A model generated the notes under the pieces. That model ran no database searches and was not told the origin of the DNA. It saw nothing but the letters and a program-made list of their open reading frames with translations. A program made the position numbers and the translations under genes. Shown here piece after piece: positions 1 to 34,371 of a stretch of 34,371 bases of DNA (position 1 is its first letter; the number at the start of each line of letters is the position of its first letter). The DNA comes from a virus. Location: positions 1 through 34,371 of IMG/VR virus record IMGVR_UViG_3300034139_000017; one strand, given 5' to 3'.

Positions 1-21
1 CGTCCCGATCACAACAACGTA

Positions 22-61
22 GCGGCGGCCGCCCTCCCCACCACGGAAGGACGGCCGCCGC
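22..61. terminator. GC-rich hairpin, probable terminator
   Basis: A perfect 10-bp inverted repeat (GCGGCGGCCG at 22-31, CGGCCGCCGC at 52-61) encloses a 20-nt loop and is followed by TTCGATG. It probably ends a gene lying left of the window. There is no long T-run, so termination is inferred from the stem alone. Confidence 0.5.
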
Positions 62-435
62 TTCGATGTACGCGGGCCGTGCGGATGTGACATCCGCCGA
101 GCGCCCCGCACGGTGAGCAAGACCCGGGCGTCACGCGGGTGTAACCATCCGCCGAAATGAAGCCGGTGAGCCCTGACGAGCGACCCTAAGTGAGCGCCGT
201 CATTTGAAGCGCTCCCCTGTTAGGAAACAGTTACGTCTCTTCGCGGTGACCGATTGTGAAAGGACGCGCTCCACGCCGTCTTTACATAGGGCCCACGCCC
301 TCACGGGCCAAGTGCTGGTTGAGCGGACGCGCTCGCCGGCGGCTCCCCCACTGGCTCGCACGGGATCCTCGCGGATAGGACATCCGCGCTCTCTCCAAGG
401 GGCGGCGATGGCGTCGCCCCGCATCCGAAGGTCTC
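62..435. other. Gene-free leader with nested inverted repeats
   Basis: I see no credible gene here. It contains an inverted repeat CCGTGCGG/CCGCACGG (77-84 and 106-113) with an inner dyad CGGATG-TGA-CATCCG (82-96). CATCCGCCGA occurs at 91-100 and again near 147-156. GGACGCGCTC-like words recur near 263 and 324. These may be regulatory sites for the lipoprotein gene that follows, but no promoter could be assigned with confidence. Confidence 0.3.
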
Positions 436-846
436 ATGACCCTACGGTTCTTCAAGGCGGCCGGCACCCTCGCCGTCGCCCTCGTCGTCCTCGCCGGCTG
501 CGACTCGGCTACTGACTCCGCTGGCTTCGTTCCGACGGCCGAAAAATCGCTCCTTGACTTCTATGTTACAGGGGCAAATCCGGCCCATCAATCGCAGTGC
601 GAAACGTACTACGCATACGAGAGCAACAGCACAATCCCAGTGGCTATCTCGTCATGGTCTGTGAGTGGCAACGGGGTGCTCTCTTCGACTAGCTCGTCTT
701 CGGCGTCGGTCTTGCCGACCCTGCCCAGCGGCACGGCGACAGGCTCCTTTGTGATCTCCGCTACGAGGGCCGGTACAAGCTCGACCTTCAACTTGACGGT
801 GAGCGTCGACGGATTAGGGTATCGACTGCCTTGCACTGAGATCTGA
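436..846 (+). CDS. Small putative lipoprotein
   Basis: A 136-residue protein opens with a short basic stretch and a hydrophobic segment ending in LAGC (Cys22), a lipobox for signal peptidase II, so it is probably a membrane-anchored lipoprotein. The mature part is rich in Ser and Thr with alternating hydrophobic residues, like a small Ig-like beta domain, and has two further Cys (one in the QCETYY stretch, one near the C-terminus). It points towards the tail operon from the other strand and has its own strong terminator. No family was recognised. A host-derived or lysogenic-conversion lipoprotein is possible. Confidence 0.6.
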   Translation: MTLRFFKAAGTLAVALVVLAGCDSATDSAGFVPTAEKSLLDFYVTGANPAHQSQCETYYAYESNSTIPVAISSWSVSGNGVLSSTSSSSASVLPTLPSGTATGSFVISATRAGTSSTFNLTVSVDGLGYRLPCTEI

Positions 847-858
847 CGATTCTCACGA

Positions 859-888
859 GCGCGGCGGCTGGATATCCAGCCGCCGCGC
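859..888. terminator. Perfect 30-bp palindrome, probable terminator
   Basis: A perfect palindrome centred on GATATC (arms 859-873 and 874-888) starts 12 bases after the lipoprotein stop codon. A similar GATATC-centred palindrome lies between terminase and portal at 32117-32140, so this may be a terminator type shared within the prophage. No T-run follows. Confidence 0.6.
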
Positions 889-1007
889 ACTCATGTACTG
901 AGGGCCCAGATCGTGCTTGAAAAGTCCTCAGGGCTCTGTGATTCCCCAAATCAGGGTTACAAATCCCCTCCTCGCGAGTCACTATCGGCACACTCACAGC
1001 TGAGCAG

Positions 1008-1316
1008 ATGACCGACACTTGGACTCCCGCCCGCGCCTCCCGCGTCCTCGCCGAGATCTTCCTCGCCCCCGACCCGACGGACATCGAGACGCACGACGCC
1101 TGGTGCGAGGCCGCCGACGGCCTCGGCCGCGACGAGGCGCTCGCCGACTCCGCCACGCCCGAGGAGATCGCCCGGTGGCTCGCTCCATCCACGCCTGCCG
1201 AGGAGGCTGCGGCGCAGGGGCGTCGCGAGGACCTCGCGGCCGGGCGGGCGCACGCCCGCCCCCTCGACGAGCTGGGCTTCCCCGACGACGCCGCGTTCGT
1301 GCGTCACGCCGCCTGA
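1008..1316 (+). CDS. Small acidic hypothetical phage protein
   Basis: A 102-residue acidic, Ala/Glu-rich protein starting MTDTWTP. It reads towards the 3' end of the large tail gene on the other strand, and the two stop codons lie 4 bases apart. No domain was recognised. The start is the first ATG, 119 bases after the palindromic terminator of the previous gene. A region with two similar AAATC(A/C)-type words (about 947-966) lies just upstream and could hold its promoter. GC content matches the phage backbone, so it is probably an ordinary phage gene. Confidence 0.5.
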   Translation: MTDTWTPARASRVLAEIFLAPDPTDIETHDAWCEAADGLGRDEALADSATPEEIARWLAPSTPAEEAAAQGRREDLAAGRAHARPLDELGFPDDAAFVRHAA

Positions 1317-1320
1317 GCCA

Positions 1321-3432
1321 TCACCCCCCGCCTCCAGGTGGGGGCGCGACCGCAGCCGGCTCGACAGGCCCGAGCCGGCCGTCGCGGCCGTACTGGTAGA
1401 CCGCGACGTCGGCCGCCGCGATGCTGCCTGAGGCGAGCGGGTACGCCACCGCGCGCACTAGGCCCGTGACCAGGTCCGTCTCGACGCACGACGGCAGCCG
1501 GCGCACGGCGTCGCCCTCCCCTCCCGAGGGAGGGGAGCCGGCGTCCCACTCCAGCCACCCGGCCCACGGGACGGCGGACAACCCATCGGCGGCGGGGAGG
1601 CACACGCGCGGGAGTCGTACCTCGACGCCGGCGAGCGGCGCCCCGACCTGCTCGGCCGCGTCGAGCGCACGCGCCGTCGGCATCGCGAGATCAGACACGC
1701 CCGAAGGCCGCGCCGTCCACGACGACACCGCGAACGCCCAACCGCCCGGGCCCTCCCACTCCAGCGCGGTGCTGCCGTGACTGACGGCCGTCGAGTCGCC
1801 GACGGCGACGTCGTCCGAGAGGATCGTCTGGCCTGGCTTCTCTATGCCCTCTGCGCCTGGCCACGTCGCCTCGATGCCGAGCACGTCCACCCCGCCGCGC
1901 GACGTCGAGACCGACCCGGAGAGCGCGAGGCAGCTGTTCTCCTTCGTCGCATCGAGGATGACGAACAGCTGGATCTGCGCCCGCCGCGGGAGCGCCGCGG
2001 TCGAGATCTTGCACTCGGCCACGCCCGTCGTCGAGCCGAACGGCGTGGCCACGTTGTCCGCGAGGTACGAGAACGCCGTGCCCCAGGCGCGCGTCGCCGC
2101 GGCCGACGTCGGCGGCTGCAGGTAGAGGTCCGGGAAGCCTGCCGCGACCGCCTTCACGACGCCGAACCGGAGCAGGGTCGGGTTCGCCGACGTCGTCACG
2201 ACCTCCAGCCGCTTCGTGATCCGGATGTCGAGCGCCGTGCCCGCCGCGTACGACCGTTCGGTCGTCTGCGAGACCGCGTCCGGAACGCCTGAGCCCGTGC
2301 CGAGGAACGCGCCGACGTCTCCCTCGCCGGGGTAGCTCACGATCGCCGGCGCGATCACGACGCCGGTCGCGAGCTTCGTCCCGGTCCACCAGCGCGGCGC
2401 GGCCGTGCCCGGAAGGATCTCGTCGAGGTCCTCGTCGCGGAGGTCGCGCTGCGCGAGCGGGTGGCGCGAGACGACGCGCGAGACGGGCGACCACGGCCTC
2501 GGCGAGCTGGTCCCCACTTCGACGGCCGTCGGCGCGACTGTCGGCAACCCGAGCGCGGACACGGCGACGTTCGAGACGGCGCCGTCGGGCGCGACCCACG
2601 CGGCCGTGAGCGGCGACGCCGTTCCGCCGGCCGCCGCGACGCGCAGCGCCTCGGTCCGGACCGACCGCTGGACGACAAGCCACACGGCCCCGCCGCCGCC
2701 TGGTGCCGAGGCCGGCGTCGCGTGCTGGACGAGCTGCGCGTCCATGGCCACCAGGAAGGCCCGCAGCGCGTCCCGGTACGTCGCGCCGTTGTCGGCATCG
2801 AGTGCGCCCCAGCGGGCCGCCTCGGCGCGTAGAGCGTGCGCCCGGGCTGTGTCCGTCCGCTGCCCTGCGTGCTCCCATCCGACGAGCGTCACGACGGGGA
2901 TCTCGTGCGACAGCGGCGCGAGCAGCGCGGCGGCCGTCGCGGCGAGCGTCATGCGCCCGGAGAGGTCGTAGGGGACCGACGCGAGGCGCTCGACGCCGTC
3001 GTAGCTGAACAGCGCCGCCGGCGGTGCGCCCATTGGACCGGTACCGGTCCAGCCGAATCGCGGGCGGACGTCCTCGACGCGGACGTTCCCGCGGTAGAGC
3101 AGCCGGCCAGCCGTCCCCGTGCCCGCCTGCAGGTCGAGGCGGACGTCGCCGTCGGCGAACCCGGCGAGCGCGTCCGGCGCGAGCCCGAGCACCGAGCACT
3201 CGACGACCGTCGCGGCGTGGTCCGCGAGCACGTGCGCCTCGGGCTGCCCGACCCGGTGCGCGAATGTGCGATCGGCGACGATGCGGGCGTCGACCGGGAC
3301 GGGCTCGGCCGTGAGTTCGAGCTCGCCTCCGAGAACGTCCTTGGGCTCCGGCGTGCGAACGTAGAGGTTCAGCGTGCGCGCGGCGCCGCCCGGGGAGAGG
3401 TGCGGCGCCGCCGCGATGTGCGTCCAAGGCAT
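1321..3432 (-). CDS. Large tail-tip or baseplate-region protein
   Basis: A 703-residue protein encoded two bases downstream of the tape measure gene and so in the same leftward operon. The position directly after tape measure suggests a distal tail or baseplate component that closes the tail tube. It has a beta-rich N-terminal third (LNLYVRTPEPK..., repeated short beta-type stretches), a middle part rich in Ala/Thr, and a proline/glycine-rich C-terminus. It contains no motif that I recognise, so the role is inferred from gene order. It is the last leftward gene here and converges on a small rightward gene. Confidence 0.55.
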   Translation of the reverse strand: MPWTHIAAAPHLSPGGAARTLNLYVRTPEPKDVLGGELELTAEPVPVDARIVADRTFAHRVGQPEAHVLADHAATVVECSVLGLAPDALAGFADGDVRLDLQAGTGTAGRLLYRGNVRVEDVRPRFGWTGTGPMGAPPAALFSYDGVERLASVPYDLSGRMTLAATAAALLAPLSHEIPVVTLVGWEHAGQRTDTARAHALRAEAARWGALDADNGATYRDALRAFLVAMDAQLVQHATPASAPGGGGAVWLVVQRSVRTEALRVAAAGGTASPLTAAWVAPDGAVSNVAVSALGLPTVAPTAVEVGTSSPRPWSPVSRVVSRHPLAQRDLRDEDLDEILPGTAAPRWWTGTKLATGVVIAPAIVSYPGEGDVGAFLGTGSGVPDAVSQTTERSYAAGTALDIRITKRLEVVTTSANPTLLRFGVVKAVAAGFPDLYLQPPTSAAATRAWGTAFSYLADNVATPFGSTTGVAECKISTAALPRRAQIQLFVILDATKENSCLALSGSVSTSRGGVDVLGIEATWPGAEGIEKPGQTILSDDVAVGDSTAVSHGSTALEWEGPGGWAFAVSSWTARPSGVSDLAMPTARALDAAEQVGAPLAGVEVRLPRVCLPAADGLSAVPWAGWLEWDAGSPPSGGEGDAVRRLPSCVETDLVTGLVRAVAYPLASGSIAAADVAVYQYGRDGRLGPVEPAAVAPPPGGGG

Positions 3433-3434
3433 CG

Positions 3435-6400
3435 TTAGCGGGGGCGGGTGTTGCCGGCGGCCGACTCTCGAGCATCGATCTGCTTCAGCCCGCGCGAAAG
3501 CTCCAGCCCGTCGATCCGGAGATCCTGCGCGCGAACGGCCGCCTCGACGGATCCGAGTGCGGCCTCGATGCGGACGGTCTGGCCCGCGGTCTCGCGCTGG
3601 AGTGCGTCGAGGGCGGCCGCGTGCGCCGGGTCCGCGGCCATGCGCACGACGACCGACGGCGCGCCTCGGCCGGCCTGCGACCGCTCGACCGCGCGCATGG
3701 CCGCGCCGAGGCGCTCGGTCCGCTCGTTCGTGATCACGCTGGAGCCGCCGGGCAGCTGCACCAGCTCGGGCCCGCGCTCGCCGACGAGGGCCATGCCTCC
3801 GGGCGCGCGGTCCGTGCCGAGGGCGTATTGCGGAATAGCGGGGAGCGGCTGGCCTGCGACGGCCGCGCCCTGCATCAGCCCGAGCGCGCCGGCCGCGGCC
3901 ATCTTGAACGGGTCCGGGAAGACTTCGACGAGGTTCAGCGCCGTCTCGATGGCGATCCGGAACAGGATCGCCCGCCGCTCCGCGATCGCGGCCGAGCGGT
4001 CGAGCTGCGCCATCTTCCGGCGCCGCGCGAGGTCGGCCGCTTCGTTCTCGGCCGCCTGCCGGTCCTTCAGCGCGTCAGACTCAGCGTCCATCGTCCGGCG
4101 CTCCTCTTCTAGCTCGGCCCGGCGCTCGGCACTCAGCCCCTCGGCGTCCATCTCCGACTCGATAACCCGGAGCCGCGCCGCCTGCCGCTCGGCAAGTGCC
4201 GCCGCCTCGCCCGCCTGAAAGCCCTCCCGGCGGCGGGTCGCGGCCTCGTCTTCGGCCTGCGCCTCGGCCTCCCGGCGCGCGTAGGCGTTGGAGGTCAGTT
4301 GTGAGGCAAGGCCGATGCCCGCAAGTACGGTGTCGGCTTGCTTTTGCAGGCGCTCCATCTGCCGCTCGTGGGCCTGCTCCTGCTCCTGTTCGTACTCGCG
4401 CTTGGCCCGCTTGGCGTGCTCGACTGCGGCGTCCTCCGCATCGGCGGTTTCCTTGATCCGGGCGAGGTCTCGGGTCAACTCGTCGGCGTCGATCTGCCGG
4501 GCCTCGGCGTCGGCGTCGCGCGCCTCTTGACGCTTCTCTAGTCCCGCCCGCCCGATCTCTTCGTCGCGTCGGTTTCGCGCAGCGTCGCGCGCCATGTCGA
4601 ACTCGTCTTGCGCGAGTTGGGCGCGCGCCGTCTCGTCGGCGTTGCGCTCCTTTGCGGCCCGCTCCCCGTCGATGGCCGCGAGCGCCGCGGTGAGCTTCGC
4701 CTGCGCCGCGTCTTCGGCCGCCTGCGCCTCGGCCTTGATCCCGTCGATCTCTACCTGCCGGGCCGTCTCGGCAAGGTTGGAGTCGTTGGAGAGCGCGGCG
4801 CGGCGTCTCGCAAACTCGTCGGTCATCAGCGCGATCCGCTCCGCGTTGTCGGCGTGCGTCTCGCGCAAGTCCTGCACCCGCATCGCCCGGCGGTGCCGTG
4901 CCGCCTCTTCGCGGTCGGCCGCCTCGGAGACGGTAATGTCCCGCTGCGTCTGGGCAAGGTCTAGGGCTGCCTGTCTTGTGGACTCGGCTTCCCGCTCTAG
5001 GCGGGCGGTGCGCTGTGCCGGCGTCTCGCCACCGGCCGCGGCTGTAGCCGAGGTGCCGGCGGGGGCACCGGCGGGCGGCGTTGGAGGGGTAGCAATCGCG
5101 GGAGAGAGCGCCTGTAGGCGCTGCTGTGCAGTCGTCGCCATCTCGCCCGCTGCCTCAAACTCCGACCGGGCGATCTGCAGAGCCGATTCGAGTTCTGCGA
5201 TGGTGCCCCGAATGGTATCCGCCTCGCGGCCGGCCGTCGATGCGGCAATCGGGTTGTCAGACGCAAGCCGCCCGTCTAGAGCGCCGAGAGCGCGGCGTCT
5301 CTCCAGAATTTGCCGGTACAGATCGTTCATCCGAGCAAGTGCGTCCGCCTTGTCGCCGTCGGCATCGGCGCGGGCTGCTGTCGCCTCAGCCGCGTTCATC
5401 GATAGGATCGCCGCCTTCGCCCGCTCGGCCGCCGTCCGTACCCTGTTCATCGCCGCCTCAGTGCGCCCGGCGGCGCGCTCGGCGGCATCCCCGAAGAGAA
5501 GCCACGCGCCTACGACCGCGGCGAGTGCCCCGAGCAAGAGCCCGAGCGGGTTCGCCATCACGGCCGCGGAGAACGCCCGCATGGCGAGCGTCGCCACTCC
5601 CGTCTCGCCGGCCATCGCGAGCGCCGCCATGCCGGCCGCCGTCGTCGCGATGCCGTGCGCCGCCGTCGCAGCCGCCGAGAGGGTTGCCGCCGACGAATAC
5701 GCGCCGTACGCCAGTGCGCCGAGGGCAATGAGCTTCGTGCCCGTCTCGACGGAATCCCAATTCTCCCGCAGCCACACGGCGAGGTCGCGCGTTGCCTGCA
5801 CCGTGTCCCGGAGCACGTCGTTGAAGCCTGACCCACTATCGAGTGCAAGGGCAGTCATCGCGGAGGCCAGCCGGTCCACGTCGCCGCGGAGGTTGTCGGT
5901 TTGCGTCGCCGCGGCATCGGTCGCGGCCGTGGTCCCCGTCACCGCATCCGTGAGGTCCCGGACCGAATCCGCGTTCTGAACCAAGTAGGTAGCCGCCGTG
6001 ACATTTTCCCGGCCAAATATTTCCGTCATTGCCGAGGCATTACCGAGGATTGGCCTCAGCTTGGCGAGCGTCGCGGTAAGCCCATCCTGCTCCAGATTCA
6101 CCCGGACGCCCGCGTCGGCAAGTTTCTCCTGCTCAGTCCTCAGAATCAGAATCACGTTGCGGAGCGCCGTCCCGGCCTCGGCGCCGCGCGTCGCGTTCTT
6201 GCCGAGCACTTCGAGCGCGCCAATGGTCTCTTCGAGCGAGACGTTCGCTGAAGCCGCGACGGCGCCGGCCTGTGCCATGGACGCACTCAGATCCTCAACC
6301 TCGGCTGAGCCCTTGACGGCGCCGGCCGCCATGGCCTCCATGACCCGCGTCGATTCAGACGCGGCGAGGCCGTACTGGTTGAGGGTGCCGGCAATCGCGT

Positions 6401-7094
6401 TCGCCGCCGTTTCGAGTGTGATCCGCGACGACGCGGCAAGCGTGACTGTCTCGGCACCGAGGCGCTGCAAGCCTTCAACGCCGCCGGCCGTGTCCATATC
6501 CAATTGGCTCGCCAAGAGCTTGAATGCGGTCATCACGTCGTCAGCGCTGCGGCCCATCCCGACCGAGAGGTCAATGCCGGCGTCGCGAAGCCGGGCGAGG
6601 TCGTCGCCTGCGATGCCGGTAATGGCGGAGAGGTCGGAGACCTGAGAGCCGAATTCCATTCCGGCGACGGCGACGGAGCGGATGCCGCCCGCGACGGCCT
6701 CAATGCCGCCGACAAGGGCGCCGCCGGTGAAGACGCCGAGGGCTACCTGTGCCGCGCTGCCCATCTGCCCGAGCGCGGCTCCACCCGCCCGCCCCAAGCC
6801 AAGCACGCTCCGGGACGCCGCGCCCAGGGCTTGTTCGGTATCGGCACCCATCTTGGCGAAGCGCCCCCCCACGTCGCGCACCTTGCCGCCGACCACTTCG
6901 GTTTCGCGCCCTAGCCTGACGACGGGTGGGGTGGCCTGAGCCATCCCGGCTGCTACCTCTCGGCCGATGGACTTCCCGGCTACAGCAAGGTCCTTCTCCA
7001 GCCCAAGCACGCGCGAAGCCTCTGAGCCGAACGCACGGAGGGAGGGCGTGCCGGCGTCTGTGACGACGAGCTTGAACTGAACATCTTTGGACAT
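3435..7094 (-). CDS. Phage tail tape measure protein
   Basis: A 1219-residue protein with the TP901-type tape measure layout. The N-terminus (MSKDVQFKLVVTD) leads into a conserved minor-tail domain around residues 140-400 with the typical 'NVSLEETIGALEVLGKN' region. A hydrophobic stretch lies at about 450-540 (ANPLGLLLGALAAVVGAWLLF). Long charged coiled-coil segments rich in Ala, Glu and Arg occupy about 640-1000. Near the C-terminus is VGERGPELVQLPGGS, a motif common in these proteins. It sets tail length and probably helps DNA entry. Normally it follows the chaperone gene directly; here a 16.6-kb block separates them, and it has its own upstream repeat pair. Confidence 0.93.
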   Translation of the reverse strand: MSKDVQFKLVVTDAGTPSLRAFGSEASRVLGLEKDLAVAGKSIGREVAAGMAQATPPVVRLGRETEVVGGKVRDVGGRFAKMGADTEQALGAASRSVLGLGRAGGAALGQMGSAAQVALGVFTGGALVGGIEAVAGGIRSVAVAGMEFGSQVSDLSAITGIAGDDLARLRDAGIDLSVGMGRSADDVMTAFKLLASQLDMDTAGGVEGLQRLGAETVTLAASSRITLETAANAIAGTLNQYGLAASESTRVMEAMAAGAVKGSAEVEDLSASMAQAGAVAASANVSLEETIGALEVLGKNATRGAEAGTALRNVILILRTEQEKLADAGVRVNLEQDGLTATLAKLRPILGNASAMTEIFGRENVTAATYLVQNADSVRDLTDAVTGTTAATDAAATQTDNLRGDVDRLASAMTALALDSGSGFNDVLRDTVQATRDLAVWLRENWDSVETGTKLIALGALAYGAYSSAATLSAAATAAHGIATTAAGMAALAMAGETGVATLAMRAFSAAVMANPLGLLLGALAAVVGAWLLFGDAAERAAGRTEAAMNRVRTAAERAKAAILSMNAAEATAARADADGDKADALARMNDLYRQILERRRALGALDGRLASDNPIAASTAGREADTIRGTIAELESALQIARSEFEAAGEMATTAQQRLQALSPAIATPPTPPAGAPAGTSATAAAGGETPAQRTARLEREAESTRQAALDLAQTQRDITVSEAADREEAARHRRAMRVQDLRETHADNAERIALMTDEFARRRAALSNDSNLAETARQVEIDGIKAEAQAAEDAAQAKLTAALAAIDGERAAKERNADETARAQLAQDEFDMARDAARNRRDEEIGRAGLEKRQEARDADAEARQIDADELTRDLARIKETADAEDAAVEHAKRAKREYEQEQEQAHERQMERLQKQADTVLAGIGLASQLTSNAYARREAEAQAEDEAATRRREGFQAGEAAALAERQAARLRVIESEMDAEGLSAERRAELEEERRTMDAESDALKDRQAAENEAADLARRRKMAQLDRSAAIAERRAILFRIAIETALNLVEVFPDPFKMAAAGALGLMQGAAVAGQPLPAIPQYALGTDRAPGGMALVGERGPELVQLPGGSSVITNERTERLGAAMRAVERSQAGRGAPSVVVRMAADPAHAAALDALQRETAGQTVRIEAALGSVEAAVRAQDLRIDGLELSRGLKQIDARESAAGNTRPR

Positions 7095-7097
7095 CAG

Positions 7098-7125
7098 GGC
7101 TCGGCGGGGCAGTGTGCGCCGAGCC
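7098..7125. terminator. Hairpin in tape measure leader
   Basis: Inverted repeat GGCTCGGCG (7098-7106) and CGCCGAGCC (7117-7125) lies just ahead of the tape measure start. In the leftward transcript it would sit in the 5' leader, so it may be a leftover terminator of the gene once upstream, or it may limit read-through from the accessory block. Confidence 0.4.
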
Positions 7126-7137
7126 TACCGATGCCTA

Positions 7138-7166
7138 CGTGCACGAACTAAACGAGTCCGTGCACA
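7138..7166 (-). promoter_or_regulatory. Paired CGTGCAC palindromes ahead of tape measure
   Basis: Two 8-bp words, CGTGCACG (7138-7145) and CGTGCACA (7159-7166), are 21 bp apart start to start, two helical turns. They lie 44 bp before the tape measure start. The same word pair with the same spacing lies ahead of the scaffold gene (28386-28414). Candidate binding site of a Mor-type late activator, by analogy with Mu late promoters; no -10 element could be fixed. Confidence 0.4.
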
Positions 7167-7192
7167 GGTCAGCGCCGCAAGGGCGTTTGGCT

Positions 7193-7516
7193 CTAACGAG
7201 GGGATTCTAAATAGCTAGCCTCGCTAATGCTCGCCCGCACGGTTTCGCAAAGGGCGCCCTCGCTGAAACGAGCCGTCGCCCCCGCTGCAACGTTCTCTAG
7301 GTATATCTCCCGGCCCGGCTTTCCGTCCCCACACGTCACCTGAAGGAAAAGAGTCCGCGTCCGGGTATCATTGTTCGTTGCTGTCCCCTCAATGCGCGCA
7401 AGCTTGCCGAGGCTAGGCCCTCCACGGTAGTCGTACGAAACCGTAGGTGGCTCAGGCTGGCAGCCCGAGAGCACAAAGGCAAATGCGGCAGCGAGGAAGG
7501 GGGCGGCGCGGAGCAT
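7193..7516 (-). CDS. Small lipoprotein, copy 1
   Basis: A 107-residue protein with a signal sequence and lipobox LSGC (Cys19), followed by a short beta-rich domain (PTVSYDYRGGPSLGKLARIEG, then LFLQVTCGDGKPGREIYLENVAAGATARF). It is closely similar along its whole length to the protein at 13749-14072, and its 3' end is similar to the fragment at 10872. The start is the ATG directly before the hydrophobic segment. The domain resembles small FxLYD-like secreted modules, but this is only an impression. It follows the HEPN-like gene in the leftward direction. Likely an envelope lipoprotein made by the lysogen, for example in surface exclusion. Confidence 0.65.
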   Translation of the reverse strand: MLRAAPFLAAAFAFVLSGCQPEPPTVSYDYRGGPSLGKLARIEGTATNNDTRTRTLFLQVTCGDGKPGREIYLENVAAGATARFSEGALCETVRASISEASYLESPR

Positions 7517-7549
7517 CGGGCGGCAGTGACGGGGCGGCCTGAAAGTACC

Positions 7550-7594
7550 GCGCCGGGTCCGCCTCGCCGGAAAGCCACTATGCCTGCCGGGCAG
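7550..7594 (-). repeat. Upstream repeat block of the lipoprotein, copy 1
   Basis: Read on the minus strand, this block carries CCCGGCAGGCATAG and then GGCGAGGCGGACCCGGCGCG. Equivalent blocks occur on the plus strand at 13668-13720, before lipoprotein copy 2, and at 12215-12268, before a lipoprotein 5' remnant. Conservation of this non-coding stretch suggests a shared promoter or operator. Confidence 0.5.
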
Positions 7595-7698
7595 ACACTC
7601 CGGCGTCTCGGTATCTACCGAGGCCCGCAACGGGACGACGAAGTAGGGAGGGAGTTGCCCGTCTGCGACGGCCCTGCTTCGGCTCGTCGTCTGCTGGG

Positions 7699-8658
7699 CT
7701 ATGAGGGGGTAGCGAACGAGCGCGCAGCTCTGATGATGGACTCCACCTCTCGGATTAGATCCCGGGGCGTAGAGGCGTGCGCCGCGGCTATCGGAAGCGC
7801 CGCCTCTACCCATGAAGGCAAGTCGGGAAGAAGATGCATCAAGCCTCTGCTTTCAACGGGTTCAAGCATACTAGCCAACGCAAACTGAATATGCTGAATT
7901 GCCTGTTTAGGATGCTCAGATAATGCTTCCTTGACCTCCGCATTCATTTTCTCTGCCACAAGAATCATTCTCTCGTCTCTAATTTTGAAAAGTTCAGACA
8001 GAGGAGATTGAAACAGTTCGTAGAATAAAGAAATTGAAGATTCGTGGAATGACACAATGCAGTTGTGGTATTTATCTATGACTTCGTCTAAATATATATC
8101 ATCGTCCGATTCATTGATGAACTCACGAGCAGGAGCACTCCAGGCCTTTCTTGACTTCAACAGGCTAGATTTCACCAGACTGACGAAATACCTCCCCTCC
8201 ATAAAAGAGAAGCCGTTCCGTGTTATAGGCAACTGATCATGCTGCGAATAATTCCTAAGCTTGACTACAAATTCAATCAAATTCTTATGCTTCATCAACT
8301 CGTCTATAATCGCTCTATGCCTTTCTTCACCTCCTATATATGAGAATATTGTCCTGTAGTCGCCAAGGGAATGATCGCGCAAAGAAATGGCAGCAGCTAC
8401 GTAGTTATGCAACAGCCTCGCCAATTCAAGATGTATAGGGTGAGACTCCCACATTCTTGCGGGATTTAACAAGTACGACCCCGCTGCTATAACTTGATTA
8501 AGATAATCTTTTAAATCTTTGTGATTGTTTCTGTAAACGAAATGAGAAGTCTCTAATCTACTGAGCTTATCCAGAAAGTCGGTTGCGGGGTGTAGCCTTG
8601 CCCTACTCTCAATCTCTCTGATGGAAGAGACTATCTCAGGGAGTCCCATTGGTGTCAT
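7699..8658 (-). CDS. AT-rich cargo protein with HEPN-like RX4H motif
   Basis: A 319-residue, largely helical protein, much more AT-rich than its neighbours and so probably acquired. No family was recognised with certainty. Around residue 135 it has LRNYSQHDQLP, which fits the R-x4-H signature of HEPN ribonucleases (Arg and His six positions apart, Asn after Arg). HEPN proteins act in toxin-antitoxin and abortive-infection systems. It lies downstream of the XRE repressor in the same direction, a usual place for genes expressed by a lysogen. Starts at 8658 or 8649 are both possible. The HEPN assignment rests on one motif and helical content only. Confidence 0.5.
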   Translation of the reverse strand: MTPMGLPEIVSSIREIESRARLHPATDFLDKLSRLETSHFVYRNNHKDLKDYLNQVIAAGSYLLNPARMWESHPIHLELARLLHNYVAAAISLRDHSLGDYRTIFSYIGGEERHRAIIDELMKHKNLIEFVVKLRNYSQHDQLPITRNGFSFMEGRYFVSLVKSSLLKSRKAWSAPAREFINESDDDIYLDEVIDKYHNCIVSFHESSISLFYELFQSPLSELFKIRDERMILVAEKMNAEVKEALSEHPKQAIQHIQFALASMLEPVESRGLMHLLPDLPSWVEAALPIAAAHASTPRDLIREVESIIRAARSFATPS

Positions 8659-8707
8659 AATCCGTCTGGCCCGCAGGGCAGGCGCTTAACCCGGTGTAAC
8701 TCTTATG

Positions 8708-9055
8708 TCACGAGCGGGCCGAAGAAGCTGGGTCCGCTTTGCGGGCCAGCCGGAACGTGACGATCTGCTCCACGGGCTCGAACACTTCGCCGGTCAACTC
8801 CGCGATGATTTCCCGCTGGAGTGAGGCGTAGCGACCGCCCGAAATCCGCAGGGCAAAGTTGACGGCCCCGCGCGTCTTGCTCAGGCGCTCGGCAACCTCC
8901 TTCTGCGAGAGGCCGGAAGCCTCTACCGCCTCGACGGCTTTAGCAAGCAGGCCGTCGTAATCGAGGGTTTGACCGATGCGCACAGGTGGACGTTCGGGGG
9001 CGTGGCGTGACATCAAAAGTACAGGGCAGGTGGGAAGGGGCGCGTCTACCATCAT
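8708..9055 (-). CDS. XRE-family repressor-like protein 1
   Basis: Up to 115 residues, with a clear helix-turn-helix around residues 45-72 (GLSQKEVAERLSKTRGAVNFAL). It is probably the immunity repressor, transcribed divergently from the small gene at 9163. The longest frame starts at 9055 inside a near-perfect palindrome (9046-9060). A start at 9013 (MSRHAPERPP) would leave that palindrome free as an operator and is a good alternative. The C-terminal tail is short and has no peptidase domain, so classical RecA-driven self-cleavage is unlikely. The second repressor at 21019 has a different helix-turn-helix. Confidence 0.75.
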   Translation of the reverse strand: MMVDAPLPTCPVLLMSRHAPERPPVRIGQTLDYDGLLAKAVEAVEASGLSQKEVAERLSKTRGAVNFALRISGGRYASLQREIIAELTGEVFEPVEQIVTFRLARKADPASSARS

Positions 9056-9060
9056 GGTAG
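9046..9060. promoter_or_regulatory. Near-palindrome at repressor 1 start
   Basis: CTACCATCATGGTAG is a 7-bp perfect inverted repeat around one central base. It overlaps the most upstream possible start codon of repressor 1, so it could be an autoregulatory operator or simply frame the start. Confidence 0.35.
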
Positions 9061-9096
9061 AAAATAGTTGCGAGCCGCGCCTGGACCGGGGATCAC

Positions 9097-9138
9097 TTGT
9101 CTATCAGACAGGTATATTGTCTATCAGGCAGATAGACA
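9097..9138. promoter_or_regulatory. Repressor 1 operator: tandem TGTCTATC sites
   Basis: An 18-bp unit TTGTCTATCAGRCAGRTA is repeated at 9097-9114 and 9117-9134, offset by 20 bp. Each contains a dyad: TGTCT-ATC-AGACA at 9098-9110, and TGTCTATC/GATAGACA with 5-bp spacer at 9118-9138. It lies in the divergent gap between repressor 1 and the small early gene, where phage operators sit. Confidence 0.65.
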
Positions 9139-9162
9139 GTCCGCCGCCCACCACCCCCCCCG

Positions 9163-9414
9163 ATGCTCTACCAAGTCGCCCGCACAGATCGCCAGTCCGT
9201 CCGCCGCACCGTGCTCGAAGTCGTCGCCTCGGGCCTGTCTTTCGATTCCGCAAGCAAGCTGGCAGCCTCCCTCCGCGCGCAGAACGCGGACACCGAAAGC
9301 CTCTTCGGTTGGAGCGTGCAGGCGATGCCGGTTCACGCGCAGGTGTCCCACCTCACGGCCGGCGAGACGATGGCCGCGCTCGCATTCGAGACGCCGCTTC
9401 GCCGCGCCGCCTGA
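9163..9414 (+). CDS. Conserved small early protein, copy 1
   Basis: An 83-residue protein transcribed away from repressor 1. It is closely similar along its length to the protein at 21388-21648, sharing VLEVVASGL, DSAS, AQV-HL and ETMAAL..ETPLRRAA. No helix-turn-helix is evident and no family was recognised. Both copies occupy the first rightward position after a repressor and operator, and both are followed by a GC-rich hairpin. That suggests a fixed early-phage role, such as a Cro- or Ner-like or anti-repressor function. This is inference from position only. Confidence 0.65.
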   Translation: MLYQVARTDRQSVRRTVLEVVASGLSFDSASKLAASLRAQNADTESLFGWSVQAMPVHAQVSHLTAGETMAALAFETPLRRAA

Positions 9415-9426
9415 ATCCCTTACGTC

Positions 9427-9455
9427 GCCCGCCTCTGCACACGTCGGAGGCGGGC
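9427..9455 (+). terminator. Hairpin after small early gene 1
   Basis: Inverted repeat GCCCGCCTC (9427-9435) and GAGGCGGGC (9447-9455), 13 bases after the stop codon. A similar hairpin follows the paralogous gene at 21657-21688. Probable terminator or attenuator. Confidence 0.55.
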
Positions 9456-9471
9456 TCATCCCGTACGACCG

Positions 9472-9804
9472 ATGCATGGCCTCTATTTCCCCGGCCTCCC
9501 CGGCGCGCTCGAAGTCATACACGCCGCGGGGCATCAGCCCGCCGACCGTCTCGCCGCCGCGGCTGAGGTCGCGTTCGCTTCGCAATCGATGGCTCACGCC
9601 CTTGCTGTACTCATTCGCTACAGGGAGGAAGTGCAGCTTGATAGCACGGAAAGCCACGCCGCTTTCCATACGCACGCCTGCAACCTCGCCGTCATTCTTA
9701 GCGGGCTCACCGGAGAACTGACCGAGGCGCTCGCAGACGCCGCCGACCGAATCGAGAAGGCTTCCGCCGAGACCGCTCCGGCCGCCGTACCGAAAGCGGC
9801 ATGA
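9472..9804 (+). CDS. Small helical hypothetical phage protein
   Basis: A 110-residue Ala-rich, helical protein (AVILSGLTGELTEALADAADRIEKA near the C-terminus). Its stop codon overlaps the start of the HNH gene in an ATGA junction, so the two are translationally coupled within the rightward early operon. No family was recognised. Base composition matches the phage backbone. It may be an accessory early protein linked to DNA metabolism because of its HNH neighbours. Confidence 0.55.
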   Translation: MHGLYFPGLPGALEVIHAAGHQPADRLAAAAEVAFASQSMAHALAVLIRYREEVQLDSTESHAAFHTHACNLAVILSGLTGELTEALADAADRIEKASAETAPAAVPKAA

Positions 9805-10208
9805 ACGTCCAAGCCCTCTGCCACAGGTGCGGCGCGGACGTGCCGGAGAGCGCGGCGCGCTTCGTCGTCTGCGCGGCCTGTGCTGCGGACCCGAGCGCCG
9901 CCCGGCAGCGCCTCGCCAGTAGATGCCATCGCAACCGGCTCCGCGCCTACGCCCGCGGGGCGACTGGCTTTCACCGCCCGGCGGACGTGCGGCGCCTGCA
10001 CCGCGACCAGCGCGGGAAGTGTGCTTACTGCCAAACGCCGCTCGGCCCCGTGCTCGCCTCGCCCCCTGGCTATCACGTCGAGCACCGCACACCGCTGTGC
10101 CGAGGCGGGGCGAACGACCCGTCCAATCTTTGCCTGAGCTGTGCGACCTGTAATGCCCACAAGGGCAGCCAGACCGAGGGCGAGTTCCTAACCATTCAGA
10201 AGCGATGA
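9801..10208 (+). CDS. HNH endonuclease 1
   Basis: A 135-residue protein with an N-terminal Cys4 zinc ribbon (CHRCG at 8-12, CAAC about 20 residues later) and a typical HNH nuclease core. The core has CAYC, then HVEHRTPLCRGGANDPSNLCLSC, then CNAHKG. The His-Asn-His metal site appears complete. It overlaps both neighbours by ATGA, which places it in one rightward operon. HNH proteins in phages act in DNA packaging, in homing or in degrading competitor DNA. It is not next to terminase here, so a packaging role is less likely. Confidence 0.85.
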   Translation: MNVQALCHRCGADVPESAARFVVCAACAADPSAARQRLASRCHRNRLRAYARGATGFHRPADVRRLHRDQRGKCAYCQTPLGPVLASPPGYHVEHRTPLCRGGANDPSNLCLSCATCNAHKGSQTEGEFLTIQKR

Positions 10209-10825
10209 TCTTAGAAGCCGTGGGAGCGCGGGGCGGAAGCCTGCGCTGCCTATGCGACAACTGCGGGACAGAGTATGTAGGCGTCCGCTCCCAAGTAGCG
10301 CGCTGCCCGCGCCATTACTGCTCCCGCAAGTGCATGGGCGAGGGCAAGCGTAACCGAGTAGGGTTGATCTGTACATCTTGCGGAACTGCCTACTCTCGAC
10401 CGGTCTCCATCGTCGAGGTAGGCGCGAAGCGCGGCCACCGCCGGCACTTTTGCTCTGACGCCTGCCAGCGAGATCACCACCGAGGCCCAAACCATCCAGC
10501 CTACGTTGCCGACCGCTCAACGCTTAAAGCCCCCCTCCGCTCCCTACGGTACAGTAAGGAGGGGGCAGAGTGGCGGAAGTCAGTCTTCCGACGCGACAAC
10601 TACACCTGTCAGTTTTGCGGAAAGCGTTCCCGGAAGGGTCACCCAGTCACGATCCATGCTCACCACATCAAGCGGTTCGCAGATTTCCCAGCCCTACGGT
10701 TCGAGCCTGACAACGGGATCACGCTCTGCAGAGGGTGTCACGCCACGGTGACAGGCCGCGAAGCCGAGTTCGAGGCGCGGTTCGCCAAGGCCGTCGAGGA
10801 CCTGAAGCACGCAACGGCGGGATAA
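10205..10825 (+). CDS. HNH endonuclease 2 with zinc-finger N-terminus
   Basis: A 206-residue protein. Two Cys4-type treble-clef units lie at the N-terminus (CDNCG...CSRKC around residues 18-43, then CTSCG...CSDAC around 55-82). An HNH core follows around 135-185 (CQFCGK, then HAHHIKRF, then DNGITLCRGCHATVTG). It differs in sequence from HNH endonuclease 1, so the tandem pair is not a recent duplication. Translation is coupled to the upstream gene by an ATGA overlap. The zinc fingers probably bind DNA. Homing or interference nuclease are both possible. Confidence 0.85.
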   Translation: MILEAVGARGGSLRCLCDNCGTEYVGVRSQVARCPRHYCSRKCMGEGKRNRVGLICTSCGTAYSRPVSIVEVGAKRGHRRHFCSDACQRDHHRGPNHPAYVADRSTLKAPLRSLRYSKEGAEWRKSVFRRDNYTCQFCGKRSRKGHPVTIHAHHIKRFADFPALRFEPDNGITLCRGCHATVTGREAEFEARFAKAVEDLKHATAG

Positions 10826-10871
10826 GGTGGCCGAGCAGCACGCGTGGCGGGTATGCTACGTGCCCTCCCCC

Positions 10872-10934
10872 GCCCTCTGCGAGTCCACCGAGGCCAGCAT
10901 AAGCGAGGCATCCTACCTACCCCTTACTCCCTGA
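10872..10934 (+). pseudogene. 3' fragment of the lipoprotein gene
   Basis: An open stretch encodes ALCESTEASISEASYLPLTP and then a stop codon. This matches the C-terminus of the lipoproteins at 13749 (ALCESTEASISEATYMPLHR) and 7193. Sequence just upstream does not match either lipoprotein, so only the last 20 codons survive. An AT-rich cargo gene (DUF2806) begins 53 bp later, the same order as lipoprotein copy 2 and the DUF2971 gene. Confidence 0.75.
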
Positions 10935-10986
10935 TCAGGCCGAGAACCGCCCGCTGGGATATCGATCCGTCTTAAACCACAATGCT

Positions 10987-11844
10987 ATGGACTCTCTTAT
11001 AAACCTAGCTGGTTTAACAGAACCGGCTAAAATTTTGATAGAGAAGATATCTGAAGCAATCGGTGGTATCGCACGTCCATATCAGACCGTGCGCATGGCA
11101 AGAGCAGGGGCAGCAGCCTCTATTATCAAAGCAAAATCAGATATTGAAGTAAGCGATATCCAACTTAGAGCCACCAATAGACTACTATTAGAAGAGACGC
11201 GGAATCAAAACAATATAGAATCTATAGCAGCGGCAGCGCTACCACTGCTTGCAACCTCTGCGCTGCCTGCTGATATAGACACAGACTGGATTGCCAAATT
11301 TTTCGATGAATGTAGAATTATATCTAACTCCGAGGCTCAGTATATGTGGTCTAAGGTTCTGGCAGGAGAGGCAAACAAGCCAGGGAGTTTTTCCAAGCGC
11401 ACCCTGTCCGTCTTGAGTTCACTAGAAAAACAGGATGCTATTGATTTCAATAACCTATGCCGATTTGCATGGGACTTAGATCCCATGACTCCCATAATCT
11501 TTGACACGTCACACAATATATATAGAGAAAATGGAGTAAATTATAACTCAATCATAAATTTGGTGAGCTTGGGACTAGCATCCATGGAACCATCTGGCCT
11601 ATCAGCGCCCATTACTGCTTTAGATCATAACATATACTACTTTGGCGAAAGTTATTGCGTATCTTTCGAGCCTAGTAATGATGATTTACTCGGCAACCAC
11701 GAATCGTTCAAGATTGGAGGATGCCTCCTTAGCAAGATTGGACTAGAGCTATATAATATGTGCGAAATAGATCCTGTAGATGGTTTTGTTGACTACGTTG
11801 TTGAGCAGTGGTCAAGGAAGGGTAATTCTGTTAAGCGGTGCTAG
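10987..11844 (+). CDS. DUF2806-family protein
   Basis: A 285-residue AT-rich cargo protein that matches what I know of DUF2806 proteins. The N-terminus has LTEPAKILIEKISEAIGGI and PYQ, and a middle segment has WIAKFFDECRIISN..AQYMWSKVLAGEANKPGSFSKRTL. The N-terminal part is Ala-rich and helical. Family function is not established; members are scattered in genomes near mobile elements. It follows the lipoprotein fragment and precedes a small membrane protein in the same direction. Base composition differs sharply from the backbone, so recent transfer is likely. Confidence 0.8.
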   Translation: MDSLINLAGLTEPAKILIEKISEAIGGIARPYQTVRMARAGAAASIIKAKSDIEVSDIQLRATNRLLLEETRNQNNIESIAAAALPLLATSALPADIDTDWIAKFFDECRIISNSEAQYMWSKVLAGEANKPGSFSKRTLSVLSSLEKQDAIDFNNLCRFAWDLDPMTPIIFDTSHNIYRENGVNYNSIINLVSLGLASMEPSGLSAPITALDHNIYYFGESYCVSFEPSNDDLLGNHESFKIGGCLLSKIGLELYNMCEIDPVDGFVDYVVEQWSRKGNSVKRC

Positions 11845-11887
11845 TATGCTTCTCCCACACCTTCGGCGTCCGACCTCCCCGTCCTCA

Positions 11888-12199
11888 ATGACTGACGACA
11901 GCTACTACGAAGCCCGCGAGCCCGGAACGACAACGCTTTGCAACGTACTCGCCGGGCTAGTCCTTTTGCTCGGCATCTGGCAGGCTTACCTGACCTACGC
12001 CGCGATCCACAACGCGCTTGCCGCTTTCGGGGAGATGGGGTCGAGCGGCGGGGAATTCCCCACCGGGCCGTCTCCGGGGTCGAGCGCGCTCGGTGTGTTC
12101 CTCGCCGCGTTTGTCGCCGCAGCAGCCTTCTGGGTTCTCGGGCGGATCGCTCGTGACGTTGACGCCATCCGGTATTCGACTGCGAACCGGGAGCCGTGA
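11888..12199 (+). CDS. Small two-helix membrane protein A
   Basis: A 103-residue protein with two predicted transmembrane segments (NVLAGLVLLLGIWQAYLTYA and ALGVFLAAFVAAAAFWVLG). The second runs into a short tail LGRIARDVDAIR. The ATG at 11888 (MTDDSYYEAR) is preferred because upstream codons of the frame overlap the DUF2806 gene. It converges on a second membrane protein at 12355-12591 that ends with a similar motif, WTLGRICADLSTLR, after its second helix. A holin-like or membrane-exclusion role is possible; neither is supported by a known motif. Confidence 0.55.
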   Translation: MTDDSYYEAREPGTTTLCNVLAGLVLLLGIWQAYLTYAAIHNALAAFGEMGSSGGEFPTGPSPGSSALGVFLAAFVAAAAFWVLGRIARDVDAIRYSTANREP

Positions 12200-12214
12200 A
12201 CCCTCGGCGCGTGA

Positions 12215-12356
12215 GGCGTCGCCCGGCAGGCGTAGTGCATCTCTCGCGGGGCAGACCCAGCGCGGGTGTCGTCGGGCGCTCTGCCGCGACCGTTGTGGCC
12301 TAGGCGTCGCCCATCCTCATTGCCGTAGTTCGCCTCATTGCCGTAGTTCGCCTCTC
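12215..12356 (+). pseudogene. Upstream block and 5' remnant of the lipoprotein gene
   Basis: 12215-12268 repeats the block found before the two intact lipoprotein genes (CCCGGCAGGCGTAG, then CAGACCCAGCGCG). Near 12311-12360, ATCCTCATTGCCGTAGTTCG and CCTCTCAGGC resemble the signal-peptide coding region of copy 2 (CCTCGTTGCCGTAGTTGCC and TCTCTCGGGC). The coding part stops where the opposite-strand membrane gene ends. With the 3' fragment at 10872 it suggests a broken lipoprotein copy whose two ends lie in reversed order. Confidence 0.5.
12315..12354 (+). repeat. 18-bp tandem repeat
   Basis: CCTCATTGCCGTAGTTCG occurs twice in a row (12315-12332, 12333-12350), followed by CCTC. The unit lies in the signal-peptide region of the lipoprotein remnant and looks like a slippage duplication. 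Confidence 0.75.
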
Positions 12357-12591
12357 AGGCGTCGCGGCGCCCGTCTCGCTCGCGCAAGGTGGACAGGTCG
12401 GCGCAAATCCGCCCGAGCGTCCACAGCACGGCGCCGGAGACCACGCCTCCACCGAGCACGTAGAGGCCGAGCAGGAAGCCGAGCGTTCCGCTCACGGCGA
12501 GTACCGCCGCGGCGCAGAGCGCCCCGCCCGCAGAGAGGGCGGCGAGCACGTAGCACGCGACGGCGGGGTAAGGCGGTGGGGCGGGGCGCAT
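12355..12591 (-). CDS. Small two-helix membrane protein B
   Basis: A 78-residue protein with two predicted transmembrane segments (YPAVACYVLAALSAGGALCA and LLGLYVLGGGVVSGAVL) and a short charged tail (LGRICADLSTLRERDGRRDA). The tail resembles that of membrane protein A, which converges on it. The ATG at 12591 is chosen because it directly precedes the first helix. Its stop codon abuts the tandem repeat of the lipoprotein remnant. Family unknown. Confidence 0.5.
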   Translation of the reverse strand: MRPAPPPYPAVACYVLAALSAGGALCAAAVLAVSGTLGFLLGLYVLGGGVVSGAVLWTLGRICADLSTLRERDGRRDA

Positions 12592-13012
12592 GGCGGCGAA
12601 GCTACGCGGCCCTCCTCCCCGTTGCCTCAGTCTTGACGCCGACGTACCGGCTTGCGCGCAAGGCGTTGGCCTTAGGCCCGGCGGGCATAGCCGCTGTTTG
12701 CGCCGCCTTACGTGGGGCCGACGCGGTTGTCTTGCCGGGCGCTGCCGGGGGCGACTCCGGCAGCTCGTGTCGTGACGCCTCAACATCGAATGGCAGTCTT
12801 TGCCATTGTTCACTCTTCCTTCACGCTTGAATGGCAATCTTTGGCATCGGCACGCGTACTTTGGTCATGCATGCCATGCAACCCTCTTACTCCCCCACGA
12901 AACCCCACCGAAGCGAGAAGCCCGCGCACCTGAACTAGCCGCCGCCCCCACGGCATAACCGCGCAGTAGGGCAATCGCTTTACACTCCCACCCTGACCGA
13001 TCCCCCGCTGTC
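12592..13012. other. Gene-free stretch with ATGGCA dyads
   Basis: No credible gene was found. ATGGCAGTCTTTGCCAT (12790-12806) and ATGGCAATCTTTGGCAT (12831-12847) are two dyad-type sites 41 bp apart, close to four helical turns. A third related stretch, CATGCATGCCATGCA, lies at 12866-12880. CCCGGCGGGCATAGCCGC (12677-12694) is a partial match to the lipoprotein upstream block. A possible ParD promoter word TTTACACT lies near 12980. The dyads may be operators for the toxin-antitoxin genes or for membrane protein B. Confidence 0.4.
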
Positions 13013-13273
13013 ATGGCAATGAACCTGTCCCTCACACCCCAGCTAGAGACCTTCGTTAAGTCGAAGGTGGAGTCTGGCTGGTATGGCTCGTCCAGCGAAG
13101 TAGTTCGCGGAGCGCTACGGTTACTGCAAGAGCGTGAAGAACTCTTGCGACACGAACTCCAGATCGGCCTTGACCAAGCCGACCGCGGGGAAACTCGGCC
13201 TGTAGACTTCGAAGCTATCAAGCGTAAAGGGCGGGCTAGAACCCAACCCATTTACCCTCATGAGCACTTCTAG
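13013..13273 (+). CDS. parD: ParD-like antitoxin
   Basis: An 86-residue protein with the ParD ribbon-helix-helix pattern: MNLSLTPQLETFVKSKVESGWYGSSSEVVRGALRLLQERE in the first 45 residues. A charged C-terminal region, which binds toxin in this family, follows. ParD proteins repress their own operon and neutralise ParE. The start could be 13013 or 13019. The toxin gene starts 14 bases before this gene ends, the usual coupled layout. On a prophage such a pair can stabilise the element or act against other phages. Confidence 0.88.
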   Translation: MAMNLSLTPQLETFVKSKVESGWYGSSSEVVRGALRLLQEREELLRHELQIGLDQADRGETRPVDFEAIKRKGRARTQPIYPHEHF

Positions 13274-13553
13274 CGCTCTAAGCATCACACCGGCCGCCGA
13301 GTCGGACCTCGAAGCCATCTACGACTACCACGAGCCGGACGTTAGCGACCGCATCGTGGACTGCGTGCGAGACGTGAGCAACACACTGCTTGACATGCCG
13401 CACTCGGGGCGCGCGCGTCCTGAACTGGCGCCCAACCTCCGCAGTGCGCTAGCCGACCAGTACACGGTCTACTACCGCCCGACAGAGAACGGGATCGAGA
13501 TCATTCGCGTGATCCACCAGATGCGCGACATACGACCCGAGACGTTCGACTAG
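13260..13553 (+). CDS. parE: ParE-like toxin
   Basis: A 97-residue protein of the ParE/RelE fold: ITPAAESDLEAIYDY at the N-terminus, MPHSGRARPEL in the middle, then YTVYYRPTENGIEIIRVIHQMRD and a short C-terminus. ParE members poison DNA gyrase; RelE members cleave mRNA. The sequence fits ParE better because its partner is ParD-like. It overlaps parD by 14 bases in another frame and is followed by a very strong terminator. Confidence 0.88.
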   Translation: MSTSSALSITPAAESDLEAIYDYHEPDVSDRIVDCVRDVSNTLLDMPHSGRARPELAPNLRSALADQYTVYYRPTENGIEIIRVIHQMRDIRPETFD

Positions 13554-13562
13554 GCCTGCCGG

Positions 13563-13601
13563 AATCGGGGGCACCTGCTGATGGAGCAGGTGCCCCCGAT
13601 T
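13563..13601. terminator. Strong terminator after parDE
   Basis: A perfect 17-bp stem (13563-13579 with 13585-13601) closes a 5-nt loop GATGG and is followed by CTTGTGT. It is the strongest hairpin seen in the window and starts 9 bases after the toxin stop codon. Confidence 0.85.
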
Positions 13602-13667
13602 CTTGTGTAGGTCGGGGAAGGCGGGTTAGGATGATCGCCTCTCCTCCACCTTCTGCGTCGTCTCCAA

Positions 13668-13720
13668 AGACGCCCGGCAGGCATAGCCGCATCTCCACCG
13701 AGGCGAACCCGGCGCGCATA
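13668..13720 (+). repeat. Upstream repeat block of the lipoprotein, copy 2
   Basis: Carries CCCGGCAGGCATAGCCGC and GAGGCGAACCCGGCGCGC, matching the blocks at 7550-7594 (other strand) and 12215-12268. It sits 28-80 bp before the lipoprotein start and probably holds its promoter. Confidence 0.5.
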
Positions 13721-13748
13721 CCTTCGGGGCGCCCCGCCGCTCCGCTGT

Positions 13749-14072
13749 ATGCCCCGCCGCCGTCCCACCCTCGTTGCCGTAGTTGCCTTTTGTCTCTCGG
13801 GCTGCCAGACAGAATCCCCGACCGTCTCGTACGATTACCGCTGGGGGCCGGACCTCGGGAAGCTCGCGCCCATCCAAGGCACGGCTACTAACAACGACAC
13901 CGAGACGCGAACCCTTTTCCTACAGGTCACCTGTGGGGACGGGACGCCGGGGCGGGAGATCTACCTAGAAAACGTTGCCGCCGGGGCGACGGCTCACTTT
14001 GACGAGGCGGCGCTGTGCGAGTCCACTGAGGCGAGCATCAGCGAGGCGACGTATATGCCGTTGCACCGCTGA
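13749..14072 (+). CDS. Small lipoprotein, copy 2
   Basis: A 107-residue protein with signal sequence and lipobox LSGC (Cys19). The mature part (SYDYRWGPDLGKLAPIQGTATNND, LFLQVTCGDGTPGREIYLENV) is closely similar to copy 1 at 7193-7516 and identical to it in length. An AT-rich cargo gene (DUF2971) begins 38 bp after its stop codon. The recurring link of this lipoprotein with cargo genes suggests either a co-selected surface function or use of the gene as a recombination platform. Confidence 0.65.
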   Translation: MPRRRPTLVAVVAFCLSGCQTESPTVSYDYRWGPDLGKLAPIQGTATNNDTETRTLFLQVTCGDGTPGREIYLENVAAGATAHFDEAALCESTEASISEATYMPLHR

Positions 14073-14110
14073 CGCTGCATCGGCTTCCCGCGATCCACTC
14101 TTAGCGAATC

Positions 14111-14965
14111 ATGAGCATGGATGTATACGATGGATATCTGAGTTTTCTGGCGCCCCCCAATACTCCCAAAATTCTATACAAATATCATAGCTTTGATCCT
14201 AGTAATTACCACATTAGATTGATAACTGACCGCGAAATATTTTTCACGTCCGCTCGGAATTTCAATGATCCTTTCGACACTTCTATAGTCTATTCAATAG
14301 AAAATGTTAGTGCTAAAACAATTCTAAAGGGTGCTGAATCTTTCTTCAAAGATGAATATCCACACCTAAATCGCAGGCAGCGCAAGGAGTTAGCAAAGGA
14401 GAAAACCAAGGCTATAATGAGAGACCCCAACCACAAGAGGGTTTTCATTGATACCGTTACCGAAATTCATTACAATAAATTTGGCCTTTACTGCATGTCA
14501 GAGATAAGGGACAGCTTGTTAATGTGGGCACATTATTCAGATTCGCATAGAGGTTTCTGCGTTGGGCTTCATACTGAAAAACTGCTTGAAACAGCAGCTG
14601 CCGCTGCGTTGGAGTCAAAATTTATATCACTTAAAAAGATCAGATATGAGGAAAAAATGCCGATAATTCATTTCTTTGAATCTGACGACAGCAAGGGCCC
14701 TAGCGATGACATAGACACTTTTATTAGCACTAAATCATCTGACTGGTCCTACGAGAAAGAATATAGACTTGTGAATCACAACCACCCCGACACTATTCTC
14801 CAGTTACCACCTGATACAATATCAGAAGTTATAGTAGGCTGTAGGGCTTCAGAAAAAGACAGGTCTATGATAACTGATCATGTTGCCCAGTTAGAAAACG
14901 TTATTCTGTATCAAGCAAAAAGACATGATTATAAGTTCGAGCTAGACTTCGTTCGAGTCTTGTGA
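14111..14965 (+). CDS. DUF2971-family protein
   Basis: A 284-residue AT-rich cargo protein with the usual DUF2971 landmarks. These are LYKYHSF near residue 25, REIFFTSARNFNDPFD around 45-60, and LLMWAHYSDSHRGFCVGL around 140-160, with W-SYEKEYRLV further on. The biochemical role of the family is not settled; members are often found in mobile and defence-rich regions. The N-terminal ATG at 14111 follows the lipoprotein by 38 bp. Foreign origin is likely from its base composition. Confidence 0.82.
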   Translation: MSMDVYDGYLSFLAPPNTPKILYKYHSFDPSNYHIRLITDREIFFTSARNFNDPFDTSIVYSIENVSAKTILKGAESFFKDEYPHLNRRQRKELAKEKTKAIMRDPNHKRVFIDTVTEIHYNKFGLYCMSEIRDSLLMWAHYSDSHRGFCVGLHTEKLLETAAAAALESKFISLKKIRYEEKMPIIHFFESDDSKGPSDDIDTFISTKSSDWSYEKEYRLVNHNHPDTILQLPPDTISEVIVGCRASEKDRSMITDHVAQLENVILYQAKRHDYKFELDFVRVL

Positions 14966-15024
14966 CATGGTATGATCAAATTCGACGCGCTAGTCCAATG
15001 TGAGCCTCGGAACGTTGTGGGGCG

Positions 15025-15327
15025 CTACGCTTTCAGCAGCCCGACAACCATCCGCCGCGACACACCGAGGCGCCGGGCCACAGCCCCAGCGTTCCCCTTC
15101 CCACCATTCGCCCTCGGGTCAAACAGCGCCGAAGCCTGACGGGCGAGGTGTTGTCGCCGGAGGTCGCGGAGGGCGGGCACGTAGAGCGATCCGCCGCCAA
15201 AGGCAGTTACAATCCGCTCGGCAGCGTCTACAGGAGACGAGGCGCCCGCTACCGTCTCACACAACTCGGCAAGCTCGGGCGGTAAGTCGGAGACTGTGAC
15301 GGCGGACCAGTCGATTTGAGTGTGCAT
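15025..15327 (-). CDS. Mor-type transcription activator, copy 1
   Basis: A 100-residue protein of the Mor/C family of Mu-like phages. The dimerisation part has LPPELAELCETV...AAERIVTAFGG and YVPALRDLRRQHLARQ. A C-terminal helix-turn-helix follows (AVARRLGVSRRMVVGLL). Mor-type proteins switch on middle or late phage promoters. A closely similar copy lies on the other strand at 17928-18230. The ATG at 15327 is chosen because both copies align from MxxQIDWS onwards. It lies between AT-rich cargo genes. Confidence 0.82.
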   Translation of the reverse strand: MHTQIDWSAVTVSDLPPELAELCETVAGASSPVDAAERIVTAFGGGSLYVPALRDLRRQHLARQASALFDPRANGGKGNAGAVARRLGVSRRMVVGLLKA

Positions 15328-15435
15328 AGGATGGAAGCAACGGGCGCGTGCTGCGGAGTCTCCCCCGCCCTGCCTAACAAAGGGGATGCGCGCTCTTGAT
15401 CTGGTGATTATCCTCGCGCGCTCCGACCCGGTCAG

Positions 15436-15939
15436 ATGGACCCCGCGCAATTTGATTCTACAACTGCTAACGCAATAGCGCGAGCTGTCCTAGAAGCTCA
15501 GAATGCTGCTGTGCCTGTCTGGTACCTGAGGTTCTCGTTCTGGGTAGATTTCTTTTCTTTAATTGGCCTCGCTCTCACGCTTCAAGCCTTGAGGCTAGCA
15601 AGCAAAGCCAGGTCCCGGTATCTAAGAAAACACAGACTTCCTACGTTGAGCGAAGAACTGAGCAGTCAGCTCGACTCATTAGTAGAAATCACTCTAAAAG
15701 AGCCGCTGCCGGTTGACGATGCGAAAGAAGTTGTTGGTCAAATACGCGAAACTCTAATTGCGGTTGCCAAACACGGGGGCCTGAGAGAGCGGGTGAGAAT
15801 TTGGAACACATTGAGGCACATGAAAAAGCCTAAAAATATAAAAGGGATCACGGAAGCCCAAAACGCTCGTCACATTGGTCGAGGCTTTGAAAGATCGCTC
15901 CAAACACTCATTCAGGACGAACAAGAAGGTGCACTATGA
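15436..15939 (+). CDS. Membrane-anchored cargo protein
   Basis: A 167-residue protein with one hydrophobic segment near residues 28-53 (VWYLRFSFWVDFFSLIGLALTLQAL). A basic stretch (RLASKARSRYLRKHR) follows, then a helical cytosolic domain. The gene is more AT-rich than the backbone and overlaps the next gene by ATGA, so both form a two-gene unit. No family was recognised. Membrane anchor plus partner protein is a layout seen in several phage-defence pairs, but nothing here proves that role. Confidence 0.6.
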   Translation: MDPAQFDSTTANAIARAVLEAQNAAVPVWYLRFSFWVDFFSLIGLALTLQALRLASKARSRYLRKHRLPTLSEELSSQLDSLVEITLKEPLPVDDAKEVVGQIRETLIAVAKHGGLRERVRIWNTLRHMKKPKNIKGITEAQNARHIGRGFERSLQTLIQDEQEGAL

Positions 15940-16397
15940 GTATAACGCAAAATGATCTTGACAGGTCTGCAGACCTTTTGTCGGTTCTTACCGACTTGAC
16001 GCAGAGCGACCGGATTACATGGACCCCTTTAGATTTGCAATCTCGCAAGGGTTGGCCTATACCTAAAAGTCTTGTTTTTCACGAAGGCAGCGTATTTTTT
16101 CTCAAGTATTGCTACGTATCAGATCTAGACGGAGACGTAGTCGTTGCTGATATATACTCAAAGAAGCCGGAAGGCAGGTCCTCTTTGCTATTCCCAGACA
16201 ACAATGAATCTCTTAATTACGAAATTTGGGTTAGACCCAAGGGTACTGAAATCTTCGCCGAACTGCCTAACAAAGAGGCAAGAGACCCTCTGAGAAACTA
16301 CATAAAAGATCTGTGTATCAGCATTTTGTCTAAGCAGGTCAGCAATACTAGTGATAATTTTTATGACAGAATAATGAAATATAAAAAAGGCAAGTAA
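15936..16397 (+). CDS. Cytosolic partner of membrane-anchored cargo protein
   Basis: A 153-residue, soluble-looking protein with mixed alpha/beta pattern (HEGSVFFLKYCYVSDLDGDVVVADIYSK) and a Lys-rich C-terminus. It is AT-rich and translationally coupled to the membrane protein by a 4-base overlap. No domain was recognised. It converges on the long chaperone gene, 62 bp away. Confidence 0.55.
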   Translation: MSITQNDLDRSADLLSVLTDLTQSDRITWTPLDLQSRKGWPIPKSLVFHEGSVFFLKYCYVSDLDGDVVVADIYSKKPEGRSSLLFPDNNESLNYEIWVRPKGTEIFAELPNKEARDPLRNYIKDLCISILSKQVSNTSDNFYDRIMKYKKGK

Positions 16398-16459
16398 TAA
16401 TGTAAATTCATGCACCGGCAGCGCTGTCTGGGGCACGCATGAACAAGGCGTTAGCCATG

Positions 16460-17071
16460 TCAGTCGTCTTGCAGGCTTCGCCAGACTAAACATGACGCGA
16501 CCGTCGGCAGCGTCGCACGCATGAGGGTGGCCACGTCGGACGCGGACGTCGAGGCGCGGAGCACAGCCGCCTCCCACAGCCACATCGCGCCGCGGACGCT
16601 CGACCGCCACGCGGCGAGGTCCCTGCGGTACCGCTGCTCGGCCTCGGCGCGGGCGAGCGCCTTGCCTTCGAGTCCGTCGAGGTCGGGAGTGGGCGGCGTC
16701 GGCGCCTCCGTCGTGCTGAGCCGGCCGAGGATGTCCGCGGCCTCCGCCTCGTCTAGCGCAGCGGTGCCGAAGAACTCACGGATGGCCCGCTGCACCTCCG
16801 ACACGTTCACCCCCTGCCCGTCGCGGATGCGGTCACGGCACGTTGGAAAGAGCACGCGGCACATCTCGACGATGTACTCCGGGCGGCTTAGCTCTGGCTC
16901 GCACGCCTCGGCCCCAAAGCCCATCTGCACGGCTGCCGCCTCACGACTCGCGCGCTCCTTGTGCCCGGCCCGCACCTCGACGGCGTGGGCCGCAAACATC
17001 GTGCTGACAGACGGACTCGCCAGCGGGTAGTCGTGCCTGTCGGTTGTGAGGGGGCGGTAACCAGCGGGCAC
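16460..17071 (-). CDS. Tail assembly chaperone, long (GT-like) copy
   Basis: A 203-residue protein that starts at GTG. Its first half is closely similar to the 105-residue protein at 23693-24010 (GYRPLTTD..DYPLA.PSV, SREAA..MGF..ACEPELSRP.YIVEMCRVLFPTCRDRI). It continues in the same frame beyond residue 110 (REFFGTAALDEAEAADILGRL) into a helical domain with PTPPTPDLDGLEGKALARAEAE. The slippery run of the other copy is absent (TTC TTC GGC), so the long form is made without frameshifting. GT proteins normally bridge tape measure and tube during tail assembly. It stands alone, with a CGTGCA-type site 60 bp upstream. Confidence 0.72.
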   Translation of the reverse strand: MPAGYRPLTTDRHDYPLASPSVSTMFAAHAVEVRAGHKERASREAAAVQMGFGAEACEPELSRPEYIVEMCRVLFPTCRDRIRDGQGVNVSEVQRAIREFFGTAALDEAEAADILGRLSTTEAPTPPTPDLDGLEGKALARAEAEQRYRRDLAAWRSSVRGAMWLWEAAVLRASTSASDVATLMRATLPTVASCLVWRSLQDD

Positions 17072-17120
17072 AGACGGGTCGGCGTCAGATGTCCCGCTAG
17101 CCTACCCGCCGCTCCCCACG

Positions 17121-17155
17121 CGTGCCCCTGCGTGCACGTCTCCAATGCGTGCACG
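17121..17155 (-). promoter_or_regulatory. CGTGCACG cluster ahead of long chaperone gene
   Basis: CGTGCACG occurs at 17131-17138 and 17148-17155 (17 bp apart), with a weaker CGTGCCCC at 17121-17128. It lies 50-84 bp before the GTG start of the long chaperone. Similar pairs precede tape measure and scaffold genes with 21-bp spacing. Confidence 0.35.
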
Positions 17156-17230
17156 CCTCCGTGTCGAAGCAGGGCTCCGATTGCAGTGCGCCTAACCCGT
17201 CCCGCCTGTTCCCCGCCAAGGGAAAATCCA

Positions 17231-17842
17231 CTAAGCAGATGTAGATCCAAATCTGTGCGCGGCGTCTGCGATTCCCTTGAGTTGTTCAGACAAATACTCT
17301 ATTTCTGTGGGGTATACAATTTCAAAAGGACCTGACGATACTATTTCTATATTGGGCTCCAGCAATCCGCCTTCTGCCTTTAGCCCAGCATATCCTGTTG
17401 ATACAAGTATATATGATTCTTTTATGTGTCTGGGTACAGCCGACGAGTCCGAAATCATGTTAAAAACTACCTCTGCCAGATATCCCAGCTTTTCCACGTC
17501 CATGCTAGAAAGTCTGGCGGGAGAATCTCGATAGTAGGTAGTCTTTACCTGAACAAGTGATATATGGGTCAGATCTTGTTCGTCATTGTATCTTGCGCCA
17601 AACACATCTGCTGGCGTACGGCTTCCCGGCGTGAGCGCAGTCATCATTCCGAGAGCTTTGAGCCGATCGGCTACATGCTTCTCGCCTAGGGTGCCAAGCC
17701 CAACCCTGTTCATCTTGCGACGCCCGATGATTTCTGCAAGCTTAGGGATTGCTTCAGCATCTTCAATGCCGGATATCGCAAGCTCGTCGGGCCACGCTTT
17801 AGCGACCTCGGAGACGAAAGAAGGCAGCCACCCTACAGCCAT
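17231..17842 (-). CDS. PD-(D/E)XK nuclease-like cargo protein
   Basis: A 203-residue protein with a restriction-endonuclease-like pattern. GTLGEKHVADRLKALG supplies a Glu (residue 54) in the first helix, TPADVFG supplies Asp79, and LVQVKTT supplies the Q-x-K of the central strand (Lys100). These match the alpha-beta core of the PD-(D/E)XK or Mrr-like superfamily. The gene is AT-rich relative to the phage backbone and has no methyltransferase partner nearby, so it is not a classical restriction enzyme. It could cut invading DNA or serve DNA repair. It is transcribed divergently from Mor copy 2, 85 bp away. Confidence 0.6.
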   Translation of the reverse strand: MAVGWLPSFVSEVAKAWPDELAISGIEDAEAIPKLAEIIGRRKMNRVGLGTLGEKHVADRLKALGMMTALTPGSRTPADVFGARYNDEQDLTHISLVQVKTTYYRDSPARLSSMDVEKLGYLAEVVFNMISDSSAVPRHIKESYILVSTGYAGLKAEGGLLEPNIEIVSSGPFEIVYPTEIEYLSEQLKGIADAAHRFGSTSA

Positions 17843-17927
17843 AGCGGGAAGTAATGGATTGAGCCCTCTCGATACGCCCTGTCGCCCTGCTGTGTTCTCC
17901 CACTCACTGTCACCTCTGGCCCCTGCA

Positions 17928-18230
17928 ATGCCTGCTCAGATTGACTGGTCCACCGTCGCCCTCTCCGACCTCCCGCCCGAGCTTGCCGAACTGTGCGAGA
18001 CGGTCGCAGGCGCCTCGTCCCCGGTTGAGGCGGCCGAGCGGATCGTCTCGGCGTTCGGCGGGGGCAACCTGTACGTGCCCGCGCTGCGCGACCTCCGGCG
18101 GCGGCACCTCGCCCGTCAGGCCGCGGCACTGTTCGACCCGGCGGCCAACGGCGGGAAGGGAAACGCTAGCGCTGTCGCGCGGCGCCTCGGCGTGTCTCGG
18201 CGTCTGGTGGCGGGGCTACTCAACCGGTAG
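17928..18230 (+). CDS. Mor-type transcription activator, copy 2
   Basis: A 100-residue protein nearly the same as copy 1: QIDWSTVALSDLPPELAELC, AAERIVSAFGGGNLYVPALRDLRRRHLARQ and the helix-turn-helix AVARRLGVSRRLVAGLL. The ATG at 17928 aligns with the other copy. It lies between two AT-rich leftward cargo genes and is followed by a strong hairpin. Two active Mor genes in one prophage could come from fusion of two related phages or serve two late promoter sets. Confidence 0.82.
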   Translation: MPAQIDWSTVALSDLPPELAELCETVAGASSPVEAAERIVSAFGGGNLYVPALRDLRRRHLARQAAALFDPAANGGKGNASAVARRLGVSRRLVAGLLNR

Positions 18231-18247
18231 AGAGCCCGCTGGCGTGT

Positions 18248-18270
18248 ACGCGACCCGCGGCGGGTCGCGT
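18248..18270 (+). terminator. Terminator after Mor copy 2
   Basis: Perfect 9-bp stem ACGCGACCC (18248-18256) and GGGTCGCGT (18262-18270) with loop GCGGC, 17 bases after the stop codon. Confidence 0.65.
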
Positions 18271-18303
18271 GCTGCAAGCTTAGGATACCTCTGCACTTAT
18301 CTA

Positions 18304-19086
18304 CTATTCGCTGATTGCTCCCTCCTCGTTTGACATCCGCTCAGCCTCCTTTCGGATTTTTATCAGAGCAGATTTAATGTTGATTAACAATTCCTCTATC
18401 TCCAAGTCTGCTCCATCCATTAGCGCTATAGCCTCCTCAAAACTACCATTGTCTTCTAGTATATCATCAACCTCGTGATTATCAGAAATATCTACTTCAT
18501 TCAACAAAACCAAGACATCATCTAGGTTTTCCTTTACTACATTCTTTATTGAGTTTATGTATTTGGTAGACTTGCCTCTAGTTGAAGACAGTGACAATTT
18601 GTATTTTTGATACAAAAAACCAGCAGCCAGACATCTAAACGAAGCCGCTGAAAAAATATATCCATCATCTTTTACTATATCAGATATTACGACATTTAAA
18701 TTGCCGCTGGCTAGATTCATCCTCTCTCTATCTTCCAAAATCTGAGATTCCATAGAGGCGGTCTTGGCCTCATGCTTGCTATAAATATCTTTCAGCTGAT
18801 TGATCTTCCTATTTATTTCTAATTTTATACTACCATAGCTTATTAATCCTATTACGGTTATGATAATTCCAACTATAAGACTGAACCTATTAGCCTGTTC
18901 GTCTAAAGCTGTATTATAGAAATCCTCGGCAATTCGATGGGATGCAAGGGCAGAATTTAGAGAATCTAGAGTTTGTGATGTGCGCGCTGACTCAACTTCG
19001 AGACGCGCGATCCTGAGACTGTCCCCCTGAGCGATGGAAGCCGGGGCCGTGAGGGCTAGGGCGGCGACAAAGGCGATCAGTCGCAT
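18304..19086 (-). CDS. Secreted or membrane-anchored coiled cargo protein
   Basis: A 260-residue protein. The ATG at 19086 is preferred because it begins a signal peptide (MRLIAFVAALALTAPASIAQ). A coiled segment (GDSLRIARLEVESARTSQTLDSLN) follows, then a transmembrane helix around residues 72-92 (FSLIVGIIITVIGLISYGS), a second coil and an acidic helical C-terminus. The body is very AT-rich, whereas the signal peptide is GC-rich, as if an acquired gene had been fitted to a host-type leader. The periplasmic coil, membrane helix and cytosolic domain suggest a sensor or exclusion protein; this is inference. Confidence 0.6.
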   Translation of the reverse strand: MRLIAFVAALALTAPASIAQGDSLRIARLEVESARTSQTLDSLNSALASHRIAEDFYNTALDEQANRFSLIVGIIITVIGLISYGSIKLEINRKINQLKDIYSKHEAKTASMESQILEDRERMNLASGNLNVVISDIVKDDGYIFSAASFRCLAAGFLYQKYKLSLSSTRGKSTKYINSIKNVVKENLDDVLVLLNEVDISDNHEVDDILEDNGSFEEAIALMDGADLEIEELLINIKSALIKIRKEAERMSNEEGAISE

Positions 19087-19611
19087 GGGATGATTAGTTA
19101 GTTGAAGTGCTAGGCCTCGCCGCACAGGGAGTGTAGCCGCCGAGCCAAGAAGAATCCTGCTACCCTTTCCGCTCGACCCGGTATCGCTCTGGGACTTCAA
19201 CAAGCCGGAAGTCAGTCAGGTGCTCAATGATGCGATGCGGGCTTGCACCTTAGGGAGATGGCGATGTCGTAACGCTTAAGCTGGGAGTCGGCCATAGGGA
19301 GCGATGCTAGGGCTCGGGGAAACGGCTGTCGCGCTCCAGAAGGTTCGAGCCACGGCATAGGATCCGCAACCTGCCGAGGTCATAGACGCGCCCCAGTGCA
19401 CCCACTGCGGGTTCGCCGTGTCCTGTCGTCTGCGGAGCGCAACGGGGAAGTGAGATGCGGCACCTGCGCCCGTTGGCTTGGAGTGTCGCGACGGATGCTA
19501 GAAGACAGTTAGCTGGCTGCTCGCCTCCAGCGTTTCGCGGCGCGGCGTTGCCCGGCGGCTTGGGGTGAACCGGGTGAGCGTGCAGGAGGGCACGTCCGCA
19601 TTAAGAGCCCG
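19087..19611. other. Gene-poor stretch with decayed phage genes
   Basis: No intact gene is visible. From 19361 one frame gives DPQPAEVIDAPQCTHCGFAVSC; after a frame change it continues as ERNGEVRCGTCARWLGVSRRMLEDS and stops at 19512. The two CxxC pairs look like a small Com-type zinc ribbon split by a frameshift, and LGVSRRM recalls the Mor helix-turn-helix end. Farther on (about 19530-19570) GVARRLGVNRVSV appears in another frame. These are best read as decayed regulator genes. Confidence 0.35.
19180..19279 (+). pseudogene. Possible XRE repressor remnant 1
   Basis: An open stretch ends with DFNKPEVSQVLNDAMRACTL and then GRWRCRNA and a stop. It recalls the turn and recognition helix of phage XRE proteins (PEVSQVLN..RRxTL). 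No start or first half is visible. A similar stretch occurs at 20075. Weak call. Confidence 0.22.
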
Positions 19612-19869
19612 CTAGCCTTTGGCTTCCCTCCGTGCGTTGATAAGGAGTTGGGCCCTTTGGGCAAAGTCCGAGGCCTCCTCATGGGTCATGAACAAGCCGA
19701 GCGCGACATAGTCGAGCGGCTGATTCCGGGAGAACTGCTTTGCGTTGAGGTCGTGCATCTCAGCGACCGTCTGAATGTGGAGTTGGTTTTGGGTATAGCT
19801 CCACTCAACAACGTAGAACTCGCCAAGGGCGTCGTCGAGCGACGGGAGGCGTGGGTGATCTTCAGCCAT
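19612..19869 (-). CDS. Small hypothetical phage protein
   Basis: An 85-residue acidic protein (MAEDHPRLPSLDD, then FYVVEWSYTQNQLHIQTVAEM and ASDFAQRAQLLINARREAKG). No domain was recognised. It lies downstream of the two TIR genes in the same direction but 317 bp away, so it is probably transcribed separately or by read-through. Base composition is nearer to the phage backbone than to the AT-rich cargo. Confidence 0.5.
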   Translation of the reverse strand: MAEDHPRLPSLDDALGEFYVVEWSYTQNQLHIQTVAEMHDLNAKQFSRNQPLDYVALGLFMTHEEASDFAQRAQLLINARREAKG

Positions 19870-20186
19870 CGGTCATAGTCAGCTAGGGACCGGACAAGCT
19901 AGGCTTACCCCCCCCCGCCGTGCCATACAGACGTGGCCGCGTCGATCAAGCCAGCGTACTCAGAGTTGCTCTGGCTTTAGGTCCCCCAGGTCGGACAATC
20001 CGGCAGTAGGTGTTTCGGGAGGAGGTGACCCGGCTGCCCGACTCTGGTGTCTGACATTGTTCGGCAACCGGGGTGGCGCGTCGAGAAGTCAACAAGGTGC
20101 TGAGCGCGAAGCCCCCGAGGGCGACCCTGCACATAAATCGTTGGATTTAGATTCATGTGAATTGGAATAGGTGTGTTTAAATTAGT
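19870..20186. other. Gene-free stretch after the TIR operon
   Basis: I see no intact gene. GC content drops abruptly at about 20130, marking the border between backbone-like sequence and the AT-rich TIR genes. A C-rich run lies near 19906-19917. A possible repressor remnant is listed separately. Confidence 0.4.
20075..20150 (+). pseudogene. Possible XRE repressor remnant 2
   Basis: One frame reads GAREVNKVLSAKPPRATLH and then INRWI and a stop, resembling the end of an XRE helix-turn-helix (EVNKVLSxK..RATL..RW). The DNA GAAGTCAACAAGGTGCT resembles GAAGTCAGTCAGGTGCT at 19208, so the two remnants may share an origin. Weak call. Confidence 0.22.
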
Positions 20187-20597
20187 CTATATTGGACGAT
20201 AACCATATCCCCATACTCTCATTAGGTCAACATTTCCAATATCAATACCTTTTGTGTAATCAACAATTTGCAAGCTTTCTAATACCCATGATAATCTCTC
20301 TATTTCACAATCTTGGTATAATATAGGAACTATATTATTTTCATACTGAGGCTTTCTTAACGCATAAACTAGCTCTCTTCTAACCCATGTGGATTCAATG
20401 GAATTCGGCGACATCACCACAGCAAAGCAATCGCAACGCCTTAGTGCATCTCCTATCTCGTTGTGCCACTGCTGCGAACCGATTATATTCGTATCGCTAT
20501 ACCAAACAGGTATTCCATGTCTCCTGATCATGGATGCCAGATCGCGCACAAAGTCGCGATCTAAACTACTGTGAGATAGGAAGATCTCATTCGGCAT
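20187..20597 (-). CDS. TIR-domain protein 1 (putatively active)
   Basis: A 136-residue protein that is essentially one TIR domain. IFLSHSSLDRDFVRDLA lies at the N-terminus, VWYSDTNIIGSQQWHNEI around residues 31-48, and SPNSIESTWVRRELVYAL around 63-80. Glu75, four residues after Trp71, is at the place of the catalytic Glu of TIR NAD-cleaving enzymes. The gene is AT-rich and is third in a leftward operon after an XRE regulator and a second TIR gene (14-bp gap). TIR effectors in bacterial immunity deplete NAD or make signal nucleotides. Role in superinfection exclusion or host defence is likely but inferred. Confidence 0.8.
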   Translation of the reverse strand: MPNEIFLSHSSLDRDFVRDLASMIRRHGIPVWYSDTNIIGSQQWHNEIGDALRRCDCFAVVMSPNSIESTWVRRELVYALRKPQYENNIVPILYQDCEIERLSWVLESLQIVDYTKGIDIGNVDLMRVWGYGYRPI

Positions 20598-20611
20598 GAA
20601 TATTCGATATT

Positions 20612-21022
20612 CTAATCTCTAGATTTATTTATACGGTCTGCTATTTTTGAAAATGCGTCCTCTTTGCTTAGATGTGATTCTATGATAATTATGTTCATTC
20701 TAGTCAATATCCACGATGTACTACTGACGAATTTAACATCACTAAAAGACTTTATTACAGGAATTATTTTATTTTTGAATCTAGAATTTCCTAATGCGAA
20801 AGATATATCGTTCGCCATCTTGGGATCGTCAACCGAAGACTCTCCAATGAACACTACCATAAAATCCGACCTCAATAACTCTCTTTGATGAGCGTAATAC
20901 CAGCTCTCTCCACCCTCAGTCTTAAAATCGCCCCAACCTTGTAGTCCATTCCTTTCGAACGTGTTGTTTACCTCTCTGGCAAGCTGTTCGTCAGATGCTG
21001 GATAGCTGATGAATACTCTCAT
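20612..21022 (-). CDS. TIR-domain protein 2 (probably inactive)
   Basis: A 136-residue TIR-like protein, the same length as its neighbour. It has VFISYPASDEQLAREVNNTFE, then WGDFKTEGGESWYYAHQREL, VVFIGESS and KNKIIPVIK. In the region that normally carries W-x3-E it reads VDDPKMANDISFAL, so the catalytic Glu is missing. It may be a sensor or a regulatory partner of TIR 1. Its start overlaps the stop codon of the XRE gene by 4 bases, so translation is coupled. It is AT-rich like TIR 1. Confidence 0.72.
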   Translation of the reverse strand: MRVFISYPASDEQLAREVNNTFERNGLQGWGDFKTEGGESWYYAHQRELLRSDFMVVFIGESSVDDPKMANDISFALGNSRFKNKIIPVIKSFSDVKFVSSTSWILTRMNIIIIESHLSKEDAFSKIADRINKSRD

Positions 21023-21261
21023 GGTACTCGAACTCTATATATGGGCCCCTCAACGTCTAGACTAGCACACTGCTTGATGATACGTATAAGAAGATCCGTG
21101 AAGGGACGTCTTGATTTACCGCTGAGTGCTTCGGACACTGTAGGCTGGCGTACTCCTAAGGCATCAGCAAGCGCTTGCTGCGACATGCCGCATTCGGCAA
21201 ATGCCTGTCGAGCCAAAGTCCGAAGCTCGGATTCGCCTAGGTCCTGATTGGGAAGGTCCAT
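21019..21261 (-). CDS. XRE-family repressor-like protein 2
   Basis: An 80-residue protein that is little more than a helix-turn-helix (CGMSQQALADALGVRQPTVSEALSGKSRRPFTDLLIRII). The ATG at 21261 is preferred; a TTG at 21285 would add eight residues. It heads the TIR operon and is divergent from the small early gene at 21388, with a dyad-rich operator between them. It may both hold the phage promoter silent and set the level of the TIR pair. Confidence 0.82.
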   Translation of the reverse strand: MDLPNQDLGESELRTLARQAFAECGMSQQALADALGVRQPTVSEALSGKSRRPFTDLLIRIIKQCASLDVEGPIYRVRVP

Positions 21262-21315
21262 TTTTGGAGAGAGGGCTTCTCGCAAGATAGGCTCGGGGCC
21301 GAAAAAAGGTCCTTG

Positions 21316-21356
21316 ATCGTCAATCGACTATTGACTTGTAATAGTCAATTGACGAT
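21316..21356. promoter_or_regulatory. Repressor 2 operator: nested GTCAAT dyads
   Basis: GTCAAT-CGACT-ATTGAC (21319-21335), GTCAATTGAC (21344-21353) and GACTATT/AATAGTC (21326-21332 and 21340-21346) lie inside a larger dyad ATCGTCAAT/ATTGACGAT (21316-21324 and 21348-21356). TTGACT at 21331 could be a rightward -35 element. The sites have no similarity to those of repressor 1, so the two immunities should be independent. Confidence 0.65.
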
Positions 21357-21387
21357 ATTGAGCAGAGAGCACAGACCGCCCCGCCTT

Positions 21388-21648
21388 ATGGACCGCCCGA
21401 TCTACCAGGTCGCCAAGACCAACCGCCGAAGCCTCCGCCGCGACGTGCTCGAAGTCGTCGCATCCGGCCTCACAATGGACAGCGCAAGCGCGCTCGCGCA
21501 GACCCTCCGCGAGCAGCACCGCGACGACGAGAGCCGCTTCGGCTACAGCGTCCAGACGATGCCGCTCGCCGCGCAGGTTACGCACCTCGCCGCGGCCGAG
21601 ACGATGGCCGCCCTCCGCGACGAGACGCCGCTCCGACGCGCCGCCTGA
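21388..21648 (+). CDS. Conserved small early protein, copy 2
   Basis: An 86-residue paralog of the protein at 9163-9414. Shared blocks include YQVA.T.R.S.RR.VLEVVASGL, DSAS.LA..LR.Q, ES.FG.SVQ.MP and ETMAAL..ETPLRRAA. It is the first rightward gene after repressor 2 and its operator, as copy 1 is after repressor 1. The ATG at 21388 is the one that aligns with copy 1. Function unknown; the position implies an early regulatory role. Confidence 0.65.
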   Translation: MDRPIYQVAKTNRRSLRRDVLEVVASGLTMDSASALAQTLREQHRDDESRFGYSVQTMPLAAQVTHLAAAETMAALRDETPLRRAA

Positions 21649-21656
21649 ACACAACC

Positions 21657-21688
21657 GCGCCGCGCCGGGGTCCAGCCCGACGCGGCGC
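21657..21688 (+). terminator. Hairpin after small early gene 2
   Basis: Inverted repeat GCGCCGCG (21657-21664) and CGCGGCGC (21681-21688), 9 bases after the stop codon. It mirrors the hairpin after the paralog at 9427-9455. Confidence 0.5.
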
Positions 21689-21716
21689 ACTCACGCTCAC
21701 CTCACACACCGCTAAG

Positions 21717-22238
21717 ATGCCCAAGACCAAACGCGATAGCGCACCCAACGTCCCCGACGCCGTTCAGGTTGCGCTAGGCGCACGCCACCCCGACGTACCC
21801 GCCGCCGTCCAGCAGTGGGCCGACGAACGCCCGGACAGCGGCGAGACTCGCACGCTCGGCTACGCCGTCACCCTCCAGCCGCAGTGGGGGCAGCCCGACG
21901 CCGACGGCTTCGTCCCGGCGACGTGCTACCTCACCGGGCGCGCGTTCGCCGTCCTCAAGACGATGCCGCTCGTCTGCCTCTCCAACGGCACCGCGTGGCC
22001 CAACGGCGAGCACGACGAGCGTTCGGAAACGCACCGGCTCAGCCCGCACCTCGTCGCGCAGGGTGAGGACGCCGTACGGGAGGCGATGCGCCGGAAGGCC
22101 GCACGCCTGCTTACCGAGGCGTCCGAAGCGATCCGGGAGGCGACGAGCCTGCACCACGCGGCCGGGCTGGGCTTGCCGGCCGCGTGGCCGTCGTACTGGG
22201 TGGAGGAGGCGCGGGAGAAGCTGGCCGGGGTCCGATGA
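21717..22238 (+). CDS. Hypothetical early phage protein
   Basis: A 173-residue protein starting MPKTKRDSAP with no recognised domain. It has a mixed pattern (TLGYAVTLQPQWGQPDADGF, TCYLTGRAFAVLKTMPLVCL) and an Ala/Glu-rich helical C-terminal half ending ASLHHAAGL-type sequence and YWVEEAREKLAG. GC-rich, like the phage backbone. Its stop codon overlaps the next start as ATGA, so the two are coupled. Confidence 0.55.
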   Translation: MPKTKRDSAPNVPDAVQVALGARHPDVPAAVQQWADERPDSGETRTLGYAVTLQPQWGQPDADGFVPATCYLTGRAFAVLKTMPLVCLSNGTAWPNGEHDERSETHRLSPHLVAQGEDAVREAMRRKAARLLTEASEAIREATSLHHAAGLGLPAAWPSYWVEEAREKLAGVR

Positions 22239-22423
22239 CGCGCCCGATGCCCGACTCGCTCCGTCCGGCCGGTGCGCTCACGCCGGACGAAGCGGCGTGC
22301 CTCGCCGCGGTTCGCGCGCTCCACCCGCGCGTGCAGGTTTACCGGATCGGCGCAGGCTGGCCGGAGGGCTCGCCCGCGCCGGGCACCCTGTTCTTCGTCG
22401 TGCCCACCAAGCGCGCCGACTGA
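22235..22423 (+). CDS. Small hypothetical early phage protein
   Basis: A 62-residue protein (MTRPMPDSLRPAG, then DEAACLAAVRALHPRVQVYRI and PGTLFFVVPTKRAD). It overlaps the upstream gene by 4 bases, and the TnpB gene begins 4 bases after its stop codon. The tight spacing on both sides argues for a real operon gene. No family was recognised. Confidence 0.5.
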   Translation: MTRPMPDSLRPAGALTPDEAACLAAVRALHPRVQVYRIGAGWPEGSPAPGTLFFVVPTKRAD

Positions 22424-22427
22424 CCCC

Positions 22428-23696
22428 ATGCAGAGCGCCACCCTCGACCTGTTCGCTGACGCCCCGGCCGCTGACGCTGCGGAGACGCCCGTCGTGGCGA
22501 CGGTGCACCGGGCGTACCGCTTCCGTCTGTACCCGAACGAGGCGCAGCGGGTGGCGCTCGCGCGGACGTTCGGGTGCGCGCGGTACGTCTACAACTGGGG
22601 GCTTGCGCGGAAGCGGGATGCCTACCGGGAGAGCGGCAAGAGTGTCGGCTATGCCGCACTTTCGCGAGAGTTGACGGCGCTCCGCAAGACGAAAGGGACC
22701 GAATGGCTTGGTGACGTGCTGCGGTCCGGGATGGAACAGAGCCTCCGGGACCTGGACTTCGCGTATAGCAGTTTCTTTGCGGGACACGCAGCGTTCCCCC
22801 GCTTCAAAAGGCGGCGCGGGGCGCAAAGCGTCCGGTACGTGGCGACGGCGTTCCGCGTAGATGGCACGGCGCTGCGGCTCGGAAAGACGCCCGGCGCGAT
22901 CCCGGTCCGGTGGAGCCGTGCGCTCCCCTCCGCGCCGTCGTCATGTACGGTGAGCGTAGACGCGGCCGGGCGCTACCACGCCTCGTTTCTGTGTACCGTC
23001 GCCGTCACGCCGCTCCCGTCAAACGGGCGGACGGTCGGCGTCGATCTGGGACTCACGCACTTCGCGACGCTTTCGACGGGCGAGAAGGTGGAAAACCCGC
23101 GCTACCTCGAACAGAAGCTCGCCCGATTGGCGCGCGAGCAGCGCAGGCTTGCCCGGAAAGTGAAAGGTTCGGCCAACTACGGCAAGCAGAAACGCCGCGT
23201 GGCGAAGGTGCACGCGCGTATCGCAGACCAGCGGAAAGATTTCCTGCACAAGCTCACGACCCGACTCATCCGCGAAAACCAAGCGGTAGCCGTCGAGACG
23301 CTGAACGTGGCCGGGATGGTCAAGAACCGGAAGCTCGCCCGACACATCGGACAGGCGGGGTGGGCCGAGTTCGTGCGGATGCTCGACTACAAGGCCGAGC
23401 AGTACGGCCGGGCGGTCCACCGGGTGGGCCGGTTCGAGACGACGACGGGTCTATGCTCGGCGTGTGGACACCGGCCGGGCAAACTGCCCCTGAGCGTCCG
23501 GGTGTGGACATGCGAGATGTGCAGCGCCGAGCACGACCGCGACGTGAACGCAGCACAGAACATTGCCGCTTGTGTGAGCGGCCACGCGGCGAGAAACGCC
23601 GTGTCAGCCTGTGGAGACGGTGGAAGCCCTCAGCGTCTAGGCGCCGAGGCGACCGTCAGTGAAGCAGGAACCGGCCTCGGAGCCGGATTTCGCTAG
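22428..23696 (+). CDS. tnpB: TnpB-family RNA-guided nuclease (IS200/IS605-type)
   Basis: A 422-residue TnpB. It has the N-terminal HRAYRFRLYPNEAQ signature (from residue 27), RuvC-I Asp206 (VGVDLGLTHFA), RuvC-II Glu290 (AVAVETLNVAGM) and RuvC-III Asp372 (HDRDVNAAQNIA). A Cys4 zinc finger (Cys343, Cys346, Cys362, Cys365) is present. All catalytic residues are intact. No tnpA is present and no left end is visible, because a phage gene ends 4 bases upstream. The first 20 or so residues (MQSATLDLFADAPAADA) do not look like TnpB and may be the start of a disrupted phage gene. GTG22495 is an alternative start. Its stop codon overlaps the chaperone stop. Confidence 0.9.
   Translation: MQSATLDLFADAPAADAAETPVVATVHRAYRFRLYPNEAQRVALARTFGCARYVYNWGLARKRDAYRESGKSVGYAALSRELTALRKTKGTEWLGDVLRSGMEQSLRDLDFAYSSFFAGHAAFPRFKRRRGAQSVRYVATAFRVDGTALRLGKTPGAIPVRWSRALPSAPSSCTVSVDAAGRYHASFLCTVAVTPLPSNGRTVGVDLGLTHFATLSTGEKVENPRYLEQKLARLAREQRRLARKVKGSANYGKQKRRVAKVHARIADQRKDFLHKLTTRLIRENQAVAVETLNVAGMVKNRKLARHIGQAGWAEFVRMLDYKAEQYGRAVHRVGRFETTTGLCSACGHRPGKLPLSVRVWTCEMCSAEHDRDVNAAQNIAACVSGHAARNAVSACGDGGSPQRLGAEATVSEAGTGLGAGFR
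23583..23694 (+). ncRNA. Putative omega-RNA / right end of TnpB element
   Basis: In IS200/IS605-type elements the guide RNA scaffold overlaps the 3' end of tnpB and the right end. Here the last codons contain two hairpins: CACGCGGCG-AGAAA-CGCCGTG (23583-23603) and CCGGC-CTCGGA-GCCGG (23671-23686). The element border is placed at about 23690-23696, because CTAGCGCAGC beyond it is shared with the intact chaperone copy. Guide sequence would then start at CTAGCGCAGC. Inferred from family knowledge and folding by eye. Confidence 0.45.
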
Positions 23697-24010
23697 CGCA
23701 GCACGGCGAAAAAATCCGCCGATGCGCGGAGGACCTCGGCCACGTTGACGGTCTTGCCCTCGCCGATCCGGTCGCGGCACGTCGGGAAGAGGACGCGGCA
23801 CATCTCAACGATGTAGTCCGGGCGGCTCAGCTCCGGCTCGCAGGCGTCGGGCTCGAAGCCCATCAGCTTCGCCGCGGCCTCGCGCGAGACGCGGTCCTTG
23901 AACCCGGCGCGGGCCTCGACGGCGTACGCGGCGATCATGGCCTCGACCGACGGATCGGCGAGCGGATAGTCCTTGTCGTCGGTCGTGAGCGGTCGGTAGC
24001 CGGTGGCCAT
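23693..24010 (-). CDS. Tail assembly chaperone, short (G-like) form
   Basis: A 105-residue protein similar to the first half of the long copy at 16460-17071 (ATGYRPLTTDDKDYPLADPSVEAM, SREAAAKLMGFEPDACEPELSRPDYIVEMC). It ends ADFFAVLR shortly after a slippery heptamer. Its place after the tube genes fits the G gene of the G/GT pair. In the -1 frame the sequence would continue RRAAL, matching GTAAL of the long copy, but then enters the TnpB element and stops about 17 codons later. The short form is therefore complete, while the GT extension is destroyed. Coordinates follow the zero-frame product. Confidence 0.75.
   Translation of the reverse strand: MATGYRPLTTDDKDYPLADPSVEAMIAAYAVEARAGFKDRVSREAAAKLMGFEPDACEPELSRPDYIVEMCRVLFPTCRDRIGEGKTVNVAEVLRASADFFAVLR
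23708..23714 (-). other. Programmed -1 frameshift site (slippery heptamer)
   Basis: On the minus strand the codons GAT TTT TTC give T_TTT_TTC, a canonical X_XXY_YYZ slippery site in the correct phase. The zero-frame stop codon follows four codons later. G/GT genes of many long-tailed phages use exactly this arrangement. Confidence 0.65.
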
Positions 24011-24036
24011 GGTCGGGGGCGCGGTGTCCGCGCCTG

Positions 24037-24525
24037 CTAGATGTCGAGGGCGAGGTACGGGGAGGCCGTCGCGAGCGCGACCAGGACGGGGTTGCCGGGC
24101 GCGTAGCGCAGCCGGCTCCGCAGCCGCAGGCGGTCCACGCCGGGCGTGATCGTGCCCGTCACGATGGCCATCAGCGTCGCCTTGTCGCCGAGGTCCGGCA
24201 CGACCGGGATCGACAGATCGGCGAGGGCCGCGTCGGGCTGGTACTCGATCTCGGCCGACGTGAGCAGGTCGAGCCACACGCGCCCGAACGGCAGGCCCTC
24301 CCCGCCGAGCACGCCCGGCAGCCCGCCCGGCGCCGTCGTGAGCACCTCGACCGCGAGCCACACGCCGCGGACGTCCTGGACGAGCTGCGAGCCGTCGGGC
24401 GTGAGCACGGTGTACGTGTCGCCCTCGGGCTCGGCCGTGACCGTCACGCCGCCCGTGACGTGGCGGCGCCTCGATCCGGACGGCAGCGTGCCTCCGGCCG
24501 TCGTCCAGGCGAAGGCGCTCTGCAT
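24037..24525 (-). CDS. Tail protein between tube and chaperone genes
   Basis: A 162-residue, beta-rich protein (VTVTAEPEGDTYTVLTPDGSQLVQDVRG, then a segment with LDLLTSAEIEYQPDAAL). It starts 3 bases after the tube-like gene ends and lies 26 bp before the chaperone, all leftward. No family was recognised. From gene order it is a minor tail protein, or a tail-completion factor. Confidence 0.55.
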   Translation of the reverse strand: MQSAFAWTTAGGTLPSGSRRRHVTGGVTVTAEPEGDTYTVLTPDGSQLVQDVRGVWLAVEVLTTAPGGLPGVLGGEGLPFGRVWLDLLTSAEIEYQPDAALADLSIPVVPDLGDKATLMAIVTGTITPGVDRLRLRSRLRYAPGNPVLVALATASPYLALDI

Positions 24526-24528
24526 GGC

Positions 24529-25422
24529 CTAGACCGCGAGCCGGCCGGGCTCGGTGGACGTGCCCACGCGCAGCGCCGGGCGGTAGAGGACGATCTCGTT
24601 CGTGAACGGCGCGCTCGTGGCGAGGGGGTTGAGCGTGAGGCTCCAGGTCCCCGCCGGCGTCACGGCCGCGACCGATACGCGGTCGTCGTGCTCGGCCGTG
24701 TCCAGCCCGGCGTACGCGCCGACGAGTGGCGCCCCGCCGGCGAAGGCGACGGCGTTGAACTCCAACTGTGGACGGGTACCAATCGTGGCGTCCGTCCCGG
24801 ACTGCGAGACGGAGCCGGTCAGGCGCACGCCTGAGACCGGGAACACGATCCGGTTCGCCAGCCGCAGCGTCGCGCCGACCGTGGCACCGACGTCCTCGAC
24901 GTTGATGCTCCCGTCGCCGGGCGAGCCTTCGGTCTGAGCGCACGACAGCGCCTCCCACGCGCCTCCGAGGTTGCCGAGCTCCTGGACGAACGGCCCGAGG
25001 TGCGCGAGCAGGTCCTCGTCGAGCCAGATGTTGTGCGACCCGTGCCCGCGGCGCTCGGCCGTGAGGCGGTAGCCGCGGGCGCCGCCGCTCGCACCCTTGA
25101 CCGTCTCGGGCGCGACCGAGATCAGCGTGTCCTCGTTCCAGAGGAGCGCCCCGGCCGGGCCCGCGCCGGCGAGCCGGAGCATCCGCCCAGCCTTCTGCCA
25201 CGCGCGCAGGATCTCGTACTCGTCGGCGCCGAGGAACGTGACCGCGACGCGCGAGAGGTCGCCGCCGTAGTAGGGCGTGCCCTCGGGGCTCTTGACGCCG
25301 TCGCCGTCGAGCAGGCCGCGGACGACGAGCTCGGTGTCGTCGCCGAGCGCGTTGAGCTGGACGACGTCGCCGGTGGCGATGTCGTAGACGGAGAGGACGT
25401 CGAGGCCGTGGACCTGAGTCAT
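24529..25422 (-). CDS. Tail tube-like protein 2 (long)
   Basis: A 297-residue protein. Its first 130 residues resemble the 123-residue protein encoded next upstream: ALGDDTELVV with VKSPEGTPYYGGDLS, then VKGASGGARGYRLTAERRG. The extra C-terminal part (about 150 residues) is beta-rich (GATLRLANRIVFPVSGVRLTG). The conserved half fits a tail tube subunit; the extension could be a surface-exposed domain. Gene order between capsid and chaperones supports a tail role. A strong hairpin separates it from the short paralog. Confidence 0.6.
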   Translation of the reverse strand: MTQVHGLDVLSVYDIATGDVVQLNALGDDTELVVRGLLDGDGVKSPEGTPYYGGDLSRVAVTFLGADEYEILRAWQKAGRMLRLAGAGPAGALLWNEDTLISVAPETVKGASGGARGYRLTAERRGHGSHNIWLDEDLLAHLGPFVQELGNLGGAWEALSCAQTEGSPGDGSINVEDVGATVGATLRLANRIVFPVSGVRLTGSVSQSGTDATIGTRPQLEFNAVAFAGGAPLVGAYAGLDTAEHDDRVSVAAVTPAGTWSLTLNPLATSAPFTNEIVLYRPALRVGTSTEPGRLAV

Positions 25423-25439
25423 AATCGCAGAGGGGATGC

Positions 25440-25490
25440 GCGGCCGGCCCAGCTACCGCCTGTAGGGGCGGTAAGAACCGGGCCGGCCGC
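25440..25490 (-). terminator. Nested hairpin between the two tube-like genes
   Basis: Outer stem GCGGCCGGCCC (25440-25450) with GGGCCGGCCGC (25480-25490), inner stem TACCGCC (25454-25460) with GGCGGTA (25467-25473). It sits 8 bases after the short tube gene, so it could reduce expression of the downstream tail genes relative to the first tube protein. Confidence 0.6.
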
Positions 25491-25498
25491 GCGGGGAA

Positions 25499-25870
25499 TC
25501 AGATCGCGAAGCCGTGGACGGTGATCTCGTAGCCGCGTGCGCCGCCGGAGGCGCCCTTGACGTTCTGCGGGACCGCGCGGACGTGGCCCGTGACCGTCTG
25601 CTGGCTCGTGTCGTCGAGGTCCACCTGGAGCTCGATGCGGCCGTTGGCCTTGTACTTCGTCTCGGCCGCGGCGAACGCGGTCGCGTCGAGCGTCTCGATC
25701 TTGGCCATCGTCTTGCGGCCGCCGTAGTAGCTGCCGCCGGCGGGCGGCTTGACGCCCTCGGGGTCCTCGAACGTGACCTCGGAGGCGTCGCCGAGGGCGG
25801 TGATCTGCGTGTAGGAGCCGCTGGAGCCCGCGTCGCGGAATCGGGCTGCCTTGATGCCGTGAGTGGCCAC
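25499..25870 (-). CDS. Tail tube-like protein 1 (short)
   Basis: A 123-residue protein that starts at GTG (25870, reading ATHGIKAARF). It has ALGDASEVTFEDPEGVKPPAGGSYYGGRK, a beta-rich middle (IELQVDLDDTSQQTVTGHV) and ends VKGASGGARGYEITVHGFAI. The block GASGGARGY is shared with the longer downstream protein. Its size and place suit a major tail tube subunit. The GTG is chosen because the upstream part of the frame is not protein-like. Confidence 0.6.
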   Translation of the reverse strand: MATHGIKAARFRDAGSSGSYTQITALGDASEVTFEDPEGVKPPAGGSYYGGRKTMAKIETLDATAFAAAETKYKANGRIELQVDLDDTSQQTVTGHVRAVPQNVKGASGGARGYEITVHGFAI

Positions 25871-26085
25871 TGGAGTGCGCCGGAGCGCGGGTAGGGAGAG
25901 AGAACGGTGAACGGTGACCGTCGTCGGTCGAAAGCGAACCGCCGCGGGAGCGGCCGGAGGAGCAAATGGCGCCTGGCCGTAGCCGGCGCCCCAGACTGAC
26001 AGCTGAGGCCGAAGCCCTCGCCCGTCTGGTTGGCAGCCCCACACGGCCGCTCACGCGGCGGTCGGGCGTATCAGGGTGAGGCACC

Positions 26086-26409
26086 TCACCCGCCGACGGG
26101 CTCGACGACGCCGGCGTTGCGGAGCTGCCGGACGACGGCGCAGCGGGCGAGCGCGACGGGTTCGGCGTCGAGGCGGGCGACGCCGCGGTCCGGATCGCAG
26201 CTCGACGATGCGCGCACGAGCTGCCCCCACGTGAGGGTCAGCTCGTGCTGCGAGCCGTCGGGCGCGGTGACCGTCGCGACGGGGCCAGACGGCATCGCGC
26301 CCTGCCCCACGACGCGCGGCCACGCCGGGGCGGGGACGACGCGCCAGTAGGACAGCGCCGGTAACGGCGCTAGGGCGGCGGCGTGCCGGGGTGACGCGGC
26401 GTCACCCAT
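26086..26409 (-). CDS. Small head-tail junction protein
   Basis: A 107-residue protein starting MGDAASPRHAA. Its start codon overlaps the capsid stop codon (ATGA), so it is translationally coupled to the capsid gene. It has a short proline-rich N-terminus (LPALSYWRVVPAPAWPRVVG) and a C-terminal helix (VALARCAVVRQLRNAGVVEP). No family was recognised. Location right after the capsid suggests a head-tail connector or head decoration factor. About 215 bp without a gene follow before the tube gene. Confidence 0.5.
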   Translation of the reverse strand: MGDAASPRHAAALAPLPALSYWRVVPAPAWPRVVGQGAMPSGPVATVTAPDGSQHELTLTWGQLVRASSSCDPDRGVARLDAEPVALARCAVVRQLRNAGVVEPVGG

Positions 26410-27392
26410 CAGAGCTTGATGTTGCGGACGCGGAGGATCGACTCGGGGTCCTCGATCTTCCACGCCATGCGGATCTCGAACTCCTCCTGCGCGGAGACGA
26501 TGTTCTCCAACTCCTCCCACTCGCGGTAGTAGAGGCCCTCGTTCGTCACGAGCGACGTCGAGCCCTCGCCGAACCGGTCGATGTAGAGCGACGTCGTGTT
26601 GTTGGCCGGCGTGCCCGCGTTGTCCGGCTCCGCGTTCGTGATCGCCTGGTCCGAGACGACGTTGATCGGGACGTTGTTGAACGTGCTGATCGGGTTGCCG
26701 AAGAGGTCGCGCGACTCCCCGATCATGTGCGCCCGGCGAGCGACGGTCGTGAAGCGGCCCGCGAGCGCCTGGTTCATCGAGATGCCCGTCGCGTCCGGCA
26801 CCTTCAGCAGCGCCGCGGCGACGCCCTCGATGAGCGCGTCGTGCTGCGCGGCCCCGGTGGCGAGCGTGAGGTCGAAGAAGTTGCCCGATCCGCCGAACGT
26901 GCGTGCGTCGAGGACGCCCTTCATGCCCGTAAAGCCGGGGATGTCGGTGACGCCGTCGAGGATCTTCGACAGGCCCTTCATGGTCGTCCCGGTGCCCGGG
27001 TCGTTCATGAGGACGCCGTCGAGCTTCCCGCCGATGTCGCGGACGCGGGCGGCCGCCTCCTTCTCCAGCCACGTGTCGATGTCGCGGAGGCCGGCTGCCG
27101 CGTCGGCCAGGTGCGTCCGGTCGATCGTGATCTTGTCGCCGTAGATGGCGAGCTGACCGTTCTGCGGCGTCGGAGGCGTCTTGGCCGTCGCGGTGTAGCC
27201 GCCCCCGATCGCGCGGGACTGGAGGTTGCCCACGCCGGTGACGGCCTGGTACTGGAACTTGGTCGCGTCGAGCTCGAACGCGGACCGCTGCTCCAGCTGC
27301 CGAAGGATCTTCGAGCGGAGCAGCAGGATCGCGAGCGCGGCCTGGCCGCGGGCGGACCCGTTGAGGTTGGAGAGGGCGGCGAGGGTTGCCAT
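26409..27392 (-). CDS. Major capsid protein, HK97-like
   Basis: A 327-residue protein fitting a HK97-fold major capsid. The N-terminal helix and loop carry FELDATKFQYQAVTG, then DKITIDRTHLADAAAGLRDIDTWLEKEAAARVRDIGGKLDGVLMND in the spine-helix region. The C-terminal part contains NEGLYYREWEELENIVSAQEEFEIRMAWKIE, followed by a basic RVRNIKL end. Length and gene order (scaffold before, tail genes after) agree. It assembles the head shell. A short hairpin lies just upstream. Confidence 0.85.
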   Translation of the reverse strand: MATLAALSNLNGSARGQAALAILLLRSKILRQLEQRSAFELDATKFQYQAVTGVGNLQSRAIGGGYTATAKTPPTPQNGQLAIYGDKITIDRTHLADAAAGLRDIDTWLEKEAAARVRDIGGKLDGVLMNDPGTGTTMKGLSKILDGVTDIPGFTGMKGVLDARTFGGSGNFFDLTLATGAAQHDALIEGVAAALLKVPDATGISMNQALAGRFTTVARRAHMIGESRDLFGNPISTFNNVPINVVSDQAITNAEPDNAGTPANNTTSLYIDRFGEGSTSLVTNEGLYYREWEELENIVSAQEEFEIRMAWKIEDPESILRVRNIKL

Positions 27393-27403
27393 AAGGGGGG
27401 TAG

Positions 27404-27420
27404 CGGATCTGAGATCCGCG
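27404..27420 (-). terminator. Short dyad ahead of capsid gene
   Basis: CGGATCT and AGATCCG form a small inverted repeat in the 90-bp gap between scaffold and capsid genes. It could be an mRNA processing or attenuation point. Weak alone. Confidence 0.3.
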
Positions 27421-27482
27421 GTGGCGCCGTCGGCGGGGGCCGGGCAGGACTCGCGTCGCTACCCGAGCCGCACGCCGGACGG

Positions 27483-28304
27483 CTAGTTGGTGTTGGCGGT
27501 GACGTAATCGAGGGCGGCCGACGGGACGCTGCCGGCCATCGAGCCCGGCGCGGGGCGCTCGGCCGCAGGCTTGTCGCCTGTCTTCGCGCCCGACGTGTCT
27601 GCGGACACCTTCCCGCCGTTGGCCTTCGCGAGTGCGGGGTTCGGCGCGAGCTCAGCGAGGATGGGGCTGACGGTGTCGAAGCCGCCCTCCAGGCGCGTCT
27701 TCCACTCGTCGCGCTTCGCCGGCACGATGCGGCCGTCTTTCACGGCGGCGTCGAGCAGCGTCTCGATCGAGGCGGTCCGTTCGGTCGCCCGCTGGGTCTC
27801 GACGGCCGTCTGCGCGGCGGTGCGGGCAGTTGCCTCAGTCTGGAGCGCGCCCTGCAGCGTCGTGACCTCTGCCTTGAGTGGCGCCACGGCAGCCTCGACA
27901 GCGGCCTGAATCGCCGCAGCGAGATCCGCTGGAGTGGCCGTCGTGATCGGCGGGACCTGCGTCGGGGGCGGCGTCGCGACCGTGTCCGACTCGGCGATCT
28001 CGGCCGCGAGCGCGGCGTCTACCTGCTCGTCTGTGGCCTCGGGCCCGAGCAGGTTCTTGATCGCGGCCTTGAGCTTGGCCATCGTGCCCTTCGGGACGGC
28101 GACGGCCGCGGCGAGCGAGCCCACGCCGACGGCGTGGAGCGCGAAGCCGTCCACGAGGCTCGTGTCGGCGAGCGCGCCGACGTGCGGCACGGCGTGCGCG
28201 GCGTGGACCGGATCGGCGACGGCGACGGCCGCGAAGAGGGCGAAGGCGAACAGGCCGAGCAGGGCGCGGAAGGCGCGAGACGGCGCGGAGATGGAGCGGG
28301 ACAT
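27483..28304 (-). CDS. Capsid scaffold protein without protease domain
   Basis: From the ATG at 28304 it has 273 residues; an upstream frame start at 28346 is possible. The C-terminal half has a long Ala/Glu coil (AAIQAAVEAAVAPLKAEVTTLQG) and then SIETLLDAAVKDGRIVPAKRDEWKTRLEGGFDTVSPIL. That arrangement is known from the scaffold part of Mu-type protease/scaffold (I/Z) genes. No Ser-protease domain is seen. Instead the N-terminus has a signal-peptide-like stretch (FRALLGLFAFALFAAVAVADP). MAKLKAAIKNLLGPEATDEQ is another possible start. The gene heads the leftward structural operon. Confidence 0.65.
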   Translation of the reverse strand: MSRSISAPSRAFRALLGLFAFALFAAVAVADPVHAAHAVPHVGALADTSLVDGFALHAVGVGSLAAAVAVPKGTMAKLKAAIKNLLGPEATDEQVDAALAAEIAESDTVATPPPTQVPPITTATPADLAAAIQAAVEAAVAPLKAEVTTLQGALQTEATARTAAQTAVETQRATERTASIETLLDAAVKDGRIVPAKRDEWKTRLEGGFDTVSPILAELAPNPALAKANGGKVSADTSGAKTGDKPAAERPAPGSMAGSVPSAALDYVTANTN

Positions 28305-28385
28305 CCGTGGGATGGCTGGGGTGCAGAGGGCGACCGAGGCGATCACCGGGGAGCCAGAGCGTACCGGGCGCCCGCAACACGGTCA

Positions 28386-28414
28386 CGTGCATGGACTCTC
28401 CCAATCCGTGCACG
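28386..28414 (-). promoter_or_regulatory. Paired CGTGCA palindromes ahead of scaffold gene
   Basis: CGTGCATG (28386-28393) and CGTGCACG (28407-28414), 21 bp apart start to start, the same spacing as ahead of the tape measure gene. The site is in the divergent gap between the leftward scaffold/capsid operon and the rightward neck/terminase operon, so it could serve either. In Mu, the C-dependent promoter PI lies ahead of gene I at the equivalent place. Confidence 0.4.
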
Positions 28415-28460
28415 TGCGCACGCTCGCCGACCGTGCGACCCTGCCCGGCCACTGCCCAGC

Positions 28461-28856
28461 GTGCCCGTGACCGTCACCGACATCCTCAATGCCGAGCGCT
28501 TCGCCGAGATCGTCGGGCCCCAGGCGCGCGCGTTCAAGGCAGCTCAGGTCACGCCGGCGATCAAGACGGCCATCGACGAGGCCGAGCCGCTCGCGGGCGT
28601 CCGCGCCGCTGCGCTCACGACGCTGCCCGACTGGTTCGCCGATCCCGTCGCGCGGATCGCGCTGTTCGTCCTCTCGCAGACGGCCGAGGGATGGGACCGC
28701 GACCAGCTCGACGCGGCCGAGAAGCAGTACCGGCGCGCCGTCCGCGTGCTGGAGGGCAAGCGCGGGACCGTCAACCCGAACGGCAGCCCGATCGGGACCG
28801 GCTCGGCCGCCTCGGGCTCGGGCATCGGCACGATCGACAACCTGCCCACCTGGTAG
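28461..28856 (+). CDS. Putative neck / head-tail connector protein (gp36-like)
   Basis: A 131-residue, mainly helical protein starting at GTG (MPVTVTDILNAERF). Size and pattern (AEPLAGVRAAALTTLPDWFADPVARIALFVLSQ, then DRDQLDAAEKQYRRAVRVLEG) resemble the gp36/DUF1320-type proteins of Mu-like phages, which sit next to a gp37-like gene as here. Ends in a Gly/Ser-rich tail. First gene of the rightward structural operon. Another GTG at 28467 is possible. Confidence 0.5.
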   Translation: MPVTVTDILNAERFAEIVGPQARAFKAAQVTPAIKTAIDEAEPLAGVRAAALTTLPDWFADPVARIALFVLSQTAEGWDRDQLDAAEKQYRRAVRVLEGKRGTVNPNGSPIGTGSAASGSGIGTIDNLPTW

Positions 28857-28860
28857 CCCG

Positions 28861-29418
28861 ATGGCTTTCGCCGAATCCCCCGCCCTCGACTTTGGCGCCA
28901 CGTGGGCCGCCGTGCTCGCCGTCCTCCAGGCCGAGGCCGACGACGGCGCCTCGGCGCTGCACGAGCTCGGCCTCACGAGAGACGCTGTTGTCGCCGGCGA
29001 GCTCGGGCGCTCGATGCCGATGGCGCCGCCGTTCGTCTACGTCTTCCTCATCCCGACCGGCTCCGACGGGATGCGCGCGACCGACGGCGTCCCGCACGCG
29101 CCGGCGGCCGCGCTGCGCGTCTTCTGCGGCGTCGAGCCCGAGGACACGACCTACGCGGCCGTCGTGCGCGCGATGGCGCTCGGCGCGGCCGTGCTCGACG
29201 TCCTCCGGCGGCGCCTCGCGGATGCCGGCATCCACGCGCGGTACGACGGCTCGCCGCTGCGCCTCGACTCCTACACGTCCAAGCTGGCCGTCTGTGAGGT
29301 GGCGGGCTCGGTCTACTACTCCCTCGCCGTCGTCACGCCTGAGCGGCCACCGGCTGCCGGCAGCTCGCTCGACTTCACCCTGCCCGGCAACTCGGGCTAC
29401 CTCCCTCTGCTCGGATGA
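28861..29418 (+). CDS. Putative tail completion protein (gp37-like)
   Basis: A 185-residue protein, encoded 4 bp after the gp36-like gene and overlapping the next start by ATGA. It mixes helices (AVLAVLQAEADDGASALHELG) with beta strands (PPFVYVFLIPTG, KLAVCEVAGSVYYSLAVVTPE). Place and size are compatible with the gp37-like tail-completion proteins of Mu-like phages. No decisive motif was seen. Confidence 0.45.
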   Translation: MAFAESPALDFGATWAAVLAVLQAEADDGASALHELGLTRDAVVAGELGRSMPMAPPFVYVFLIPTGSDGMRATDGVPHAPAAALRVFCGVEPEDTTYAAVVRAMALGAAVLDVLRRRLADAGIHARYDGSPLRLDSYTSKLAVCEVAGSVYYSLAVVTPERPPAAGSSLDFTLPGNSGYLPLLG

Positions 29419-29930
29419 ACAGCATCACCGTCAAGGACGCCGGCGGCGACGAAGTCGCGATCGCCGCCCGCCCTGCTCCCCTCGCGCTCAGCCTCTCGGC
29501 CGAGACACCGAACCCCGAGGGCTGCGACGTCCAGTTTTACGATTCGGGTCTGGACGCCTGGCGACCGCCGGTCGAGAGCGACTTCGTGATCAATCCCGGG
29601 TTCTACCCCGCGTTCCGCTTCCCGATGCTCACCGCCGGCTTCGATCGGTTCACGCTCGCCATCGGAGGCGCCATCGACGACGGCGGCGGCGGCAAGCCGA
29701 AGCTCGTCGGAGGCGAGGTGTATCCGGGCGACGCTGCCGGTCAGTTTTATGCCCACGCCGGGTACACCCCGAGTGCGGTGGGCACCCTGGAGAGTCTGGC
29801 GCTTCTGCTCGCAGCCGATGGCGGGCACATCATCGAGGCGATGACCCCATTCGTGAATGTGAGCGTGGTTTACAGCGAACCCGACGCCATTATCAGCGGC
29901 ACCTACCGCTTCGATCTGTACCGCCGGTAG
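29415..29930 (+). CDS. Hypothetical structural-region protein
   Basis: A 171-residue, beta-rich protein (ALSLSAETPNPEGCDVQFYDSG, DFVINPGFYPAFRFPML, DAIISGTYRFDLYRR). It is coupled to the gp37-like gene by an ATGA overlap. It looks like a small virion decoration or fibre-type domain, but no family was recognised. A palindromic hairpin follows at 29941. Confidence 0.5.
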   Translation: MNSITVKDAGGDEVAIAARPAPLALSLSAETPNPEGCDVQFYDSGLDAWRPPVESDFVINPGFYPAFRFPMLTAGFDRFTLAIGGAIDDGGGGKPKLVGGEVYPGDAAGQFYAHAGYTPSAVGTLESLALLLAADGGHIIEAMTPFVNVSVVYSEPDAIISGTYRFDLYRR

Positions 29931-29940
29931 CCCCCGCGAC

Positions 29941-29954
29941 GTGTCTGCAGACAC
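29941..29954 (+). terminator. Palindrome after the first rightward gene group
   Basis: GTGTCTGCAGACAC is a perfect 14-bp palindrome 10 bases after the stop codon. It separates the neck genes from terminase. GTGATCCCC then occurs twice directly before the small terminase start. Confidence 0.4.
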
Positions 29955-30025
29955 ATCGACGCGCCTTGCCGCAATCCACCGATCACACCTCGCGCGCGTA
30001 GGGCCGTGATCCCCCGTGATCCCCA

Positions 30026-30442
30026 ATGGCCGCAGGCCAAGCACTCTCCATCGCCCGCGTCACTGCGGCCATCCACGAGCACGGCACGCTCGCCGCCGCA
30101 GCGCGATCGCTCGGTTGCTCCCGTGAGGCCCTCTCGCGGGCCGTCACGCGCTGGAACCTCCGCGGCGTGCTCGCCGAGGCGCGCGAGGCGCTGTGCGACG
30201 CCGCCGAGGACGGCCTGCGGCTCCAGATCGCGACTGGCGAGCTCGGCGCGATCACGTACGCCCTCGACACGCTCGGTAAGCGGCGCGGCTACATCCGCCG
30301 CATCCAGGACGTCGCGGCCGTCGCCAACCTGGAGGCGCTGCGCCGGATCGCCACCCGCCTAGGCGTCGTCGAGGTTGACGACGTCGCGCTCATGGCCGCC
30401 GTGGGAGAGGTCAAGGCCGAGATGGACGCCGAGCGCGCATGA
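30026..30442 (+). CDS. Terminase small subunit-like protein
   Basis: A 138-residue protein with an N-terminal DNA-binding helix-turn-helix (THGTLAAAA-type: GTLAAAARSLGCSREALSRAV around residues 19-38). A helical rest follows (ALDTLGKRRGYIRRIQDVA). It is encoded directly before the large terminase and overlaps it by ATGA, the usual layout. It should recognise phage DNA and recruit the large subunit. Confidence 0.75.
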   Translation: MAAGQALSIARVTAAIHEHGTLAAAARSLGCSREALSRAVTRWNLRGVLAEAREALCDAAEDGLRLQIATGELGAITYALDTLGKRRGYIRRIQDVAAVANLEALRRIATRLGVVEVDDVALMAAVGEVKAEMDAERA

Positions 30443-32115
30443 CGATGCTCGCGCGTCTTCTCGTCGACGTGCGCCGCGAGCGGTCCAAGATGGCGCTGCG
30501 GCCCGCGAAACCGTGGCCTGTCGCAGAGCTGCCCGACGACCGCGCGCTGGCCCGCATCGCCGCGGCCACGGCCGACTTCTGGGAGTTCGACCGGCTGTAT
30601 TTCCCGCCCGAGGTCTACACGCAGGGCCACGCTGAGCCCGGCGACTATCACCGCCACCTCGTCGATGAGGCGCAGCGGCCGGGTGTCTACGTCCACCTCG
30701 GCGCGCGCATCCACGGCAAGACCGTCACGGTCAAGAAGCTGCTGGCCTGGCTGCTGCTCACGGGCAACGTCACGATCGCCGGGACGCTCAGCCAAAAGCT
30801 CGACGTCGCGCGCAACATCCTCGCCGACGTCGTCGCGCTTATCCGCGACAACCCACGCATCGTTCACGACTGGCGGCCGCGCTTCGCGGTCTGCAACGCC
30901 GACGCGATGCAGATGGTGACCGAGCGCGAGGGCACGAGCCCGCTCTACCGCTACGCGCAGGCGTTCTCCGAGGGCCGCTCGGTGCGTGGCTACGCTCGCG
31001 GCTTCGCCCGGCCCGAGTGGATCATCTGCGACGACCTGGAGAACCGCAAGAGCCCGATGGGCGATGAGCAGGTGAAGCGGCGGATCAAGGTGCTCCAGGA
31101 AGCCTCGAAGTCGATGGCCACGCCGGCGGGCGATGCGCCTGGCGGAACGCTCGTGTGCCTCGGCAACGACTTCGACGAGCGGTGTGCGATGCACCGGCTG
31201 CTCACGCAGTACGAGACCGCGGGCGGCTCGGAGCTGCCACCGAGTTGGCGCGTCGAGAAGTGGCCCGCGTGGATCGAGGCGCCGCGCGTCGTGCACAACT
31301 CCGACGGCGGCACGTTCGAGATGCCGACGGGGCCCCTGTGGCGCGCGCGCTTCTCGGCCGCGACAGTCGCTGAGCTGCGGCGCAAGCTGGAGCCAGCCGA
31401 CGAGGACGAGTGGCAGGGGGAGTTCCTGCAGAACCCGCAGCCCCCCGAGGGCAACGTCTTCCGGGCTGAGCACTACCGCGAGTTCGACGCACTGCCGTCG
31501 GACGCGCGAGGCGTGGTCTACTGCGACCCGAACCTGAGCCTCAAGGGCAAGGGCGACACGACGGCGATCACGGCGCTGCTCTACTCGCCGGCGACACTCG
31601 AGTACTACGTCTCGGCCGCGCGGTGCATCTCGTTCTCGGACTCGAACGCGCTGCTCTCGGCGCTGCTCGACGTCCGCGACGGGGTCAACCGGGCCGGCTA
31701 CGGCCCGGACGAGGCCGGCCGGTCGCGCGTCGTTGCGGTCGGGTTCGACGGCAACGTCTCGCAGGAGAGCACCTGGACCAACCACGTGCGCAACTGGTGC
31801 CGGATCAACACGCGGCCGTTCCCGCGCCTCGTCTGGTGCCGGTACCGCGTCGACGACCTGGCCAAGAACACGCAGGCCGCGTGGACGGCGAAGCAGATCA
31901 GCTTCCCGAAAGGGTTCGCCCAGACCGAGGAGGGCCGGCGCTACCTCGCGCAGCTCTATGCCTTCCGGGGCAAGCGGAGCCCGAGCGAGCAGAACGACGA
32001 CGCGCCGGACTCGCTGATCTGCGCCGACGAGCTGCTCCACGAGCGGGGCGTCGTCAAGCGGCCCGAGGCGCGGTCGTCGGCGGCCGTCAACATCCAGGAC
32101 GACATGAGCTGGTGA
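30439..32115 (+). CDS. Terminase large subunit
   Basis: A 558-residue packaging ATPase-nuclease. A Walker A-like loop lies at about residues 87-95 (LGARIHGKT), and a hydrophobic strand ending in acidic residues, Walker B, at about 194-201 (WIICDDLE). The RNase H-type nuclease part has VYCDPNLSLKGKGDTTAI (first Asp) and NDDAPDSL near the C-terminus. The set fits the Mu gp28-like terminases. It pumps DNA through the portal encoded next. A strong palindrome follows its stop codon. Confidence 0.92.
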   Translation: MTMLARLLVDVRRERSKMALRPAKPWPVAELPDDRALARIAAATADFWEFDRLYFPPEVYTQGHAEPGDYHRHLVDEAQRPGVYVHLGARIHGKTVTVKKLLAWLLLTGNVTIAGTLSQKLDVARNILADVVALIRDNPRIVHDWRPRFAVCNADAMQMVTEREGTSPLYRYAQAFSEGRSVRGYARGFARPEWIICDDLENRKSPMGDEQVKRRIKVLQEASKSMATPAGDAPGGTLVCLGNDFDERCAMHRLLTQYETAGGSELPPSWRVEKWPAWIEAPRVVHNSDGGTFEMPTGPLWRARFSAATVAELRRKLEPADEDEWQGEFLQNPQPPEGNVFRAEHYREFDALPSDARGVVYCDPNLSLKGKGDTTAITALLYSPATLEYYVSAARCISFSDSNALLSALLDVRDGVNRAGYGPDEAGRSRVVAVGFDGNVSQESTWTNHVRNWCRINTRPFPRLVWCRYRVDDLAKNTQAAWTAKQISFPKGFAQTEEGRRYLAQLYAFRGKRSPSEQNDDAPDSLICADELLHERGVVKRPEARSSAAVNIQDDMSW

Positions 32116-32150
32116 GCGACGGACGGATATCCGTCCGTCGAGCACTCACC
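32111..32150. terminator. Palindrome between terminase and portal genes
   Basis: The 24-bp perfect palindrome at 32117-32140 is centred on GATATC, with outer GGTGAG (32111-32116) pairing with CTCACC (32145-32150). It overlaps the last codons of terminase. It may separate terminase from portal expression. Compare 859-888. Confidence 0.55.
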
Positions 32151-32239
32151 CACGGCACGGACGCTCTAAGTCTCGGTCACTGCGCCTCGGTACGCTCCGG
32201 GCGCACCCATACCGGGCCAGTACCGGCCCTGCCCGCCCG

Positions 32240-33508
32240 ATGGCCTTCGACCTCCCGATCCTCCGCAAGAAGCTCCTGCCGAGCATCGCCGACGCGCTCA
32301 AGGCCATGAAGGCCGCCGACGAGCGCGACGAGAAGGCCCGCGACACGCGGCCGCTGCTGGCCATCCTCATGCGCATCGTCGAGGCGGACCCGCGCCTCGG
32401 TGGCCACGTGCTCACCCGCCGCACCGCGCTCACGTCGTTCGACGTCCTCGTCGAGCCTATCCCCGGCGACGCCCGCGGAAACGACGACGGCGCTGCCGAG
32501 ACGGCCGCCCGCGTCCGCGCCGTCGGCGACACGGTCCTCAACCGCGCGCCTGAGCGCAGCCTCTACGGCGCCGTCGCGATTCAGGTCGCGTGGGAGGCCG
32601 GCGAGCTCGGCGTCACGCCCAGCGTGGCTTACGACTACGACCCCGACGAGATCGCGCGGCCGTCGCGGCGCCTGGAGGACCTTCGGCTGCTCTCGTGGAC
32701 GGGCTCGGCGAAGCCGACGGCGACGGCGCTGCCGGTCGACGGGACGGTGATCGCGGCGATCGACGAGAGCCACTGGACGGGCGGCGTGCTGCGCTCGGTG
32801 CTCATCCGCGAGATCCTGCTCAACGAGAACCTGCAGGAGTGGGCCCGCTTCACGAAGAAGCTCAAGGGCATCATCGGCGCCAAGTTCGAGGGCGACGTGC
32901 CCGAGGCCGGTGATCCAGAACACGTGACGGCGACGGCCTCGCTCAAGGGCATCGTCTCGGACAACTACGCGATGTACTCGGACCGGATGTCGTTCGAGTT
33001 CAACAAGGTCGTCGAGGCGGCCGCGGGTGGGTCGTTCAAGGAGCTCAAGGGCGATCTGGAGGCGGACGTCGCGATCGCGATTCTCGGGCAGGCCAACACA
33101 TCCGAGCTGCCCGCCGGCGGCGGCAGCCGGGCGGCGCTGCAGGTCCTCAACCTGGTGCGCCGCGACATCCACCACTCGGACATCCGGACGGCCGAGGCGA
33201 TGGCGAACGAGCTGCTGCTCTGGGACTACCGCTTCAACGTCGACGCGGCCGCAACGTCCACGCCGTACCGCTGGCGCGTCGCGCTGGAGACGGACGACGA
33301 CGCCGGCGCGCAGGCCGAGGCGGGCGCCCGGGCGGTCTCCGAGGCGATGGACGCGCTGGAGGGCACGGGCGTCGGGCTGCCGACCTCCGAGGTGTTCGCG
33401 CGCCTCGGGTTCACGATGCCCGAGGGCGCCCCCACGATGCTCCAGCGCACGCGCGGCACGACGCCGGGCCTGCCCCCACCCGATCCGGACGACGACCTCG
33501 ATGGCTGA
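32240..33508 (+). CDS. Portal protein, DUF935 / Mu gp29-like
   Basis: A 422-residue portal protein of the DUF935 family: ADPRLGGHVLTRRTALTSFDVLVEP near residues 47-72, then YGAVAIQVAWE and EDLRLLSW. NYAMYSDRMSFEFNKVVEAAAGG follows further on, with VAIAILGQANTSELPAGGGSRAALQV typical of the C-terminal half. It forms the dodecameric channel for DNA. The start ATG is 124 bp after terminase. The last four codons overlap the next gene. Confidence 0.9.
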   Translation: MAFDLPILRKKLLPSIADALKAMKAADERDEKARDTRPLLAILMRIVEADPRLGGHVLTRRTALTSFDVLVEPIPGDARGNDDGAAETAARVRAVGDTVLNRAPERSLYGAVAIQVAWEAGELGVTPSVAYDYDPDEIARPSRRLEDLRLLSWTGSAKPTATALPVDGTVIAAIDESHWTGGVLRSVLIREILLNENLQEWARFTKKLKGIIGAKFEGDVPEAGDPEHVTATASLKGIVSDNYAMYSDRMSFEFNKVVEAAAGGSFKELKGDLEADVAIAILGQANTSELPAGGGSRAALQVLNLVRRDIHHSDIRTAEAMANELLLWDYRFNVDAAATSTPYRWRVALETDDDAGAQAEAGARAVSEAMDALEGTGVGLPTSEVFARLGFTMPEGAPTMLQRTRGTTPGLPPPDPDDDLDG

Positions 33509-34043
33509 CGACCTCTCCGCCTTGCAGGACCTCCACCTCGTGGTTGACCCGGCCGCACTCCAGCGGGCCGGGCTGCTCGCGGTCGAACTGGTGCTGGAGC
33601 AGACGGCCGCGGGCATCGACCGGCACGGGCAGCCGTTCCGCCCCTACTCGACGCGCCGGCTCGCGGTCCCCGCAGGCTCGATCACGAAGGCTGCCCAGGC
33701 GCGGCTCGGAGGCGCGCTCGAGTACTTCACGACGGCGAGGACGGGCGCGCTCTGGGCACTCGTCGAGGGCGGCTACGCGGCGCTCAAAGCGGCCCGCTAC
33801 CCGCAGGACGGCGGAGCGGTGAACCTCCACGCGACGGGCGCGATGATGCGCTCGATGGGCGTCGTCGCGCAGGACGACAACAGCGTCACGATCGGGTTTA
33901 CGCGGACCGAGGAGGCGCAGAAGGCCGGTTGGAACATCGAGACGCGCGACTTCCTCGGGCTCACGGACGCGCACGCGGCCGAGGTCGGCGAGGTGCTCGG
34001 TGCGGGCGTCTCGCTCGTCTCGGGACCGGTCAGGCTCGGCTGA
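33501..34043 (+). CDS. Virion morphogenesis protein, Mu gpG-like
   Basis: A 180-residue protein that overlaps the portal gene by 8 bases. It has the pattern of Mu gpG-type (tail completion/virion morphogenesis) proteins: AVELVLEQTAAGIDRHGQPFRPYSTRRLA near the N-terminus, LHATGAMMRSMGVVAQDDNSVTIGF in the middle, then RDFLGLTDAHAAEVGEVL. It converges on the F-like gene, and the two overlap by 14 bases at their ends. Confidence 0.75.
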   Translation: MADDLSALQDLHLVVDPAALQRAGLLAVELVLEQTAAGIDRHGQPFRPYSTRRLAVPAGSITKAAQARLGGALEYFTTARTGALWALVEGGYAALKAARYPQDGGAVNLHATGAMMRSMGVVAQDDNSVTIGFTRTEEAQKAGWNIETRDFLGLTDAHAAEVGEVLGAGVSLVSGPVRLG

Positions 34044-34371
34044 TGACGGCGGTCCAGCGATGCCGGCATCTGTACCCGCCGCAGTAGAGCGCGACGTCGA
34101 GGCCCTGACCGTTGTCGAGACGGCGGATCTCGGCCGCGGTGTACGTGACGCCGTCGGCGGCCTCGGCGAGCCGGTCTCGGCAGAAGGCGCGATCGGCGGC
34201 GGGCCCGGTGTAGCGGTACCGGACGCCGGCGACGGTCTCGGACTGGGCAAGTGTCGCGGCCCGGTCGAAGCCGCCGGCAGCCGTCTCAGCAACGGTCCGG
34301 ACGGCATGGTCGGCCTGCCGCGTCCGGCGCCGCACGACGTCCTCCGCCACGCCGACGGTGCCGTTGGTCTC
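34030..34371 (-). CDS. F-like minor head protein, C-terminal part
   Basis: Only the last 113 residues lie in the window; the gene continues beyond 34371. They carry the closing signature of SPP1 gp7/Mu F-type head morphogenesis proteins. This is YTGPAADRAFCRDRL, then YTAAEIRRLDNGQGLDVALYCGGYRCRHRW with the Cys/His pattern. Such proteins act at the portal during head assembly. In Mu this gene lies between portal and gpG on the same strand; here it is on the opposite strand and tail-to-tail with gpG. Confidence 0.8.
   Translation of the reverse strand, partial: ETNGTVGVAEDVVRRRTRQADHAVRTVAETAAGGFDRAATLAQSETVAGVRYRYTGPAADRAFCRDRLAEAADGVTYTAAEIRRLDNGQGLDVALYCGGYRCRHRWTAVISRA

What the first reader, a model, noticed from the sequence alone, without database searches (positions are those of the whole stretch)
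23583..23720. TnpB element border falls on the chaperone frameshift region; predicted guide would match the tail gene
CTAGCGCAGC beyond the tnpB stop is shared with the intact chaperone copy, so the border is at about 23690-23696 and the TnpB stop codon is made partly of target DNA. By the known mechanism, RNA from the right end would carry the flanking chaperone sequence as guide. It would match sibling phages with an unbroken gene. The second copy differs after about 10 bases, so it may escape cutting.
Basis: partly seen in the sequence, partly recalled or inferred. Interest (0 to 1): 0.66.

Follow-up and report, generated by a model that had tools for sequence, protein, structure and literature searches.

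The report
TnpB gene abutting phage chaperone gene
A phage carries an RNA-guided DNA-cutting gene (tnpB) whose guide RNA, if made, would be copied from the phage's own tail-assembly gene next door; this is a good example of a known kind of selfish element, and nothing here shows that it actually cuts rival phages.

Summary
The border call holds and can be sharpened. A TnpB guide-RNA model built without this window finds a full-length scaffold at 23606-23693 (50 bits, E 1.8e-10). Its last base is where homology with the second chaperone copy (16463-17071) begins. The pseudoknot next to the guide pairs fully in one register only, ending at 23693. So the border is 23693|23694 and the predicted guide is TAGCGCAGCACGGCGA(AAAA), antisense chaperone DNA. 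TnpB's TAG stop (23694-23696) is then wholly target DNA. The target is the -1 slippery region (T TTT TTC, 23708-23714). The G-like protein survives; its frameshift extension is lost.

The same method on a Klebsiella phage TnpB put the border exactly where siblings have the empty site, and the siblings match its guide 20/20. So the mechanism is a known kind.

Weaker parts: no left end, no TnpA, and no remainder of the broken gene left of tnpB, so this is not a simple intact insertion. No sibling phage or empty site was found in IMG/VR, INPHARED or 245 related genomes, so the sibling target is untested. Copy 1 matches 9 guide bases, then diverges, so it should escape.

The parts
22428..23696 (+). 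tnpB ORF, 422 aa (canonical homology starts at 22503 GTG); RuvC acidic residues and zinc finger present
   Evidence: Pfam OrfB_IS605 3e-36, Cas12f1-like_TNB 7e-22; ISDra2 TnpB alignment 1e-80 with D, E, D aligned
23606..23693 (+). guide-RNA (omega-RNA/reRNA) scaffold inside the tnpB 3' end
   Evidence: covariance model R1 built from relatives, 50.2 bits, E 1.8e-10, full length
23614..23617 (+). GAGA, 5' strand of the pseudoknot next to the guide
   Evidence: pairs 4/4 with 23688-23691 only in the register ending at 23693; register as in ISDra2 structure (PMC10097598)
23671..23686 (+). terminal hairpin CCGGC-CTCGGA-GCCGG directly after conserved GAAGCAGGAA (stem 4 equivalent)
   Evidence: such a hairpin by chance in GC-rich window DNA 4%
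23687..23693 (+). 7-nt tail ATTTCGC, right end of the element; border 23693|23694
   Evidence: same 7-nt tail length as relatives; method placed the true border in a control phage
23694..23713 (+). predicted guide TAGCGCAGCACGGCGAAAAA (16 nt to 23709); first three bases are also the TnpB stop codon
   Evidence: follows from the border; guide is about 16 nt of flanking DNA in ISDra2 (PMC8612924)
23693..24010 (-). chaperone copy 2, G-like product 105 aa; stop TAG overlaps the TnpB stop
   Evidence: position upstream of the tape measure gene; no HMM match
23708..23714 (-). -1 slippery heptamer T TTT TTC; frame after slip now runs 23 codons (RRAALAKSGSEAGSCFTDGRLGA), mostly element DNA, and stops
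16463..17071 (-). chaperone copy 1, G and extension fused in one frame, 203 aa

Best explanation
This is the right end of an IS200/IS605-type, TnpB-only element whose left end has been lost. The border is 23693|23694, inside the extension region of a tail-assembly chaperone gene just past its -1 slippery site. tnpB and its overlapping guide-RNA scaffold look intact. Transcripts running through tnpB would be trimmed to a scaffold (23606-23693) plus about 16 nt of antisense chaperone sequence. TnpB with that guide would be expected to cut an uninterrupted copy of the gene that carries the right adjacent motif, and repair from the carrier would copy the element in (homing). Shown: the protein, the scaffold, the border, the slippery site and the failure of copy 1 to match. 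Inferred: transcription, processing, cutting, the adjacent motif, that siblings exist, and that copy 1 (fused frame) now supplies the long product.
For: R1 full-length hit ending at 23693. Unique pseudoknot register. Hairpin and 7-nt tail as in relatives. Homology to copy 1 starts at the same base. Catalytic residues aligned to ISDra2 TnpB. Control: in Klebsiella phage ZCKp20p the model's end is the true border and two siblings keep the empty site with a 20/20 guide match.
Against: No left end by model R2, although it finds left ends in 7 control loci; it also misses several relatives, so this is not decisive. No Y1 transposase. No remainder of the chaperone extension left of tnpB. The end letters TTCGC differ from TCAA/TCAC of relatives. 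No sibling or empty site found. Upstream ORFs abut tnpB (stop 22421-22423, ATG 22428), as in an operon.
Confidence: 0.68

Rival explanations
1. The tnpB is a resident phage gene (moron) in the + strand operon 21389-23696, no longer a mobile element; the guide RNA is vestigial or serves another target, and its nearness to the chaperone is an accident of recombination.
For: No left end, no TnpA; short ORFs abut tnpB; 25-aa in-frame extension before the canonical start; no gene remainder on the left.
Against: Right-end structure and border coincide with chaperone homology to the base, which predicts a guide against the chaperone whatever happened to the left side; catalytic residues are intact.
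Confidence: 0.2
2. The scaffold ends at GAAGCAGGAA (23670), as in IS607-type relatives without a terminal hairpin, so the guide would be CCGGCCTCGGAGCCGG and the border about 23 bases further left.
For: Two IS607-type copies in one genome diverge right after GAAGCAGGAA (L074/L075); the hairpin alone is a 4% chance event.
Against: These relatives are only 38-39% identical against about 50% for hairpin-bearing ones; the pseudoknot strand TTTC sits past the hairpin in the right register; in the control phage the hairpin end is the true border.
Confidence: 0.08
3. Assembly chimera: two related phage contigs joined at the chaperone gene, creating both the double copy and the odd junction.
For: Single IMG/VR record, no relatives, two about 70% identical chaperone copies flanking cargo.
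Against: The aligned copies share only short exact runs, too little for a typical assembler join; the border has the structure expected of a right end.
Confidence: 0.04

Closest known systems
ISDra2 TnpB and its reRNA/omega-RNA (Deinococcus radiodurans; PMC8612924, PMC10097598)
   Same: RuvC acidic residues, zinc finger, scaffold overlapping the 3' end of tnpB, pseudoknot next to the guide, short tail after the last stem, guide from flanking DNA
   Different: no TnpA, no left end, end letters TTCGC, shorter last hairpin than relatives, TAM unknown, TnpB stop codon lies inside the guide
TnpB-only element of Klebsiella phage vB_Kpn_ZCKp20p (OP373729)
   Same: 45% identical TnpB, antisense among virion genes, guide equals a structural-gene flank
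   Different: there both borders are clean and two siblings with the empty site are known; 20/20 guide match
TldR, phage-encoded RNA-guided transcription factor related to TnpB (PMC13418256)
   Same: phage-encoded TnpB relative with guide RNA
   Different: catalytic residues are intact here (TldR is nuclease-dead, from memory); no sign of regulator use

Membership tests
TnpB (OMEGA) RNA-guided nuclease | TnpB domains with RuvC D/E/D and zinc finger | tested here: met
   (E278 and D361 numbering of ISDra2 from memory; D191 from PMC8612924)
TnpB (OMEGA) RNA-guided nuclease | guide-RNA scaffold at the 3' end of tnpB with pseudoknot and guide in the flank | tested here: met
TnpB (OMEGA) RNA-guided nuclease | RNA-guided cleavage next to a TAM | not testable with these tools
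   needs biochemistry; no empty site known
IS200/IS605 (IS1341-type) mobile element | right end with subterminal hairpin and cleavage site | tested here: inconclusive
   hairpin present, but TTCGC in place of TCAA/TCAC
IS200/IS605 (IS1341-type) mobile element | left end hairpin preceded by the target motif | tested here: not met
   R2 finds nothing at 17100-23700; positive controls found; the model misses some relatives too
IS200/IS605 (IS1341-type) mobile element | single-site insertion: both halves of the target gene flank the element | tested here: not met
TldR | degenerate RuvC catalytic residues | tested here: not met
Tail-assembly chaperone G/GT | gene before the tape measure gene with -1 slippery heptamer and extension | tested here: met
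   by position and slippery site only, no family HMM match and a low-confidence fold

The most novel reading that the evidence does not exclude
The element settled exactly behind a programmed-frameshift site of an essential tail gene, leaving the short product intact and abolishing the long one, while a second, frame-fused copy supplies the long product and is immune to the guide. The guide then polices phages that still use the frameshift version, an RNA-guided exclusion system aimed at an essential virion gene.
Probability: 0.15. Interest if true: 0.65.

Novelty: new member of a known kind. Interest (0 to 1): 0.4.

Why it matters
It gives a base-exact prediction (guide, target gene, immune second copy) for an RNA-guided nuclease carried by a phage of a poorly sampled group. 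It also shows a way to place TnpB borders without an empty site, checked on a phage where the empty site is known. If the exclusion reading were true, it would be RNA-guided competition between phages over an essential tail gene.

Tried and rejected
Searches for siblings of the chaperone, major capsid, portal and tape measure proteins in IMG/VR gave none, and capsid, portal and copy-1 chaperone gave none in INPHARED. The copy-2 chaperone gave none in 245 genomes of the class of the nearest TnpB carrier. The terminase gave only 26-32% relatives; four of those genomes were fetched. In one (L081) the order capsid, tail, two small genes, tape measure has no cargo directly before the tape measure gene; in another (L083) lysis-like genes lie in that stretch. 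The guide 18-mer in IMG/VR: three hits in unrelated genes, taken as chance. A weak match of ORF 8711-9055 to the chaperone extension was judged to be a composition match with an HTH-like protein, although it beat 500 shuffles. AlphaFold of copy 1: pLDDT 58, all helical, not used. The TnpB tree did not resolve the window's nearest clade. Rfam: nothing relevant. The upstream ORF 21717-22235 has no relative in 245 genomes or INPHARED. An off-by-one in my first pseudoknot count was corrected.

Full report
What the window is. The whole window is one IMG/VR record (34371 bp) of a high-GC phage with a Mu-type portal and a tape measure gene and a phage major head protein (PHROG). The host is probably in or near the Rhodothermia, because many of the best TnpB relatives lie there; this is inference. 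On the minus strand, head and tail genes run from about 28.3 to 23.7 kb and the tape measure gene is 7094-3438. Between them lie 16 kb of cargo and a second copy of the chaperone-like gene (16463-17071).

The observation. CTAGCGCAGC is present at both places, at the homologous position of two genes that are about 70% identical. Copy 2 reads ...GAT TTT TTC GCC GTG CTG CGC TAG. The heptamer T TTT TTC is in phase for a -1 shift and is the only X XXY YYZ site in the 4.6 kb tail block. Copy 1 reads through the same region in one frame. A -1 shift in copy 2 now adds 23 codons, mostly element DNA, and stops. So the short product is intact and the long product is lost from this copy.

The border. Relatives of this TnpB in Rhodothermia genomes, often several per genome, have a conserved scaffold ending ...GAAGCAGGAA + hairpin + about 7 nt (TCAA or TCAC). 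A covariance model from eight of them, window excluded, has 17 of 28 pairs with compensatory changes. It finds the window at 23606-23693 with 50.2 bits; the next best place has 14.8 bits. The search fits the model end to end, so the end position rests on structure, not on the last letters. Two further checks bear on it. A hairpin this good right after GAAGCAGGAA would occur at 4% of GC-rich window positions by chance. The pseudoknot known from the ISDra2 structure (-5U..-3C with -103A..-105G; PMC10097598) pairs 4/4 only if the scaffold ends at 23693. That is the base where homology with copy 1 starts.

A control. The same model finds the TnpB element of Klebsiella phage ZCKp20p, ending at position 3683 of L089. 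Sibling phages VLCpiS13c and KP591P1 have the uninterrupted site, the junction is exactly at 3683|3684, and the next 20 bases match the siblings 20/20. It is therefore a known kind.

What does not fit a simple insertion. No left end was found with a left-end model that does find seven control loci (it misses other relatives). There is no Y1 transposase. Nothing like the chaperone extension lies to the left of tnpB. Short ORFs of a + strand operon run into tnpB with 4 bp between stop and ATG. The simplest history is insertion into the chaperone, then loss or replacement of the left part with cargo and a second chaperone; the order is inference.

Targets. Copy 1 matches the first 9 guide bases, then mismatches at 10-12, 15, 16 and 19 (14 of 20), and has CCTCGTC beside it, unlike the TTAT-like motif seen at left ends of relatives. 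It should escape. The own locus has the right end, not a target motif, beside the guide match. No sibling phage was found, so the central claim about siblings is open.

Verdict. The sequence reading is right and now base-exact. The functional reading is plausible by established knowledge of TnpB (PMC8612924) but rests on no data from this phage family. It is a new member of a known kind.

Noticed in passing
window 20190-21285: Two adjacent TIR-domain genes (ThsB/TIR-like) behind an HTH_3 regulator, divergent from the + operon that ends in tnpB; operator-like inverted repeats near 21318-21355. Looks like a regulated defence module.
   Followed up: partly
window 14111-14962: DUF2971 protein matching the candidate defence family PDC-S31 (4e-61), in the cargo between copy 1 and the tape measure gene.
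   Followed up: no
window 10205-11841: HNH endonuclease and a DUF2806 protein in the same cargo stretch.
   Followed up: no
L089 2000-4096 (Klebsiella phage ZCKp20p): TnpB-only element inserted at the start codon of a virion gene; siblings VLCpiS13c and KP591P1 keep the empty site TCTCAT|TTTAGTGTCATC with a perfect guide match: a good experimental model.
   Followed up: yes
window 22428-22502: 25-aa in-frame extension before the canonical TnpB start, directly after a 62-aa ORF; may be the start of another phage gene fused to tnpB.
   Followed up: no
L087, L088, L090, L092, L093 (3' of tnpB): Phage and plasmid relatives carry two hairpins in tandem after GAAGCAGGAA, a variable one and then the transposon-end hairpin; the Rhodothermia set used for the model has only one.
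   Followed up: partly
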